A DNA stretch of 64,000 nucleotides, taken from positions 244,801 to 308,800 of the forward strand of contig NZ_WWFA01000002.1 of NCBI RefSeq assembly GCF_021698855.1. The letters are read 5' to 3'. Each line of letters starts with the position of its first letter. The first letter of the stretch is position 1. Position numbers and translations under genes: made by a program. Positions 1 to 64,000 of the stretch are shown here, piece by piece. The notes below the pieces were generated by a model. It saw only the letters and a program-made list of their open reading frames with translations, was not told the DNA's origin and made no database searches. Source of the DNA: Lactobacillus sp. S2-2. GTDB lineage: Bacteria; Bacillota; Bacilli; Lactobacillales; Lactobacillaceae.

Positions 1-17
1 ACATTTTTAGAGTTTTT

Positions 18-1514
18 TTATTTGAACATTTCTGTAGACTCTACTGCTAATTTCCAACCATTATATAATTTATTTATTTTTGTTTCAGTCATTTTATTTT
101 CAAATAATTCTTTTTTTGTAGTTAAATTTTTTATTTCTTCTAAATCATTCCAAAATCCTACTGATAAACCTGCTAAATATGAAACACCAAGGGCGGTAAT
201 CTCTGACTCTTCAAATCGACTAATTGAATTACCTAAAATATCAGCTTGAAATTGCATCAAATAATTATTTCTAGCTGCTCCACCATCAACAGATAATGAT
301 TTTAAGTTCATATTAGTATCATTTTTCATCGTGTTAATTACATCTTTTGTTTGATATGCTAATGATTCTAAAGTAGCTTTTACAAATTGTTTATTATCTG
401 TTTTAGAATTTAATCCAAAAATTGAACCTCTTATTTCTTGATTCCAATATGGTGCACCCAGTCCTGTAAAAGCTGGAACTACATATAAATTATTTTCTTC
501 TTGCACATCAAATGCCATTTCTTCAGATTCAGAGGCATCCGCTACCAATTTCATTCCATCTCTTAACCATTGAATTGCAGATCCTGCTGCAAATATGCTT
601 CCTTCAAGTGCGTAATAGACTTTATTATCAATTCCATAGGCAATTGTTGTTAATAATCCTTTTTCGGATAATTTAGGTTGTTCACCAATATTCATAACGA
701 TAAAAGCACCAGTTCCATATGTATTTTTTGTCATACCTGGTTCAAATGCATGCTGTCCAAATAATGCTGCTTGTTGATCTCCAGCGATCCCGGCGATTGG
801 AATTTGAACTCCTTGAAATGTATAACCTTCTGTATAACCATAATTATATGATGAAGGATGTACTTTAGGTAAAATATTTTTGGGAATATTTAATATTTCT
901 AATATTTCATTGTCCCAATCTAAATTATTAATATTAAATAGCATTGTTCGACTTGCGTTTGTATAATCGGTTGCATGGACTTTGCCTTTGGTTAATTTCC
1001 ATAAAATCCAAGTATCAATAGTTCCAAATAATAAATTACCTTCATCTGCTAATTCACGAACTCCTGAAACATTATCTAAAATCCATTTAATTTTAGTTGC
1101 AGAAAAATAAGAATCAATAATCAAACCTGTTTTTTGATGAATTTTGTTTAAATATCCATCTTCTTTTAGCTTATCTGCAATTTCACTTGTTTGTTTAGAT
1201 TGCCAAACTATTGCATTATAAACCGGTTCTCCCGTTTTTTTATTCCATAAAACAGTTGTTTCTCTTTGATTAGTTATTCCAATGCCACGTAATTTATACG
1301 GAAGTATTTTAGTTTTTATTAATACATCAGAAATTACTGATTGAACTGTATTCCAAATTTCGTTTGCATCATGTTCTACCCAACCAGGTTTTGGAAAAAT
1401 TTGATCAAATTCTTTTTGTGATTTTCCGACCACTTTACCTTCATGATCAATAATTACTGCCCTACTACTAGTAGTTCCTTCATCAATAGAAATAATGTAT
1501 TGCTTATTATTCAT
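18..1514 (-). CDS. glpK: Glycerol kinase
   Basis: FGGY-family sugar kinase that phosphorylates glycerol to sn-glycerol 3-phosphate with ATP in the cytosol. The 498 residues match the usual length. Visible motifs are the phosphate loop DEGTTSSRA (residues 11-19), NQRETT (82-87), DSYFSATK (134-141) and GDQQAALFG with the catalytic Asp at 246. The ATG is preceded by a GGAG site. Residue 232, in the activation loop, is Thr (GYTFQG). In Enterococcus-type enzymes this position is the His phosphorylated by HPr (YHFFG), so PTS control of this kinase is probably absent. Nothing else lies in the 17 bases downstream, and any glp neighbours would be outside the window. Confidence 0.97.
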
Positions 1515-1547
1515 AATTTTTTCTCCGAACTTTTAATATTTAGGTTA

Positions 1548-1576
1548 ATTATACATTAATTTTAAATCTCTTTAAA
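1548..1576 (-). promoter_or_regulatory. Putative glpK promoter
   Basis: A TATAAT -10 box (1548-1553) with an upstream TG extension lies 17 bp from a weak -35 TTTAAA (1571-1576), upstream of glpK on the minus strand. No clear CcpA operator was recognised in the 123-base divergent gap to the dipeptidase gene. Confidence 0.55.
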
Positions 1577-1637
1577 ATCATAAATAATAAATTAAATATG
1601 TTAAGATTTAAGCATGTTAAAAAAGGAGTATTAAAAA

Positions 1638-3050
1638 ATGAATATTAATAAATTATCAGCTTGTACTAGTATTTTAATTGGTAAAAATGCAACAATTGAT
1701 GGTTCAACAATTATTGGCAGAAATGAAGATGCAAAATCTTCTTGGCCAAAAAGATTTATCGTAAAAAAAAGAGAACAATTTGATGAAAAAAATATATTTA
1801 AATCAAAATATAATGAGTTAACAATCGAATTACCATCATTAAGGTATAAATATACATGCACTCCAGAATGGACTGATAATGAAGGACTTTTTGAAGAAGA
1901 TGGAATTAATGAGTATGGTGTTGCTATGAGTGCAACTGAAAGTACTTACGCAAATGACATGGTTCTAGGATTTGATCCACTTCTAAAAAATGGAATTTCT
2001 GAAGAGGCAATTATTACAATTGTCTTACCTTATATTAAAAGTGCTAAAGAAGGAGTTATTCGTTTAGGTGAACTAATTGAAAAATTTGGTGCAGCTGAAA
2101 CTAATGGAATTTTATTTTCAGATAAAGAAAGTGTTTGGTATTTTGAAATTGGATCTGGACATCATTGGGTAGCTCAAAGAATTCCAGATGATTCATATGC
2201 TGTTGTTGCTAATCAAATGGCAATTCAGGAGATTAATTTTAACAACGATAATTTTTTATATTCAAAAAATATTAAAACTTTTGTTCTTGAAAATAATCTA
2301 AATAAAAATAAAAATACATTTAATTTTAGAAACATATTTGGAACAAAAGACCTCATGGACACAATCTATAACACACCTAGAGTATGGTATGGTCAAAAAA
2401 TGTTCAATCCTTCAGATACATTAGACAATCCTAAATCACAAAACTTTAAATTTATTCGTAAACCTGAGGAATTAATTGATATATTCGATGCAGAAAAATA
2501 TTTATCGTCTCACTATGAAGGTACTGAATTTGATCCTACAATTAGTAAAAATAAGAATGTTTATCGTCCTATTAGTTTAGCAAAGACGCAAGAATCTCAT
2601 TTACTACAAATAAATGAAAAATATCCGCCTGAAATTGGTTCAATCCATTGGCTCTCAATGGGTGTTTCAGCGCAAAGTACTTTTGTTCCTTTTTTTGGTG
2701 GAATTACTGATACTCCATCAGAATATAAATATGAAACTGGATTAAATTATAATAATAAATCTGCATATTGGATTTTTAAATTAACCGGTGTTTTAATGGA
2801 TCCTCATTATAAGACTTTTGAAAATATCATTAATGATAATAAATCTGAACTTAGACAATTTTATTTACAAAAAATTAATGAAACCATTAAAGAATCAAAT
2901 TCAGAAAAAGATTTAAATAAATTAGCAACAAAAAAATCATTTGAAATTAGTAATCATGCAATTAATGTATTTAAAAAAATAAATTCCAATTTAATTACTC
3001 AATCAACTGATTTTTCTCCTTTAAATTTTAAAACTGATGAAAATCTATAA
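1638..3050 (+). CDS. pepD: C69 family dipeptidase (PepD type)
   Basis: Cytosolic N-terminal-nucleophile dipeptidase of peptidase family C69, which lactobacilli use for terminal peptide breakdown. It has 470 residues, the usual length. The likely nucleophile is Cys9 in LSACTSILIG, exposed after removal of a short propeptide. It is followed by DGSTIIGRNEDA, which is typical of this family. The start has a good ribosome binding site (AAAGGAG). It is a single-gene unit, divergent from glpK, and ends at a hairpin shared with convergent rplS. The exact substrate range within the family cannot be read from sequence. Confidence 0.92.
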   Translation: MNINKLSACTSILIGKNATIDGSTIIGRNEDAKSSWPKRFIVKKREQFDEKNIFKSKYNELTIELPSLRYKYTCTPEWTDNEGLFEEDGINEYGVAMSATESTYANDMVLGFDPLLKNGISEEAIITIVLPYIKSAKEGVIRLGELIEKFGAAETNGILFSDKESVWYFEIGSGHHWVAQRIPDDSYAVVANQMAIQEINFNNDNFLYSKNIKTFVLENNLNKNKNTFNFRNIFGTKDLMDTIYNTPRVWYGQKMFNPSDTLDNPKSQNFKFIRKPEELIDIFDAEKYLSSHYEGTEFDPTISKNKNVYRPISLAKTQESHLLQINEKYPPEIGSIHWLSMGVSAQSTFVPFFGGITDTPSEYKYETGLNYNNKSAYWIFKLTGVLMDPHYKTFENIINDNKSELRQFYLQKINETIKESNSEKDLNKLATKKSFEISNHAINVFKKINSNLITQSTDFSPLNFKTDENL

Positions 3051-3080
3051 AAAAAGCAATCCATTTGGATTGCTTTTTTT
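3051..3080. terminator. Bidirectional terminator between pepD and rplS
   Basis: Stem GCAATCC/GGATTGC with an ATTT loop, flanked by A-run and T-run on either side. It can therefore serve both convergent genes. Confidence 0.9.
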
Positions 3081-3439
3081 TAACGTCTACGTAATGATTC
3101 TTTAATACGAGCAGCTTTACCATGTAATTCACGTAAGTAGTAAAGTTTAGCACGACGTACTTGACCACGTCTAATTACTTCAACTTTAGCGACTCTTGGT
3201 GAATGTACTGGGAAGATACGTTCAACACCCACACCAGAACTGATTTTTCTAACTGTGTAAGTTGCTTGAATTCCAGCACCATGACGTTTAATTACGACAC
3301 CTTCGAAATTTTGAATACGTTCACGACTACCTTCAACAACCTTAACTGATACTCTTACAGAGTCACCAGCACGGAATTCAGGAATATCTGAACGTAATTG
3401 TTCATTATTGATTTTACTAATCAAATTATTTTGACGCAT
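3080..3439 (-). CDS. rplS: 50S ribosomal protein L19
   Basis: Large-subunit protein near the interface with the small subunit. The 119 residues show the typical L19 features [20 protein letters not shown] (about residues 22-41) and a basic C-terminal end rich in Arg. It is the last gene of the rpsP-khpA-rimM-trmD-rplS block but has its own promoter and a leader RNA that matches the Firmicute L19 leader. It is therefore probably under separate autogenous control. Confidence 0.98.
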
Positions 3440-3519
3440 AATATATAAACTCCTTTAACTAGCATTCATAACTTAATTTAGACAGCGGAATACCGTTTTA
3501 TTTGGCTAAGCCAGCATTT
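3440..3519 (-). promoter_or_regulatory. Ribosomal protein L19 leader RNA
   Basis: The untranslated region before rplS contains, on the minus strand, the segment TGCTGGCTTAGCC followed by ACGGTATTCCGCTGTC. This resembles the Firmicute L19 mRNA leader, a proposed L19 binding structure. Recognition is by eye; a covariance-model scan would settle it. Confidence 0.7.
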
Positions 3520-3548
3520 ATTATAACATTTTTATTTTATTAAAGTAA
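3520..3548 (-). promoter_or_regulatory. rplS promoter
   Basis: TATAAT (3520-3525) lies 17 bp from TTACTT (3543-3548) on the minus strand, just before the L19 leader and after the end of trmD. Confidence 0.65.
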
Positions 3549-3556
3549 ATAGTAAA

Positions 3557-4300
3557 TTATTTTTCACTTTTGATTTCCGCTAATAATTTCTTTTGTAAAT
3601 CAGTTAAATTATCATGATCAATTAATTCAGGTCTTAAAGTATATGTTTTTCTTAATGATTCTTTTTGACGCCATTCATCAATTTTTTGATGATTACCACT
3701 AGTTAAAACCGATGGAACTTCCATTCCATTATAATTAGCTGGTCTTGTATATTGAGGATATTCTAATAATCCATTTGAAAATGAATCTCCACTTGCTGAA
3801 TCGTTATTACCTAAAACACCAGGAATTAATCTAGCAGTTGCATCAATCATCATCATTGTTGGCAATTCTCCACCAGTTACAATAAAATCACCAATTGAAT
3901 ACTCATCAGTAACAACACTTTTTATTCTTTCATCATAGCCTTCATAATGGCCACAAATAAAAGTAAGATGTTCTTCTTTAGATAATTTTTCAGCTTCTTT
4001 TTGATCAAACTTCTTTCCTGCCGGATCTAAAAGAATAACTTTTCCACTTGGAACACCATTATTTTTAGCTTTTTGTTTCGTATGTTCAAATGCATCTAAA
4101 ACTGGTTGTGGAGTTAATAACATTCCAGCCCCTCCACCAAATGGATAATCATCAACATTATTATGTTTATTTAAAGAAAAATCTCTAAAATCAGTAACTT
4201 TAACATTAATTAATCCTTTATTAATTGCCTTATCTAAAATAGATTCATGCAGAGGACCTTCAAACATTTTAGGAAAAATACTTAAAATATCAATTTCCAT
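3557..4300 (-). CDS. trmD: tRNA (guanine-N1)-methyltransferase
   Basis: SPOUT-class methyltransferase that makes m1G37 in tRNAs, which prevents +1 frameshifting. The 247 residues include [27 protein letters not shown] and the knot region [20 protein letters not shown] with the catalytic Asp in GDF. It is complete. It sits 3 bases after rimM and is probably co-transcribed with it. The ATG has a GGAAGG site at the end of rimM. Confidence 0.98.
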
Positions 4301-4303
4301 TAT

Positions 4304-4822
4304 TTATTCCAATCCTTCCATTAAATTGACAGTTACTTTTTTATTATTTAAATCAACATTTTTAATAACATCATCAATTTTAGGTAAAAATAAATCTTTA
4401 CCTGAATCTCTTTTAACTACCCAAACATCATTTGGTCCTAAATCCATAATATCTTTTATTTCACCCAAATAATTATCATCTATATCAAATACTTTTAGTC
4501 CTAATATTTGAGAATAATAATATTCACCTGGCTTTAAATCGTCATTACTTTGTTGTTCATCGTTTATTTTAAGCATTGATGGTTTCAAAAATTCAACATC
4601 ATTAATTGAATCTTTGTCAACAAAATGAAGTAATAAAAAATTTTTATGTTTTCTAACTCCATCTATTTCTAGCTCAATTGGTTCAGAATTATCATTTTTA
4701 AAAGCATAAATTTTATTATGTTTTTTAAATCTTTTTTCTGGAAAATCAGTTATTACTTGAACTCTTACCTCGCCTTTAATACCTTGTGTATTAACTAGTT
4801 TACCAATATTTAAATATCCCAT
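4304..4822 (-). CDS. rimM: Ribosome maturation factor RimM
   Basis: 16S rRNA processing factor that binds S19 and assists assembly of the 30S head. The 172 residues comprise an N-terminal RimM domain (starting YLNIGKLVNTQGIKGEVRV) and a C-terminal PRC-barrel with LGPNDVWVV. It lies upstream of trmD in the conserved order. A strong hairpin separates it from khpA, so expression relative to rpsP may be reduced by attenuation. Confidence 0.97.
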   Translation of the reverse strand: MGYLNIGKLVNTQGIKGEVRVQVITDFPEKRFKKHNKIYAFKNDNSEPIELEIDGVRKHKNFLLLHFVDKDSINDVEFLKPSMLKINDEQQSNDDLKPGEYYYSQILGLKVFDIDDNYLGEIKDIMDLGPNDVWVVKRDSGKDLFLPKIDDVIKNVDLNNKKVTVNLMEGLE

Positions 4823-4843
4823 TTAGCACCTCAAATTAAAGAA

Positions 4844-4884
4844 AAAGCTCTTAAATAAAACAAAAGTTTTATTTAAGAGCTTTA
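4844..4884 (-). terminator. Hairpin between khpA and rimM
   Basis: An 18-bp inverted repeat (AAAGCTCTTAAATAAAAC and its complement) lies just after the khpA stop and before rimM. On the minus strand it is followed only by a short T-rich run. It may act as a partial terminator that lowers rimM-trmD transcription relative to rpsP. Confidence 0.75.
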
Positions 4885-5130
4885 ATTTTTTCCATCGTTA
4901 ACAACTAATTTGACTCTTTTATCATCATTGACATGGACACTATAAACAATAGTTCTAACTGTTTGAATGATATGTCCTTTTTTTCCTATAATTCTTCCTA
5001 AATCTTTAGGATTAGTTGATAAAATATATTCATGAAACATATCTGTTTCACGCAAATTAATCTTAATATCATTGGGATACTTAACTAATGGATTAACAAT
5101 TGTTTTAATAAGTTTTTCAAAATTATTCAT
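4882..5130 (-). CDS. khpA: KH-domain RNA-binding protein KhpA
   Basis: Small single KH-domain protein (YlqC/KhpA), which in Gram-positive cocci and lactobacilli pairs with KhpB/Jag in RNA binding and cell-size control. The GxxG loop is visible in GRIIGKKGHI. I take the ATG at 5130 (MNNFEKLIKT), giving 82 residues; a TTG two codons upstream is also open. An AAGTGA sequence serves as ribosome binding site. It follows rpsP by 10 bases, the usual neighbour. Confidence 0.93.
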   Translation of the reverse strand: MNNFEKLIKTIVNPLVKYPNDIKINLRETDMFHEYILSTNPKDLGRIIGKKGHIIQTVRTIVYSVHVNDDKRVKLVVNDGKN

Positions 5131-5140
5131 AATCAATCAC

Positions 5141-5419
5141 TTATTTTTTACTTGCTAATTTAGCTTCATGTAATTTTTTCATGATACCAGCATCAGAAAG
5201 AATGTTACGAACAGTATCAGAAGGTTGTGCACCGTTTTGTAACCAGTTCATAATTGATTCTTCTTCTAAAGTTACTTTATCAGATTCTAATAATGGGTTA
5301 TAAGTACCAACATTTTCGATAAAGCGACCATCACGAGGACTACGTGAATCAGCAACAACTATACGATAAAATGGACGTTTCTTTGAACCCATACGTTTTA
5401 AACGAATTTTAACAGACAT
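5141..5419 (-). CDS. rpsP: 30S ribosomal protein S16
   Basis: Small-subunit assembly protein of 92 residues. It begins [20 protein letters not shown], the S16 signature, followed by [13 protein letters not shown]. It heads the rpsP-khpA unit, with an AGGAGG ribosome binding site and its own promoter immediately upstream. Confidence 0.98.
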
Positions 5420-5453
5420 AAATACACCTCCTATTATTTCTTTAACGATAATA

Positions 5454-5482
5454 ATCTTAACAATTAATCAATAACTTGTAAA
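5454..5482 (-). promoter_or_regulatory. rpsP promoter
   Basis: TTTACA (5477-5482), a 17-bp spacer, then TAAGAT (5454-5459) with an upstream TG, on the minus strand. The -35 box lies inside the stem of the ffh terminator. Confidence 0.6.
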
Positions 5483-5504
5483 GGGGTTTTCCTTTACAAG
5501 TTAA
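5474..5504 (-). terminator. Terminator after ffh
   Basis: Inverted repeat AACTTGTAAAGG/CCTTTACAAGTT just after the ffh stop. It separates the secretion block from rpsP. The following T-run is weak. Confidence 0.75.
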
Positions 5505-5510
5505 AATTAA

Positions 5511-6950
5511 TTATTTTCTTTTTTTATTTCTTTTCTTTTTATTTTTTTGTATTTTTCTAGACATACGTTTCATAGCTATATTGGATAACTTTCCACCCAT
5601 TCCACTACCCATACCTGAGCTATTCATCATACCTTCCATTTCAGAAAAATTACCATTTGATACTTTTGACATCATTTCTTTCATACTATTAAATTGTTTT
5701 ATTAAACGATTAACTTCTTGAATTGATCTTGCTGAACCTGCCGCTATTCTTCTTCTTCTGGAAGGATTTAAAATATCTGGATTTAATCGTTCTTCTTTAG
5801 TCATTGAATAAATTATTGCTTTAATATGATCCATATCTTTTGGATCCATTTGTACATTTTGTAAAGTAGGATTATTTGCCATTCCAGGAATCATTTTAAT
5901 TAAATCTTCCATTGGACCCATATTTTGAATTTGTTGCATTTGATCAAGAAAATCCTCAAAATCAAAAGTATTTTCTCTCATTTTTTCAGTTAACTTTTGT
6001 GCTTGATCTTCATCATATTCTTTTTGAGTTTTTTCAATAAGAGATAGCATATCTCCCATTCCCAAAATTCTTGAAGCCATTCTATCTGGATGAAATTTAT
6101 CTAAATCAGATAGTTTCTCACCTTGTCCAACAAATAAAATAGGTTTTTCAGTTACTGATCTAATTGATAAAGCAGCTCCACCACGTGTATCACCATCTAA
6201 TTTTGTTAAAACAACTCCAGTTATATCTAATGCATCATTAAATCCTTCTGCAGTTTTAACAGCATTTTGTCCAGTCATTGCATCAACAACTAAAAGAATA
6301 TTATCTGGTTTAGCAACTTCTTTTACATCTTTTAATTCTTGCATTAATGCTTCATCAATTTGGAGCCTACCAGCTGTATCAATTAAAACATAATCATTTT
6401 TATCTTCTTTTGCTTGTTTTAATCCATCTTCAACTATTTTAACTGGATCTACATCTGTGCCTTCTTGAAAAACTGGTACATCAATTTGGCTTCCTACTTG
6501 TTGTAATTGATCAATTGCTGCTGGACGGTAAATATCAGCAGCAATTAAAAGAGGTCTAGCATTATTTTCATCTTTTAATTTTTTTGCTAATTTACCAGCA
6601 GTTGTTGTTTTACCAGCACCTTGAAGTCCTGACATCATAATAATTGTTGGTATTTTTTCTGATTGAATAAGATCAGTAGAATCGTCACCCATCATTTTTG
6701 TTAATTCCTCATTAACAATTTTAATGATTTGTTGTGATGGATTTAAACCTTCTAATACATCACTACCTTTTGATCTTTCTTGAACTGTTTTAACAAATTT
6801 TCTAACAACACTAAAATTAACATCAGCTTCTAATAATGCTAATCTAATTTCTCGCATCGTTTCTCTTAAATCTGCTTCAGTTATTTTACCTTTACCACGT
6901 AAATTTTTAAACGCTTTTTGTAATCGTTCAGTTAACCCTTCAAAAGCCAT
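5511..6950 (-). CDS. ffh: Signal recognition particle protein Ffh
   Basis: SRP54 GTPase that binds signal sequences on the ribosome with 4.5S RNA and delivers them to FtsY. The 479 residues contain the N-domain helical bundle, the G domain (GLQGAGKTTTAGKLA, DTAGRLQ, TKLDGDTRGG) and a Met-rich M domain. The protein ends in a Gly/Met stretch and a Lys/Arg-rich tail. It follows ylxM by 12 bases; ylxM-ffh is the standard pairing. Confidence 0.98.
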   Translation of the reverse strand: MAFEGLTERLQKAFKNLRGKGKITEADLRETMREIRLALLEADVNFSVVRKFVKTVQERSKGSDVLEGLNPSQQIIKIVNEELTKMMGDDSTDLIQSEKIPTIIMMSGLQGAGKTTTAGKLAKKLKDENNARPLLIAADIYRPAAIDQLQQVGSQIDVPVFQEGTDVDPVKIVEDGLKQAKEDKNDYVLIDTAGRLQIDEALMQELKDVKEVAKPDNILLVVDAMTGQNAVKTAEGFNDALDITGVVLTKLDGDTRGGAALSIRSVTEKPILFVGQGEKLSDLDKFHPDRMASRILGMGDMLSLIEKTQKEYDEDQAQKLTEKMRENTFDFEDFLDQMQQIQNMGPMEDLIKMIPGMANNPTLQNVQMDPKDMDHIKAIIYSMTKEERLNPDILNPSRRRRIAAGSARSIQEVNRLIKQFNSMKEMMSKVSNGNFSEMEGMMNSSGMGSGMGGKLSNIAMKRMSRKIQKNKKKRNKKRK

Positions 6951-6962
6951 AAAATAAATCTC

Positions 6963-7304
6963 CTAATTCTCTTCAGTTTGTTCTAATTTATTTATCATTT
7001 CTAAAAGAAACTTATCGTTTTGATAATTTGATTTAATATATTTAATTATTTTATCCGTTTGTTGATTTCTAATTAAAAAATTTTTATATAAACCCATTTT
7101 ATCTTCATAATTTTCTAAAGTTTTTTCAGTTCTTTTAATATTATCATAAACAGCTTGTCGACTTACATTAAAGTTTTCAGAAATTTCTCCTAATGAATAA
7201 TCATCTACATAATAGAGCTTAATATATTTGTGTTGTTTGTCTGTTAATAAGGATCCATAAAAATCAAATAATGAATTGATATGATAATTTTTTTCTAATT
7301 CCAT
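6963..7304 (-). CDS. ylxM: YlxM family helix-turn-helix protein
   Basis: UPF0122 protein of 113 residues, associated with SRP function in streptococci and always next to ffh. Its helix-turn-helix is visible as [20 protein letters not shown], resembling sigma-70 region 4. It lies between ftsY and ffh with short gaps, so it is co-transcribed with both. The C-terminal 30 residues are divergent. Confidence 0.93.
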
Positions 7305-7320
7305 AATTTCTCCTTATTGA

Positions 7321-8688
7321 TTACTCAACGATAAATAAATCTTTAAATAGTCCATAAATAAAGTCATTAGCATCAAATTCTTTTAAATCATCAACCTTTT
7401 CACCTAATCCAACTAATTTTACTGGTATTTTCATTTCATTTCTAATAGCAAAAATGATTCCACCTTTAGCTGTTCCATCTAGTTTAGTTAGTACAATTCC
7501 AGAAATATTAGTTACTTCATTAAATAATTTTACTTGACTAATTGCATTCTGACCAGTTGTTGCATCAAGAACTAATAAGGTTTCATGTGGTGCATCTGGA
7601 ATTTCCCTTTTAATAATTTTATTTATTTTAGATAATTCATTCATTAGATTAACTTTATTTTGAAGTCTTCCAGCAGTATCAATAAACAAAGTATCATAAT
7701 TTTCTTTTTTTGCCTTATTAATTGCTTCGTACACTACTGACGCAGGATCACTTTTTTCTTCTTTTTTGACTATACCAACATTATCTCTAATTGCCCATTC
7801 ATTTAATTGTTCAATTGCTCCTGCACGAAAAGTATCAGCTGCTGCTAAAAGAACTTTTTTCCCATTTTTATGATATTGATTAGCCATCTTCCCAATTGTA
7901 GTTGTTTTTCCTACTCCATTTACACCAGTAAATAAAATTACAGTAGGACCATTTTTAGACTCACTAATTGATATATTATCATCAGAATTATTTTCTTCAT
8001 AAATTTCAATCATTTTTTGAACAATTACATTTTGCACATCATTTGTTTTCTTTACATTTTTTAATTTAACTTCTTCTTTTAAAGAATCAACGATTTGCAT
8101 TGATGTTTCAAAACCAACATCTGATTCAATTAAAGTATCTTCTAATTCTTCAAAAAAATCTTCATTAATTGTTCTGAATTTAGAAAAAATCTTATTAAGT
8201 TTTTGACCAAAAGAAGAACTTGATTTAGCTAATCCTTTTTCATAAGATTTCTCTTTTGAATCTTCAGAATCATTTTGTTCATCTGTATTTACTTTTTCTT
8301 TAACGTTATTATCAGATTCATTTTCTTCCGAATTCAATGATATTTCTTGTTGTGTATTAACGGAATCATTGCCATCATCAGGTTCTTCATCTGTATTTAC
8401 TTTTTCTTCAACGTTATTATCAGATTCATTTTCTTCTGAATTCACTGATACTTCCTGTTGTGTATCATCAGAATCATTTGTGTCATCATTTTGTTCGTCT
8501 GTATCTAATTTTTCTTCAACATTATTATCAGGTTCATTTTCTTCTGAATTCACTGCGTTTTTTTGTTGTATATCATCAGAATTATTCGTAACCTCATTTT
8601 GTTCATCTTTATTTGATTTTTCTTCAACATTTGTTACTTTATTTTTTTCTTTCTCTTTCCTTTTCTTAAAAATATCAAAAAGTCCCAT
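7321..8688 (-). CDS. ftsY: Signal recognition particle receptor FtsY
   Basis: Membrane-associated SRP receptor GTPase. After a basic N-terminus (GLFDIFKKRKEKEK) comes an acidic A domain made of about 3.5 tandem 36-residue repeats (residues 20 to about 148). The NG domain follows, with GVNGVGKTTTIGKMA, DTAGRLQ and TKLDGTAKGG. The 455-residue length is above the usual for lactobacilli because of the repeats. The ATG overlaps the smc stop by one base, so translation is probably coupled. Confidence 0.97.
   Translation of the reverse strand: MGLFDIFKKRKEKEKNKVTNVEEKSNKDEQNEVTNNSDDIQQKNAVNSEENEPDNNVEEKLDTDEQNDDTNDSDDTQQEVSVNSEENESDNNVEEKVNTDEEPDDGNDSVNTQQEISLNSEENESDNNVKEKVNTDEQNDSEDSKEKSYEKGLAKSSSSFGQKLNKIFSKFRTINEDFFEELEDTLIESDVGFETSMQIVDSLKEEVKLKNVKKTNDVQNVIVQKMIEIYEENNSDDNISISESKNGPTVILFTGVNGVGKTTTIGKMANQYHKNGKKVLLAAADTFRAGAIEQLNEWAIRDNVGIVKKEEKSDPASVVYEAINKAKKENYDTLFIDTAGRLQNKVNLMNELSKINKIIKREIPDAPHETLLVLDATTGQNAISQVKLFNEVTNISGIVLTKLDGTAKGGIIFAIRNEMKIPVKLVGLGEKVDDLKEFDANDFIYGLFKDLFIVE
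8245..8631 (-). repeat. Tandem 108-bp coding repeat in ftsY
   Basis: Three full copies (8524-8631, 8416-8523, 8308-8415) and one partial copy of a unit encode NVEEK...DEQN...SDD.QQ...NSEENE.DN. The third copy has drifted (DEEPDDGNDSVN). All copies stay in frame. This is an acidic linker that could vary in copy number between strains. Confidence 0.88.
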
Positions 8689-11600
8689 TAATCAATTCCT
8701 CCAATATTATTTTTAGCTGTTTCTAAATTAACTGATAAAACATTTGATATTCCAGAATTTTGCATAGTAATACCATATAAATTATCAGCATAAACCATCG
8801 TTTCTTTTCTATGAGTAATTACAATAAATTGTGTATCTTCTTTTAAACGAGACATATAACGTGCAAACCTATCTACATTAGCAGAATCAAGTGCTGACTC
8901 TGCTTCATCTAAAATAATAAAAGGAACTGTTTTAACTTGTAAAATTCCAAATAACAAAGCTAATGCAGTTAATGATTTCTCTCCACCAGAAAGTAAAGAT
9001 ATATCTCTTTGCTTTTTACCTGGTGGTTGAACAATTATTTCAATTCCAGTACTCAAAACATCATTTGAATCGGACATTTTCAAATGAGCGGTTCCACCTT
9101 CAAATATACTTTTAAATGTTTGAGAAAATTTATCGTTTACTTCATTAAAAGTCTTTTTAAATCTATTTTTAACTTCATTGTCTATATTTTTCATTATTTT
9201 ATTAAGATTAGACTTTGAATTTTCTAAATCCTGTTTTTGATGGTTCATAAATTCATATCTTTCATTAATTTCATTAAAAATATCAATTGTACTTGTATCT
9301 ACAGGACCAAGTATATTTAATTCTTTTCTTGTTATTTTTTCTAAATTATAAATTAAATCACTATCAAGAATATTTTTTTCTTCATCGAAATCTGAGATTG
9401 CTTGATTTAAATTAATATCAAAATTATCTTTCAATTCTTTTAATTGTGTTGCTATATTTTCATTATTAATTGTTAATTTACTATTTAGTTTTTCAGTTAA
9501 TTTTACATTTTTCAAAGAAATACTTTGATAGGTTTCAATATTTTTATCTAAATTAAACATTTTAGATCTTTCAAAATTACTTTCTTGATTAATTTTATCA
9601 ATTTCAATTTGCATATTATCAATTTCTTTTTTTAAATTATCTAATTGACTTTGATCTAATTTATGATTTTCACTATTAAGTTTTTTTAACTCAATAATTT
9701 TATTTTTCTTTTCATTTATAAAGTTATTTTCATTTTCTTTTTGACTATAAAAATTATCTAATTGAGTTTTTGTATTTTCAATATTATTTTTAACTGATTT
9801 GAGTTTCTCACTTAGTTTAAATTTATTCCTATCAAGATCAATAATTTTATTATTATTATTATCTAAATCTATTTTCAAATTATCAATTTCTTTTTTTAAA
9901 TTATTTGATAAAGATTTTTTTGAATTAATTTCATCTTTAATCTTATTAATATATATTAAATAATTACTAGATTGTGAACCATCAAATTTATTTAAATTTT
10001 GTTTTTGATTTTTGATTAAGCCATTTAAATCATCAAATTCTTTTTTCTTTACTTGTAAATCAATTCTTTTTTCTTCAAGTATATTAGAAATATTATCTAA
10101 TTGTTGAGATAATTCATCAATTTTATTACTGTTTTCAGATATTTTATTTTTAGTATTTTCAATAATTATATCTTTATCGTTTATTTCGTTTTTTAAATTA
10201 ATTAGTTTATTTTTTTGACTTATATTTCCATTATTATTTTTTAATATTTTACCACCAGTAATAGACCCGCCAGCATTAATAACTTCACCAGCTAAAGTAA
10301 CTACTTGAAATCTTTTATTAACTAAGCTACTTATTTTTCTAGCATTCCTTAAATTATCAGAAATGATTATATTTCCTAATAAATATTGTTTAATGCTATC
10401 AAATTTTTTATCTATCTTAATTAAATTAGAAGCAATATCTATAAAACCTTTAACATTTCTAATTGATAATAAAATATTTGAATTAATTACTTTTTTAGTT
10501 AAATCGCCATTAGGTAAAAATGTAGTTCTTCCTAATTTATTTTGGGATAAATATTGAATTGCATTTTCAGCTGCACTTTGATTTTTAACAATAATTTGCT
10601 GTGTACGATTTCCTAAAGCTGTATCAATTGCTAGAGCGTACTGATCATCTGTATCAATAAATTCAGATACAGCACCGTAGATTCCTTGAAGTTTATCTTT
10701 ATTTTTTAAAATATTTTTTGATCCATTATAAAAATTATTATAATTTTGAAATGAATTTTTAATACTATTATATTCAGCCTTTAATTTATGAATTGTACTA
10801 ACTTCTTCATACCATTTTGATTTTAATTGTTCTAATTCATCATTTAATTTATTTATTTTATTTTTTAAATCAAGGGAATTATCAGTATATTTATCAATAT
10901 TTAATTTTGAATCTTCAATTTCTTTTTCAAATCTATTATATAAATCTATATTTTCGCTTAATTGTTTTTTTAAATTCTCTTTATCTTTAGCTGAAAAATT
11001 ATTTTTTTGATTATTAATTTCTGTTTCGTAATTTACTTTATTTTCTAAATTAGAAATACTTTGCATTAATTGAAAATATTCATTTTGATTATTTTCAATT
11101 AATTTTTTGATTTGATCATTTTTATTTTTATAAAATTGCACATTGATATCATTTAACTTAATGTTTAACTGATTTTCTATTTTTTTGTTTTCTTGAATTG
11201 ACTTTTTTAAATCATCAATATTTGTACTATAATTTTTAATCTTATTTTTATTTAAAATCAAATCATTTTCAATTTCATTAATTCTTTGCTGATTAAAATT
11301 CTCTTTTTGAAACACCAATTGTGAATTATTACTTTCATTTTGATAAATTTGAGTTTTTTCTAATAATGAATTATGCAATTTTTCTCTCTTTTTATCTAAT
11401 TCATTTAATTTATTTTGTAAATTAGTTCTTTTATTTTTAACTTGGAGTAATTTATTATTATTGTTTAATTCATTTTCATTTAGTGTTTTAAGTTTATTTT
11501 CTAATTCTATTTTATTATCAGCTTGATTACTAACACCTAAAATAAGACGATTTTTATAAAAAAATCTATTATATTTATTTAAATATAAATATTTTTTTGC

Positions 11601-12233
11601 TTTTATAGCTTGATTTTCAAGATTATTTATTTGTGTTTTTAATTCATTTGTATGATCAGTTATTCTTAAAAGATTCTGTTTAATATCATCTAATTTTTTT
11701 AATGTTGTTTCCTTTTGCTTTTTATATTTAAAAACTCCAGCCGCAGTTTCAATTACCTGTCTTCTATTTTCAGAATTACCGTCAATGATTTCATTAACGT
11801 TTCCTTGAGAAATAATTGAAAACGAACCTTCACCTAACCCTGTATCTAAAAATAAATTTTTAATATCTTTTAATCTACAGATATTTTCATTTATATAATA
11901 AGAACTGTCACCATTTCTATATAACTTACGCTTTACTGTAACCTCTGAATATTCTGTATTTAAAAAATAATCTTCATTATCAAAATTTATACTAACTTCT
12001 GCTAAATTTAATGCACTATGATTTTTAGAACCTGAAAAAATTACATCTTGCATTTTGTTACTTCTTAAATTTTTAGAAGATTTTTCTCCTAATACCCATC
12101 TAATGGCTTCAATTACATTACTTTTTCCGCTTCCATTTGGACCAACTACCGCAGTAATACCATTATGATAATTAATTATAGTTTTATTCATAAAAGACTT
12201 GAATCCATTTATTTCAATTGATTTAAGTTTCAA
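8688..12233 (-). CDS. smc: Chromosome segregation protein SMC
   Basis: Condensin ATPase. The 1181 residues show an N-terminal head with Walker A (VVGPNGSGKSNVIEAI, about 30-45) and two long Asn/Lys/Glu-rich coiled coils. A hinge lies near 500-660 (GIYGAVSEFIDTDDQYALA; AGGSITGGK). The C-terminal head has the signature LSGGEKSLTALALLF and Walker B PFIILDEAESALD. The coiled coils are unusually rich in Asn and Ile, in line with the AT-rich DNA. It sits between rnc and ftsY, the conserved order. Confidence 0.98.
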   Translation of the reverse strand: MKLKSIEINGFKSFMNKTIINYHNGITAVVGPNGSGKSNVIEAIRWVLGEKSSKNLRSNKMQDVIFSGSKNHSALNLAEVSINFDNEDYFLNTEYSEVTVKRKLYRNGDSSYYINENICRLKDIKNLFLDTGLGEGSFSIISQGNVNEIIDGNSENRRQVIETAAGVFKYKKQKETTLKKLDDIKQNLLRITDHTNELKTQINNLENQAIKAKKYLYLNKYNRFFYKNRLILGVSNQADNKIELENKLKTLNENELNNNNKLLQVKNKRTNLQNKLNELDKKREKLHNSLLEKTQIYQNESNNSQLVFQKENFNQQRINEIENDLILNKNKIKNYSTNIDDLKKSIQENKKIENQLNIKLNDINVQFYKNKNDQIKKLIENNQNEYFQLMQSISNLENKVNYETEINNQKNNFSAKDKENLKKQLSENIDLYNRFEKEIEDSKLNIDKYTDNSLDLKNKINKLNDELEQLKSKWYEEVSTIHKLKAEYNSIKNSFQNYNNFYNGSKNILKNKDKLQGIYGAVSEFIDTDDQYALAIDTALGNRTQQIIVKNQSAAENAIQYLSQNKLGRTTFLPNGDLTKKVINSNILLSIRNVKGFIDIASNLIKIDKKFDSIKQYLLGNIIISDNLRNARKISSLVNKRFQVVTLAGEVINAGGSITGGKILKNNNGNISQKNKLINLKNEINDKDIIIENTKNKISENSNKIDELSQQLDNISNILEEKRIDLQVKKKEFDDLNGLIKNQKQNLNKFDGSQSSNYLIYINKIKDEINSKKSLSNNLKKEIDNLKIDLDNNNNKIIDLDRNKFKLSEKLKSVKNNIENTKTQLDNFYSQKENENNFINEKKNKIIELKKLNSENHKLDQSQLDNLKKEIDNMQIEIDKINQESNFERSKMFNLDKNIETYQSISLKNVKLTEKLNSKLTINNENIATQLKELKDNFDINLNQAISDFDEEKNILDSDLIYNLEKITRKELNILGPVDTSTIDIFNEINERYEFMNHQKQDLENSKSNLNKIMKNIDNEVKNRFKKTFNEVNDKFSQTFKSIFEGGTAHLKMSDSNDVLSTGIEIIVQPPGKKQRDISLLSGGEKSLTALALLFGILQVKTVPFIILDEAESALDSANVDRFARYMSRLKEDTQFIVITHRKETMVYADNLYGITMQNSGISNVLSVNLETAKNNIGGID

Positions 12234-12249
12234 ATAAAAACCTCATTTT

Positions 12250-12939
12250 TTATTGGATTTCTTTAATAGCTTTTTGAGCAGCTTTTTGTTCTGCTTCCTT
12301 TTTGGAATGGCCAAATCCAACTCCAAGTTCTTTATTATCAACCATTAAAGATACTTCAAATTCACGATTATTTTCCGGACCTTTTTCTTCATTTAATAAA
12401 TATTCTATTTTGACTGGCCCATCTTTTTGAACTAGCTCTTGTAATTCAGTTTTATGATCAAAAAATTCATCAAACCAGCCATCATCAATTTTTGGGAAAA
12501 TAACAATATTACAAAAATTTACTACTTTTTCCATACCTTGATCTAAATAAACTGCACCAATAAATGATTCAAAAATATCACATAATAATGAATCACGATG
12601 TCTTGCATTAGCCTTTTCTTCACCTTTACCTAGTCTAATATAATTTTCAAATTGGCATTCTCTAGCAAATTGGCTAAAACTATGTTCATTTACCATGGCA
12701 GCTCTTAATCTAGTTAATCTTCCTTGTGGCAAATTAGGATATCTTTCGAATATATAATCAGAAACAACTAATTGATAAACTGCATCGCCCAAAAATTCTA
12801 ATCGTTCATAAAACTTAAGATTTTGATTAGGATGTTCATTAACATATGATCCTTGTGTAAATGCCTCATCCAATAAAGATTCATCATTAAATTCAATATC
12901 AAATCTATTTTTTAACAATATTTTAAATTGCTTATCCAA
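12250..12939 (-). CDS. rnc: Ribonuclease III
   Basis: Double-strand-specific endoribonuclease that processes rRNA precursors and structured mRNAs. The catalytic signature ERLEFLGDAVYQLVVSDYIF and a C-terminal dsRNA-binding domain (HSKKEAEQKAAQKAIKEIQ) are clear. I place the start at the TTG at 12939 because a GGAGG lies 7 bases upstream. The in-frame ATG at 12966 would put that GGAGG inside the gene. This gives 229 residues, the usual length. It lies between the ACP-like gene and smc. Confidence 0.96.
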   Translation of the reverse strand: MDKQFKILLKNRFDIEFNDESLLDEAFTQGSYVNEHPNQNLKFYERLEFLGDAVYQLVVSDYIFERYPNLPQGRLTRLRAAMVNEHSFSQFARECQFENYIRLGKGEEKANARHRDSLLCDIFESFIGAVYLDQGMEKVVNFCNIVIFPKIDDGWFDEFFDHKTELQELVQKDGPVKIEYLLNEEKGPENNREFEVSLMVDNKELGVGFGHSKKEAEQKAAQKAIKEIQ

Positions 12940-13016
12940 AATAATACCTCCAAAATTTTCTAACATTATTATATCATTTTTGTACTAAAGAAATAGACTT
13001 CGTCGATAGACGAAGC

Positions 13017-13283
13017 CTATTTCTTTTTACTTTTTTTAGTCTTTTTTGTTCTATCAATAATTAAGTCTACTAATTGACCAAGTGTATCAATACCTTCAGC
13101 CTCAGTATTTGATATTTGTTCATCAAATTCATTTTCTAATTCAACAATAAATTCTGCTAAATCAATAAAATCAGCTCCTAAATCTTTAGTGATATTCATA
13201 TTTTCACTAATAAGATTTGGATCTACATCAAAATTCTCTAAAACTATTTTCTTTATTTCTAAAAAAATAACTTCTCTATTCAT
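13017..13283 (-). CDS. Acyl carrier protein-like, without prosthetic-group serine
   Basis: 88-residue ACP-fold protein in the usual acpP position between plsX and rnc. Helix II reads DLGADFIDLAEF, where family members have D-S-L/I-D. Residue 39 is therefore Phe (TTT) instead of the Ser that carries 4'-phosphopantetheine. The rest is ACP-like (acidic helices, ELENEFD), except for a Lys-rich C-terminal tail (TKKTKKSKKK). It cannot be a normal acyl carrier if the reading is right. It could be a degenerate remnant or an ACP-like protein with another, perhaps binding, role. The ORF itself is intact with a GGAG ribosome binding site. Confidence 0.85.
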   Translation of the reverse strand: MNREVIFLEIKKIVLENFDVDPNLISENMNITKDLGADFIDLAEFIVELENEFDEQISNTEAEGIDTLGQLVDLIIDRTKKTKKSKKK

Positions 13284-13313
13284 AATAAAATAACTCCAAT
13301 AAATATTTTTGAT

Positions 13314-14324
13314 TTATTTTTCAGTATTATTTTGATCATTATCAAAATAATCATTAATTGAATTAGTTAATTCAGAATTAACAATATTTTTAATTTCAAC
13401 TAAAGAATTTTTAACTGTTTTAGCTTTACTACTTCCATGACTTTTAACAACCGGAGCTTTTAATCCTAATAATAAGGCACCACCATATCTAGTATAATCC
13501 ATCTTTTTACCAACATCTTTAAAAGAATTTTTAAGTAATAATGCACCTATTTTTGATTTCATTCCATTACTCTTGATCTCTTTTTTTATTAAATTCATCA
13601 TTGATAATGCTGTACCTTCAATTGTTTTTAAAACGGCATTTCCAGTAAATCCATCTGTAACAGCAACATCTGTAACTCCATTTAATAAATCTCTAGATTC
13701 AATATTTCCAATAAAATTAATTGAATCCATTTCACTTAACATTTCGAACATTTCACGATGTTGAATATTACCTTTGTCGCTTTCAGTCCCATTGTTAATC
13801 AACCCAATTCTTGGATTATTAATTTTTTTAACATTTTCTGCATAATATTTTCCCATCAATGCATATTGTTTAACATTTAATAACTTTGTATCTGCATTAG
13901 CACCACAATCAATCATTGTGAATCCCATATCATTATCAATGACTGGTAATGTAGTAGTTAATCCTGGGCGATCAATACCTTTTATACGACCAATAATTAA
14001 TAAGCCGGCAACCATGATAGCTCCTGTATTTCCAGCTGAAAATAACGCATCAGAATTACCTTCTTTAACCGATTTTGCTGCTAAAACTAAACTTGAATTT
14101 TTCTTCTTTTTAATTGCTTTAGTTGGTTCATCATCCATTGAAATATATTCTTCAGTATGGTGAATTTCTATACTATCATCATTTTTAAGATATTTTTTTA
14201 TTTTATTTTGATCACCAAAAAGTTGATAAATGACATCAGAATTAATATCTCTTGCTTGTTCCACGCCTTCAATTATTTCCCTTGGTGCATAATCTCCACC
14301 CATTGCATCAATAGCTATTTTCAT
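13314..14324 (-). CDS. plsX: Phosphate acyltransferase PlsX
   Basis: Peripheral membrane enzyme that interconverts acyl-ACP and acyl-phosphate, feeding PlsY in phosphatidic acid synthesis. It has 336 residues from the ATG at 14324 (MKIAIDAMGGDYAPRE), which has a GGAG site 6 bases upstream. The in-frame ATG at 14357 lies inside recG. Motifs include LFSAGNTGAIM and the ending HGSSKAKTVKNSL. Its acyl-group partner would be ACP, yet the adjacent ACP-like protein lacks its serine. Confidence 0.96.
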   Translation of the reverse strand: MKIAIDAMGGDYAPREIIEGVEQARDINSDVIYQLFGDQNKIKKYLKNDDSIEIHHTEEYISMDDEPTKAIKKKKNSSLVLAAKSVKEGNSDALFSAGNTGAIMVAGLLIIGRIKGIDRPGLTTTLPVIDNDMGFTMIDCGANADTKLLNVKQYALMGKYYAENVKKINNPRIGLINNGTESDKGNIQHREMFEMLSEMDSINFIGNIESRDLLNGVTDVAVTDGFTGNAVLKTIEGTALSMMNLIKKEIKSNGMKSKIGALLLKNSFKDVGKKMDYTRYGGALLLGLKAPVVKSHGSSKAKTVKNSLVEIKNIVNSELTNSINDYFDNDQNNTEK

Positions 14325-14334
14325 AATATTCTCC

Positions 14335-16362
14335 TTAATCCAATACATTATCTTCATTATAAAGATTAATTTGTTTTATCAATTTCAAATTATCATTATC
14401 TAATTCCCAATTTTCAGAACTAACAATTTGTTTGGCTGTTTTTTGAGCCTCAACCAAAATATTAAAATCAGAAATAGGATCTCCAATTTTAAAATGTTCA
14501 AATCCAGACTGCCTATCACCTAATATTTCTCCGGAGCCTCTTAATTCTAAATCTTTTTGAGAAATATAGAAACCATCATTAGATTCACACATCACTTGCA
14601 TTCTTTTGGCAGCAATTTCATTTTTAGGTTCGGATATTAAAATACAATAAGACTGTTTAGTTCCTCGCCCTACACGACCTCTTAATTGATGTAATTGAGA
14701 CAATCCAAAATGGTCAGCATCATAGATTACCATAATACTTGCATTAGAAATATCAACACCAACCTCTATAACAGTAGTAGAAACCAAAATATCTATTTCA
14801 CCATTTTTAAATAATTCCATTTTTTCATTTTTTTCATTTTCTTTCATCTGTCCATGAAGAAAATCAATATTGAAATTTGAATTAATTCTGTTATTTAATT
14901 TATTAAAAATTGAATTAACATTATTCATATCTAAATTTTCAGATTCCTCAATTAAAGGAACAACCACGTATACTTGTTCTTTTTCTTCTAAATGATTTTC
15001 TAAAAATTTGACTAGATTATCAAATTGAGAAGGTCTAATCCAATTAGTTATTATCTTTTGTCTTCCTTTTGGTAATTCATCAATAATTGATAAATCCATT
15101 TGACCATAATTAGTAATTGTTAATGTTCTTGGAATCGGTGTTGCTGTCATTGCCAAGATATTATTAGATGCACCTTTTTCTCTTAATTTCTTTCTTTGAT
15201 TAACACCAAAACGATGTTGTTCATCAATAATTGATAATTTTAAATCATTATAACTGATTTCATCTTGAAATAATGTATGTGTACCAATAAGTAAATCAAT
15301 AGAACCATTTTCAATTTTTGGTATTAATATCTTTCTAGCACTACTTTTAGTGCTCCCAGTTAATAATGCAATATTAATTGGAAATTTTTCAAACATTTTT
15401 GATAATGAATCCGCATGCTGTTCAGCTAATATTTCGGTAGGTGCCATTAAAACAGATTGGTTTCCATCTAAATAATTAGCATAAATACTTAGAGCTGCAA
15501 TAACTGTTTTCCCACTTCCAACATCTCCTTGAAGTAATCGATTCATTGAGTAAGGTTTATCTAAGTCGCTCAAAATTTCTTTTAATACTTTTTTTTGAGA
15601 ATTTGTTAAAACAAATTTTAAAGAATTTTCAAAGTTAGTAATTTCATTTTCTTTTATATTAATTCTATATTTATCATTAATTTCTCTTTTTGTTTTAATT
15701 AATTGTAAACTCAATTGATATAAAAAAAATTCATTAAACTTTGCGGTTCTTTTTGCAGATAAAGCATCTTCTTTACTATCTGGAAAGTGCATATTCTTAA
15801 TAACATAATTTTGATTAGCTAATTTATATTTTTTGATAATCCAATCTGGTAAGAAATTTTCAATCTTATCTTTATATAAATTATATGCTTGTTCAATTGT
15901 TTTTTTTATAATTTTATCACTAACCAGTTTGTTTGATGGATAAACTGATTCAAAAGTATCGGAATTACTTTCATCAAGTATTTTTAATCCAGTTAAACTT
16001 TTTTTCTTAGCGTCATATTTACCAAAAACAATTATCTTTTTCATTTCTTTTATTTTATTAATTAACCAAGGCTGATTGAAAAAAGTAATAAAAATAATTT
16101 GATTATCTACTTTTAAAGAGAATCTTAAAATACTTTTTTTCCTGGCAATATATCTAACCGTAGGTTCACTACTAATATCACCCATTATAGTTATTTGTTC
16201 ATTATCTTGAATATTATCAAGATTTTGTACTGTAAAATCTTGATAACGATAAGGGAAATAATTTAAAAGATCATTAATAGAAAAAATATTTAATTTATTG
16301 AAACCTTGTATCCTTTTTGGACCAATTCCATTCAAAACCGAAATATTATCTCTTAAATCCAA
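14335..16362 (-). CDS. recG: ATP-dependent DNA helicase RecG
   Basis: Branch-migration helicase that rescues stalled replication forks. It has 675 residues from the TTG at 16362, chosen because GGAGG stands 8 bases before it. The in-frame ATG at 16398 lies inside the fakA terminator stem. Motifs are GDVGSGKTVIAALSIY (Walker A), DEQHRFG (DEAH-like), TATPIPRT and the motif V-VI region HQLRGRVGRGTKQS. The wedge domain is N-terminal. It is placed between fakA and plsX as in related Firmicutes. Confidence 0.97.
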   Translation of the reverse strand: MDLRDNISVLNGIGPKRIQGFNKLNIFSINDLLNYFPYRYQDFTVQNLDNIQDNEQITIMGDISSEPTVRYIARKKSILRFSLKVDNQIIFITFFNQPWLINKIKEMKKIIVFGKYDAKKKSLTGLKILDESNSDTFESVYPSNKLVSDKIIKKTIEQAYNLYKDKIENFLPDWIIKKYKLANQNYVIKNMHFPDSKEDALSAKRTAKFNEFFLYQLSLQLIKTKREINDKYRINIKENEITNFENSLKFVLTNSQKKVLKEILSDLDKPYSMNRLLQGDVGSGKTVIAALSIYANYLDGNQSVLMAPTEILAEQHADSLSKMFEKFPINIALLTGSTKSSARKILIPKIENGSIDLLIGTHTLFQDEISYNDLKLSIIDEQHRFGVNQRKKLREKGASNNILAMTATPIPRTLTITNYGQMDLSIIDELPKGRQKIITNWIRPSQFDNLVKFLENHLEEKEQVYVVVPLIEESENLDMNNVNSIFNKLNNRINSNFNIDFLHGQMKENEKNEKMELFKNGEIDILVSTTVIEVGVDISNASIMVIYDADHFGLSQLHQLRGRVGRGTKQSYCILISEPKNEIAAKRMQVMCESNDGFYISQKDLELRGSGEILGDRQSGFEHFKIGDPISDFNILVEAQKTAKQIVSSENWELDNDNLKLIKQINLYNEDNVLD

Positions 16363-16385
16363 TCGTATCCCCTCCTTAATCAAAA

Positions 16386-16412
16386 AACTGTTAGTCATTT
16401 AGACTAACAGAA
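16386..16412 (-). terminator. Terminator after fakA
   Basis: Stem CTGTTAGTC/GACTAACAG followed by a T-run on the minus strand, just downstream of the fakA stop at 16423. It overlaps the upstream in-frame ATG of recG, supporting the later TTG start. Confidence 0.8.
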
Positions 16413-16422
16413 TTTTATCCTT

Positions 16423-18111
16423 TTATTCAACAGAAACAATTAATGGATAAACTGGTTGATTTCCTTCATGCACTTCAACTTCAATTTCATCATCAATTTC
16501 AGAAATAGCATCAGATATTTTTTGTGCTTCATCCATTGAACTATCAGAACCATAGATAATGGTTACATTTTCACTATCATCATCAATCATTTTTTTTATC
16601 ATTTTAATTGAGGCTTCTACTAAATTATCATCTAAAACAGTTATTTCACCATCAATAATTCCCATATAGTTACCTTTTTTAATATCTAAATTATTAAATT
16701 TAGTATCTCGAACAGCAACTGTAATCTGACCATTAGAAACATAATCTAAAGAATCTTCCATCATTGAAACATTTTCTTCAATTGATTCATCAGGATTATA
16801 AGAAAACATTGCAGACAATCCTTGAGAAATATTTTTAGAATGAACAACTAATAGTGGAATATCAGTTAACTTAGATGCTTGTTCAGCAGCTAAGAAAATA
16901 TTTTTGTTATTCGGCAATATAATCGCCTTTTTAGCATTACTATTATTTACAACATCAACTATATCCTGAGTACTAGGATTCATGGTTTGACCACCATTTA
17001 TAGTGTTAGTAACACCCAAACTTTTAAATAATTTTTGAATTCCTTCTCCTGAAGAAACAGAAATAATGGCAGTATCTGGTGATTCTACTTCAGTTTCTGG
17101 TTTACCATTATCATTAGGTTGATCTTTAGCCATTATTTCTTCTTGTTGTAACCTCATATTATCAATTTTAACATTGGCTAAATCACCAAAAGTTTGTGCC
17201 CATGATATAACTTTCCCTGGTTGTTCAGTATGAACATGAACCTTAGCGATTTCATCATCATTAATCACTAATAAAGAATCACCTAAATTAGATAAATAAT
17301 CATAAAATTGTTGATAATCGAATTTTCTAGTAACTTGTTTTCCCTTACCAATTCTAATCATCACTTGAGTACAGTATCCATAAACAATATCTTCTGGATT
17401 TATTTTTCCTTGAACACTCTCATGTTCTTCATCAACCATTGTACTCATAGATTCATTTTCATCATTATTTTCAACAACATCATTATTTACTTCTCTATCA
17501 TTAAGAATATCGGCAAAACTTTTAAGTACAAATACAAGTCCTTGACCACCTGAATCAACAACATTTACTTCTTTTAAAACAGGAAGTAAATCTGGAGTTG
17601 TTTTTAAAGCTTTATCAGCTTCTTCAGCAATTTCATCAGCTAATTTTGCAACATCATTTGTTTCTTTTACAATATCTTGTCCTTTTTTAGCAGCACATCT
17701 AATTACAGTTAATATGGTACCTTCAGTTGGCTTCATTACAGAAGAATAAGCAGTCTTAGCAGCCACCAAAACTGCATTAGCATAATCATTTGCATCAGCC
17801 TCAGATATTCCATCAAGAGAATTAGCAAATCCCCTAAATATCTGAGACAAAATAACTCCTGAATTACCTCTAGCTCCCATTAATAAGCCTTTAGCTAAAG
17901 CATTAGCTTTTTCAGAAATAGATGTTGAATTATCCTTAACAACATAATCATATCCACTTGAAAAAGATAAATTCATATTTGTTCCCGTATCGCCATCTGG
18001 TACCGGAAAAACATTTAATGAATTTATAAAGTCGGCATTATTTTTAAGATTAATTGAACCCGCTTGAACCATCTGTTCAAACTTTTTTGTAGAAATTTTT
18101 GTTAATGTCAC
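16423..18111 (-). CDS. fakA: Fatty acid kinase subunit FakA (YloV)
   Basis: ATP-binding subunit of fatty acid kinase, which phosphorylates FakB-bound exogenous fatty acids to acyl-phosphate. The 562 residues show an N-terminal DhaL/DAK2 domain (FPVPDGDTGTNMNLSF; GARGNSGVILSQIF), an acidic linker and a middle domain. That domain has a Cys (YGYCTQVMIR) and two His (KVHVHTEQPG) matching the zinc ligands of FakA. A C-terminal FakB-like domain follows. It starts with GTG behind AGGGGG. It is downstream of yloU, the standard pair. Confidence 0.95.
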   Translation of the reverse strand: MTLTKISTKKFEQMVQAGSINLKNNADFINSLNVFPVPDGDTGTNMNLSFSSGYDYVVKDNSTSISEKANALAKGLLMGARGNSGVILSQIFRGFANSLDGISEADANDYANAVLVAAKTAYSSVMKPTEGTILTVIRCAAKKGQDIVKETNDVAKLADEIAEEADKALKTTPDLLPVLKEVNVVDSGGQGLVFVLKSFADILNDREVNNDVVENNDENESMSTMVDEEHESVQGKINPEDIVYGYCTQVMIRIGKGKQVTRKFDYQQFYDYLSNLGDSLLVINDDEIAKVHVHTEQPGKVISWAQTFGDLANVKIDNMRLQQEEIMAKDQPNDNGKPETEVESPDTAIISVSSGEGIQKLFKSLGVTNTINGGQTMNPSTQDIVDVVNNSNAKKAIILPNNKNIFLAAEQASKLTDIPLLVVHSKNISQGLSAMFSYNPDESIEENVSMMEDSLDYVSNGQITVAVRDTKFNNLDIKKGNYMGIIDGEITVLDDNLVEASIKMIKKMIDDDSENVTIIYGSDSSMDEAQKISDAISEIDDEIEVEVHEGNQPVYPLIVSVE

Positions 18112-18135
18112 TTTAATCAGATCCCCCTATAATAA

Positions 18136-18510
18136 TTAAAGAATTTTTTTCTCGTTTAATACACGAACACCTTGAACAATAACATTAACAATCTTAGTAT
18201 TAACACCTAACATTGATTCAAGATTATATTTAACTTTTGATTGAACGTTTTTAGAAACTTCAGAAATTTTTGTACCATAGCTAACAATAATATTAACATC
18301 GACAATTACACCTTTTTCAGAAGGCTTAACAACGACACCTTTTGAATAGCTATCTTTTCTCAAAATAACATTCATATTATCTTTTATTTGATTTTTACTT
18401 GCCATTCCAACTACACCATAATTATCAGTGGCAGCTCCACCAACAACTGTTGAGATAACTTCATTATCAATATCAATATTTCCATATTCGTTATTTAATT
18501 TAACGGCCAT
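18136..18510 (-). CDS. yloU: Asp23/Gls24 family envelope stress protein YloU
   Basis: Small Asp23/Gls24-family protein of 124 residues, of the type always found before fakA. It shows the family stretch VDVNIIVSYGTKISEVSKNV and a C-terminal VNVIVQGVRVL. Family members are linked to envelope stress and membrane-lipid homeostasis, but the exact role is unknown. It probably heads the yloU-fakA transcript. A second paralogue (YqhY) lies at 34730. Confidence 0.92.
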   Translation of the reverse strand: MAVKLNNEYGNIDIDNEVISTVVGGAATDNYGVVGMASKNQIKDNMNVILRKDSYSKGVVVKPSEKGVIVDVNIIVSYGTKISEVSKNVQSKVKYNLESMLGVNTKIVNVIVQGVRVLNEKKIL

Positions 18511-18600
18511 ATTATTAGCCTCCTTATTTCATTACGAACTTACTATATCGTTAACATATTAACATAAATCAATAAAAAACCAAAATATATGTGATTAGTG

Positions 18601-18618
18601 TCAAGTAAAATTACTTGA
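18601..18618. repeat. Perfect inverted repeat between yloU and rpmB
   Basis: TCAAGTAAAATTACTTGA: two perfect 8-base arms separated by AA, in the divergent gap. It lies about 10 bases upstream of the rpmB -35 box and about 90 bases upstream of the yloU start. It looks like a possible protein-binding operator, but I do not recognise the regulator. Confidence 0.5.
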
Positions 18619-18627
18619 GAGTAACTA

Positions 18628-18656
18628 TTGCATTTAAATCAGGTATATGCTAAATT
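18628..18656 (+). promoter_or_regulatory. rpmB promoter
   Basis: TTGCAT (18628-18633), a 17-bp spacer, and TAAATT (18651-18656), about 46 bases before the rpmB ATG. Confidence 0.6.
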
Positions 18657-18702
18657 ATTTAAGTAGATAATTCTGATTATTTTATAAAGGAGGATATTTA
18701 TT

Positions 18703-18888
18703 ATGGCTAAGGATTTCTTTAGTGGTAAGAGAACTCATTACGGTAATCGTCGTTCTCATGCCTTAAATTCAACTCGTAGAAGTTGGAAACCAAATCTTCA
18801 AAAAGTACGTATTTTAGTTAACGGTAAACCTAAAAAAGTTTGGGTAAGTACTCGTACTCTAAAATCTGGTAAAGTTACACGCGTATAA
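18703..18888 (+). CDS. rpmB: 50S ribosomal protein L28
   Basis: Large-subunit protein of 61 residues starting [20 protein letters not shown], typical of L28. It ends in the basic [16 protein letters not shown] strong AAAGGAGG ribosome binding site precedes it. It is a single-gene unit facing away from yloU-fakA, the usual Firmicute arrangement, and ends in a strong terminator shared with thiN. Confidence 0.98.
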
Positions 18889-18911
18889 TTTGATATTTTA
18901 ATTAATTAATT

Positions 18912-18955
18912 AAAAAAGAAGACGAACAAGATATTTCTTGTTCGTCTTCTTTTTT
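18912..18955. terminator. Bidirectional terminator between rpmB and thiN
   Basis: A 13-bp stem GAAGACGAACAAG and its complement with a short loop, with A6 before and T6 after. It serves both convergent genes. Confidence 0.92.
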
Positions 18956-19595
18956 AATCTTTCGATTGAATAACAGATAAAATACCATTATCAAAATAAA
19001 AATCGCCAAAATTTCCGACAAATTCATTACTAGATAAAGAAACCGGAAATTTAATTTTTTCATCTTTTAACGTGTATTTTTCATTAATTAATGAAATGTT
19101 CATTGGTTGAAGTGGATTAAATGATAAATATTTCATTCCATTAATTTTATTAATACGATGATCACCGGGTAAAAAATATTCAATAAAATTATTTTTATCA
19201 ATAATTTTTATTTTTTCAGCATACGGTTTAATATCTTCTTTTAATACTGAAAGATAATTATTCATAAATTGATCTATTCTTCCGCCAGTTGCACCATATA
19301 TATTAATCTTTTCGAAAGAATAATTTTTTATTACAAATAATAATCCTAATTCAGTATCTGTATAATCTTTAATTGGATTGGAAACTTCTATTTTTTTTAT
19401 AGATTCACTAATTTGCTTAAATTCATTAACATTAATTGAATCAAAATCTCCAATTGCAGCAAGTGGATTATAGCCATACTGTAATAAATTTAATGCTCCA
19501 CGATCGATACCTATAAAATCACCAGTAACTTCTCCATTTACTAATTCATCGGGTAATTCAGAAATTGGACCACCAGTGACGATATTCAAAATCAT
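18954..19595 (-). CDS. thiN: Thiamine diphosphokinase
   Basis: Transfers pyrophosphate from ATP to thiamine to make thiamine diphosphate. The 213 residues contain AAIGDFDSIN, the acidic DYTDTELGL motif and YGATGGRIDQFMNNYLSVL, all typical of the family. It starts one base after the rpe stop, with no strong ribosome binding site of its own, so translation is probably coupled. It is the last gene of the priA-fmt-rsmB-rsgA-rpe-thiN operon. Confidence 0.94.
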   Translation of the reverse strand: MILNIVTGGPISELPDELVNGEVTGDFIGIDRGALNLLQYGYNPLAAIGDFDSINVNEFKQISESIKKIEVSNPIKDYTDTELGLLFVIKNYSFEKINIYGATGGRIDQFMNNYLSVLKEDIKPYAEKIKIIDKNNFIEYFLPGDHRINKINGMKYLSFNPLQPMNISLINEKYTLKDEKIKFPVSLSSNEFVGNFGDFYFDNGILSVIQSKD

Positions 19596-19596
19596 T

Positions 19597-20250
19597 TTAA
19601 TCAGCTACCTTTTTAATAGCATTGATTCTATCTGCAGGATTATCCGCTCCAAATACATAAGATCCGGCTACTGCAACATTTGCTCCTGCTTCATAAGCAT
19701 CTTTTACAGTTTCGTTATTAACTCCACCATCAATCTCAATATCAAATTTCAATCCAGAATTTTTTCTAATTTCATCTAGTTCTTTAATTTTTTTAATAGT
19801 TTCTGGTAGAAATTTTTGACCACCAAAACCAGGATTAACGGTCATAACTAATACTTGATCAACCATATATAAAATTGGTTTAATTAAATCTACTGGAGTT
19901 CCAGGATTAATTACAACTTCAGCCTTAACATTATTATTTTTAATCATTTGCAATGCACGATGAATGTGATTAGTTGCTTCAACATGAACACCAATAATAT
20001 CTGAACCTGCTTCTGCAAAAGTATCAATATATTTTTCTGGATTTTCAATCATAAGATGAGTATCCAAAACCATATTACTAATCTTCTTTATCGATTTAAC
20101 CCATGCTGGACCATATGAAATAGCAGGGACAAAAGAACCGTCCATTACATCAATATGTAAATATTCAGCGCCCGCTTTTTCAACAAGTTCAATATCTCTT
20201 TGTAAATTTATATAATCTGCACTTAAAATTGATGGAGCTACTTTAATCAT
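19597..20250 (-). CDS. rpe: Ribulose-phosphate 3-epimerase
   Basis: TIM-barrel epimerase of the pentose phosphate/phosphoketolase pathways that interconverts ribulose 5-phosphate and xylulose 5-phosphate. The 217 residues include the metal ligands in LHIDVMDGSFVP and LDTHLMIENPE, MTVNPGFGGQKF, and the Asp in DIEIDGGVN. It is full length. It lies between rsgA and thiN in the conserved operon order. Confidence 0.97.
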   Translation of the reverse strand: MIKVAPSILSADYINLQRDIELVEKAGAEYLHIDVMDGSFVPAISYGPAWVKSIKKISNMVLDTHLMIENPEKYIDTFAEAGSDIIGVHVEATNHIHRALQMIKNNNVKAEVVINPGTPVDLIKPILYMVDQVLVMTVNPGFGGQKFLPETIKKIKELDEIRKNSGLKFDIEIDGGVNNETVKDAYEAGANVAVAGSYVFGADNPADRINAIKKVAD

Positions 20251-20266
20251 TTTGATTACCTCACAT

Positions 20267-21151
20267 TTAATATTTAATTTTTTTGTTTTTCAATACTTGA
20301 AATTGTTGGAGATAATTTTCATATCTCGTCCTAATAATTTTACCACTTTCTACAGCTTCTTTAATAGCACAACTTGGTTCATTTATATGAACGCATCCTC
20401 TAAATCGACAATTTTTTGCTAACCGTTTCATTTCTGGATAATAATCTTTTAATTGATCTGATGAAATATCCATTGTTTCAAAAGAAGAGAATCCAGGCGT
20501 ATCAGCAATTATTCCATTATTAATTTTAATTAATGATACTTTTCTAGTTGTATGTTTTCCTCTATTCAATGCTTGTGAAATTTCATTTGTCATTAAATTT
20601 AAATCAGGTTTTACAGTATTTAATAATGTAGACTTTCCTGCACCTGTTTGTCCCATTAGAACAGATTGGTTATTTGTTAATTTATTTAAAAATGAGTCAA
20701 TTGAATTTTGATCATCAGGATTAAATAAAATACAATCATATCCAATATTTTCGTATTCATCTTTAATTTTATTAAATTCAATTAATTCAGATTCACTTAA
20801 TAAATCTAGTTTTGTAAAAATAATAATTGGCTGAATTTTTTCAATTTCTAATGCTACTAATTCTTTGTCTAATAAATTAAACGAAAAATCAGGTTCCTTC
20901 ACTGATGTAATTACAAAAGCTTGATCTGTATTTGCAATTGGAGGTCTGACTAATGAATTTACTCTAGGTAAAATATTTAATATATAACCTGAGCTTTGAT
21001 TTTCTGCTTCAAATTCAACCATATCTCCTACAATTGGCTTAATATTTTTCTTTCTAAAATTTCCACGAGCTCTAGTACGATATAATTCTCCATTACTATC
21101 TAAAACATCATAAAATCCTGCTAAAGATTGGTATATTTTACCTTGTTTCAT
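20267..21151 (-). CDS. rsgA: Small ribosomal subunit biogenesis GTPase RsgA
   Basis: Circularly permuted GTPase that checks late 30S maturation. The 294 residues show an N-terminal OB fold, G4 (IIIFTKLDLL) before G1 (LMGQTGAGKSTLLN), G3 DTPGFSSFE, and a C-terminal zinc knuckle with C-x5-C-x-H-x5-C (CRFRGCVHINEPSC). It lies 4 bases downstream of rsmB. All expected ligands are present. Confidence 0.97.
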   Translation of the reverse strand: MKQGKIYQSLAGFYDVLDSNGELYRTRARGNFRKKNIKPIVGDMVEFEAENQSSGYILNILPRVNSLVRPPIANTDQAFVITSVKEPDFSFNLLDKELVALEIEKIQPIIIFTKLDLLSESELIEFNKIKDEYENIGYDCILFNPDDQNSIDSFLNKLTNNQSVLMGQTGAGKSTLLNTVKPDLNLMTNEISQALNRGKHTTRKVSLIKINNGIIADTPGFSSFETMDISSDQLKDYYPEMKRLAKNCRFRGCVHINEPSCAIKEAVESGKIIRTRYENYLQQFQVLKNKKIKY

Positions 21152-21155
21152 TAAT

Positions 21156-22487
21156 TTACCTCCTTTTTAATTGAGCTACAAAGAATCCATCGGAATTAAA
21201 ATCATCAGGATAAATTGCTAAATAATCCTCTTCACGATTATCATTAATTCCTTTTCTAGTACTTACTCTTTGAGATTCAAAATCTGGATTAACATTTAAA
21301 AATTGATTAATAACATTAACATTTTCTTCAGGGGTTACAGTACATGTACTGTAAGTAATTACTCCCCCATGCTTAACTTTATCGGAAATTGAACTTAAAA
21401 TTTCTAGTTGTATTTTAGATAACCTATTAATATCATCAATTGATTTTTCATATCTAATTTCTGGTTTTCTTCTCATTAATCCCAATCCAGAGCATGGAGC
21501 ATCAACTAAAATTTGATCAAAACTTTCTGAATCGTATACTTCATCAATTTTTCTCGCATCTAATGCATTTAGATTAATTAATTCATTCAATCCCATTCTT
21601 TTTGCATTATTTTTAATTAATTTTAATTTTTTCTCATGTAAATCAAGTGCTTCAATTCTACCACTAGGACTAATATATTCTGCAATTTGTGTTGTTTTAC
21701 CACCAGGAGCTGCACATGCATCTAAAATAACTTCACCTGGTGTTAAATTCATACTTTGAACTGGTAACATTGCACTTTCATCTTGAATGGTAAATAAACC
21801 TAATTCAAAATATTGACTATGAATTGCTGGTTTTTTAGTTAAAATTAGCGCATTATCAGCTACTTTACTTTCTTCAACTTCAAATCCTTCTTCAACTAAC
21901 TTAGCTTTTAAATCAGTCATACTAATTTTACTAGTATTTACACGAATACTTTGATTAGAATTATCATTAATTGAATTTAAAATAGTAATCATTTTTTCAT
22001 TACCAAAATCATGTGCAAATTTTTCAATTAACCATGTCGGTACACTATATTGGATGCTTAATTTTTCAAAATTATCATTAATCTTATCTAAACTTGGTAA
22101 ACCATCCCTTTGAATATGATGTAAAACACCTGTAACTAATTTTCTAGTACCATCATGTCCCAATTTTTTTGCAATATTAATTGATTCATTAAAAATAGCA
22201 CGATCAGGGATTTTATCTAAATATTTAATTTGATAAATTGCTGTATATAAAAGTTCTTTTACCCAATTATCTAATTTTTTTGTATTTTTAACTAAGTTTT
22301 CAACATAATATTCTAATGTAATTCGATGTTGAATAACTCCATAAACAATATTAGTAAATAATGAAACATCCCTTGGATCCATTTCACTTCTTTGTATTAT
22401 ATTATTTACTTGTAAATTAGAATATGCTCCATCAGAAACTCTAGTTAATGCCTTTACAGCAAGTAATCTTGGATTTTTACTATTCAA
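21156..22487 (-). CDS. rsmB: 16S rRNA (cytosine-C5)-methyltransferase RsmB
   Basis: Makes m5C967-type modification in 16S rRNA. It has 443 residues: an N-terminal NusB-like domain (about 1-135) and a C-terminal Rossmann methyltransferase domain. The latter has LDACAAPGGKTTQIAEY, VDAPCSGLGLMRRKPE and the catalytic Cys in YSTCTVTPEENV. The start is a TTG that overlaps the end of fmt by 8 bases, with GGAG inside fmt as its ribosome binding site. Confidence 0.97.
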   Translation of the reverse strand: MNSKNPRLLAVKALTRVSDGAYSNLQVNNIIQRSEMDPRDVSLFTNIVYGVIQHRITLEYYVENLVKNTKKLDNWVKELLYTAIYQIKYLDKIPDRAIFNESINIAKKLGHDGTRKLVTGVLHHIQRDGLPSLDKINDNFEKLSIQYSVPTWLIEKFAHDFGNEKMITILNSINDNSNQSIRVNTSKISMTDLKAKLVEEGFEVEESKVADNALILTKKPAIHSQYFELGLFTIQDESAMLPVQSMNLTPGEVILDACAAPGGKTTQIAEYISPSGRIEALDLHEKKLKLIKNNAKRMGLNELINLNALDARKIDEVYDSESFDQILVDAPCSGLGLMRRKPEIRYEKSIDDINRLSKIQLEILSSISDKVKHGGVITYSTCTVTPEENVNVINQFLNVNPDFESQRVSTRKGINDNREEDYLAIYPDDFNSDGFFVAQLKRR

Positions 22488-23424
22488 TTACTTGTTCTCC
22501 TATCTTAATGTTATTACCGACTCCATTTAAGTAGTCAGTTATCTTTTGTTTTGGTTTTCCTGAAGGTTGTAATGACAATATTTCTAATACATCATTATTT
22601 CCTGTGACAATTTTTAAACTATGCTTAGTTTTATCATAAACAGTTCCTGGCTCATTTTCTGATTTTAGCTCTGTTAACTTAGTATCCCATATCTTAGTCC
22701 TTTTACCATTCATTGTAAGATATGCACCTGGATTAGGTCTTAAAGCTCTAATTTTAGCATTTATCAAGAACGCACTTTGTTTAATATCTAATTTTTCTTC
22801 TCCTGGTTTAATATTAGGAGAAAAAACAACTTTTGTTTCATCTTGCTTTTTAGGCATTATTTCTTGTCTGAGTAATTTTGGTAATACATCGATTAATAAA
22901 TCACTACCTATCAAACTTAACTTTTCAAACATTGTACTTGTATCATCGTCAATTGTAATTGGAATAGATTTTTGAGCTAAAATATCTCCTGCATCCATTT
23001 TATTTACCATGTACATGATTGTAATCCCTGTTTCTTTTTCACCATTCATAATTGAATACTGAACTGGAGCACCCCCACGATATTTTGGTAATAAAGATCC
23101 ATGAACATTTATTGCTCCAAATTTAGCACTGTTTAATAATTTATCAGGTAAAAATTGACCATAAGCAGCTGTGACAATAAAATCTGGTTCTAATGAAATG
23201 ATTTCTTCCATTTCTTCACTACCATTAATCTTTTCTGGTTGTAAAACATCAATTTGATGTTTTTGTGCTTCTTCTTTTACAGGAGAAGCGGTTAAAATTC
23301 TTTTTCTACCTACTGGACGATCTGGTTGAGTAACAACTTTTTTTATTTCATAATTATGATTAATTAATTCTTGCAAAATTGGAACAGCAAAAGATGGTGT
23401 TCCCATAAATACGATTGAAGTCAT
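22480..23424 (-). CDS. fmt: Methionyl-tRNA formyltransferase
   Basis: Formylates initiator Met-tRNA using 10-formyltetrahydrofolate. The 314 residues start SIVFMGTPSFAVPIL and contain the catalytic region NVHGSLLPKYRGGAPVQYS and a C-terminal tRNA-binding domain. It is placed between priA and rsmB as in most Firmicutes, and the folate genes folD and fthC elsewhere in the window support its cofactor supply. Confidence 0.98.
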   Translation of the reverse strand: MTSIVFMGTPSFAVPILQELINHNYEIKKVVTQPDRPVGRKRILTASPVKEEAQKHQIDVLQPEKINGSEEMEEIISLEPDFIVTAAYGQFLPDKLLNSAKFGAINVHGSLLPKYRGGAPVQYSIMNGEKETGITIMYMVNKMDAGDILAQKSIPITIDDDTSTMFEKLSLIGSDLLIDVLPKLLRQEIMPKKQDETKVVFSPNIKPGEEKLDIKQSAFLINAKIRALRPNPGAYLTMNGKRTKIWDTKLTELKSENEPGTVYDKTKHSLKIVTGNNDVLEILSLQPSGKPKQKITDYLNGVGNNIKIGEQVIE

Positions 23425-23437
23425 ATATTTTTCTCCT

Positions 23438-25846
23438 CTACATAAAATTTAAAGGCTCAGGATCAATGGATATTCTTAATCCTTTTCTAGTTTCTTTTTG
23501 TGACTCATTTAAGATATTATTTAATGCCTCATCAATTAGTTTATCTTTTTTATATTTAATAATTATCTGATAATAGTATCTATTTTTCATTCTAGCAATT
23601 GGTCTAGGTGTTGGACCTAAAATAATTGTATCAGATGATAAATGGTTACTTAAATAATCATGATATTTAAATGCATATTTAGCAGCTTTATCTTCTTGCT
23701 CAGAGCTAATTGATAATCGAACACTAAAAAAATAAGGTGCATAGTCTGAAAAATGTCTTCTTTTCATTTCTTCGAAAAAGAATTTTTCATAATTTTGTTC
23801 TTTAGCAAGCTGAATTGCATAATTATCTGGATTAAAGGTTTGAATAATTACCTTTCCTTCTTTTTCTGCTCTTCCAGCTCTTCCTGACACTTGGGTCAAT
23901 AATTGATATGTTCTTTCACTAGATCTAAAATCTGGTAAATCCAATCCAGTATCTGCATTTAATACACCTACTAACGTTACATTAGGGAAATCTAATCCTT
24001 TCGCAATCATTTGAGTGCCTAATAAAATATTAGCTTCTTGATTTCCAAATTTATTTAACAACTTTTCATGTGAACCTTTTTTCCTAGTTGTATCAACATC
24101 CATTCTAATTATACTTGCATCTTGAATAATTTCTTTTAATTCTTGTTCAACTTTCTCTGTTCCAGTTCCATAATACCTTATTCTAGAACTACCACAATTA
24201 TGACAAGTATTTGGAATTGCTTCTTCATGTCCACAATAATGACACTTCATTGTATGAGTATCTAAATGCATTGTTAATGATATGTCACAATTAGGACACT
24301 TTAATACATAACCACAATCACGACACATAATAAAAGAAGAAAATCCTCTTTTATTCAACATTAATACAACCTGCTCATTTTTAATAATTCGTTGCTTAAT
24401 TTCATTAATTAGAAAATCAGAGAAATTAGTTTCACCTTTATTTTGTAATTCTTCTTTCATATCAATAATGCTTACTTCAGGCAATGTTTGATTATTAATT
24501 CTATTTGGCATTAATAATAATTTATAAATTCCTTTTTCCGCTCTGGCACGACTTTCAAGTGATGGTGTAGCACTTCCTAGAATTAGTGGAGCTTTATAAA
24601 ACTCAGCTCTTTTCTTAGCTACTTCCTTTGTATCATACCTAGGTGATTCATTTTGTTTATAACTACCATCGTGTTCTTCATCAATAATAATTACACCAAT
24701 ATTTTTTAATGGTGAAAAAATAGCTGACCTAGCTCCAACAACCACGCTAACTTCACCACGATTAATTCTTCGCCATTCATCAAACTTTTCGCCTTTTGAT
24801 AAACCACTATGCAAGACCGCGACATTTTTACCAAAACGATTTTTTACACTTCTAACCATTTGAGGAGTTAATGAAATTTCAGGCACTAACATTAAAGCAG
24901 TTTTCTCTAAACCAATTGCTTTAGAGATTACCTGAAGATATACTTCAGTTTTACCTGATCCTGTTACTCCTTCTAACAAGAAAACATTATTATTTTCATC
25001 TTCAATTGATTGGTTGATTTGTTTAACTGCATTATCTTGTTCCTTATTTAATTTTTTCGGTAAATCTTTTTGAATTTCTTTTTCATAAGGATCACGATAC
25101 TTTTCAATTGTCTGTTTTTCAATCCAATTATTTTTTTCAAATAAATTAATCGTTGAAAGATTAATTCCATAATTTTGAGTTAACTTAGATTGAATAAATT
25201 TTTTATCTTGATTATCACGTAGTACATTAATTAACTTAATCTGATTCGTTGCATTTTTTCTAACTTTTCCTAATAAATCATCATATGATTTTATCTTATC
25301 TACTATGAGTAACTCTTTTTTTACTTTGGCTTGATTATTAACTTGATAAATCATTTCAACTAAATTTTTTTCTTTTAATTTAAGTAATTGTGTCATTTCT
25401 TCATTAGAAAAATGTTCATTATCAAATAATATAAATTCATTTTTTTCAAATTTTTGCTTTAAATTATCACTTAACGTTTTCATATCTCCTATGAAATGAA
25501 CAAATTTTTCATATTTTGCTTTCATTACACTTGGCAACATCGTTAATAAGCAATTAATTCTAAAAGAATAAGTTTTTTTTGCTAGCCAATCGGATAAATT
25601 CAACAATTCATCATTAACTACCACATCAAGATCCATTAGTGAATCAATGCTTTTTAACGTTTCATCATTTTCAGACTGTTTTAATTCAATTACAAAGCCT
25701 TCGATTTTGCGATTACCTTTTCCAAAAGGAATCACTACACGCATCCCTATTTTAATTTGCTGTTCTAAGAAAGAAGGAACTATATAAGAATAAGGAATAT
25801 TTGTCTGCATAGTAGGAACATCAACAATCACTTCTGCTATTTTCAC
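23438..25846 (-). CDS. priA: Primosomal protein N' (helicase PriA)
   Basis: Replication-restart helicase. The 802 residues have an N-terminal DNA-binding domain, Walker A LEGVTGSGKTEVYLQ, DEEH box IIIDEEHDGSYKQ, and the paired zinc-binding cysteines CRDCGYVLKCPNC and CHYCGHEEAIPNTCHNC. The helicase motif QVSGRAGRAEKEG lies further down. All eight Cys are present. It is followed by fmt after 13 bases. Confidence 0.98.
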   Translation of the reverse strand: MKIAEVIVDVPTMQTNIPYSYIVPSFLEQQIKIGMRVVIPFGKGNRKIEGFVIELKQSENDETLKSIDSLMDLDVVVNDELLNLSDWLAKKTYSFRINCLLTMLPSVMKAKYEKFVHFIGDMKTLSDNLKQKFEKNEFILFDNEHFSNEEMTQLLKLKEKNLVEMIYQVNNQAKVKKELLIVDKIKSYDDLLGKVRKNATNQIKLINVLRDNQDKKFIQSKLTQNYGINLSTINLFEKNNWIEKQTIEKYRDPYEKEIQKDLPKKLNKEQDNAVKQINQSIEDENNNVFLLEGVTGSGKTEVYLQVISKAIGLEKTALMLVPEISLTPQMVRSVKNRFGKNVAVLHSGLSKGEKFDEWRRINRGEVSVVVGARSAIFSPLKNIGVIIIDEEHDGSYKQNESPRYDTKEVAKKRAEFYKAPLILGSATPSLESRARAEKGIYKLLLMPNRINNQTLPEVSIIDMKEELQNKGETNFSDFLINEIKQRIIKNEQVVLMLNKRGFSSFIMCRDCGYVLKCPNCDISLTMHLDTHTMKCHYCGHEEAIPNTCHNCGSSRIRYYGTGTEKVEQELKEIIQDASIIRMDVDTTRKKGSHEKLLNKFGNQEANILLGTQMIAKGLDFPNVTLVGVLNADTGLDLPDFRSSERTYQLLTQVSGRAGRAEKEGKVIIQTFNPDNYAIQLAKEQNYEKFFFEEMKRRHFSDYAPYFFSVRLSISSEQEDKAAKYAFKYHDYLSNHLSSDTIILGPTPRPIARMKNRYYYQIIIKYKKDKLIDEALNNILNESQKETRKGLRISIDPEPLNFM

Positions 25847-25859
25847 ATAATCCCTTCTT

Positions 25860-27044
25860 TTAACTTATTTTTTTTAATTGTTCCAAAATAACCTTAGCAA
25901 TTTCAGTTTTTTTCATAACTTCAGTTTCAACATAATCTTGATTTTTAAATAAAATTGTAACCTTATTATCATCACTGTTAAATCCAATGTTCTTTTTTGA
26001 GACATCATTTAAAACTAACATATCAACATTTTTTTCTTTTAATTTTTTTTCTGCATTTTTTAAAATATCATTTGTTTCAGCAGCAAATCCCACAACAATT
26101 TGATTATTATTTTTGTGAGTTCCAAAATATTTTAAAATATCATTTGTTTTTTCTAATTCAATATTTATGGAATTAATATTTTTATCTTTTTTGATTTTTT
26201 GATCAGTATACTTTTGAGGTTTAAAATCGCTTACAGCAGCTGACATAATTAAAACATCACAATTAGCAAAATTATTACTAATCTCATTATATAATTCGTC
26301 ACTAGTTTCTACGTCAATCGTAGTGACACCATTTATTTTTTCTAGCTTAGAATTTGCACTAATTAAAGTTACATCTGCTCCTTGTTCATTAGCATAATCA
26401 GCCAGTGCATAACCCATTTTCCCAGAAGAATTATTTCCAATAAATCTAACTGGATCAATTTTCTCTCTAGTTCCACCAGCAGTAATTAGAATTTTTTTAC
26501 CAGATAATTCATTATTTTGATAAAACAAAGTATTTATTATCTTTTGAGGTTCCATCATTCGACCATTTGCTTTATAACCTTCTGCTAAAAATCCATATTC
26601 AGAATTAAATATTTGCATATTATCATCTTTTAATCGTTGAATATTTCTCTGAGTTACCGGATTATTTAGCATTTCATCATTCATTGCTGGAAATACATAT
26701 TTTTTTTCATTCTTAATTGCCATTAAAGAAGTAGAAGCAAAATCATCTGCAATTCCATTAGCCATTTTACCAATAAAATTTGCAGTTGCAGGTGCAATAA
26801 TTGCTAAATCAGTCCATTGCGCTAACTCAACATGATCTACTCCTGCAGAATTTAAATTATAATCAAATAAAACTTGCTTTTTAGATAAAGTTGAAAAAGT
26901 TAAAGGTGTAACAAATTTAGTAGCATTACTAGTCATAACTACTTGTACCTCTAAATTTAGTTTAATTAATTCTCTTAATAAGATTACAGACTTATAAGCT
27001 GCAATTCCACCAGTTACATATAAAGCAATATTTTTTTTTAACAT
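25860..27044 (-). CDS. coaBC: Bifunctional phosphopantothenoylcysteine decarboxylase/synthase
   Basis: Two steps of coenzyme A synthesis in one protein of 394 residues. The N-terminal flavin decarboxylase CoaC begins ALYVTGGIAAYKSVILLREL, with the active-site PAMNDEMLNNP. The C-terminal CoaB contains ITAGGTREKIDPVRFIGNNS and the acidic-basic DFKPQKY...IKKDK region. It is located after rpoZ, from which it is separated by a strong hairpin. Confidence 0.97.
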   Translation of the reverse strand: MLKKNIALYVTGGIAAYKSVILLRELIKLNLEVQVVMTSNATKFVTPLTFSTLSKKQVLFDYNLNSAGVDHVELAQWTDLAIIAPATANFIGKMANGIADDFASTSLMAIKNEKKYVFPAMNDEMLNNPVTQRNIQRLKDDNMQIFNSEYGFLAEGYKANGRMMEPQKIINTLFYQNNELSGKKILITAGGTREKIDPVRFIGNNSSGKMGYALADYANEQGADVTLISANSKLEKINGVTTIDVETSDELYNEISNNFANCDVLIMSAAVSDFKPQKYTDQKIKKDKNINSINIELEKTNDILKYFGTHKNNNQIVVGFAAETNDILKNAEKKLKEKNVDMLVLNDVSKKNIGFNSDDNKVTILFKNQDYVETEVMKKTEIAKVILEQLKKIS

Positions 27045-27071
27045 TTATCATCAAATCCTTTATTAATAGAT

Positions 27072-27103
27072 AAAAAGCCTTTGTGTAATCACAAAGGCTT
27101 TTT
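27072..27103 (-). terminator. Terminator after rpoZ
   Basis: Stem AAAAAGCCTTTGTG with its complement and a 4-base loop, followed by T-run, between rpoZ and coaBC. It would end the gmk-rpoZ transcript or attenuate reading into coaBC. Confidence 0.9.
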
Positions 27104-27105
27104 AA

Positions 27106-27303
27106 TTATTTATCATCAATTTTTACAACACCAGCAACAACTTCTTCAAGTGCTTGTCCAACAGATTTATTAGAATCATAACTAGATAATAATGGCTTGG
27201 CACCTTTATCTAATTCTTCTGCACGCTTACTTGCAAGCATTACTAATGAATATCTTGAGTCTACTTTTTCAAGTAGTTTATCAACAGATGGATAGATTAA
27301 CAT
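27106..27303 (-). CDS. rpoZ: DNA-directed RNA polymerase subunit omega
   Basis: 65-residue omega subunit that helps assemble RNA polymerase. It shows the family pattern [20 protein letters not shown] and [16 protein letters not shown]. It overlaps the gmk stop by one base with an AGGAG site inside gmk, so the two are co-translated. Confidence 0.96.
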
Positions 27304-27920
27304 TAATTTTCATCTCCTAACATTGATAGGTAATCAGGCATTACTCGATTAACTTTTAGTCGTTCAGTTTTAACAATATTTTTAATTCTATCAACAGCAT
27401 TCTCAACTTGATCATTTAAAACTGCATAGTCATAATTTCTCATCATTTTAATCTCATTAACAGCTTGTTCAATTCTCTTATTGATAATGTTCATATTATC
27501 AGTTCCACGACCAATCAATCTATTTTTTAAGGCAATTAAGTCAGGCGGCGTCAAGAAAACAAAAATTCCATCAGGACAATTTGCTCTTACTTGAATTGCA
27601 CCATTTACTTCAATTTCTAAGAAAACATCATGACCAGAATCAAGCGTTTCATTTACATATTTTAAAGGAGTTCCATAATAATTGTCAACGTATTTAGCGT
27701 ACTCTAGCATTTCACCATTTTTGATATTTTCTTCAAATTGTTCTTTTGAAACAAAGAAATAATCAACTCCATCAACTTCGCCTTCTCTAGGTTCTCTAGT
27801 AGTCATTGAAATAGAATACTTAAAATCAACATCATTTTGCTTAAATAATTCCTTTCGAACAGTTCCTTTTCCCACACCAGATGGACCAGAAAGTACGATT
27901 AACATTCCTCTTTTTGACAT
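27303..27920 (-). CDS. gmk: Guanylate kinase
   Basis: Converts GMP to GDP with ATP. The 205 residues show the P-loop [16 protein letters not shown], the GMP-binding [20 protein letters not shown] and [10 protein letters not shown]. It heads the gmk-rpoZ pair and has a recognisable promoter at 27953-27981, divergent from the small SOS-type gene. Confidence 0.98.
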
Positions 27921-27952
27921 TTAATATGCTCCCTTATTACTATTTTAATACT

Positions 27953-27981
27953 ATTATGAAGGGTTTTCATAAATTTATCAA
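27953..27981 (-). promoter_or_regulatory. gmk promoter
   Basis: TTGATA (27976-27981), 17-bp spacer, CATAAT (27953-27958) on the minus strand. Confidence 0.6.
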
Positions 27982-28009
27982 TATAAATATAAATAAAAAT
28001 AGATAAGAT

Positions 28010-28038
28010 TTGCAAAAATGAACATATGTTCATATAAT
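28010..28038 (+). promoter_or_regulatory. Promoter with LexA-type operator
   Basis: TTGCAA (28010-28015), 17-bp spacer, TATAAT (28033-28038). The spacer holds the 14-base perfect palindrome TGAACATATGTTCA (28019-28032), which matches the Gram-positive SOS box (GAAC-N4-GTTC). A second, imperfect copy, AAACATATGTTCG (28047-28059), lies between the -10 box and the ribosome binding site. Confidence 0.85.
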
Positions 28039-28076
28039 ATAAAAGTAAACATATGTTCGAGAAAGGATGTCATACC

Positions 28077-28385
28077 ATGGAAAAAATTAATAACTTATTA
28101 AATTACAATAATTACACTGAAATCTTTAGGACTATCAAAGAATCATTATTATCAACTAAACAACTTCAAATGCCTGAAAATCAAATTGATTTATTTTTAA
28201 ATACGTCAATAAAAAATCATTATTTAATCAATGTTCAATATTTTAACAAAATTAATAATAACTTTGATGTAATTAGTGGAACTGCTAAAAAAATTAATGA
28301 AAACAAATATTTATTTGTTAATTCAACAAATATTTCGACTATTCTTAATAAAAATCAAATTAGATATATAGAAAAAGTGGGATAA
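28077..28385 (+). CDS. Small SOS-regulated protein, probably YolD-like
   Basis: 102-residue protein from the ATG at 28077, behind GAAAGG. An in-frame start 24 bases upstream would include the second LexA-like site and is unlikely. The C-terminal half (HYLINVQYFNKINNNFDVI, then IRYIEKV) has the beta-strand layout I associate with YolD-like proteins, which often accompany Y-family polymerases. No polymerase gene is adjacent here; it stands alone between gmk and recN. The family assignment is tentative, but the LexA-type promoter is clear. Confidence 0.6.
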   Translation: MEKINNLLNYNNYTEIFRTIKESLLSTKQLQMPENQIDLFLNTSIKNHYLINVQYFNKINNNFDVISGTAKKINENKYLFVNSTNISTILNKNQIRYIEKVG

Positions 28386-28405
28386 TTATTTTATCCCACT
28401 TTTTT
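28372..28405. terminator. Bidirectional terminator at end of recN
   Basis: Inverted repeat AAAAAGTGGGATAA/TTATCCCACTTTTT with a 5-base loop. It includes the stop codon of the YolD-like gene and lies just after the recN stop region. Confidence 0.9.
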
Positions 28406-30089
28406 GTTGATCAGCTAAAACCAATAATTCTTTAGCATGGTCTAAAGTTAACTTAGTAACTGTATTTCCGGCTAACATTCTTGCTAACTCATTAATTCTT
28501 TGATCACTTTTTAATTTTTTAACTGATGTCTCAGTTCTCTTATTTGAATCAACATTTTTTTCAATAAAATATTGATTATCACTCATTGCTGCAACCTGTG
28601 GTAAATGAGTAATACATAATACCTGAGATTTTGATCCGATTGTATAAATCTTTTCTGCAATAGCTTGTGCAACTCGACCACTGACTCCTGTATCTACCTC
28701 ATCAAAAATAATAGAAGTTAATCCTTGAACCCGAGTAAAAATTGTCTTCAATGCAAGCATAATTCTTGATAATTCACCACCAGAAGCTATTTTAGATAGT
28801 GGTTTCATATCTTCACCAGGATTAGTCCTAATATAAAATTCGACTGTTTCAATTCCATCTTCACCAAATTGATTTTTATCTAAATTTTGATAACGAACAT
28901 CAAATTTTGTTTTATCCATGTATAAATCTGAAAGCTGAGTATGAATATCTTTAGTTAAAGTATTAGAAGCATCATGTCTAATTTTTTTCAACTTATCTCC
29001 AAGTGAATTTAATCTGTTAATTGATTCATTTAATTTATCTTCAATATTTTCACTATTTTGTTCATTAGTTTTCATTTGATTTAATTCATTACTAATTTCA
29101 TTATAATAATCTAAAATATTACTAATTGAATCACCATATTTTCTTTTTAACTCATAAATCAAATTCAATCTTAATTCAATCTCATTTAAACGTTCTTGAT
29201 CAAACTCTAAATTATCTAATTCCGATGAAATTTCACCTGATGCATCTTGTAATGAATAGTAAGCATTTCTAATACTTTCAGCGATATTTTTAAAAGAGTC
29301 ATCAATTCTTTCGATTGATTCAATAGAAGACATTGCCTCACCAATCATTGTTAATGGACTCAACTCTTCATCACCATCAATACTTGCGAAGCCTTTTTTC
29401 AAATTGTCATTAATAATTTGAAAATTATTTAATCTATCTCGTTCAGAAATTAATTGTTCTTCTTCCTCAACCTTTAAATCAGCTTCTTGAATTTCATTAG
29501 TTTGAAATTCAAGCATATCAATTCTTTGAGCCCATTCTTTCTCATTATTATGTTTCTTATTAACTGCATTTTTTAATTTTTTATAATTTTTTAATTCATT
29601 ATGATAACTTTCAAGAGTATCTTTAATTTTATTATGAGCATATTCATCAAGTAATTTAATATGTTTTTCTGGTTGCATTAAAGCTTGATGTTCATTTTGA
29701 CCATAAATATCAACTAATGTCTCACCAACTCTTTTCAAAGAAGAAGTATTTACTAACATTCCATTAATACGACAAATATTTTTACCATTACGATAAATTT
29801 CTCTTTGAAGAATTAAACTATCATCTTCATAATCAATTCCTAAATCATCTAAAATTAATTTAGTAAATCTACTATTTGAAATTGAAAATAATCCCTGTAA
29901 AACAGCCTTACTTTCTCCTGTGCGAATATAATGCTGTGATCCACGTCCTCCAGCAAGAAGCCCTACTGCATCAATAATAATTGATTTACCTGCTCCAGTT
30001 TCACCAGTTAAAACTGTCATCCCTTTTGAAAAATTAACCTCTAACTGATCGATGATAGCAAAATTTTTAATAGAAATTTCTTCTAGCAA
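28386..30089 (-). CDS. recN: DNA repair protein RecN
   Basis: SMC-like ATPase for double-strand break repair. It has 567 residues from the TTG at 30089, selected because AGGAGG lies 7 bases upstream; another TTG lies six codons earlier. Walker A is TGETGAGKSIIIDAVGLL, followed by GGRGS. The centre is coiled coil. The C-terminal end has SKIASGGELSRIMLAL and Walker B IIFDEVDTGVSG. It lies directly downstream of tlyA; an argR gene, usual between them in many relatives, is absent. Confidence 0.96.
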   Translation of the reverse strand: MLEEISIKNFAIIDQLEVNFSKGMTVLTGETGAGKSIIIDAVGLLAGGRGSQHYIRTGESKAVLQGLFSISNSRFTKLILDDLGIDYEDDSLILQREIYRNGKNICRINGMLVNTSSLKRVGETLVDIYGQNEHQALMQPEKHIKLLDEYAHNKIKDTLESYHNELKNYKKLKNAVNKKHNNEKEWAQRIDMLEFQTNEIQEADLKVEEEEQLISERDRLNNFQIINDNLKKGFASIDGDEELSPLTMIGEAMSSIESIERIDDSFKNIAESIRNAYYSLQDASGEISSELDNLEFDQERLNEIELRLNLIYELKRKYGDSISNILDYYNEISNELNQMKTNEQNSENIEDKLNESINRLNSLGDKLKKIRHDASNTLTKDIHTQLSDLYMDKTKFDVRYQNLDKNQFGEDGIETVEFYIRTNPGEDMKPLSKIASGGELSRIMLALKTIFTRVQGLTSIIFDEVDTGVSGRVAQAIAEKIYTIGSKSQVLCITHLPQVAAMSDNQYFIEKNVDSNKRTETSVKKLKSDQRINELARMLAGNTVTKLTLDHAKELLVLADQQKSGIK

Positions 30090-30113
30090 ATTTCTTCCTC
30101 CTTTCAAATAAGT

Positions 30114-30926
30114 TTAATTATTTAAACTTTTATATGCTTTATCTAATACGTTTTCAATCGTAACTTTTGAATTATTATTAGGCTCATCAGATGATTTAAG
30201 ATGAATCAAAAATTCAATGTTTCCATATCCACCCTTAATAGGCGAATAATCTAAATTTTCTATTGAAAATCCACTTTCTAATGAAAAATTAATTACTTTA
30301 TCAATTACGTCATAATGAACTTGTCTATCATTTACAATTCCATGTTTACCAATTTTATCTTTTCCTGCTTCAAATTGAGGCTTAATTAAAGCAACAACAC
30401 TTCCCTGATTTTTAATAATATTTTTTAGTGGCGGTAAAATTAATGATAACGAAATAAAAGAAACATCAATTGATGCAAATTCCGGTTGTCCTATTTCAAA
30501 ATCAGATAATTTGCTATATCTAAAATTAGTATTTTCCATCACAGTTACTCTACTGTCATTTCTTAATTTCCAAACTAATTGATTAGTTCCAACATCTAAA
30601 GCATAACTATGTTTAGCACCATTTTGTAACATAACATCAGTAAATCCACCAGTTGATGATCCAATGTCCAAAACATTTAAATCTTTAACTGAAATATCAA
30701 AATTTTTTAAAGCTCGTTCTAACTTTAATCCACCTCGACTTACATATGGCATTTTAGTTCCTTTAAAATGAAGTTTAGTATCTTTACTAATCTTAACTCC
30801 TGGTTTATCCAGTCTTTCTTCATTATCACCTAGAATTTGGCCTGCCATTACTGCTCTTTTAGCTTGTTCTCTAGTATCAAATAGACCATTATTTACTAAT
30901 AATACATCTAATCGTTCTTTTTCCAT
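30114..30926 (-). CDS. tlyA: TlyA family rRNA 2'-O-methyltransferase
   Basis: S4 domain plus FtsJ-type methyltransferase, 270 residues. It starts at the ATG at 30926 (MEKERLDVLLVNNGLFDTRE) with GGTAGG upstream. The SAM site is VLDIGSSTGGFTDVML and KPQFEAGKDKIGKHG is visible. Family members make 2'-O-methylcytidine in rRNA; the annotation haemolysin A is historical. It is co-transcribed with ispA, whose end it overlaps if the upstream ATG is used. Confidence 0.92.
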   Translation of the reverse strand: MEKERLDVLLVNNGLFDTREQAKRAVMAGQILGDNEERLDKPGVKISKDTKLHFKGTKMPYVSRGGLKLERALKNFDISVKDLNVLDIGSSTGGFTDVMLQNGAKHSYALDVGTNQLVWKLRNDSRVTVMENTNFRYSKLSDFEIGQPEFASIDVSFISLSLILPPLKNIIKNQGSVVALIKPQFEAGKDKIGKHGIVNDRQVHYDVIDKVINFSLESGFSIENLDYSPIKGGYGNIEFLIHLKSSDEPNNNSKVTIENVLDKAYKSLNN

Positions 30927-30930
30927 TCTT

Positions 30931-31833
30931 TTACCTACCATTCAAATCAAAATAACTATAAAAAGATTTCAATAAATCTGTATCGATGTCTAATTCATTT
31001 AAACTATCCAGTCCATCTTTAATAGTATTATCTAATAATTCATAAGATTTTTTTATTCCATATAAATTAACATAAGTATTTTTATCAGCATCGTCATTAA
31101 CAGGTTTCCCCAAATCTTTTTCATTTGAAACAACATCTAATATATCATCATAGATTTGAAATGCTAAACCAAAACTATCAGCAAATTTCATCATAAACTT
31201 GATTTCATTATCAGAGGCTTCACTAATAATCAAACCCGCCATAACGGAATATCTAATTAATTCTCCAGTTTTTAATGAATGTAGTTTAATTAGTTCTTGT
31301 TTAGTTAATTTTTTACCAGAATTATTAACGTCAATTGACTGACCTGCAACCATTCCATTTGATCCAGAAGATTTAGATAATTGTTTAATTAATTTTACAA
31401 TTTTTTCATTTCCAATATTACTTTCAGAAACCCATTCAAATGCTAAAGTTAATAATCCATCTCCTGCAAGAATTGCTGTTGCTTCATCAAACTCTTTGTG
31501 ATTAGTAGGTTTTCCCCTTCTTAAATCATCATTATCCATTGCTGGTAAATCATCATGAATTAATGAATAAGTATGGATGAGTTCAATAGCACTAGCTAAT
31601 TTAATCATTTCATTTGTTAAATTCACATTATATGTTTTTAGAATTGCTAAAGTTAATAGTGGTCTTAATCTTTTACCACCAGCATTAACTGAATAACTCA
31701 TTGAATTTGATAATCTATCATCAGATACATAATTAGGAAGTTCTAATTTTAAAACATTATTAATTTGTGGAACCAAGTCTTTTTCTAACTGATTTAATAA
31801 TTCTCTATTAATTTGATCCATTTTCATCTTCAT
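30931..31833 (-). CDS. ispA: Polyprenyl synthetase (farnesyl/geranylgeranyl diphosphate synthase)
   Basis: Short-chain trans-prenyltransferase that condenses isopentenyl diphosphate for the C15/C20 precursors of undecaprenyl phosphate. The 300 residues contain both Asp-rich motifs: HDDLPAMDNDDLRRGKPT and FQIYDDILDVV. It overlaps xseB by 26 bases; the start could also be the ATG at 31821. A dxs gene, next to it in bacilli, is absent, as expected for organisms using the mevalonate route. Confidence 0.95.
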   Translation of the reverse strand: MKMKMDQINRELLNQLEKDLVPQINNVLKLELPNYVSDDRLSNSMSYSVNAGGKRLRPLLTLAILKTYNVNLTNEMIKLASAIELIHTYSLIHDDLPAMDNDDLRRGKPTNHKEFDEATAILAGDGLLTLAFEWVSESNIGNEKIVKLIKQLSKSSGSNGMVAGQSIDVNNSGKKLTKQELIKLHSLKTGELIRYSVMAGLIISEASDNEIKFMMKFADSFGLAFQIYDDILDVVSNEKDLGKPVNDDADKNTYVNLYGIKKSYELLDNTIKDGLDSLNELDIDTDLLKSFYSYFDLNGR

Positions 31834-32047
31834 CTCTACTAAATTTTACTTCTTCGCCAGATTCAGTCATTGTTTTAGTTAAAGTTTTTTCAGCATTGTT
31901 CAAAATATCTTGTAATTCAGTACTTAAATTTATTCCCTTTTTATATTGTTCCAATGCTTCTTCTAATGGAACATCACCTTTTTCTAACTGATTAACAATT
32001 TCTTCCAAATTACTCATTTTACTTTCAAAAGTTTCATCTTTAGACAT
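31808..32047 (-). CDS. xseB: Exodeoxyribonuclease VII small subunit
   Basis: 79-residue coiled-coil subunit with the family pattern FESKMSNLEEIVNQLEKGDV and PLEEALEQYKKGINL. It overlaps the xseA stop by one base, so the two subunits are translationally coupled. It has an acidic C-terminal tail. Confidence 0.96.
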   Translation of the reverse strand: MSKDETFESKMSNLEEIVNQLEKGDVPLEEALEQYKKGINLSTELQDILNNAEKTLTKTMTESGEEVKFSRDEDENGSN

Positions 32048-33402
32048 TACGAATCTCCTTTAGGGTTGATTTTTAAAATTTTAGCATCTACATCTCCATC
32101 TGAAAAATTCAATTTAATGTCATCCCCAGTATTAATTTTACTAATACCTTGAACAACTTTTCCATTTTTTGATGCATAAGTATAACCTCTAGACATAATT
32201 TTTAACGGACTTAAATACTCCAAAGAATTGATATTATTCAAGAACAATTCTTTTTTGCTAGAATATAATACTTTAATATTTCGATTCAGATTCTTTTTAG
32301 TATTATTTAATCGATTTTTTTGTTCTTCAATTAAATACTTAGGTGAATTTATTGCTAATTTATTTTCTAAAGTAACAAGATTATTTAATTTATTTTGTAA
32401 AAGTATTTTAATAATATTTTTCATTTTTTCATTATAAGTATCAATTTGTTGAATATATGATTCATATAATCTTTCTGGTTGAGTAAATATATAACTACTT
32501 TTAGTATTATCTAAACGCTTTTGATATTGATTTAAAATAACTTTTAATGAATTAGATAATCGATTTTTGTTTTTACTGATTTCTAATATTACATCATTAA
32601 GTACAGGAACCGCTAATTCAGCGGCTGCAGTTGGTGTTGCAGCTCGTACATCTGCTACTAAATCAGCAATTGTAGTATCTGTTTCATGACCAACTGAAGA
32701 TATAATTGGAACCTTACTAGCATAAATAGATCTTGCTACAATTTCTTCATTGAATGGCCATAAATCTTCAATTGATCCACCACCACGACCAATAATTAGT
32801 GTATCAAAATCACCAATTTCATTAACTCGATTAATTTGTCTAGTTATATCTTCAGCTGCACTTTCACCTTGAACTTTAGCTGGAAATAAAACAATTTGAG
32901 CAATCGGATATCGTCTTCTAACTGTTGTAATAATATCTTTTATTACAGCACCACTTTCAGAAGTAACAACAGCTATTCGTTTAGGAAACTTAATCAAATT
33001 TTGCTTATTTGTATTAAATAGATTTTCTTGACTTAGTTTTTCTTTTAATTGCTCATATGCTTTATAAAGTTGACCAATTCCATCTGGTTCCATTTGTTCG
33101 ATATAAAACTGGTAATTTCCAGTTTTTTCATAAAGAGAAATTCTTCCTGTAACTAAGACCTTCATTCCTTCTTCTGGTACAAATTTAACTTTATTAAATT
33201 GGTTTCTAAACATAATTACATTTATTTTAGAATCATCATCTTTTAAACTAAAATATTGACTTGAATTTTGACGTAACCTAAAATTTGAAATTTCACCAGT
33301 CAAATAAACTTTTTTTAAATATGGATCCAAATCAAATTTAGATTTCAAATATTTAGTTAAAGTGGTAACACTTAAATATTCATTAGTCACTGATTTCATC
33401 AT
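32047..33402 (-). CDS. xseA: Exodeoxyribonuclease VII large subunit
   Basis: Catalytic subunit of the single-strand-specific nuclease. The 451 residues have an N-terminal OB fold (VYLTGEISNFRLRQNSSQYF), the catalytic core with IGRGGGSIEDLWPFNEE and SSVGHETDTTIADLVAD, and a coiled-coil C-terminal half. It overlaps folD by 20 bases. The start is uncertain among ATG, ATG and a GTG at codon 5. Confidence 0.97.
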   Translation of the reverse strand: MMKSVTNEYLSVTTLTKYLKSKFDLDPYLKKVYLTGEISNFRLRQNSSQYFSLKDDDSKINVIMFRNQFNKVKFVPEEGMKVLVTGRISLYEKTGNYQFYIEQMEPDGIGQLYKAYEQLKEKLSQENLFNTNKQNLIKFPKRIAVVTSESGAVIKDIITTVRRRYPIAQIVLFPAKVQGESAAEDITRQINRVNEIGDFDTLIIGRGGGSIEDLWPFNEEIVARSIYASKVPIISSVGHETDTTIADLVADVRAATPTAAAELAVPVLNDVILEISKNKNRLSNSLKVILNQYQKRLDNTKSSYIFTQPERLYESYIQQIDTYNEKMKNIIKILLQNKLNNLVTLENKLAINSPKYLIEEQKNRLNNTKKNLNRNIKVLYSSKKELFLNNINSLEYLSPLKIMSRGYTYASKNGKVVQGISKINTGDDIKLNFSDGDVDAKILKINPKGDS

Positions 33403-34252
33403 CCTTATACCATTTTGTTAGTTCAACAGTTTGTTGCATTAAAGTAGCAATAGTCATTGGACCAACTCCTCCAGGAACTGGTGTAATTAAACTAGCCTTA
33501 GTTTGAACATCTTCATAATTAACATCACCACATAATTTACCATTTTCATCTAAATTTTGACCTACATCAATCACGACTGCTTCATCTTTTAAATAAGTTT
33601 CATCAATCAAATTAGCTTTTCCAACTGCACTAATTAAAACATCAGCATCTTTTGTATATTCTTGCATATTCTTAGTATGACTATGTACGACTGTAACAGT
33701 AGCATTAGCATTAATTAATAATGAAAGCATCGGTTTTCCAACGATTGAACTTCGTCCAACAACAACAACTTTGGCACCATCTAAATCAATATTATAATAA
33801 TCTAATAATGTCATAACACCTTTTGGAGTACATGCTACTGGATAATTAATATTTTTATTTAAAAATAAATTTCCAACATTTACGGGATGAAAACCATCAA
33901 CATCTTTTTTAGGATTAATTGTATCAATTACTACATTTTCATCAATATGTTTAGGTAATGGTGATTGAACTAATATTCCATTAATAGAGTCATCTTGATT
34001 ATATTGTTCAATAACTTTTAATAATTCCTCTTGAGAAGTACTTTCATCCATTAAATTAACGATTGATTTAATTCCTAGCTCTTCAGCCTTTTTATGCTTA
34101 CTTCTAACATATCTTTGACTAGCTTGATCAGTTCCAACTAAAATAACTGCTAAACATGGATAAATTCCTTTATTATTTAACTCTATAACTTCATTTTTTG
34201 TTTCAGCATTTAATTTTTTTGCAACGCTTCTTCCATCAATAATATTTGCCAT
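33383..34252 (-). CDS. folD: Methylenetetrahydrofolate dehydrogenase/cyclohydrolase
   Basis: Bifunctional one-carbon enzyme that interconverts 5,10-methylene- and 10-formyl-tetrahydrofolate. It has 289 residues from the ATG at 34252 (MANIIDGRSVAKKL). An ATG four codons upstream lies too close to the GGAAGG site. Motifs are the Tyr/Lys region QRYVRSKHKKAEELGI, QSPLPKHID, VVVGRSSIVGKP and TPVPGGVGPMTIATLM. It lies between nusB and xseA. Confidence 0.97.
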   Translation of the reverse strand: MANIIDGRSVAKKLNAETKNEVIELNNKGIYPCLAVILVGTDQASQRYVRSKHKKAEELGIKSIVNLMDESTSQEELLKVIEQYNQDDSINGILVQSPLPKHIDENVVIDTINPKKDVDGFHPVNVGNLFLNKNINYPVACTPKGVMTLLDYYNIDLDGAKVVVVGRSSIVGKPMLSLLINANATVTVVHSHTKNMQEYTKDADVLISAVGKANLIDETYLKDEAVVIDVGQNLDENGKLCGDVNYEDVQTKASLITPVPGGVGPMTIATLMQQTVELTKWYKDDEISD

Positions 34253-34325
34253 CAAAATCACCATTACCTTCCTTTTATATAATGCTTATTTTAGCATACT
34301 AATAATAAAGTATCGACAAAATAAA

Positions 34326-34345
34326 AAAGCCTATAAATAGGCTTT
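34326..34345 (-). terminator. Terminator after nusB
   Basis: Short stem AAAGCCTA/TAGGCTTT followed by T6 on the minus strand, overlapping the end of nusB and upstream of folD. Confidence 0.75.
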
Positions 34346-34733
34346 ATAAAACGTTACCTAAAACACCATTAATAAAACTTTTAGACTTATCATCAGTATA
34401 TTCTTTTGATAACTCAAGTGCCTCATTAACTGAAACTGCATTAGGAATTTCATCTTGAAATTTAATTTCATAAATTGCTAATCTTAAAATTGATAGATCA
34501 ACTTTATTTAATCTAATAACTGACCATTTTTCAATCAGATTATCTTCAATGACTTTGTCGATAGAATCTTTATTATCAATAACACCATCAATTAATTCAT
34601 TTAAATAGCTTGGAACTTCTTCATCACCAACAAATGAATTAATAAAATATTGTCTATCAATATCTTCATTATTTTCTCTTGCAAAAATAAATTTAAAAGC
34701 AATTTCTCTAATTTGATGTCTTGTTAAACTCAA
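34344..34733 (-). CDS. nusB: Transcription antitermination protein NusB
   Basis: 129-residue all-helical factor that joins NusE and boxA RNA in rRNA antitermination. It begins SLTRHQIREIAFKFIFAREN and ends with SVNEALELSKEYTDDKSKSF and FINGVLGNVL, all typical. It overlaps yqhY by 4 bases. Confidence 0.96.
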   Translation of the reverse strand: MSLTRHQIREIAFKFIFARENNEDIDRQYFINSFVGDEEVPSYLNELIDGVIDNKDSIDKVIEDNLIEKWSVIRLNKVDLSILRLAIYEIKFQDEIPNAVSVNEALELSKEYTDDKSKSFINGVLGNVL

Positions 34734-35155
34734 TCTTTATCACCATTATCAAATAATTTTTCGGTATCTACTTTTTCATTCTTTGGTGCAACCATACCTT
34801 GCACATGAACATTAACAGAACCAACCTTTAAGTCAGTCATAAATAGTAATTGTTGTCTAACTTGTTTTTGAATTTCTAAAGCAACATCTGGAACTGAAAT
34901 TCCATAATCTAAAAATAAAAAAACATCAACATTTAATTTATTCTGATTAAATTCTAATTTGACACCTTTGCCTCGTTCTTTTTTTCCGAATAATTCATTT
35001 ACACTATTAGTAAATGAGCCATGCATTCTATTTACACCTTTTACTTGCACAGACGCAATTCCAGCGATAATTTCAATCACTTGTGGAGAAATGTCAATTT
35101 GTCCATCATTTTGTTCTGCTTTTTTAAGAGTAATATAATTTAATTCTGCTGGCAT
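34730..35155 (-). CDS. yqhY: Asp23/Gls24 family protein YqhY
   Basis: Second Asp23/Gls24 protein in the window, 141 residues, with ISPQVIEIIAGIASVQVKGV and DVFLFLDYGISVPDVALEIQ. In Bacillus it follows accB-accC and mutants disturb acetyl-CoA carboxylase; here efp is directly upstream and no acc genes are present. GGAGG precedes the ATG. The molecular role is not settled. Confidence 0.93.
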   Translation of the reverse strand: MPAELNYITLKKAEQNDGQIDISPQVIEIIAGIASVQVKGVNRMHGSFTNSVNELFGKKERGKGVKLEFNQNKLNVDVFLFLDYGISVPDVALEIQKQVRQQLLFMTDLKVGSVNVHVQGMVAPKNEKVDTEKLFDNGDKD

Positions 35156-35181
35156 ACTTATCCTCCAATCTCAATCGCTAA

Positions 35182-35742
35182 CTAAGCTCTAGAAATATAT
35201 GAACCATCACTAGTATTAACAACTATTTTATCGCCTTCATTAACAAAAAACGGTACTTGAGTTGTTAACCCTGTGTCCATTGTAGCAGGTTTTGATCCAC
35301 CAGATGCAGTATTTCCTTTGATACTTGGTTCAGTTTCTACTACTTGTAATTCAACAGTATTAGGAACTTCAACACCTAGAGTCTCACCATGGTATTGTAC
35401 AACACTTACTTCCATATTTTCTTGTAAGTAATTTAAAGCATCAGAAACTTGGTCTCTTGGAATACTAATTTGATCATAAGTATCCATATCCATAAATACC
35501 AAACCATTACCATCATCATAAAGATATTGCATTTTCATTGTATCAATAAGTGCTTTTTCCATCTTAGCACCTGATCTAAATGTTTTTTCTTGAACAGCGC
35601 CTGTTCTTAAGTTTTTTAAAGTGGATCTTACAAAAGCTCCACCTTTTCCTGGTTTAACATGTTGGAAATTAATAATTTTCCAAATTGAATTGTCTACTTC
35701 AATAGTTAAACCTGTTTTAAAATCAGCAGTTGAAATTGCCAT
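35182..35742 (-). CDS. efp: Elongation factor P
   Basis: Relieves ribosome stalling at polyproline. The 186 residues comprise three beta-barrel domains; the tip loop is [17 protein letters not shown] with Lys at the modified position (PGKGGA). It is full length, with AGGAGG ahead of the ATG and its own promoter. It is followed by yqhY and nusB. Confidence 0.98.
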
Positions 35743-35776
35743 TATTATTATGCCTCCTAGAATAAATACTATTTAT

Positions 35777-35806
35777 ATAATAGCAAGTTATTACATATAA
35801 AAGCAA
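35777..35806 (-). promoter_or_regulatory. efp promoter
   Basis: TTGCTT (35801-35806), 18-bp spacer, TATTAT (35777-35782) on the minus strand, just after the rpmA terminator. Confidence 0.55.
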
Positions 35807-35824
35807 GATAAATCATTATAAAAT

Positions 35825-35856
35825 AAAAAAAGAATCCTAAACAGGATTCTTTTTAT
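35825..35856 (-). terminator. Terminator after rpmA
   Basis: Stem AAAAAGAATCCT with its complement and a 4-base loop, followed by T-run. It ends the rplU-prp-rpmA transcript before efp. Confidence 0.88.
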
Positions 35857-36149
35857 TTTGCTACCTTTTCTGATTGTGGGTATACAGAAACTTGACGTTT
35901 ACTACGACCTAAACGTTCAAAACGTACAACACCATCAGTTACAGCAAATAATGTATCATCATTACCACGCTTAACGTTATTACCTGGATAAATATGAGTA
36001 CCACGTTGACGATAAATAATTGATCCACTAGTAACAGATGATCCATCTGCTGCTTTAGTACCAAGACGACGACCAGCAGAATCACGACCGTTAGATGAAG
36101 ATCCTCCAGCTTTATGCTTTGAGAATAATTGTAAATTCATTTTTAACAT
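35853..36149 (-). CDS. rpmA: 50S ribosomal protein L27, with cleavable N-terminus
   Basis: 98-residue L27. The start [16 protein letters not shown] carries the Firmicute-specific N-terminal extension removed by the protease Prp, whose gene lies directly upstream. The usual recognition motif is LQFF followed by A or S; here it is LQLF then S, so the third motif position has changed from Phe to Leu. After cleavage the N-terminus would be [15 protein letters not shown]. The remainder is typical. Confidence 0.97.
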
Positions 36150-36165
36150 TACATTACACCTCCAT

Positions 36166-36489
36166 TTATTTTTTTATTTTTATATAATCATTATATTCTT
36201 TTTCAATTTCAGATATCCCTAATTTAAAACTATCAAGAATAGTTTTAACCTCAGGAATAGATGCATCAACTTTATTAAGCTCTACGGAAAGAAAACCACC
36301 TTGTTCATTATCATTAACTACTTTAGGAATAACTTTAGCAATTTCAGTTAGTGAATTAGTTGCATTAATTGCAAGTGCTGAAACACCAGCACAAACAATA
36401 TCTTTACCGTACTCTCCAGAGTTTGCATGACCTTTTAAAGTATAACCTAATATATTATTATTATTATAATTAAACTTTATATAAATCAT
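36166..36489 (-). CDS. prp: Ribosomal-processing cysteine protease Prp
   Basis: Cysteine protease (YsxB family), 107 residues, that cuts the N-terminal extension off L27. The catalytic pair is visible: His21 in [12 protein letters not shown] and Cys33 in [10 protein letters not shown]. It sits between rplU and rpmA, the invariant position in Firmicutes. It has no strong ribosome binding site and starts 2 bases after the rplU stop, so it is probably coupled. Confidence 0.96.
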
Positions 36490-36491
36490 AA

Positions 36492-36800
36492 TTAAGCGTT
36501 AATTTTGTCAATAACAACTTTAGTATAAGGTTGACGATGACCCTTTTTAGAACGTGAACCCTTCTTAGGTTTGTATCTAAAAATAGTAATCTTTTTACCC
36601 TTACCTTGTTTTTCAACAGTTCCTTCAACAGAAGCACCGTCTACTAATGGAGTTCCAACTTTAGTTGAATCTCCACCAACAAAAACAACATTATCAAATG
36701 TTACTTTATCACTTTCAGCAGCATCTAATTTTTCAACGTAAATTGCTTCACCTTGAACAACTTTATATTGTTTTCCACCAGTTTCAATAATTGCGTACAT
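36492..36800 (-). CDS. rplU: 50S ribosomal protein L21
   Basis: 102-residue L21 from the ATG at 36800 ([20 protein letters not shown]), with AAGGAGG 8 bases upstream. The C-terminal region [20 protein letters not shown] is characteristic. It heads the rplU-prp-rpmA operon and is preceded by an L21-type leader and a consensus promoter. Confidence 0.98.
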
Positions 36801-36917
36801 TATGCGCACCTCCTTATTTATATGCTTAGACTCGCCAAACTTAAGCGCCTTTAGATTAAAGAACTTAAATACTTAGAATGAGCGGTTGTAGCTGTGGAGA
36901 CCACAAATACAACAGTA
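36801..36917 (-). promoter_or_regulatory. Ribosomal protein L21 leader RNA
   Basis: Structured 5' region between the promoter and rplU. On the minus strand it contains TTGTGGTCTCCACAGCTACA near its start and GGCGAGTCTAAGC before the ribosome binding site. These are features I associate with the Firmicute L21 leader. A covariance-model scan would confirm. Confidence 0.7.
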
Positions 36918-36919
36918 AA

Positions 36920-36948
36920 ATTATAACCAATAATTCTACACAAGTCAA
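36920..36948 (-). promoter_or_regulatory. rplU operon promoter
   Basis: TTGACT (36943-36948), 17-bp spacer, TATAAT (36920-36925) on the minus strand; near consensus. Confidence 0.8.
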
Positions 36949-36956
36949 ATTATAAA

Positions 36957-36990
36957 AAAAGATTAGCAAAAATTTGCTAATCTTTTTTTA
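36957..36990 (-). terminator. Terminator after tRNA-Arg
   Basis: Stem GATTAGCAAA with its complement, with T7 on both strands, immediately 3' of the tRNA gene. Confidence 0.88.
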
Positions 36991-37064
36991 TGTCGCAGAG
37001 GCGATTCGAACGCCTGACCTACGGTTTAGAAGACCGTTGCTCTATCCAGCTGAGCTACTGCGAC
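36991..37064 (-). tRNA. tRNA-Arg (anticodon UCU)
   Basis: Full cloverleaf: acceptor GTCGCAG/CTGCGAC, D arm GCTC-AGCTGGATA-GAGC, anticodon stem ACGGT/ACCGT around loop CTTCTAA (anticodon TCT), and T arm AGGCG-TTCGAAT-CGCCT. The discriminator base is A. No CCA is encoded. It reads AGA/AGG codons, the main Arg codons expected in such an AT-rich genome. Confidence 0.96.
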
Positions 37065-37132
37065 ATAACTAAGCAACAAATATAATTATATGGTATGAAA
37101 GATAATAAGTCAACAGTATTTCAAATAAAAAT

Positions 37133-37642
37133 TTATTTTTTTTCAAATTTGTCTAAATAGTTATCAACTAACGAATCTATCTCTTTTAAATTAATTCCAA
37201 AATCAGAAACTATTACTTTTAAGAACATTTTCCAGGCATGAAAAAAATGGTTCTCATTTTTTTCATAATAACTCTTTAACAACATATTTTTTATTCCTAA
37301 ATTAAATTTATAATTTTTATTTCCTAATTTTATAGAACTTAATTTATATATCTTATCCATATCAAAATTTAGTCCCTTTGACCAGTTTTGTCGACTTGCT
37401 ACTAGTATGAAATCAATAAATATTTTTACACAATTATCTTCTAAATTATAACTTTTATTTTTTTTTCGATTTACATCAATACAAAAATTATTGATTGATA
37501 AAATTGATAAATCATTATCTAAAATTAAATACAAATTTTCTAAACTAGACTTAACATTATTTATTTGCTCTTCTTTAATATTCTGGTTAACTACCTTAAC
37601 ACCTATTTCATCTAAATTAATAATAATTATTCCTCCATCCAT
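37133..37642 (-). CDS. Hypothetical protein overlapping miaA
   Basis: 169-residue ORF that I do not recognise. It is rich in Asn, Lys and Ile, with no membrane segment or signal peptide, and mostly predicted helical in the C-terminal half (FFHAWKMFLKVIVSDFGINL). The ATG used overlaps the end of miaA by 16 bases. A GGAGG lies just inside the ORF, and the only codon well placed after it is ATT, so the true start is unclear. It is co-directional with miaA and probably in its transcript. Its codon use resembles its neighbours. Confidence 0.65.
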   Translation of the reverse strand: MDGGIIIINLDEIGVKVVNQNIKEEQINNVKSSLENLYLILDNDLSILSINNFCIDVNRKKNKSYNLEDNCVKIFIDFILVASRQNWSKGLNFDMDKIYKLSSIKLGNKNYKFNLGIKNMLLKSYYEKNENHFFHAWKMFLKVIVSDFGINLKEIDSLVDNYLDKFEKK

Positions 37643-38544
37643 TTTTCGATATCTAAAAAGATATCATTTTTTTTACTATCATCTTTAACTATATCAAACC
37701 AGTCTGCATTCATTTTATTTCTAAACCAAGTTAATTGTCTTTTAGCATAATGCCTTGAATTTTGTTTCACTAAATTAATTGACTCTTCCAATGATTGATT
37801 TCCTTTGAAGTATTCATTAAATTCTTTATATCCAATTCCCTTACCAGATTGATAGTCATATCCTCTATGATCATATAACCATTTAGCTTCCTTTAATAAC
37901 CCTTCATTAATCATTTTATCAACTCTTGTATTAATTCTTTCGTATAAAATATTTCTGTCTGTATTCAAAATAATATTTTTTTCGTCCATACTGTTATCAT
38001 TTTTATCATTTTGATTAGAAAATAATTCTCCCGTATTTTCAAAAACCTCAATTGCTCTTTTAACTCTTCTCGTATTATTTTCTGGTATATTGATTGCTGC
38101 CTTAGGATCTATTTTAAATAAATAATTCCATAATTTATGTTTACCATTTTTTTCTAAATAATCTTCGATTTTATCCCTTTTATCTTGATTAAAACTATCA
38201 TTACCTAATTGATAATTATTCAATAAAGATGATAAATAAAATCCAGTACCACCAACAATTATTGGTAATTTTCCTCTTTTATTTATTTCTTTAATCAATT
38301 TTTTTGCAACTTCAATAAAATCTGAAACAGAAAATCTTTCATTAAAGTTTCTAACATCAATCAAATGATGGGGGATATTTTCCATTTCATTTTCTTGGAT
38401 TTTTGCGGTCCCAATATTAAGGTTTCGATAAACCTGCATTGAATCACCTGAAATTATTTCACCATTAAATTTTTTTGCTATTTCAATTGATAATTTTGTT
38501 TTGCCAACTGCAGTTGGACCTGCAATAACTAATAATTTATCCAA
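37627..38544 (-). CDS. miaA: tRNA dimethylallyltransferase
   Basis: Adds the dimethylallyl group to A37 of tRNAs reading U-starting codons. The 305 residues contain the P-loop AGPTAVGKTKLSIEIAKKF, GDSMQVYRNLNIGTAK, HHLIDVRNFNERFSVSDF and the C-terminal RHYAKRQLTWFRN motif. It is full length. Its dimethylallyl diphosphate would come from the isoprenoid pathway that also feeds ispA. Confidence 0.97.
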   Translation of the reverse strand: MDKLLVIAGPTAVGKTKLSIEIAKKFNGEIISGDSMQVYRNLNIGTAKIQENEMENIPHHLIDVRNFNERFSVSDFIEVAKKLIKEINKRGKLPIIVGGTGFYLSSLLNNYQLGNDSFNQDKRDKIEDYLEKNGKHKLWNYLFKIDPKAAINIPENNTRRVKRAIEVFENTGELFSNQNDKNDNSMDEKNIILNTDRNILYERINTRVDKMINEGLLKEAKWLYDHRGYDYQSGKGIGYKEFNEYFKGNQSLEESINLVKQNSRHYAKRQLTWFRNKMNADWFDIVKDDSKKNDIFLDIEKWMEE

Positions 38545-38643
38545 AACTCAAACTCCTACTTATTCATAAATGTGTTTACTGGATATATTATCTCAAATAT
38601 CGCATAATAGACAAGTGAAAATATTATTTATGGAGGTTTTAAT

Positions 38644-38820
38644 ATGAATAAATTTAGCAAAGGATTAATTTCAGGAGTTGCACTTACTTTAGGAACAGTA
38701 GCAGGTGCCGTATTTTCTTTTAAAAAGGCTGTAATTGATCCAAAAGATGAAGAAGAAGCAAAAATTGAAGAAAATAGAAAAAAAGCAGTTAGAAAAAGTA
38801 GATCAGCACACAATGGTTAA
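38644..38820 (+). CDS. DUF3042 family protein
   Basis: Small 58-residue ORF behind a good GGAGG ribosome binding site. It begins MNKFSKGLISGVALTLGTVA, a single hydrophobic helix, followed by FSFKKAVIDP and a highly charged C-terminal half (EENRKKAVRKSRSAHNG). This layout matches DUF3042 proteins of lactobacilli, whose function is unknown. It is the only gene on the plus strand in this area and is followed by a terminator. The antisense ORF over the same bases is a shadow. Confidence 0.88.
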   Translation: MNKFSKGLISGVALTLGTVAGAVFSFKKAVIDPKDEEEAKIEENRKKAVRKSRSAHNG

Positions 38821-38848
38821 AAAAAACTATGTACATAGTTTTTTTTAA
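38819..38848. terminator. Bidirectional terminator, DUF3042 gene and rhodanese gene
   Basis: AAAACTATG/CATAGTTTT with a TA loop and A-run/T-run on either side, between the two convergent genes. Confidence 0.88.
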
Positions 38849-39237
38849 CTTTTTTTAATTTTTCCATCCCACTTTTGATATCCATTATTTAGAATTGAAA
38901 TATCTGTAAAACCTTGCTTATTTAAAAATTTAGCAGCACGTAAACTTAAAGTTTTATTTTGATCATATAAATAAACAGGTAAATCAGGTCTGAGTTCTGT
39001 ATAGAATGTCTTAAAAGTTGAATAAGCAATATTTCTTGCACCTAAAATATGTCCGGTGTTAAAAGGACTTTTTTCACGAACATCTATTACTTGTGCCCTT
39101 CTCATTCCTTTTTTGAATTCTTCATCACTCAAAAAATTAATATATTTTTTGGCTCTATAAATATTAATATATCTATAAATTACAAATATGAATACTAAAA
39201 CTAATAACGTTATTAATGAGAAAATTAAGTTAGACAT
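38845..39237 (-). CDS. Membrane-anchored rhodanese-like protein
   Basis: 130 residues: one N-terminal transmembrane helix (NLIFSLITLLVLVFIFVIYR) and a rhodanese domain with VIDVREKSPFNTGHILGARN. The active-site loop reads YLYDQNKTLSLRAAKFL. The catalytic Cys of sulfurtransferases (normally YC) is replaced by Asp92. It is therefore unlikely to move sulfur and may be a binding domain. It is in the yqgQ-glcK-rhodanese order, as with YqhL in bacilli. Confidence 0.9.
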   Translation of the reverse strand: MSNLIFSLITLLVLVFIFVIYRYINIYRAKKYINFLSDEEFKKGMRRAQVIDVREKSPFNTGHILGARNIAYSTFKTFYTELRPDLPVYLYDQNKTLSLRAAKFLNKQGFTDISILNNGYQKWDGKIKKS

Positions 39238-39261
39238 TATAAATTCTCCTTAAAAATAAAA

Positions 39262-40224
39262 TTATTTGAATTGTAAAGCAAGTGAAGCAGCGCCAAGCAT
39301 ACCAGCATCATTACCTAATTGTGCTAACTTAACTTTAGTACTATCTCTTACTGCTGGGAATGCATTTTGTTGGAAATATCTTGTTGTTGGTTGTAACAAG
39401 GTATTTCCTGCCGCTGAAACACCTCCACCAATAACAATACTTCCTGGGTTTAATACGTTACCAATATTAGATAAAGCTAATCCTAAGTAATAACATACTC
39501 GATCTACAACTTTATTTGCTAAAATATCACCATTATCAGCTAAATAAAATACCATTTTTGAAGTAACTTTTTCTTCATTTTTAAATAAATCTTTTAATTG
39601 TGATTCTCCGTTAAATTCTTTAGAAAAATCCTCAGCTAATTGAACTACTCCTGTAGCTGAAGCATATCTTTCAAGACAACCTCTTTTACCACAAGTACAT
39701 AAGTATCCATTTGGTTCTACAGTAATATGTCCAATTTCACCAGCTGCACCATTAATACCATGTAACAACTTACCGTTAGCGACAACTCCACCACCAACAC
39801 CAGTTCCTAAAGTAACTAATACAACATCTTCTTCTTTACTTCCAGCACCTTTCCAAAATTCACCAAGTGCTGCAACATTAGCATCATTATCAATTTGGAA
39901 TGGTAGTCCAATTCCTTTTTGAATTTGTTCTCTAATTGGTTGTTCAGTTTTCCAATTCAAGTTAAAAGCTTCAGATACACTTCCACGTTCACGGTTAACT
40001 GATCCTGGAGTTCCCATACCAATCCCTGCAAAATCATCAATAGTATAGTCTGATTCTTCAATATGTTGATTAATTGATTCAACCATATTATCAACTATAT
40101 GACTTCCATCTTCACTGATATCAGTTAAAATTCTCCATTTATCTAAAACTTCACCATTTTGATCAAGGAATGCCATTTTTGTAGTTGTTCCACCTAAATC
40201 AATTCCTATTAAATTTTTTGCCAT
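39262..40224 (-). CDS. glcK: Glucokinase (ROK family)
   Basis: ATP-dependent glucose kinase of 320 residues from the ATG at 40224 (MAKNLIGIDLGGTTTKMA), which has GGAGG 8 bases upstream. Visible are the ATP-binding IDLGGTTTK, the sugar-binding GEIGHITVEPNG, and the ROK zinc motif CTCGKRGCLERYAS. It follows yqgQ by 21 bases. It would feed hexose uptake that does not use PTS. Confidence 0.97.
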   Translation of the reverse strand: MAKNLIGIDLGGTTTKMAFLDQNGEVLDKWRILTDISEDGSHIVDNMVESINQHIEESDYTIDDFAGIGMGTPGSVNRERGSVSEAFNLNWKTEQPIREQIQKGIGLPFQIDNDANVAALGEFWKGAGSKEEDVVLVTLGTGVGGGVVANGKLLHGINGAAGEIGHITVEPNGYLCTCGKRGCLERYASATGVVQLAEDFSKEFNGESQLKDLFKNEEKVTSKMVFYLADNGDILANKVVDRVCYYLGLALSNIGNVLNPGSIVIGGGVSAAGNTLLQPTTRYFQQNAFPAVRDSTKVKLAQLGNDAGMLGAASLALQFK

Positions 40225-40245
40225 GATAAAGACCTCCAAATTTTA

Positions 40246-40446
40246 TTATTCATTTTTTTCTTCGATTCTATGTTCGTGATTCAATACTAATTTTGCATTT
40301 AAAAAATCATTTTTGCTAATAACTTTAGCTTTATAAAGATGGTCTATTTCCATTGCCATAACTTCAATATCCCAAAGTCGTTTGCCTACATAAACATATA
40401 TACCAAACTTTTTTAATAATTGTTGAACATCATATAAATTTTGCAT
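40246..40446 (-). CDS. yqgQ: YqgQ family protein
   Basis: 66-residue protein with the DUF910 pattern VQQLLKKFGIYVYVGKRLWD and IEVMAMEIDHLYKAKVI. It is conserved directly upstream of glucokinase in Firmicutes. Its function is unknown; nucleic-acid binding has been suggested from the fold of the family. Confidence 0.92.
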   Translation of the reverse strand: MQNLYDVQQLLKKFGIYVYVGKRLWDIEVMAMEIDHLYKAKVISKNDFLNAKLVLNHEHRIEEKNE

Positions 40447-40470
40447 TAATTACACACCTTATAATGACAA

Positions 40471-41142
40471 TTAAAAAGTCAAAAAACTAACTTTTAATAA
40501 TATTATTATAACAGCAATTAATACAAAAGTAGAGATAAGCCGCTTGATTCTTATTTTTTTATTTATTTCTTTTAATCCAACAACATAACTAATTAAAAAT
40601 CCAGCTATAATTCCACCTATATGCCCCCATAAATCAATACCAGGGATAAATAAATCATAAATAAAATTAAAAGCTAAAAAGTAAAAAAAACTTTTTGCAG
40701 TATTTCTAATATATGTGTTCTCTTTATAGGATTCATATACCATAAAAAAAGATCCAAATAATCCAAAAATTGAAGTACTAGCTCCAGCACTAAGTCCACT
40801 TGTAAAAGATAGACTAGTTAAATTACCTAAAATTCCTGAAATTATAAAAATCAATAAATACTTAAAATGACCAAATTCTCTTTCAATAATAATGCCAATA
40901 AAATATATAGTAACTAAATTTAAAATTAAATGGGTAATCCCAATATGAATAAATATTGGAGTAATTAACCTCCACCATTCACCGTTCATGATAGCTGGTG
41001 GATATAATGCTCCAAATTTAACTAACGTCTGCGGATTCTCGCTTCCACCATTTAAAGACATTAGTAAATATACAAATAACATTATAACAATTAATGTGTA
41101 GGTAATGAAAGGGCTATCATAAATTTTTTTAGTTATTTTCAA
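40471..41142 (-). CDS. gluP: Rhomboid family intramembrane serine protease
   Basis: Membrane protease of 223 residues with six hydrophobic segments. The serine loop is GASTSIFGLFG (GxS in TM4), the histidine is in DLWGHIGGIIAGF (TM6), and PQTLVKFGALYPPAIMNGEWWRL supplies the L1 loop region with the WWRL motif. The position after the Ser is Thr rather than Gly, which I believe is common in lactobacilli. It overlaps fthC by 14 bases. Confidence 0.93.
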   Translation of the reverse strand: MKITKKIYDSPFITYTLIVIMLFVYLLMSLNGGSENPQTLVKFGALYPPAIMNGEWWRLITPIFIHIGITHLILNLVTIYFIGIIIEREFGHFKYLLIFIISGILGNLTSLSFTSGLSAGASTSIFGLFGSFFMVYESYKENTYIRNTAKSFFYFLAFNFIYDLFIPGIDLWGHIGGIIAGFLISYVVGLKEINKKIRIKRLISTFVLIAVIIILLKVSFLTF

Positions 41143-41680
41143 TAATTGAATCCTTTAAAATTAATTCATCAACTTTAATATCAAAACTATCAATATTCCA
41201 TTCAATATTATCAATTAACTGAAATTGTCTAACTAATGAAATAGTTTTTCCTTTAAAATCAGAAAGATATTTATCATAAAAACCGCCACCGTAGCCAATT
41301 CGATAATTATCAGAATTAAAAACTAATCCTGGAACTAATAATAAATCAATATTATCTTTAAAAATTAATTGAGCATCTACTGGCTCTAAAACACCAAATT
41401 TAGTTTTTTCAAGAATAGTATTATTATTAAATTCATAAAATTCCATTTCACGATTAGAAAAAGTTTTTGGAATAACAACTTTTTTATTATGATCTAAAGA
41501 AAATTGAATTAATTTTGATGTATCTAGTTCATCCCCCATGCTAATACTTATTCCGACTGTATTAGCATTTTTAAATTTTTCACTATTAATAAATTTTTTA
41601 ATTAATATATTATCTTCATCTAAATTAATTTTTGATAACATAGTATTCTGAACACAATTTCTAATTTCTTTTTTATTCAT
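41129..41680 (-). CDS. fthC: 5-formyltetrahydrofolate cyclo-ligase
   Basis: Converts 5-formyl-THF to 5,10-methenyl-THF with ATP. The 183 residues show LLVPGLVFNSDNYRIGYGGG, followed by FYDKYLSDFKGKTISLV, the family signature. It lies upstream of the rhomboid gene and downstream of rpmG. It works with folD to supply formyl groups to fmt. Confidence 0.95.
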   Translation of the reverse strand: MNKKEIRNCVQNTMLSKINLDEDNILIKKFINSEKFKNANTVGISISMGDELDTSKLIQFSLDHNKKVVIPKTFSNREMEFYEFNNNTILEKTKFGVLEPVDAQLIFKDNIDLLLVPGLVFNSDNYRIGYGGGFYDKYLSDFKGKTISLVRQFQLIDNIEWNIDSFDIKVDELILKDSIIENN

Positions 41681-41705
41681 AAATTAATATTTCAACATAC
41701 AAAAA

Positions 41706-41730
41706 AGATTTTGGGTAAATACCCAAAATC
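41706..41730 (-). terminator. Terminator after rpmG
   Basis: Stem GATTTTGGGT/ACCCAAAATC with a 4-base loop followed by T-run on the minus strand. Confidence 0.88.
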
Positions 41731-41880
41731 TTATTTTGTTTCGCGATGTAAAGTAACTGTTCTTTCACGAGGACAATATTTCTTTAATTCTAAGCGATCA
41801 GGATTGTTTTTACGACTCTTAGAAGATAAGTAATTACGTTCGTGACATTCAGTACATTCCATTGTAATATTAACGCGCAT
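41731..41880 (-). CDS. rpmG: 50S ribosomal protein L33
   Basis: 49-residue L33, starting [20 protein letters not shown] and ending [14 protein letters not shown]. It has three of the four Cys of the zinc-binding form (CTEC and one C), as in many lactobacilli, so it may not bind zinc stably. A GAAGGAGGG ribosome binding site lies upstream. It lies downstream of the class B PBP gene. Confidence 0.94.
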
Positions 41881-41973
41881 GTTGTTACCCTCCTTCATTA
41901 ATCAAATTAAGTTTAATGAACAACTTCGACTTTACCATATTATCATTTTTTAAAACATTTTTCCACTATATTA

Positions 41974-44049
41974 TTATTTATTATTTGGTTTTGCTTCAAC
42001 ATACTTCCAATAAGCAGAATATATTTGCTTAGCTAATGTCATATTATTACTTTCTGCATCTGTTGGTAAATTAGGTATTGCTAAAGCAATTGCAACTTTA
42101 GGATTTTTAGATGGTGCAAAAGATACAAGACTTAAAGTAACTGTTTGTTTACCATTATAAAAAGTTTGTGCTGTACCAGTTTTAGCAGAAACTTCAGGTT
42201 TTATACTTGATAGCATTCCACCTGTTTTATATCTATTACTACCATGAACAACTTGATACATACCTCTTTTTACAACATTTTTTTGTTCTTGTGTCATTGG
42301 AATTCTATTCAATAAAGTTGGAGTAGTTGTACTTTCAATTTTACCTAATTTACCTTTATTATTACTTGATCTAATATTTTGAACTAAATATGGTTTCATT
42401 CTATTACCATTATTAGCAATTGTAGAAATATATTGAGCAATTTGTAAGGTTGTATATGAATCATAGTTACCGAATGATAAATCAAGTGCATTTCCTAAAT
42501 TACTTGCTGTACCAACACCGGTAATACCGGTTGTTTCACCAGGTAAATCTATTCCTGTTTTAACACCCAATCCAAATTGATTAAAATATCCTCTTTCAAT
42601 ATTAAAAATATCCGGATTCATAGATCCAATAGATTGTGATGGGTAATTTAATTTAGCTTCTTTCATTGCTAATTGCATCATATATGAGTTAGAAGAAACT
42701 TCAAGTGCACCTTCAGCATTAACTGAAATATTAGCGTTACCACTATGATTAAACCATGAAGACTTATTTAAACCAGCAGATTTAATTGGTCTATCTAATA
42801 AGGTACTATTATTTGGAGTAATAACATTATCCATTAAAGCACCTGAAACTGTAGCTCCTTTTACAACTGATCCCATTGTAATTGAACTATTCATTGTTCC
42901 TAATTCATCATTAATTAATTTTCCAGTTTCTGGATTTCGTTTAACTCCACCCATCCCAATAACTCCACCAGTTTTAGGATTCATGACAACAGCATAGGCA
43001 CCGGTTGAATTACCAACTCCGCCCTTCATAGAATTCGTAACTAAGCTTTGCAATTTCTTTTGGAATTTAGAATTAATTGTTAATTGAAGATTATCACCTT
43101 TTTTACCAGCATACTTTTTAGTTTCTTTAACAAGATTATCAGTTCCACCAGTTTGAACTTCAGTTTGTGACTTAGTTCCCTTCAAAACAGATTCATATTG
43201 TCTTTCTAAGAAACTTTGACCAACAGAATCACTTCTTGAATATCCCTTTGTAATTAGCTCATTAATTCGATCACTTGGTAATCCAGCACGTTCAGAAGAA
43301 ACTGTCCCTAAAATTGATTGAATTGATTTACCATAAGGATAATTTCTTGACCAGCTGGTTCCTACCTGTACACCTTTTATATCATTTAAATGTTCACCTA
43401 CTTCTGCTATTTCCTTATTAGAAACATCAGAACTTTTAATATAAGTAGTTGATAATTGGTATGCTCCACTCATCTTTGCAAAAATAGTTGCTGCAGTTTT
43501 TGTCTTCTTAGAAAACTTAATAGATTTATTATTTTGAATATATTCAAGTGCTTTATTATACTTGTCATCAACACTATCATTTGCAGATACATTAGTTAAT
43601 TTATTTTCAACTTTAGTCAAATTATTTGAATTAGTTAAATAATAATCAGCTAATTGTCTTCTAGTTAGAGTATCTAAATCCATACTAATATAATTACTTA
43701 ATTCGTTAGCTGATTGATACATTTCTGATGGCATTGTATTAAGACTCTTAGTATAAGTTATTGCACGATTAGTTTGATTTCCAACTAAAACTTTTCCTGT
43801 AGAATCATAAATTAATCCTCTTTGAGCGTTACCATACTTAACAGTGTTATCACTTTGGTTAACAATTGCCTTATACTCATTACCTTTAAATATTTGCATG
43901 TCAGCCAACTTTAAAACTAAAACAGCAAGTAAAATACCAGAAATGATAAAAATTAAATTTAACCGATTTGTAATTACATTACTATTATTATGGGTATTTT
44001 TTTCACGTTTATTATTAGTTTTAAAAATATTTCTAAAAAAATTATTCAA
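41974..44049 (-). CDS. pbp2b: Class B penicillin-binding protein (PBP2B type)
   Basis: Peptidoglycan transpeptidase of 691 residues, with an N-terminal membrane anchor (LIFIISGILLAVLVLKLA, about 32-49), a dimerisation/pedestal domain and the catalytic domain. The nucleophile Ser394 is in SVVK, followed by SSN (452-454) and KTGTAQ. The start is TTG with AGGGG 7 bases upstream. It is upstream of rpmG. Whether it is the divisome or elongasome enzyme is not decided by sequence alone. Confidence 0.93.
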   Translation of the reverse strand: MNNFFRNIFKTNNKREKNTHNNSNVITNRLNLIFIISGILLAVLVLKLADMQIFKGNEYKAIVNQSDNTVKYGNAQRGLIYDSTGKVLVGNQTNRAITYTKSLNTMPSEMYQSANELSNYISMDLDTLTRRQLADYYLTNSNNLTKVENKLTNVSANDSVDDKYNKALEYIQNNKSIKFSKKTKTAATIFAKMSGAYQLSTTYIKSSDVSNKEIAEVGEHLNDIKGVQVGTSWSRNYPYGKSIQSILGTVSSERAGLPSDRINELITKGYSRSDSVGQSFLERQYESVLKGTKSQTEVQTGGTDNLVKETKKYAGKKGDNLQLTINSKFQKKLQSLVTNSMKGGVGNSTGAYAVVMNPKTGGVIGMGGVKRNPETGKLINDELGTMNSSITMGSVVKGATVSGALMDNVITPNNSTLLDRPIKSAGLNKSSWFNHSGNANISVNAEGALEVSSNSYMMQLAMKEAKLNYPSQSIGSMNPDIFNIERGYFNQFGLGVKTGIDLPGETTGITGVGTASNLGNALDLSFGNYDSYTTLQIAQYISTIANNGNRMKPYLVQNIRSSNNKGKLGKIESTTTPTLLNRIPMTQEQKNVVKRGMYQVVHGSNRYKTGGMLSSIKPEVSAKTGTAQTFYNGKQTVTLSLVSFAPSKNPKVAIALAIPNLPTDAESNNMTLAKQIYSAYWKYVEAKPNNK

Positions 44050-44178
44050 AATGCTTCCCCTATCAAAAATATATTTTTAAATTATGTAAGATTTTAAAAT
44101 GTGGTATTCTTATCTAGTTATTAAATATACAATAAAAAAAACATATTTTAAAGTAAATTGGAGGTACGAAGTCATATC

Positions 44179-46767
44179 TTGAAAAAATATTTAACACATT
44201 TAAACAAATATCAATATTTATGGAGCTTTGCAATTCCAACATTAATTGTATTATTTTATTTTATTGCTCGAAAAACAGCACCATTTGGAAATAGTACAAT
44301 TTTAACGGTAGACTTAGGCCAGCAATATATTGATTTTTTTTCATACTTTAGAGAATCTATTTTACATAATCATTCTGGTCTAATTTATTCTTTTTCAAAT
44401 GGATTAGGTGACTCAATGATTTCAACATTATCTTATTATTTATTAAGTCCTTTTAATTTAATTTTATTGATATTTTCAAAAAGTCAAATTGCATCAGCTA
44501 CTTTTTTTATAATTATATTAAAATTTGGATTTTCTGGATTATCATTCAGCTATCTTTTAAGTAAAGCGAAAGTATTAAATGGAAACTTAAACATTGCATT
44601 TTCTGTTGCATATGCTTTAAACGGATGGATTATTGCCAATAATTTAAATATTATTTGGCTAGATGCTATGATTATGCTTCCTTTGATAGTTCTTGAAATA
44701 ATAAATATTGTCGATAAAAAGAAATTCATTCTTTATATAATTTCATTCAGTATAATTACAATTATTAATTACTACATGGCATATATGATTGGAATCTTCT
44801 CTTTAATATTTATTATTTATTATTCTTTGTCAAAAAATAATCTAAATTTCAAATTATTTTTTCAATGGATTATTGCAACGCTTATAAGTGCTCTAATTTC
44901 TTTATTTGTAACTCTTCCAAATCTTATATCAATGATGAGTAGTAAAGCAAATTATCACAATTTAAATTGGAATTTTTCGTTTGACTATTCACCTATTAAA
45001 TTTATTGCAAAATTAATTCCCGGATCGTTTAATTTTGACCAGATGCCAGGAGGAACTCCTAACATTTTTATCGGTCAAACAGTTTTAATTATCTTTTTAA
45101 TTTATTTCTTTAATAAAAAAATAGATTTGAGAACAAAAATATTAAATTTGTCTGTTACATTGTTTTTAATTCTATCAATGATGTTTAAACCACTTGATTT
45201 AATCTGGCATGCATTTCAATATCCAATTTGGTATCCATATCGTTTCTCATATATTTTTTGCTTTTGGATTATTTTAACTGCTGCTTATAGTATTAAAAAC
45301 ATTTCAAATTTATCACTAACTATAACTAATAAAATATGGATAAGTATAATAACTATTATTCCGTACATTTATTTAAGTATTTATATTAAACAATTTAATT
45401 TTATTAGTTATCCAACTTTAATCGTATCGTTTTTATTTAATACAATTGTATTAATAATATTATTTACTGATTTATATAAGGGAAAAAATATTAGTATTTT
45501 AATACTATTTTTAATTACTTTTGAAATGGCGACTAATCTTGTCTTAAGTCTTAACAATATTACTTATTTAAATAATAATGAACTTACAAACAGCACCAAT
45601 ACAATTTCTAAATCAATCAAATCATCAAAATATTCAAATGATTTTTTTAGAACTAGTAAGAACTTCGAAAGAACGAAAAATGATGGATTAAATTCTAATT
45701 ATAATGGTGCTTCTGTTTTTTCATCTCTACTTAAGGAAAACCAAAAATCATTTATGAAAAATATTGGAAACCCAAGTACAAGCACTTATATTGATTACAC
45801 CAATGGAACTATTATTTCAGATGGTATTTTATCCATGAAATATTTAATTGATTATAATTCAGAAAAAGATGATGGAATTCGTTATTATCAATATCGTTAT
45901 GATGAAAATAGTTATAAGTTCAAAAAAAATATATCAGATAAGGCTATCTACGAAAATAAATATGCACTACCAATTGCATTTAAAGGTAATTCTAAAATAT
46001 TAAGCAAAAATATTTATAAAGATCCTATTAAATATCAATCAGCGATTATTAATAACATGACCAACCATAATAATATAAATGATTTTTATAAATCACATAA
46101 TTTTAATGGTGTGAAATTCAATAATATTAAATCTTCTAATAAAATTACTGGAAACATTTTCAAAAAAGAAAATATTTTAAAGAATGGAACAATTGATTTA
46201 TCATTTTCAATTCCCACTAACGATTCATATTATTTAACTATGGGAAATGAAATAAATAAAAAAAATGTTAATATAATAATTAATAATAAACAATTACCAC
46301 TTGAACCTGATTCAGATGGAACTAAAATATATAATATTGCAAGTAATCAAAAAGGCAACACAATTAATATTAGAATACATTTGAAAAAAAATAGTATTTG
46401 GTTACAAAATTTTACTCTATATAGTTTAAATAATAAATTAATTTTTGATAAATTAAATAAATTAAAATCTAATAAAATAAACTTAGAACAAGCTAATGAG
46501 ACTAACTTTAATGGGAAAAATAATTTAAAACATAAATCTTTTATCACTACAACGATTCCATATGACAAGGGATGGAAAATTAAAGTCAATAATAAAAATA
46601 CAAAAATATACAAATGGTCAAATAACTTTATTGCATTTAAATTACCTAAAGGAAAATCTGAAGTAAATATTAAGTATTCAACTCCTTTTGCTAAAATTTC
46701 ACTAGTAATAAGCTTAAGTACAATAATATTATTATCTATAATTGCATATAAAAAAAGAAGGTATTAA
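44179..46767 (+). CDS. YfhO family multi-pass membrane protein
   Basis: 862 residues from the TTG at 44179; an earlier in-frame TTG at 44158 coincides with the GGAGG. About a dozen hydrophobic helices occupy the first 480 residues. An Asn-rich extracytoplasmic region with Ig-like character follows, then a last transmembrane helix (LVISLSTIILLSIIAYKK). The conserved DLGQQYIDFFSYFR and the loop around LDAMIMLPLIVLE match YfhO-type proteins. Relatives add sugars to teichoic acids. It is a single plus-strand gene. The exact acceptor is unknown. Confidence 0.85.
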   Translation: MKKYLTHLNKYQYLWSFAIPTLIVLFYFIARKTAPFGNSTILTVDLGQQYIDFFSYFRESILHNHSGLIYSFSNGLGDSMISTLSYYLLSPFNLILLIFSKSQIASATFFIIILKFGFSGLSFSYLLSKAKVLNGNLNIAFSVAYALNGWIIANNLNIIWLDAMIMLPLIVLEIINIVDKKKFILYIISFSIITIINYYMAYMIGIFSLIFIIYYSLSKNNLNFKLFFQWIIATLISALISLFVTLPNLISMMSSKANYHNLNWNFSFDYSPIKFIAKLIPGSFNFDQMPGGTPNIFIGQTVLIIFLIYFFNKKIDLRTKILNLSVTLFLILSMMFKPLDLIWHAFQYPIWYPYRFSYIFCFWIILTAAYSIKNISNLSLTITNKIWISIITIIPYIYLSIYIKQFNFISYPTLIVSFLFNTIVLIILFTDLYKGKNISILILFLITFEMATNLVLSLNNITYLNNNELTNSTNTISKSIKSSKYSNDFFRTSKNFERTKNDGLNSNYNGASVFSSLLKENQKSFMKNIGNPSTSTYIDYTNGTIISDGILSMKYLIDYNSEKDDGIRYYQYRYDENSYKFKKNISDKAIYENKYALPIAFKGNSKILSKNIYKDPIKYQSAIINNMTNHNNINDFYKSHNFNGVKFNNIKSSNKITGNIFKKENILKNGTIDLSFSIPTNDSYYLTMGNEINKKNVNIIINNKQLPLEPDSDGTKIYNIASNQKGNTINIRIHLKKNSIWLQNFTLYSLNNKLIFDKLNKLKSNKINLEQANETNFNGKNNLKHKSFITTTIPYDKGWKIKVNNKNTKIYKWSNNFIAFKLPKGKSEVNIKYSTPFAKISLVISLSTIILLSIIAYKKRRY

Positions 46768-46784
46768 TTAATACCTTCTTTTTT
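46751..46784. terminator. Bidirectional terminator between yfhO-type gene and greA
   Basis: Inverted repeat GAAGGTATTA/TAATACCTTC with T/A runs, between convergent genes. Confidence 0.9.
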
Positions 46785-47259
46785 AGTTTACAGAAATTAT
46801 TTTAACTTTCATTACTCCAGCAGGAATTGGAATTTCAACTTCATCTCCTACATGATGACCAAGCAAATTACTTGCTATAGGTGAATCATTTGAAATTTTT
46901 TGATTCATAGGATCTGCTTCAGCAGCACCTACTATTTGAAATGATTCAGGTTCTTCATCAGGTAATTCTTTAAAAGTAACTTCTTTTCCAACTGTAACTT
47001 CGTCTTCATCTGTATCTTCATTGTCAACAACTTCAGCGAACTGAAGCATGTGTTCAACAGTAGTAATTCTACTTTCTAACATACTTTGTTCATTTTTTGC
47101 AGATTCATATTCAGAATTTTCTGATAAATCACCGTAACTTCTTGCGATTTTAATTCTTTCAATGATTTGAGGTCTTTGATTTATTTTTAAATCCTCAAGT
47201 TCATCTTCAAGTTTTTTCTTTCCAACAGCAGTCATTGGATACATTTTTTCGTCTGCCAT
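46783..47259 (-). CDS. greA: Transcription elongation factor GreA
   Basis: 158-residue cleavage factor that rescues backtracked RNA polymerase. The coiled-coil tip ARSYGDLSENSEYESAKNEQ with the acidic residues is intact, and the C-terminal FKBP-like domain contains SPIASNLLGHHVGDEVEIP. It is located after udk in the mltG-udk-greA order. Confidence 0.97.
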   Translation of the reverse strand: MADEKMYPMTAVGKKKLEDELEDLKINQRPQIIERIKIARSYGDLSENSEYESAKNEQSMLESRITTVEHMLQFAEVVDNEDTDEDEVTVGKEVTFKELPDEEPESFQIVGAAEADPMNQKISNDSPIASNLLGHHVGDEVEIPIPAGVMKVKIISVN

Positions 47260-47293
47260 TTTTTACACTCCATTCAAAGTTTTTTTAAGATAA

Positions 47294-47947
47294 CTAATCT
47301 ATATTAGTATTATTTTCATGATTTTTCAATATAGACTTTACTTTAGTTGAAAGTAAATCAATTGCAACTTGATTTCTTCCACCTTCAGGAACAATAATAT
47401 CTGCATATCTTTTAGATGGTTCAATAAATTGATGATACATAGGTTTTACTGTTGCCAAGTATTGACTTATGATTGAATCTAAATCTCTTGCTCGTTCTTT
47501 AGTATCTCTTTGGATTCTTCGAATAATTCTAATGTCATCATCAGTATCAACAAAAACTTTAATATCCATTAAATTTCTTAATCGCTCATCATCCAAAATT
47601 AAAATACCTTCAAGTATAATAACATCTTTTGGTTCTTGTTCAATAACTTCATTACTTCTTGTTAAAATTTTGTAATCATAAACAGGTTGTTTAATCGATT
47701 TACGATGTAATAAATCATTTAGCTGTTCTACTAATAAGTCAGTATCAAAAGCCAATGGATGATCATAATTCACTTCACGTCTTTCTTCCATTGTTTTATG
47801 TGCCTGATCTTTATAATATGAATCTTGCTGTAAAATCATTATTGAAGTATTTGGTAGCCTATCTAGTATTGATCTACTTACGGTTGTTTTACCACTTCCT
47901 GAACCACCAGTTACACCAATAATAATTGGTTTTTTAACCTTTTCCAT
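47294..47947 (-). CDS. udk: Uridine kinase
   Basis: Phosphorylates uridine and cytidine with GTP or ATP. The 217 residues have the P-loop [36 protein letters not shown] and [14 protein letters not shown] precedes the ATG. It lies between mltG and greA, probably as one transcript. Confidence 0.97.
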
Positions 47948-47961
47948 TACTTCCTCCGCTG

Positions 47962-49062
47962 CTATTCACTAATATAAGTATCGATATCAATTTGTTGTTC
48001 ATTTGCATTTCTAGCATAGTAAACTTTATCATTATTTAGATCAATTAAATAATAAAGAAATTTATTTTTACGATATGTTGGATTTAACACAGCCTTAATT
48101 GAATCACTAGTTGGATTATCGTGTGGACCAGGACCATAACCAGGATTTACATATAAATTATATTGAGAATTTCTCCATAGTTCTTTATCTGACAAAGTAC
48201 CATTCTGTTTTCTAATTTCATAAAGAGAACTTATATCAGATTGTAAAGGAATTCCTAATTGTAAACGATTCATATAAATACCAGCAATTACAGATTTATC
48301 TTTATTTGATACATCTAAATTCTCCAATAAAGATGCTAAAGTTAAAACCTTATGCACGTTTAATTTCTTTTTATTAATTTCCTTATAATAAGGCGTTAAA
48401 ATTTGATCCGTTTTGGAAACCATTTTTTCAACAATATCTTTTAAAGAGTCATTTTTTTTAACCATATAGGTTGCAGGATATAAATAACCTTCAAGAGCAT
48501 AATTAACCTTATCAGATTTAGTAGCTGATTGTAATAACTTTGGATATTTATTAATTAAATTATTAATAAATTTTTTATCTTTCATTAGATTTAAGAATTC
48601 TTTTTTTGAAAAATCAGATTTATTACTAATACCATTGGCTATTTCATTAATATTAGCTCCTTCTTTTATCAGAATATTACCTGTTTTACTTTGAATTGGT
48701 TCCTCAGAACCACCTTTTTGTAAAAGACCAGTAATACTTTTTAATGTCATAGATGGATTTAATTGATAATATCCTGCCTTAAAACTACCTTTTTTATTAG
48801 AATCAACGTAATAACTAAAAACGGTTCCACTTTTAATTATTCCTTCATCTTGTAAAATTGAACCTATTTTTTTAGTAGAAGCTCCTAATGGAATATTAAT
48901 TTGCTTAACATTTTTATTATTTACATCTAAGGGCTTTAAAGATGTTTTAAAATAATTATAGCCTCCGATACCTATACAAATAGCTAAAAAAATTAAAATA
49001 GCGATAATAGAAATAATGATTTTTTTTCCGAAATTATTTGAATTTTGTTCTTGATTTTCCAT
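47962..49062 (-). CDS. mltG: Endolytic murein transglycosylase MltG
   Basis: Membrane-anchored lytic transglycosylase that cuts nascent glycan strands. The 366 residues have one N-terminal helix ([20 protein letters not shown]), a LysM-like region, and the YceG catalytic domain with the Glu in [15 protein letters not shown] and [37 protein letters not shown] near the C-terminus is typical. It is upstream of udk. Confidence 0.95.
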
Positions 49063-49083
49063 ATTAAAAAATCCTATTCCTCT

Positions 49084-51495
49084 CTATCTAATTTCTAAAT
49101 CAAATTCTTTTTCCAAATTATTTTGAATTTTTTCCATTGATTTATTTACATCTTCATCAGTTAAAGTACCATTTTTATCTTGGAAAATAAGTGAATATGC
49201 CATTGATTTTTTACCCTCAGGTATATTTTCACCTTCATAAATATCAAACAAATCAATTTTAGTTAAATAAGCTCCGCCGCGTTTTTTAATTAAATTATAA
49301 ACATCGGCGTGTGTAATATCATCATTTAACAACAAAGCAATATCTCTTTTAATTGATGGATATTGACTAATTTGATTGTAAAGTTGTTCTTTTTTAGGCA
49401 AGTCATTAATTATATCAAGATTAATTTCAAATCCATAAACTTCATCAATTTTATATTTTTGAACTAATTTAGGATGAACTTGACCTATAAATCCAATTTT
49501 AGTATCACCGATTAATATATCAGCAGTACGTCCGGGATGCATATTAGAATATTTATCAGTAGCTACGTAAGTTATTTCATCAACAAATGATAAATTTTTT
49601 AAAAATTCATTTAGTATTCCTTTAATATCATAAAAATCTACTTTTTTGGATTTTTGCTTCCAATTATTTTCAACTAATGATCCAGAAATTACTCCTGCTA
49701 AATGTTCTATTTCTGTTGGTCTTACATCATTATCATTTGGAATAAAAATGCGGCCTTGTTCATACAATGCTACATTTTTTACATTTCTTGCTTGATTATA
49801 TGCAACATCATCTAAGAGTCCTGATAATAAATTCATTCTTAAATTAGAATGATCCATACTCATAGGAAATTTAAGTTGAACTGATTCCTGATCATTTGTA
49901 CTAAATTGACTTGATTTTTCTTCAGAAGTTAATGAATATGAGATTGCATGAGTTAAACCATATTCTTCCATTGATTTTCTAGAATTTCTGATTAATTTTT
50001 GCTTTTTGCTTAATTTACCTTGCGTCATTTTAGTAGTTGGAAGAGTACTACCAATATTATCATAACCATATATTCTAGCGATTTCTTCAATTAAATCAGC
50101 ATCCATACTAATATCATTTCTACGACTAGGAATTGTTACTTTAATTGAGTCATTTTCAATTTCTACTTCAAAATTTAGTCTATTAAAGATATCAATAATA
50201 GTATTATTATCAAAATCAGTACCTAAAACATGATTAATTCTACTACTAGTAATATTAATAATTTTATTTTTAGATTTATTAACTGTTTTAGTTAAAATAT
50301 CTTTTGTTGCTTCACCATTTGCAATCATTTCGATTAAACCAGTTGCATCTTCAATTGAATTAACAATATTACTATCATCAATTTTTCTTTCAAATCTTTG
50401 CGAAGCATCAGTGTGTAGATTTTGTTTTTGAGCCATTTTACGAGTATTAACTGAATTAAAATTAGCACCTTCAAGTAAAATATTAGTAGTATTGTCGTCT
50501 ACTTCTGTATCTTTTCCACCCATTAAACCAGCTAATGCAATTGGTGATTTACTATCTGATATCACAACATCAGTTTCATTTAAAATACGTTCAACATCGT
50601 CTAGAGTAGTTATTGTCTCACCATTTTTTGCTCTTCTTACACTTATATCATTTTGATTTATTTTATCTAAATCATAAGCATGAAGTGGTTGACCTAACTT
50701 AATCATAATGTAATTTGTTACATCTACGATATTATTTATTGGTTTAATTCCAGCATTCCATAGTCTAATTTGTAACCAAAGTGGGCTTGCTTCAACTTTG
50801 ACATTTTTAATAATTCGTAAATTGTAATTTGAAGATAATGTTTCATCGACATTTAAATTAATTAAATCACTGATATTATCATTAAGATAATTTTTTACTT
50901 CATTCGTTTCTAATTCAAAATTTTTATTGTAAATTGCAGCTAAATCAAATAAAGTACCTCTTATACTTAACATATCACCACGATTTGGTGTTACATCTAA
51001 GTCAATAAGGGAATCATTCATTCCAATATATTCATATACATCATTACCAACTACAGCATCTTCAGGTAAAAAGTAAATTCCGTCAGACCATTCTTTAGGA
51101 ACTACATCTTTTGGAAATCCAATTTCATCCAGAGCACAAAGCATTCCACGTGATTCAATACCTCTCATTTTTGCCTTTTTGATTTTAACATTATCGGCAA
51201 TTCTAGCTCCAGGTGAAGCAACAATTACTTTTGCTCCAACTTCAACATTTGGTGCTCCACATACAATTTGTTCAAGCTCATCTTCACCGGTATCAACTTG
51301 ACAAATATTCAGATGATCTGAATCTGGATGCTTTTCAAAAGACATAATTTGTCCAACTATTATTTTTTTTAATCCTTTACTTCTTGTTATTACTGAATCT
51401 ACTTCGACTGAACTTCTTTCAATTTTTTCAGCTAAGTCATCAGCACTAATATTAATATCTAAGTATTCTTTTAACCAGTTATATGAAATTAACAT
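49084..51495 (-). CDS. pheT: Phenylalanyl-tRNA synthetase beta subunit
   Basis: Large subunit of the heterotetrameric enzyme, 803 residues. It has the N-terminal EMAPII-like tRNA-binding domain (VGQIMSFEKHPDSDHLNICQ), B3/B4 editing domain, B5 domain, catalytic-like core and C-terminal anticodon-binding FDX-ACB domain (YPSIKRDIALLLNDDITHAD). It follows pheS by 12 bases. Both are controlled by the T-box upstream of pheS. Confidence 0.97.
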   Translation of the reverse strand: MLISYNWLKEYLDINISADDLAEKIERSSVEVDSVITRSKGLKKIIVGQIMSFEKHPDSDHLNICQVDTGEDELEQIVCGAPNVEVGAKVIVASPGARIADNVKIKKAKMRGIESRGMLCALDEIGFPKDVVPKEWSDGIYFLPEDAVVGNDVYEYIGMNDSLIDLDVTPNRGDMLSIRGTLFDLAAIYNKNFELETNEVKNYLNDNISDLINLNVDETLSSNYNLRIIKNVKVEASPLWLQIRLWNAGIKPINNIVDVTNYIMIKLGQPLHAYDLDKINQNDISVRRAKNGETITTLDDVERILNETDVVISDSKSPIALAGLMGGKDTEVDDNTTNILLEGANFNSVNTRKMAQKQNLHTDASQRFERKIDDSNIVNSIEDATGLIEMIANGEATKDILTKTVNKSKNKIINITSSRINHVLGTDFDNNTIIDIFNRLNFEVEIENDSIKVTIPSRRNDISMDADLIEEIARIYGYDNIGSTLPTTKMTQGKLSKKQKLIRNSRKSMEEYGLTHAISYSLTSEEKSSQFSTNDQESVQLKFPMSMDHSNLRMNLLSGLLDDVAYNQARNVKNVALYEQGRIFIPNDNDVRPTEIEHLAGVISGSLVENNWKQKSKKVDFYDIKGILNEFLKNLSFVDEITYVATDKYSNMHPGRTADILIGDTKIGFIGQVHPKLVQKYKIDEVYGFEINLDIINDLPKKEQLYNQISQYPSIKRDIALLLNDDITHADVYNLIKKRGGAYLTKIDLFDIYEGENIPEGKKSMAYSLIFQDKNGTLTDEDVNKSMEKIQNNLEKEFDLEIR

Positions 51496-51507
51496 TAATT
51501 TTCTCCT

Positions 51508-52548
51508 TTAATTAAATTGTGATAAAAATCTTAAATCATTTAGGTAAAAATCTCGAATATCAGTAACACCATACTTAAGCATTGCAAAACGATCTGGTCC
51601 TAATCCAAATGCAAATCCACCATATTCATTTGCATCTACGCCTGCCATTTTCAATACATTAGGATGAACCATTCCTGCACCTAAAACTTCAATCCATCCA
51701 CTTCCTTTACATACTGAACATCCTTTACCCATACATTTAAAACAAGTAATATCTACTTCAACTGAAGGTTCAGTAAATGGAAAATAACTTGGTCTCAATC
51801 GAACATCAAATTTATCACCAAATAATTCTTCAATCATAACTTCTAATGTTCCTTTTAAATCAGCCATTGTTATATTTTCATCAATTACAATTCCTTCTAC
51901 TTGATGGAATTGATGGGAATGAGTTGGATCATCAGTATCTCTTCTATAAACAAGTCCTGGAGAAATCATTTTTAAAGGACCTTTAGAAAAATCATGCTTT
52001 TCTAAAGTTCTAGCTTGCATTGGAGAAGTTTGAGTTCTCATCAATATTTCATCAGTAATATAAAAAGTATCTTGCATATCTCTAGCCGGATGATCTTTAG
52101 GAAGATTCATCATTTCAAAATTATATACATCCTCTTCAACTTCTGGTCCAGAAAGAACTTCATATCCCATACCTAAAAATAAATCATCAATTTGATCAAC
52201 AATTTGTTGAATTACATGTGGATGACCTTTGATTACCTTATTTTCAGGTAAAGTAACATCAATTTTTTCACTCTTTAATTTTTCATTCAATTCTTTTTCT
52301 TCAAGTTCTTGAGCTTTATTATCAATAGCTACTTGCAAAGTATCACGAATAGAATTTGCATAACTACCCATTTCAGGTCTTTCTTCAACTGGAAGATTAG
52401 AAATTCCTCTTAATGTTTGAGTTATTAATCCTTTTTTACCTAAAAGATCTACTCTAATTTGATCATTTAATTCTTTAACACTTTTAGAACTTTCAATTTT
52501 AACCAATCCATTTTCTTTTATTTGATTCAAATCATCTTTTAATGACAT
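51508..52548 (-). CDS. pheS: Phenylalanyl-tRNA synthetase alpha subunit
   Basis: 346-residue catalytic subunit. Motif 2 is [20 protein letters not shown], motif 3 is [19 protein letters not shown], and the Cys-rich insert [14 protein letters not shown] is present as in many Firmicutes. It has an N-terminal coiled coil for tRNA binding and a GGAGG ribosome binding site. Confidence 0.98.
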
Positions 52549-52569
52549 ATTTTTTCCTCCATTTTGAAA

Positions 52570-52776
52570 ATAAAAAAACTTCGTCCCTAATAGGGACGAA
52601 GTACCGCGTTACCACCCAGATTTATACAAATTAATGTAAACTCTCTATAATTTGGTAACGGAAATTAACCGAATTAATTTTACTCAAAAAGCGAATTCAA
52701 CTTTTATATGACTAATTTCAGCTAAAATAGTCTCTCTATTAAACTAAAAGTTTACTACTCTTTTATCAACGTATTT
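52570..52776 (-). promoter_or_regulatory. T-box riboswitch, tRNA-Phe
   Basis: The leader of pheST carries the antiterminator sequence GGGTGGTAACGCGG (52604-52617) and a following terminator stem ACTTCGTCCCT/AGGGACGAAGT with T-run (about 52578-52602). An AGAGAG motif and a GAGTAGTA bulge lie in stem I. A TTC triplet followed by G at 52693-52695 is the likely Phe specifier. Uncharged tRNA-Phe would switch transcription on. Confidence 0.93.
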
Positions 52777-52782
52777 AATAAA

Positions 52783-52811
52783 ATAATAAATGATAAATAG
52801 TTAATGGTCAA
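52783..52811 (-). promoter_or_regulatory. pheST promoter
   Basis: TTGACC (52806-52811), 17-bp spacer, TATTAT (52783-52788) on the minus strand, directly before the T-box leader. Confidence 0.75.
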
Positions 52812-52817
52812 TACTTT

Positions 52818-53156
52818 TTAATCAGTTTGACAACACCATTTATCTGACCATGAATGTAATCCACTCATAATTGGCTTTAATTCTGTTCCTTTATCAGATA
52901 ATTCATAAATAATAAGAGCAGAATCATCAAATGTCTTTCTAGTAACAATTTCTTCTTGATCTAATTCTTTTAATCTTTCAGCTAAAACTCGATCACTACA
53001 TTCATCAATTTCATTAGCAAGTTCTCTAAAACGAAGTGGTCCTTTTAATAACAATGATTCAATAATTAATCCATTCCATTTTTTTCCTAAAATTTTAAAT
53101 GCTTCTTGAAAATTAGGACATAATTGATTTTTTGAAATTTCTACATCAACACTCAT
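52818..53156 (-). CDS. HxlR family transcriptional regulator
   Basis: 112-residue winged helix-turn-helix protein with the family pattern FKILGKKWNGLIIESLLLKG, then PLRFRELANEI and LAERLKELDQEEIV. A single N-terminal Cys (Cys13, LCPNF) recalls the redox-sensing members YodB and HypR; two more Cys lie at the C-terminus (WCCQTD). Its target is not obvious: the neighbours are pheST and a HD protein. The stop is 7 bases from the pheST -35 box. Confidence 0.92.
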   Translation of the reverse strand: MSVDVEISKNQLCPNFQEAFKILGKKWNGLIIESLLLKGPLRFRELANEIDECSDRVLAERLKELDQEEIVTRKTFDDSALIIYELSDKGTELKPIMSGLHSWSDKWCCQTD

Positions 53157-53170
53157 ATTTAATCCTCCTA

Positions 53171-53659
53171 TTAATTAAATATATTTATAAATTTTCTTAC
53201 ACGTCTTTTTAATGGTTTAGAAAATTCCGTAACAGCTTCTAAATCATCAACTAATGAAACAATAAGACTTTCTTTATATTTAGGATTTGAAATAGTTAAT
53301 CCCCACATATGCTTCAAAATAATATCTTGTTCAATCGGATTTAAAGAAGTTATTTTTTTTGCGTTTCTTAAAGCAATTTTTGGATGAATAAAGGCATGTG
53401 AGCCTAAATCAAATTTAACCTCTCGCCAATCATAATAAAATAAATCATGTAACAATCCTGCTCTTGCAGTTGATTTATAGTCTAAATGCCATTTCTTAGC
53501 AATTTTAAAACTTATATATGAAACATTAATAGAGTGCTTTAATCTTGTAGAATGATGATGCTGAACGTAATTATCTAATTTTTTAACTTTATCATTATCT
53601 AATAAATCAGAAACAATTGATAAATATTCTTCATTTTCATACCATTTAGTACTTTTCAT
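53171..53659 (-). CDS. HD domain protein
   Basis: 162-residue protein with an HD-type metal phosphohydrolase core: His in YVQHHHSTRLKHSINVSYIS, the HD pair in LLHDLFYYDW, and HMWGLTISNPKYKE further down. The substrate is unknown; relatives act on nucleotides. It lies between the RNA methyltransferase and the HxlR regulator, probably in one transcript. Confidence 0.88.
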   Translation of the reverse strand: MKSTKWYENEEYLSIVSDLLDNDKVKKLDNYVQHHHSTRLKHSINVSYISFKIAKKWHLDYKSTARAGLLHDLFYYDWREVKFDLGSHAFIHPKIALRNAKKITSLNPIEQDIILKHMWGLTISNPKYKESLIVSLVDDLEAVTEFSKPLKRRVRKFINIFN

Positions 53660-53674
53660 AATTGGCCTCCTAAA

Positions 53675-54439
53675 TTATTTCTTTATTTTAAACATTATTA
53701 AAGCTGCTGCGATTGCAACATTTAAAGATTCAGCTGAACCCTTAATTGGAATGTATAAATTTTTATCTGTGCTTTTAATTAAATTATCACGCATTCCATT
53801 TCCTTCATTGCCCATAATTAATGCAAAATCTTCAGTAGGTTTTATTTGAGTATAATCATATGCATCAGGATTTAGTTCAGTTCCATAAACATTTATTTCA
53901 TGTTCTTTAAATTCTTCAATGACTTTTTCAATTGATGAATTTACTAGTTTAACATGATACTGACTTCCCTGCATTGATCTTAATACTTTATCATTATACA
54001 TATTAGCTGTACCTTCACCAAATACAACGCCTTTTAAACCAGCAGCATCAGCAGTTCTTACAATAGTTCCAATATTTCCAGGATCTTGAACATTATCTAA
54101 TAAAATCCAACCACCTTTAAAATCGGTATCTACTTCAAAATAATTATATGATATTTTACAAATTGCAAAAATACCCTGATTGGTAACAGTTGAAGAAATA
54201 CTATTTGCAACCTCTTCAGAAATAATTGTTACATTAAAATCATTTATTTTTTCTTTAAAAAAATTATATTTTTCTTCAGTTACTAAAATTAATTCAATTT
54301 CTTGGTTATAATTAATAGCTTCTTCAACTAAATGCCAAGTTTCAATAATATATGAATTTTCTTTTTTTTGTCCTTTTGACGTTTTTAATTTTTGCCACTC
54401 TTTAACGTTCTTATTATGTTTTGATAAAATTTTATCCAT
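53675..54439 (-). CDS. TrmH/SpoU family RNA 2'-O-methyltransferase
   Basis: 254 residues from the ATG at 54439. It has an N-terminal substrate-binding L30e-like domain and a C-terminal SPOUT knot, with the motifs LLDNVQDPGNIGTIVRTADA, ALIMGNEGNGMRD and LYIPIKGSAESLNVAIAAAL. It is of the YsgA/RlmB-like group that modifies 23S rRNA. The exact site is not deducible. Confidence 0.93.
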   Translation of the reverse strand: MDKILSKHNKNVKEWQKLKTSKGQKKENSYIIETWHLVEEAINYNQEIELILVTEEKYNFFKEKINDFNVTIISEEVANSISSTVTNQGIFAICKISYNYFEVDTDFKGGWILLDNVQDPGNIGTIVRTADAAGLKGVVFGEGTANMYNDKVLRSMQGSQYHVKLVNSSIEKVIEEFKEHEINVYGTELNPDAYDYTQIKPTEDFALIMGNEGNGMRDNLIKSTDKNLYIPIKGSAESLNVAIAAALIMFKIKK

Positions 54440-54544
54440 AAATAACATCCATTCATCTTATTTATATAATTTTAACACAAATCAATTACTTCTTACTTAA
54501 AATAATTACTTTTTTAAATTATTTAAACATTTATCATTACAGGA

Positions 54545-54573
54545 TTGAACAAATAAATACAGTAATGTAATAT
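54545..54573 (+). promoter_or_regulatory. yidC promoter
   Basis: TTGAAC (54545-54550), 17-bp spacer, TAATAT (54568-54573). The rest of the 172-base divergent gap (54440-54611) shows nothing else recognisable. Confidence 0.7.
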
Positions 54574-54611
54574 TAAAGGGATTGATATTTAAACAAACAA
54601 GGGGAATTTAA

Positions 54612-55562
54612 ATGAAAGTGAATAAAAAATTTAGTATCCTGTCACTAATTACCGCTTTAAGTCTTTTTTTAACTGGTTGTGTTAGACATGATGCCAACGG
54701 AAATCCTTATGGAATGGTTTATAAATATTTAGCCAAACCAGGTCAACAGTTAATGGAAGTAATTGCTAATTTTACAGGTAACTATGGTTGGTCTTTAATT
54801 GTAATAACTATAGCTGTTAGATTAATTTTATTACCATTAATGGTTAATCAAATGAAAAAATCTACTCTACAACAAGAAAAAATGAATTTGATAAAGCCAC
54901 AAATGCAAAAAATTCAAGAAATGCAAAAAAAAGCTAAAACTCAACAACAACAAATGATGCTCAGTCAAAAAACTATGGAAATTTACAGAGAAAACGGAAT
55001 TAGTATGACTGGTGGAATTGGCTGTTTACCTCTTATTATACAAATGCCTGTATTTGCAGCTCTTTATTCGGCTATTAGATACTCACCAGAGTTATCACAT
55101 ACTGTATTTATGGGTATTAAACTTGGACAAAAGTCTATTCCATTAGCAGTAGCAGCCTTACTTATTTATTTAGTTCAAAGTTATGTTTCTTTACTTGGAG
55201 TTCCTGAAGAACAAAAAAAACAAATGAAATATATGATGCTTCTAAGTCCCATTATGATTTTCTTTGTATCTCTTCAATCACCTGCAGGTCTTGGAATTTA
55301 TTTCTTCATAGGTGGTATATTTGCTGTTATACAAACATTAATTATTAACTTATATAGACCTAAAATGAGAGAAAAAATTCTTGAAGATGCAAAACAAAAT
55401 CCGCCTAAAGTTGTTTTAACTGATGACTTAATTGAGTTATTTGAAAATGATGACAAAGAAAATAAAGAATCACAACAAACTCAACATAATAATAATTCAA
55501 ATAGTAGTAATAATAATGAAAATCATAAAAGAAACGCTGGAAAACAAAATAGAAAACCATAA
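54612..55562 (+). CDS. yidC: Membrane protein insertase YidC/Oxa1
   Basis: Inserts membrane proteins with or without SecYEG. The 316 residues begin with a lipoprotein signal peptide with lipobox LTGC (cleavage before Cys23) and have five membrane segments. WSLIVITIAVRLILLPLM carries the conserved hydrophilic Arg (VR), and GGIGCLPLIIQMPVFAALYS follows. The C-terminal tail is Asn/Lys-rich and basic, which suits ribosome binding. It stands alone, not behind rnpA, so it is probably the second YidC paralogue of lactobacilli. Confidence 0.95.
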   Translation: MKVNKKFSILSLITALSLFLTGCVRHDANGNPYGMVYKYLAKPGQQLMEVIANFTGNYGWSLIVITIAVRLILLPLMVNQMKKSTLQQEKMNLIKPQMQKIQEMQKKAKTQQQQMMLSQKTMEIYRENGISMTGGIGCLPLIIQMPVFAALYSAIRYSPELSHTVFMGIKLGQKSIPLAVAALLIYLVQSYVSLLGVPEEQKKQMKYMMLLSPIMIFFVSLQSPAGLGIYFFIGGIFAVIQTLIINLYRPKMREKILEDAKQNPPKVVLTDDLIELFENDDKENKESQQTQHNNNSNSSNNNENHKRNAGKQNRKP

Positions 55563-55582
55563 AACATCTTAAATAAATATAT

Positions 55583-55614
55583 AAAGGACTTATTCTAATT
55601 AGAATAAGTCCTTT
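55583..55614 (+). terminator. Terminator after yidC
   Basis: Perfect stem AAAGGACTTATTCTA/TAGAATAAGTCCTTT with a very short loop, 20 bases after the yidC stop. Confidence 0.85.
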
Positions 55615-55638
55615 ATTATAAAAAAATTAATAAATAAA

Positions 55639-55682
55639 AAGCCCTATTGTATAAGGATATCAATCCAAATATTTTAGGGCTT
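55639..55682 (-). other. Long-loop hairpin downstream of rpmF
   Basis: Outer stem AAGCCCTA/TAGGGCTT encloses an inner stem GGAT/ATCC. On the minus strand it ends in TTTTTATTT, so it could be a second terminator. It is the middle of three consecutive hairpins in this gap. Confidence 0.6.
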
Positions 55683-55690
55683 AAAAGAAT

Positions 55691-55727
55691 AAAAAAACCA
55701 AAAGCCCATGGCGCTTTTGGTTTTTTT
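55691..55727 (-). terminator. Terminator after rpmF
   Basis: Stem ACCAAAAGC/GCTTTTGGT with loop, with A-run before and T7 after on the minus strand; directly follows the rpmF stop. Confidence 0.9.
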
Positions 55728-55735
55728 AACACTTA

Positions 55736-55918
55736 CTAGTCTTTCTTAGCAGCAGCAACTTCTTTTCCGTCATAGAAGCCACAACTAGGACATACATAGT
55801 GAGATTTACGCATTTCTCCACAATTAGGACAAGCGCTCATGCCAGGTACACTTAATTTAATGTGACCTCTACGCATATTCTTCTTTGTTTTAGAAGTTTT
55901 TCTCTTTGGTACAGCCAT
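55736..55918 (-). CDS. rpmF: 50S ribosomal protein L32
   Basis: 60-residue L32, starting [20 protein letters not shown], with a zinc ribbon of two CxxC pairs ([17 protein letters not shown]). It is located downstream of the DUF177 gene, the standard pair. GGGAGG precedes the ATG. Confidence 0.98.
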
Positions 55919-55978
55919 TTTTAGAACCTCCCTTATTTAAAAATATCCACTAGTGAAATTTTTAAGCCTTACAAAAGT

Positions 55979-56521
55979 TTAATCATTATAAAAATCTTTT
56001 AACTTAGCAAGACGTGGATCAACATTTTTACTATCTTTTTCAGATTCGTCTATATCTTCTTTTGATATAACTTTCCAATCATTACCTTCAGGCATAATAT
56101 TGTTTTCAGACTCTTCTGGAGATAGAACATGCATTGGTATTTGAACAATAATATTATCTTCAACAGCTTTGTCGAAGTCAATAATCTTTTCTTTTTCATC
56201 AACAAGTAAAACAACTACTGTTTTTTCATATCGATCTAACTTAGACTCAGCATCAACATATATTTCAGTAAAACTAAAATTTAATGGTAATTCAACTGGT
56301 TCTAATGATCTACTTGAAGGAACAACAATTTTACCTTCAACCTTAGCATCAACAATCATGTCTCCTTGATCATTAATAACTTGAACAGATACATTAATCG
56401 GAGAAGCATCTAAGATATCTTCAGGATATCTTTTCATTAACGAATCTCTCAAATTTAAAGTTTGTTCTTCTTCAAGAGGATGATTTTTATAATCTTGAAG
56501 ATACTCAAAAGACCATTTCAT
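55979..56521 (-). CDS. yceD: DUF177 (YceD) family protein
   Basis: 180 residues from the ATG at 56521 (MKWSFEYLQDYKNHPLEEEQ), which has GGAGG upstream; the in-frame ATG 7 codons earlier does not. It belongs to the DUF177/YceD family, always next to rpmF and linked to 23S rRNA accumulation. The acidic middle section ends in DPRLAKLKDFYND, the typical C-terminal motif. Confidence 0.93.
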   Translation of the reverse strand: MKWSFEYLQDYKNHPLEEEQTLNLRDSLMKRYPEDILDASPINVSVQVINDQGDMIVDAKVEGKIVVPSSRSLEPVELPLNFSFTEIYVDAESKLDRYEKTVVVLLVDEKEKIIDFDKAVEDNIIVQIPMHVLSPEESENNIMPEGNDWKVISKEDIDESEKDSKNVDPRLAKLKDFYND

Positions 56522-56596
56522 AATAAACCTCCAATGCAACAAGCATAATTATACATACCAATTTTTTTATTGTCAAGGCTATATCCTTGATACCAT

Positions 56597-57721
56597 CTAG
56601 TTTTTAATGATAATTGGATATTTAAATAAATCCTGTGTTTGACCATTTATCATCTCAACAATTTGACCAGATTTAAATTCAATTGGTATATTTTCTTCAA
56701 TCATTTTTTTTGTAGTTTTAGTAAAAATAGGTAACTCAATTTTCTTTTTGTTTTCATTTAAAAAACATTTTCCTGAATTATTAAATCCTAAAATTCTAAT
56801 TGATGAATTTACAGAATTAATTTCATCCTCAGTAATTGAAAATAAAACATAAACTAATAACCTTTGTAATCTTGTATAAGTATAACGTTTACTTTTAATC
56901 TTGTTCATAAATTCAACAAAAGTATTTGCATTAACAATTTCTTTTTTCAGTTTATATTCTAACCCTTCTGTCATTTGATATATTTTTTGTAAATCAAATA
57001 TACTAGCTGTTAAAATTTTAAACTTCAAAAAAGGAAAATAATCATTCCAATAAATAGGTTTTAACTTTTTTAAATTAATTGATGTTTTAGGAACCATATG
57101 ATTTATTATTTGATGATTCATTAAAGCGAGTCTTATTGATTTACCACTAGATATATTTTTACCTAATACTAAATCTCCATGATTACTTTCAATTCTTTGA
57201 ATAGGAACCATTTTTAATTTCGAACTAATTTTTCTAATAGCAACCGCATACCAATAAGCAAGATTATCATTTGGATAAGATAAATCAACTCCAAATTTTT
57301 TGAAAAAAAGTTTTTGATAATTAGATGCAAAGTTATTATTATCTTCCATTAAGTCTTCATCATTTAATGAAAGTTCTTTTTTACTTAATTCAAAAAAATC
57401 AGTTTCAGAATGCTCTGCACCAAAAGCAATAAAATCGCAGTTTAAACTCTCAATTAATTCAACAGCTTTTTTAGCAAAAATATTTGCAGGTTGAACTGCA
57501 GACTGAATTGGTAATTCAATAACCATATCAACACCATTTTCAAGAGCCATTCTTGTCCTTGTCCATTTGTCAAAAATGGCTGGTTCTCCTCTTTGTGTAA
57601 AATTCGAACTCATAACAACAATTACAACATCAGCTTTTGTTTCTTCTCTTGCTTTTTTAATCTGATACTTATGACCATTATGAAATGGATCATATTCTGC
57701 AATAATACCAACAGATTTCAC
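56597..57721 (-). CDS. tmcAL: tRNA(Met) cytidine acetate ligase TmcAL
   Basis: Makes N4-acetylcytidine at C34 of elongator tRNA-Met using acetate and ATP. It starts at the GTG at 57721 (VKSVGIIAEYDPFHNGHKYQ), which lies just after the methyltransferase stop and gives 374 residues; the longer ORF would overlap that gene by 62 bases. The nucleotidyltransferase motif HNGH and the STQRGEP-like SSNFTQRGEPAIFDKWTRTR are visible. Confidence 0.93.
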   Translation of the reverse strand: MKSVGIIAEYDPFHNGHKYQIKKAREETKADVVIVVMSSNFTQRGEPAIFDKWTRTRMALENGVDMVIELPIQSAVQPANIFAKKAVELIESLNCDFIAFGAEHSETDFFELSKKELSLNDEDLMEDNNNFASNYQKLFFKKFGVDLSYPNDNLAYWYAVAIRKISSKLKMVPIQRIESNHGDLVLGKNISSGKSIRLALMNHQIINHMVPKTSINLKKLKPIYWNDYFPFLKFKILTASIFDLQKIYQMTEGLEYKLKKEIVNANTFVEFMNKIKSKRYTYTRLQRLLVYVLFSITEDEINSVNSSIRILGFNNSGKCFLNENKKKIELPIFTKTTKKMIEENIPIEFKSGQIVEMINGQTQDLFKYPIIIKN

Positions 57722-57734
57722 TTTATCACCACTA

Positions 57735-58469
57735 TTATCCTTTTGAACAAGTAAAAAACCATCTAGTTGAATCATCTTTAATTTTAGCTTCACCAAATTC
57801 TGAAGTAACTTTAATATTATTAAACCCAGCTTGAATTAAAGCATTTTTATAATCATCAATTGTATATGTTTTTTCTACATGCAATTCATTATATTCATCA
57901 TATGCTTGATTATTTTTATTGAATAGGAAAAAAGATAAATCATGTTCAATAACGTTTAATTCATCCGTTAAATATGAGGTCCACATAAATGCTCTTGTTT
58001 CGTCTCGATAATTATACATATATCCTGGATAAACTTCATTAACTTGATATGGTGTTATAACATCAAAAGAAAACAAAGAACTATTATTTAAATGTTGATA
58101 TATTTGTTTAAAAGCTAACTTTAAATCATCATAATTACTTAAATAACATAATGAATCATCAAAACAAGTAATTCCATCATAAATGTCTAAATCGCTCATA
58201 TCTAACATATTTGCATTATACAATGGAACGTTAAATCCTGCTTCTTTTAAATTAAAATCTGCAATTGCTAACATTTCATCTGATAAATCAGAACCCTCAA
58301 CTCGATATCCTTCTTTTTTCAAGATTGAAATAAGTTTTCCAGTACCACATGCTAAATCAAGAATTTTTTGTCCTTTATTATAATTGTTTTTTACAAAATA
58401 AGCCCATTTTTGATACATTTGTGGATCAAATAATTCATCATAAAATGTTGCAAATTCATTAAAAATCAA
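57735..58469 (-). CDS. Class I SAM-dependent methyltransferase
   Basis: 244 residues with motif I LDLACGTGKLISILKKEGY, motif II GSDLSDEML and ITCFDDSLCYLSNYDDLKLA. The substrate is unknown. It occurs next to tmcAL and rsfS in most lactobacilli (YqeM-like position between rsfS and ylbM), so a role in ribosome or tRNA metabolism is possible. It overlaps rsfS by 4 bases. Confidence 0.9.
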   Translation of the reverse strand: MIFNEFATFYDELFDPQMYQKWAYFVKNNYNKGQKILDLACGTGKLISILKKEGYRVEGSDLSDEMLAIADFNLKEAGFNVPLYNANMLDMSDLDIYDGITCFDDSLCYLSNYDDLKLAFKQIYQHLNNSSLFSFDVITPYQVNEVYPGYMYNYRDETRAFMWTSYLTDELNVIEHDLSFFLFNKNNQAYDEYNELHVEKTYTIDDYKNALIQAGFNNIKVTSEFGEAKIKDDSTRWFFTCSKG

Positions 58470-58822
58470 TCTTCTTCAATCCATTCATTTAAATTAACAA
58501 GTGATGCATTTGACCATAATTTTTCAAGATTATAAAAATCACGTTGTTCTTTTTTAAATACATGAACAATGATATCTCCAGCATCAATTAAAATCCAATT
58601 AGCTTCATTTTTTCCTTCAACTTGATTAATTTCAACTTTATTTTCATTTAATTTTTCAACAATATTATCAGCGATTGCTTTTACTTGTCTTTCACTAGAA
58701 GCATCCATAATTACAAAATAATCAGCCATCACACTAATATTTTCTGTATCTAAAGCTATAATATCATTTGCTCTTTTATTATCGGCTGCTTTAACAATTA
58801 TTTCTAAATTTTTTTTAATCAA
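58466..58822 (-). CDS. rsfS: Ribosomal silencing factor RsfS
   Basis: 118-residue factor that binds L14 and blocks 30S-50S joining in starvation. The core DTENISVMADYFVIMDASSE and the C-terminal DIIVHVFKKEQRDFYNLEKL are characteristic. Part of the yqeG-yqeH-yhbY-nadD-yqeK-rsfS operon. Confidence 0.96.
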   Translation of the reverse strand: MIKKNLEIIVKAADNKRANDIIALDTENISVMADYFVIMDASSERQVKAIADNIVEKLNENKVEINQVEGKNEANWILIDAGDIIVHVFKKEQRDFYNLEKLWSNASLVNLNEWIEED

Positions 58823-58834
58823 TAAATTATCTCC

Positions 58835-59434
58835 TTAATTATTTAAATCAACAATCCTATTATAGGCATCTAAAGCTCTAGGATAGATTTTATTTCCATT
58901 TTCTACTAAATATATCATTGTATTTTTTATTTGAAAAATTACACCTTCATCTAAACTAGAATTAGTAATTTTTCTAGCATTTTCTACACCTGGAAAGTTC
59001 CTATTTGGTTCAATATAATCAGCCATAAAAATTATTTTTGATAGTTTTTCCATATGTGAAGAACCAATTGTATGATATCTTACAGCATTTAAAATCCTTG
59101 AATCATTAATTCCAAGTTCTTGTTGAATAATTAGATATCCTACATATCCATGCCAAATTTCGTTACCATAATTTAAAAGATTTTCATCTAACCTATATTC
59201 TCGAATATACTGTTTAAATTTATCATCTGACATTTGTTTTGCATAATCATGAACTAAACCTGCTAAACCTGCTAATTCAGAATCATAATTATTATTAATT
59301 GCTATTCTAATTGCTTCACTTTCAACTCTTAAACAGTGTTCAAATCTTGAATCTGTTAAGTTATTTTTTAATTTATTAATTATTTGATTACGATCAAAAT
59401 CACTATATTTTTTATAATCATATCTTTCATTCAT
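58835..59434 (-). CDS. yqeK: YqeK family HD hydrolase
   Basis: 199-residue HD-domain enzyme; family members split diadenosine tetraphosphate into two ADP. The HD core is seen in RFEHCLRVESEAIRIA and GLVHDYAKQMSDD, and further His and Asp in EIWHGYVGY, VRYHTIGSSHM and ADYIEPNRNFPG. It overlaps nadD by 8 bases, the usual pair. Confidence 0.94.
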   Translation of the reverse strand: MNERYDYKKYSDFDRNQIINKLKNNLTDSRFEHCLRVESEAIRIAINNNYDSELAGLAGLVHDYAKQMSDDKFKQYIREYRLDENLLNYGNEIWHGYVGYLIIQQELGINDSRILNAVRYHTIGSSHMEKLSKIIFMADYIEPNRNFPGVENARKITNSSLDEGVIFQIKNTMIYLVENGNKIYPRALDAYNRIVDLNN

Positions 59435-60005
59435 ATAAATGATGCTCCTTAATAAATTTATTAACTTTTTCTGGTACTAAAAATTCAATCGATTTATTTT
59501 TTTGTATATAATCTCTAATTAAAGAAGATGATATTTGAATCAAAGGACAATCAATCCACAAAATATTTTCATTAGATTTACCCGAAGATCCCAATCTTTT
59601 AACACCAACAAAATTTATCATATCAAATAAATCCTTAATTCGGTACCATTTTGGTAAATAGTCAACCATATCGCCACCAATTATAAAATAATATTCAACG
59701 TTAGGATTAATTTCAATTAATTTTTTAATCGTATCATACGTATAGCTCTTACCTTTACGTTCAATTTCCAATAATTCAATATCAAATTGTTTATAATTTT
59801 CGATCGATTTCTCAATCATTTCAACTCTTTTATTAGCTGAAATTGCTTCTTTTTTATCAACATGTGGCGGAATGTAATCAGGTAAAAAAAGAACTTTGTC
59901 CAATTCTAATTGGTCATAAGCTTGATTAGCAATAATTAAATGTCCATTATGAATTGGATTAAAAGTTCCACCTAAAATACCAATTCTTTGTTTCTTTTTA
60001 TTCAT
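59427..60005 (-). CDS. nadD: Nicotinate-nucleotide adenylyltransferase
   Basis: Makes deamido-NAD from nicotinate mononucleotide and ATP. The 192 residues have GILGGTFNPIHNGHLIIANQ with the HxGH motif and the C-terminal ISSSLIRDYIQ motif. It follows yhbY by 12 bases. Confidence 0.97.
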   Translation of the reverse strand: MNKKKQRIGILGGTFNPIHNGHLIIANQAYDQLELDKVLFLPDYIPPHVDKKEAISANKRVEMIEKSIENYKQFDIELLEIERKGKSYTYDTIKKLIEINPNVEYYFIIGGDMVDYLPKWYRIKDLFDMINFVGVKRLGSSGKSNENILWIDCPLIQISSSLIRDYIQKNKSIEFLVPEKVNKFIKEHHLYE

Positions 60006-60017
60006 ATAATTAAACCT

Positions 60018-60329
60018 TTATATTTCTGCTACATCAATTGAAATCTTTCTTTTATTCTCTTTTTTGGAAACTACAAATAATAATAATGTTCTTCCGATTG
60101 TTTGAACAACTTGAATATTACTATTTTCTTCAATAAAACTTTTTGCTTCTTCTACCGTTATATCTGATGCTTGTTGAATATTAACTTTAATTAATTCACG
60201 GTTATTTATAACTTCTTGTACTTCATTAAGCCATAAATCACTTAAACCATTCTTTCCAATAGAAAAAACTGGTTTAATCTGATTTGCCTGCGCTCTTAAA
60301 AAACTTTTCTGTTTACCTCTTAATTTCAT
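60018..60329 (-). CDS. yhbY: YhbY/CRM-type RNA-binding protein
   Basis: 103-residue CRM-domain protein that binds pre-50S particles. It starts LRGKQKSFLRAQANQIKPVF and contains SIGKNGLSDLWLNEVQEVI, with GKNG as the GxxG-type loop. It lies between yqeH and nadD in the conserved operon. Confidence 0.95.
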   Translation of the reverse strand: MKLRGKQKSFLRAQANQIKPVFSIGKNGLSDLWLNEVQEVINNRELIKVNIQQASDITVEEAKSFIEENSNIQVVQTIGRTLLLFVVSKKENKRKISIDVAEI

Positions 60330-60349
60330 TTATTTAATTTTTCTCCCTT

Positions 60350-61462
60350 TTAAATCATTGATTTTCTAATTAATATTGAAACATGTTTTGGAGCATATGC
60401 AGCAACAATTGTATCTTTAGGTACTGTTATCCATCCTAACCCTTCAATTACAACATCACTTTTTTCTTCAACTTTAAATTCTTTTCGATATAATTCCAAA
60501 TCTTCACTGTATTCAGAAGGTGGAGTTAATAACCCTCCTAAATGTTTTTCATAAAAGTTATCAGCATTATCAGTTTTAGTTCTATGAACTAATAAATCAT
60601 TTGAAACATAAACAGTAAATCCTTTTTTAGAATCACCTTTTATATAATCAAAACGGCCTAATCCACCGAAAAATAATGTTTGTTCTGGATTTAATTGATA
60701 ACTTTTAGGTTTTATTAATTTACTAGGTGAAACATATTTCAAATCTTTTGGATTCAAATAATGCGCCATTTGTTCACGATGAATAACACCAGGGGTATCA
60801 ATCAATGAATGTCCATCATCTAATGGGATTTCAATTTGATCTAAAGTTGTCCCAGGAAATCTTGATGTAGTAATAACTTGGCTATCACCAGTATTTTGTC
60901 TAATTATTTGATTAATTAATGTAGATTTACCAACATTAGTTACTCCGACAACATATACATCTCGATCTTCTTGATTTTTTTGAATTACATCTAATAAATT
61001 ATCAACGGATTGATTAGTTTTGGCTGATACCATTTCAATTCCAATTGGTTTTATTTGAGCTTTATTAGCTTGTTGTCTAATCCAATCCTTTAATTTCTTT
61101 TTATTAATTGAAGATGGTATTAAATCCATTTTATTTCCAACTAATAAAATAGGATTATTTCCAATAAATCTTTGTAACCCAGGAATTAAACTTCCATTAA
61201 AATCAAAGATATCAATAACATAAACAACTAAAGAATTGGTCTGTCCAATTTTATCTAACAACTTTAAAAAATCATCGTCATCAAAATCAACTGATTGTAT
61301 TTCATTATAATGTCTAAGTTTAAAACATCTTTGACAATATAATTCTCCACTTTCTAATCCTTTTGCTATTGCTGATTCAGGAGTATAACCAATTTCATCT
61401 TGATTTTCACTTTGAATCTTAGCTCCACAACCGATACAGTATAATTCTTCATCTAATACCAT
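60350..61462 (-). CDS. yqeH: Ribosome biogenesis GTPase YqeH
   Basis: Circularly permuted GTPase required for 30S assembly. The 370 residues start with a zinc finger (CIGCGAKIQ...YCQRCFKLRH); G4 LLVGNKMDLIP precedes G1 VVGVTNVGKSTLIN, and G3 is SLIDTPGVIH. The ATG follows the yqeG stop directly, with GGAAGG upstream. Confidence 0.97.
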   Translation of the reverse strand: MVLDEELYCIGCGAKIQSENQDEIGYTPESAIAKGLESGELYCQRCFKLRHYNEIQSVDFDDDDFLKLLDKIGQTNSLVVYVIDIFDFNGSLIPGLQRFIGNNPILLVGNKMDLIPSSINKKKLKDWIRQQANKAQIKPIGIEMVSAKTNQSVDNLLDVIQKNQEDRDVYVVGVTNVGKSTLINQIIRQNTGDSQVITTSRFPGTTLDQIEIPLDDGHSLIDTPGVIHREQMAHYLNPKDLKYVSPSKLIKPKSYQLNPEQTLFFGGLGRFDYIKGDSKKGFTVYVSNDLLVHRTKTDNADNFYEKHLGGLLTPPSEYSEDLELYRKEFKVEEKSDVVIEGLGWITVPKDTIVAAYAPKHVSILIRKSMI

Positions 61463-61987
61463 TTAAATGTCTTCCTTCCAGTAAAAATTTTTATCTTTTT
61501 TTGCTAATTGATTTAATATAAATTTTTCTATTATACGATTACCTTTTGTAACCCATGCATCAGAAGGTACTAATGGTTTAACCAAAATACTTTTAACATG
61601 AGAAATATTTGAACCTAATATGTCTGTTAAGAGTTGATCTCCTATCATTACGGATTCCTTTTTATCAAAAGAAAACTCTTTAATCGCTTTATTAATTCCA
61701 TAAGAAGTTGGTTTCATTGAACGATATATATATGAAACGTCCAATCCTTCCAATGCTTTTTGAACTCTACGTTTCTGATTATTTGAAACAACCACAACAT
61801 TAATTTCATTTTTAGACATATAATCTAGCCATGATTTTAATCGATTAGTACTATTTTTATCGTTCCATGCAATTAATGTATTATCTAAATCAGTTAATAT
61901 ATTTTTAATATTATGCTTTTTTAATTGGCTAGGTGATATATCATAAATTGATTTAACCATCCACGTAGGTTTAAATTTTTTTAGCAT
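61463..61987 (-). CDS. yqeG: YqeG family HAD phosphatase
   Basis: HAD-superfamily protein of 174 residues from the ATG at 61987 (MLKKFKPTWMVKSIYDISPS), which has AAGGAG before it. The ORF extends further upstream but that part crosses the rplT terminator and is not coding. HAD motifs I, II and III are ILTDLDNTLIAW, VVVSNNQKRR and MIGDQLLTDILGSN. It heads the yqeG-to-rsfS operon. Confidence 0.95.
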   Translation of the reverse strand: MLKKFKPTWMVKSIYDISPSQLKKHNIKNILTDLDNTLIAWNDKNSTNRLKSWLDYMSKNEINVVVVSNNQKRRVQKALEGLDVSYIYRSMKPTSYGINKAIKEFSFDKKESVMIGDQLLTDILGSNISHVKSILVKPLVPSDAWVTKGNRIIEKFILNQLAKKDKNFYWKEDI

Positions 61988-62042
61988 TATTATCTCCTTA
62001 TTATTATGTACTAGAAGAAATTTTATTCTTCTAAAATTAGAA

Positions 62043-62082
62043 AAAACTTCCACCTCACACTATACAGAGGTGGAAGTTTCAT
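62043..62082 (-). terminator. Terminator after rplT
   Basis: Stem CTTCCACCTC/GAGGTGGAAG with a 10-base loop and T-run on the minus strand, immediately after the rplT stop. Confidence 0.92.
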
Positions 62083-62083
62083 T

Positions 62084-62437
62084 TTATAAAGCTTTCTTAG
62101 CAGTTTCTGCTAAATCAGCAAAAGCTTTTTCATCATTTACAGCTAAATCAGCAAGCATTTTTCTGTTCATATCAACATTTGCTAATTTTAAACCGTGCAT
62201 AAATTTGCTGTAGCTCATACCGTTCATTCTTGCAGCAGCATTAATTCTTGCAATCCATAATTTTCTAAAGTTACCTTTATTATTACGACGGTCACGGAAA
62301 GCATATTCTTGTGACTTCATTACTTGATCTTTAGCAGTCTTGAATAAGCGACGTTTTCCACCTCTGTATCCTTTAGCTAATTTAAGTACTCGTTTACGAC
62401 GTGCGTGTGTAACTGTTCCGCCTTTTACTCGTGGCAT
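62084..62437 (-). CDS. rplT: 50S ribosomal protein L20
   Basis: 117-residue assembly protein that also represses the infC-rpmI-rplT operon through its leader. It starts [20 protein letters not shown] and contains [25 protein letters not shown] precedes the ATG. Last gene of the operon. Confidence 0.98.
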
Positions 62438-62463
62438 AGTAAATTCCTCCTCTTAGTTATAAA

Positions 62464-62658
62464 TTATTTTGATAGTAATTTTAAGTAACGTTTAACGTTT
62501 GTTTTGTTCATCATGTGAGTTCCACGTAATTGTCTACGTTGTTTCTTTGTCTTACCGTGGAAACGGTGACTTGTAAATGCATGTGCACTTTTTAAACCGC
62601 CTTTAGCAGTTTTTTTGAAACGCTTTGCAGCAGCTCTATTTGTTTTAATTTTTGGCAT
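62464..62658 (-). CDS. rpmI: 50S ribosomal protein L35
   Basis: 64-residue L35, starting [20 protein letters not shown] and ending [20 protein letters not shown]. It is the middle gene of infC-rpmI-rplT with an AGGAGG site. Confidence 0.98.
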
Positions 62659-62685
62659 GATTGGTTCCTCCTAGATAATAAAATA

Positions 62686-63204
62686 TTATTTTTTGTCAGT
62701 ATTTGGTGATAGCATTAAGAACATGCTACGACCTTCCATTTTAGCTTTTTGAGTTACAGTTGCAACATCATTTGTAGCCTCAGCCATTTTAGTAAGAACT
62801 TCTCTACCAATTTCTTTATGTGTAATAGCTCTACCCTTAAATCGAATAGAAACTCTTACTTTTTCACCTTTTGATAAGAACTTACGAGTGTTGTTTAATT
62901 TAGTATTAAAATCATTTGTATCAATAGTAGGACTTAAACGAATTTCTTTAACACTAACAACTTTTTGACGTTTACGATTTTCACGTTCTTTCTTTTGTTG
63001 CTCAAAACGATACTTACCGTAATCTAATATTTTTGCAACTGGTGGTTTAGCTTTTGGAGCTACCATTACTAAATCTAAATTTGCTTGATCAGCTATTTCT
63101 AATGCTTCACTTTTACTTTTTAAACCTAATTGGTTTCCTTCAGCATCAATAACCATCATTTCATTGGCAAAAATACCATCATTTACTAATTTATCTTTTG
63201 CTAT
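62686..63204 (-). CDS. infC: Translation initiation factor IF-3, AUA start
   Basis: 172 residues. The open frame continues upstream of the first ATG (63159) through [16 protein letters not shown], which matches the conserved IF-3 N-terminus, back to an ATA codon at 63204 with GGAGG 9 bases before it. No ATG, GTG or TTG is available there. A rare start codon is typical of infC because IF-3 rejects such codons and so controls its own synthesis. The two-domain structure ([25 protein letters not shown]) is complete. Confidence 0.95.
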
Positions 63205-63352
63205 TGTATTTCACCTCCATTTAATTAAAAGCAGAAAAATAGCGGATGCCACTAAAGCACCCGCCATGTTCCGTAGAAATGAAACTTTCATTCGACATAT
63301 GCCCAGCAACTTATGTTCCTAAGGCGAGAAGCGGGAAGCTTCTGCTTTTTTC
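63205..63352 (-). promoter_or_regulatory. L20 leader (infC operon attenuator)
   Basis: Structured leader upstream of infC with the segment AGAAGCTTCCCGCTTCTCGC near its 5' end. A terminator-like hairpin GCGGGTGC/GCATCCGC (63241-63265) follows, with a TATTTTT tail. This matches the low-GC Gram-positive L20 leader, in which L20 binding favours the terminator. Confidence 0.82.
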
Positions 63353-63360
63353 TATTAATT

Positions 63361-63389
63361 ATAATATCAATAAAAACCTAATATGTCAA
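63361..63389 (-). promoter_or_regulatory. infC operon promoter
   Basis: TTGACA (63384-63389), 17-bp spacer, TATTAT (63361-63366) on the minus strand. The perfect -35 lies right after the thrS stop region, so infC is transcribed separately from thrS. Confidence 0.8.
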
Positions 63390-63390
63390 A

Positions 63391-64000
63391 TTACTTTTTA
63401 GTATTTCTAGAATACTCAGAAATATCTTCTAAAACACTTTCAATAAATTCTGTAATACCATAAGTTTCACTGTTCTCTTCACCGTATTTTCTCACAGAAA
63501 CTTTTTCATTAGATACTTCATCTTCTCCAACGACAACAGTATATGGAACTTTATGAGTTTGAGCATCTCTTATTAAGTAACCCATTTTTTCAGCACGTTC
63601 ATCAACAGTTGATCTAATTTTCATTGAAGTTAACTTTTCATTGATTTTTCTTGCATAATCTCCATGTTTTTCTTCACTAACTGGAATGATTTTAACTTGT
63701 TGTGGAGCTAACCAAGTTGGGAATGCACCCTTGTACATTTCGATTAAGTAAGCAGTAAATCTTTCCATAGTAGAAACTAATCCTCTATGAATCATAACTG
63801 GACGATGATTTTGACCATCTTCACCTACATAATTCAAATCAAATCTTTCAGGTAACATGAAATCAAATTGAATTGTAGATAAAGTTTCTTCATTACCTAA
63901 GGCAGTTTTAGTTTGAACATCTAATTTTGGACCATAAAATGCTGCTTCACCTTCTTCTTCAACATAATCAAGATTCAATTCATCCATTGCACCTTTTAAC
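63391..64000 (-). CDS. thrS: Threonyl-tRNA synthetase, C-terminal part
   Basis: The frame runs open to the window edge, so the N-terminal editing and TGS domains lie outside. The visible 202 residues hold the end of the catalytic core ([33 protein letters not shown]) and the anticodon-binding domain ([20 protein letters not shown]). It is upstream of the infC operon, the usual arrangement. Confidence 0.97.

Follow-up and report, generated by a model that had tools for sequence, protein, structure and literature searches.

An AcpB-type acyl carrier protein with phenylalanine in place of the phosphopantetheine serine in a genus of Lactobacillaceae

Introduction

In Enterococcus faecalis, the acyl carrier protein (ACP) AcpB interacts with PlsX differently than AcpA does, and the available part of the source argues that AcpB supplies the acyl-ACP needed by FabT (PMC6509188). 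For the mitochondrial ACP (mACP) of Plasmodium, the accessible text describes an F113A substitution that abolishes Isd11 binding and a modelled Phe113 pocket that includes Val117 (PMC8547962). The BLAST survey in the same source reported ACPs without the serine from Apicomplexa and one chromerid and from no other organisms (PMC8547962). Within the open-access literature, we found no published account of a bacterial serine-less ACP. Here, we describe an ACP gene of Lactobacillus sp. S2-2, lying behind plsX in a window (the whole stretch of DNA that was analyzed) of 64,000 nucleotides. An initial annotation had reported Phe in place of the phosphopantetheine serine at residue 39 of its product, and the minus-strand open reading frame, its TTT codon, and the presence of Phe in 9/9 plsX-linked ACPs from the genus confirm that observation.

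Results

The window gene is an acpB orthologue

The plus-strand reading of positions 13017-13283 contains many stops, and the coding frame lies on the minus strand, where the gene order is FakA/YloV-type, recG, plsX, ACP, rnc, and smc-like (Table 1). The ACP frame starts with ATG and encodes 88 residues (...KDLGADFIDLAEFIVELE..., with Phe as residue 39), the full sequence being DLGADFIDLAEFIVELE with TTT as the Phe39 codon. A functional phosphopantetheine carrier (AcpP or AcpB) needs a Ser where helix II begins; the window protein has Phe39 there instead. The C-terminal tail is rich in Lys; the window protein has 8 basic residues among its last 15, compared to 2-6 for the other eight plsX-linked ACPs of the genus. 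The product of 16423..18111 scored below the FakA_VfrB equivalog cut-off (657.3 vs 975).

Table 1. Positions of the ACP gene, its Phe39 codon, and the neighboring genes within the window.
Feature	Position	Strand	Basis
AcpB-type acyl carrier protein lacking the serine, 88 aa, DLGADFIDLAEF	13017..13283	-	ORF, profiles, relatives, AF2 model, Foldseek
Phe39 codon (TTT), in place of a codon for the phosphopantetheine serine	13167..13169	-	Read from sequence
plsX, phosphate acyltransferase, directly upstream of ACP gene	13314..14357	-	TIGR00182, 372.8 bits (cut-off 243.4)
rnc, ribonuclease III, directly downstream of ACP gene	12250..12966	-	TIGR02191, 240.4 bits (cut-off 166.25)
Presumed smc-like chromosome protein gene, downstream of rnc	8688..12233	-	Named from sequence
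recG helicase	14335..16398	-	Profile scan
FakA/YloV-type fatty acid kinase subunit	16423..18111	-	YloV cut-off passed (638.5 vs 396.1)

The window protein passed the cut-offs of PF00550 (33.7 bits, cut-off 20.8) and of the NF002150 "acyl carrier protein" model (75, cut-off 66), and it missed the TIGR00517 equivalog cut-off (60.5 vs 70.45). AlphaFold2, provided with 9 orthologues as input, predicted a four-helix ACP of moderate confidence (mean pLDDT of 75.9) in which helix II starts at Phe39. The 50 PDB matches listed by Foldseek were all ACPs or ACP-containing complexes, as judged by title, and they included the Enterococcus ACP 2n50 (TMt 0.85). In a quick tree of 79 columns, the plsX-linked ACPs of Lactobacillales grouped together (SH-aLRT 99), and 10 fab ACPs of Lactobacillales were separate from them (SH-aLRT 97). 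All 9 linked ACP genes of the genus lie directly downstream of plsX, a trait of AcpB orthologues, and the remaining genome of the 10 has no ACP there. The window gene is an orthologue of acpB, the auxiliary ACP gene found behind plsX in many Lactobacillales.

Phenylalanine is the state of the genus

We surveyed 150 loci for the amino acid that an ACP linked to plsX or rnc has at the serine position. The window's genus was sampled by 10 species genomes, including the window's own (G000) and the records of Fructilactobacillus lindneri (G009), F. fructivorans (G006), and F. florum (G008); nine of these have Phe and one has no linked ACP. Ser was present in 27/27 other Lactobacillaceae (one genome each from 27 genera) and in 21/21 linked ACPs read from other Lactobacillales (n = 23, with none in the stretch read for two). 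The Phe codon is TTT in eight species and TTC in one, and the plsX-linked ACPs of the genus are 36-45% identical to the window protein; as relatives, the nine Phe proteins are not independent draws. Ser in relatives, which the initial annotation had set against its reading, thus occurs outside the genus and Phe inside it, and what was first seen as the oddity of one cell is a genus-wide state and has a counterpart in one family of Clostridia (20/20, see below). In G005, only 84 bases (2360-2443 of the locus read) separate the plsX stop from the rnc start; the ACP gene is missing and is therefore dispensable in that species.

A draw from the class Clostridia (99 genomes, 78 with plsX, 8 of these, including G060, being outside the loci counted here) provided 70 of the 150 loci, with Ser in 21 and no ACP within the stretch read in 49. 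The pattern D[LF]xADF[ILVM]D, which covers Phe alone, matched 35 rows from 32 genomes in a set of 398 Bacilli genomes, a set with only three genomes (the window's own included) that are marked as belonging to the window's family; five rows had no locus, and among the 30 loci read, the sole ACP was the window's own. Scanning a named collection, which may omit near records, for DLGADF[VI]D plus FIVE[IL]E[DN]E gave 169 matching stretches and, from these, four relatives: three from Fructilactobacillus and one from a Clostridia metagenome-assembled genome (MAG), G060.

A carrier ACP and fatty acid synthesis genes are encoded elsewhere

Two proteins of the window's genome matched PF00550, the plsX-linked ACP and a fab-operon ACP with the DSLD motif. 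Within the fab operon, fabZ, fabH, fabF, and fabI each exceeded an NCBIfam cut-off, a fabD-like gene fell under that of TIGR00128 (238.2 vs 260.9), and fabG, accB, accC, accD, and accA were identified by eye. One protein above the PF01648 cut-off is the candidate phosphopantetheinyl transferase; NCBIfam models gave no match to this protein at 1e-20. Fab-type ACPs were present in 10/10 genus genomes, with a second one in 9/10 (the window's own genome being the exception), and all 19, read with no motif filter applied, have DSLD. The second fab-type ACP of G005 and G007 (DSLD; positions 9881-10141 of one locus and 3265-3540 of the other) adjoins a transferase-like gene that was recognised by eye.

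These findings support the assignment of the carrier role to the fab-operon ACP, with FASII genes and a transferase present. The initial annotation had proposed that this role was lost or moved to another ACP and had called for a genome check; another ACP with DSLD, the transferase over the PF01648 cut-off, and the fab and acc genes were all found. Its further suggestion that the cell may rely on exogenous fatty acids is not supported, given the fab operon and the PF01648 transferase. Because FASII genes and the FakA/YloV-type gene are both present, the de novo and exogenous routes both look open.

The FabT co-occurrence described for E. faecalis AcpB is missing from the genus: a single query at E 1e-8 matched 0/10 of its genomes, and the same query matched 35/60 genomes overall. 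The fabZ and fabH genes are adjacent in G000, G005, and G007, with no fabT between them (6165-6190 of one locus read). Twelve Lactobacillaceae outside the genus also had no FabT match, and in 10 of these there is a single ACP match, a protein that must remain a carrier. Loss of FabT is permissive for serine loss and not sufficient for it, because Ser is kept in the other two of the twelve, G032 and G034, each with two ACP matches, and in G013, for which the FabT match is weak (1.9e-10).

A parallel in Clostridia

In the family of G060, the ACP of the plsX-rnc locus has Glu in 16 members, Leu in two, Val in one, and Phe in one, the last being G060 itself, with Ser in 0/20. DSLD was present in 10/10 second ACPs read from this family, and no second ACP was found in G060, a MAG of unstated completeness. 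Glu at the +5 position (counted from the serine site) is kept in 20/20 of the family and mostly lost in the window's genus, so the two lineages differ in the detail of their serine-less ACPs. For the order of G060, 59 genomes were sampled (57 with plsX, 49 loci read), yielding 11 with Ser, one with Pro, one with Ala, 32 with none, and four already included in the family count. The Pro (G185) and Ala (G207) replacements in plsX-linked ACPs come from single Clostridia genomes that are neighbors in the tree (support 87) and thus may represent one further event of serine loss.

A quick tree of 125 rows placed the Phe proteins of the genus apart from the serine-less Clostridia proteins, and, with the site column removed, at least three changes between Ser and non-Ser were needed. 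An AU test of one serine-less clade gave p 0.81, from a poor search in which the constrained tree scored 24 log units higher. For a set of 53 rows (seven long rows removed in advance, G179 included by choice, and the remainder of each group drawn randomly), placement of the genus with Lactobacillales was preferred by 22.4 log units, with an AU p of 0.085 for the rival, which is above 5%. A shared origin is the less favoured reading, although the AU tests did not reject it; the case for two separate origins is built chiefly on gene order and on the Ser that the relatives of each lineage have.

Selection, helix II remodelling, and alternative explanations

The ratio dN/dS was obtained for ACP pairs (36 in total, nine without finite dS). 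The two unsaturated pairs within the genus gave 0.011 (G003-G004, dS 0.44) and 0.15 (G001-G007, dS 0.17), and the 21 finite pairs that do not involve the window protein ranged from 0.011 to 0.33, most with saturated dS. Six finite pairs of the eight that include the window protein gave 0.26-0.67, with dS there uncertain; by comparison, PlsX gave 0.13-0.25 over 3 finite pairs and the fab ACP 0.05-0.30 over 7. Purifying selection across the genus is clear; since the ratios of the window-protein pairs exceed those of PlsX and the fab ACP, constraint looks weaker on the branch of the window protein, which is long and AT-rich. In most distant pairs, the plsX-linked ACP had a higher dN than PlsX, and its dN was also higher than that of the fab ACP in those distant pairs for which the two were compared. 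The initial annotation was correct that the frame is intact, as it is in 9/9 plsX-linked ACPs of the genus, and its claim of a retained function is well supported at the genus level, with selection being less clear on the window's own branch.

Conservation is concentrated around the site. Among the nine plsX-linked genus ACPs, 15 of 20 columns in the loop and helix II are invariant, compared to 9 of the remaining 60 columns (Fisher p 1.5e-6), and the pairwise identity of this region is 0.89 compared to 0.77 for the more diverse Ser-type Lactobacillaceae. The +4 position is Ala in 9/9 of the genus vs Val in 26/27 Ser-type Lactobacillaceae. The +5 Glu, present in all Ser types (27/27 Lactobacillaceae and 21/21 other Lactobacillales), is kept in one of the nine genus ACPs, that of the window; we take this residue to be the counterpart of Glu-41 in Vibrio harveyi and to matter for ACP function.

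The window-protein ratios (0.26-0.67 in finite pairs) and the faster protein change than in PlsX for most distant pairs would be expected if AcpB were a relict, left jobless by the loss of FabT (0/10 genus genomes), deprived of its serine, and drifting slowly toward the loss already seen in 1/10 genomes. We consider this scenario unlikely in view of the ratios of 0.011 and 0.15 for the unsaturated pairs, the single invariant replacement residue, a helix II that is the best-kept region, and the intact frame in 9/9; conservation weakens the case for decay, less so for the window's lineage.

Another proposal looks downstream of the ACP gene, where rnc and then the smc-like gene are found, and takes the partner to be the SMC complex or RNase III, with a role in chromosome organisation or RNA processing like that of apo-AcpP with MukB. 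The accessible portion of one report states that apo- and holo-AcpP of E. coli stimulate the MukB ATPase comparably (PMC8602292), and the reading frames of the ACP and rnc overlap or directly adjoin each other in several G060-family genomes. We regard such a partner as improbable, for the argument rests on gene order and on analogy with MukBEF, which is another SMC class, and work on E. faecalis links the orthologue there to PlsX and FabT (PMC6509188).

Continued carriage by way of another modified residue is very unlikely: although the protein passes the cut-off of one general ACP model and a transferase is present, none of the nine genus ACPs has Ser, Thr, or Cys from six residues before the site to 12 after it, and the sole invariant residue of these types is Thr79, near the C-terminus. 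A sequencing error or strain-level mutation, for all that TCT and TTT differ by a single base, is refuted by Phe in nine species genomes, encoded by both TTT and TTC and found for three of them in named records as well.

Discussion

AcpB of this genus has lost its carrier residue; the replacement is fixed in 9/9 linked ACPs, helix II is conserved, an intact carrier ACP is encoded elsewhere, and no FabT match was found. The explanation that we prefer, with a probability of roughly two in three, is that AcpB became a phosphopantetheine-free, protein-binding ACP in which Phe anchors the recognition helix and for which PlsX is the likeliest partner. The "ACP-fold partner" offered as one option by the initial annotation is the best reading. 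The serine of the acpB orthologue would have been lost in the ancestor of the genus, ending acyl carriage in the known way, and the ACP fold would have been retained for binding proteins. At the start of helix II, Phe may replace the prosthetic arm as a hydrophobic anchor, accompanied by the Val-to-Ala change at +4 and, in 8/9 species but not the window's, by loss of the +5 Glu.

Protein binding through Phe39 is probable. The choice of PlsX as partner is tentative; PlsX is the likeliest candidate because its gene is co-oriented and closely linked with that of the ACP, which might regulate PlsX or serve as its docking subunit, independently of acyl chains, with carriage left to the fab-operon ACP. 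A broader proposal, which we hold to be doubtful, is that, on more than one occasion, the plsX-linked second ACP evolved into a phosphopantetheine-free protein that serves phospholipid initiation (PlsX) as a subunit or a regulator, by a Ser-to-Phe change like that of the malaria mitochondrial ACP in one lineage and mostly by Glu, whose charge could mimic the phosphate of the arm, in another.

A conserved bacterial ACP without the serine would split carrying from binding in ACP biology. A PF00550 match or an "acyl carrier protein" label is not proof of a carrier. In this food bacterium the carrier ACP is a different gene, and deletion or mutation of AcpB therefore need not disturb fatty acid synthesis.

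As described in the available parts of the respective sources, three known systems share features with the window ACP. E. coli AcpP resembles it in acting on MukB without the prosthetic group, the apo form being active; unlike the window ACP, AcpP is an essential carrier that keeps its serine (PMC8602292). The window ACP shares with E. faecalis AcpB its position behind plsX, its identity as an ACP by profile and predicted fold, and its status as a second ACP besides that of the fab operon; it differs in that the E. faecalis protein has retained the serine, becomes acylated, and provides FabT with acyl-ACP, whereas Phe is present here and FabT was not found (PMC6509188). The closest working parallel would be the mACP of Plasmodium falciparum, in which Ser is likewise replaced by Phe at the same position (PMC8547962). 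The +4 position that changes from Val to Ala in the genus is the position of Val117 in that protein. The Plasmodium mACP is eukaryotic and mitochondrial, unlike the window ACP, and binds Isd11-Nfs1; mitochondrial FASII was lost there whereas FASII genes are present here, and common origin is not implied (PMC8547962). Its protein-binding role has been demonstrated in Plasmodium, where it works without an acyl-phosphopantetheine arm (PMC8547962).
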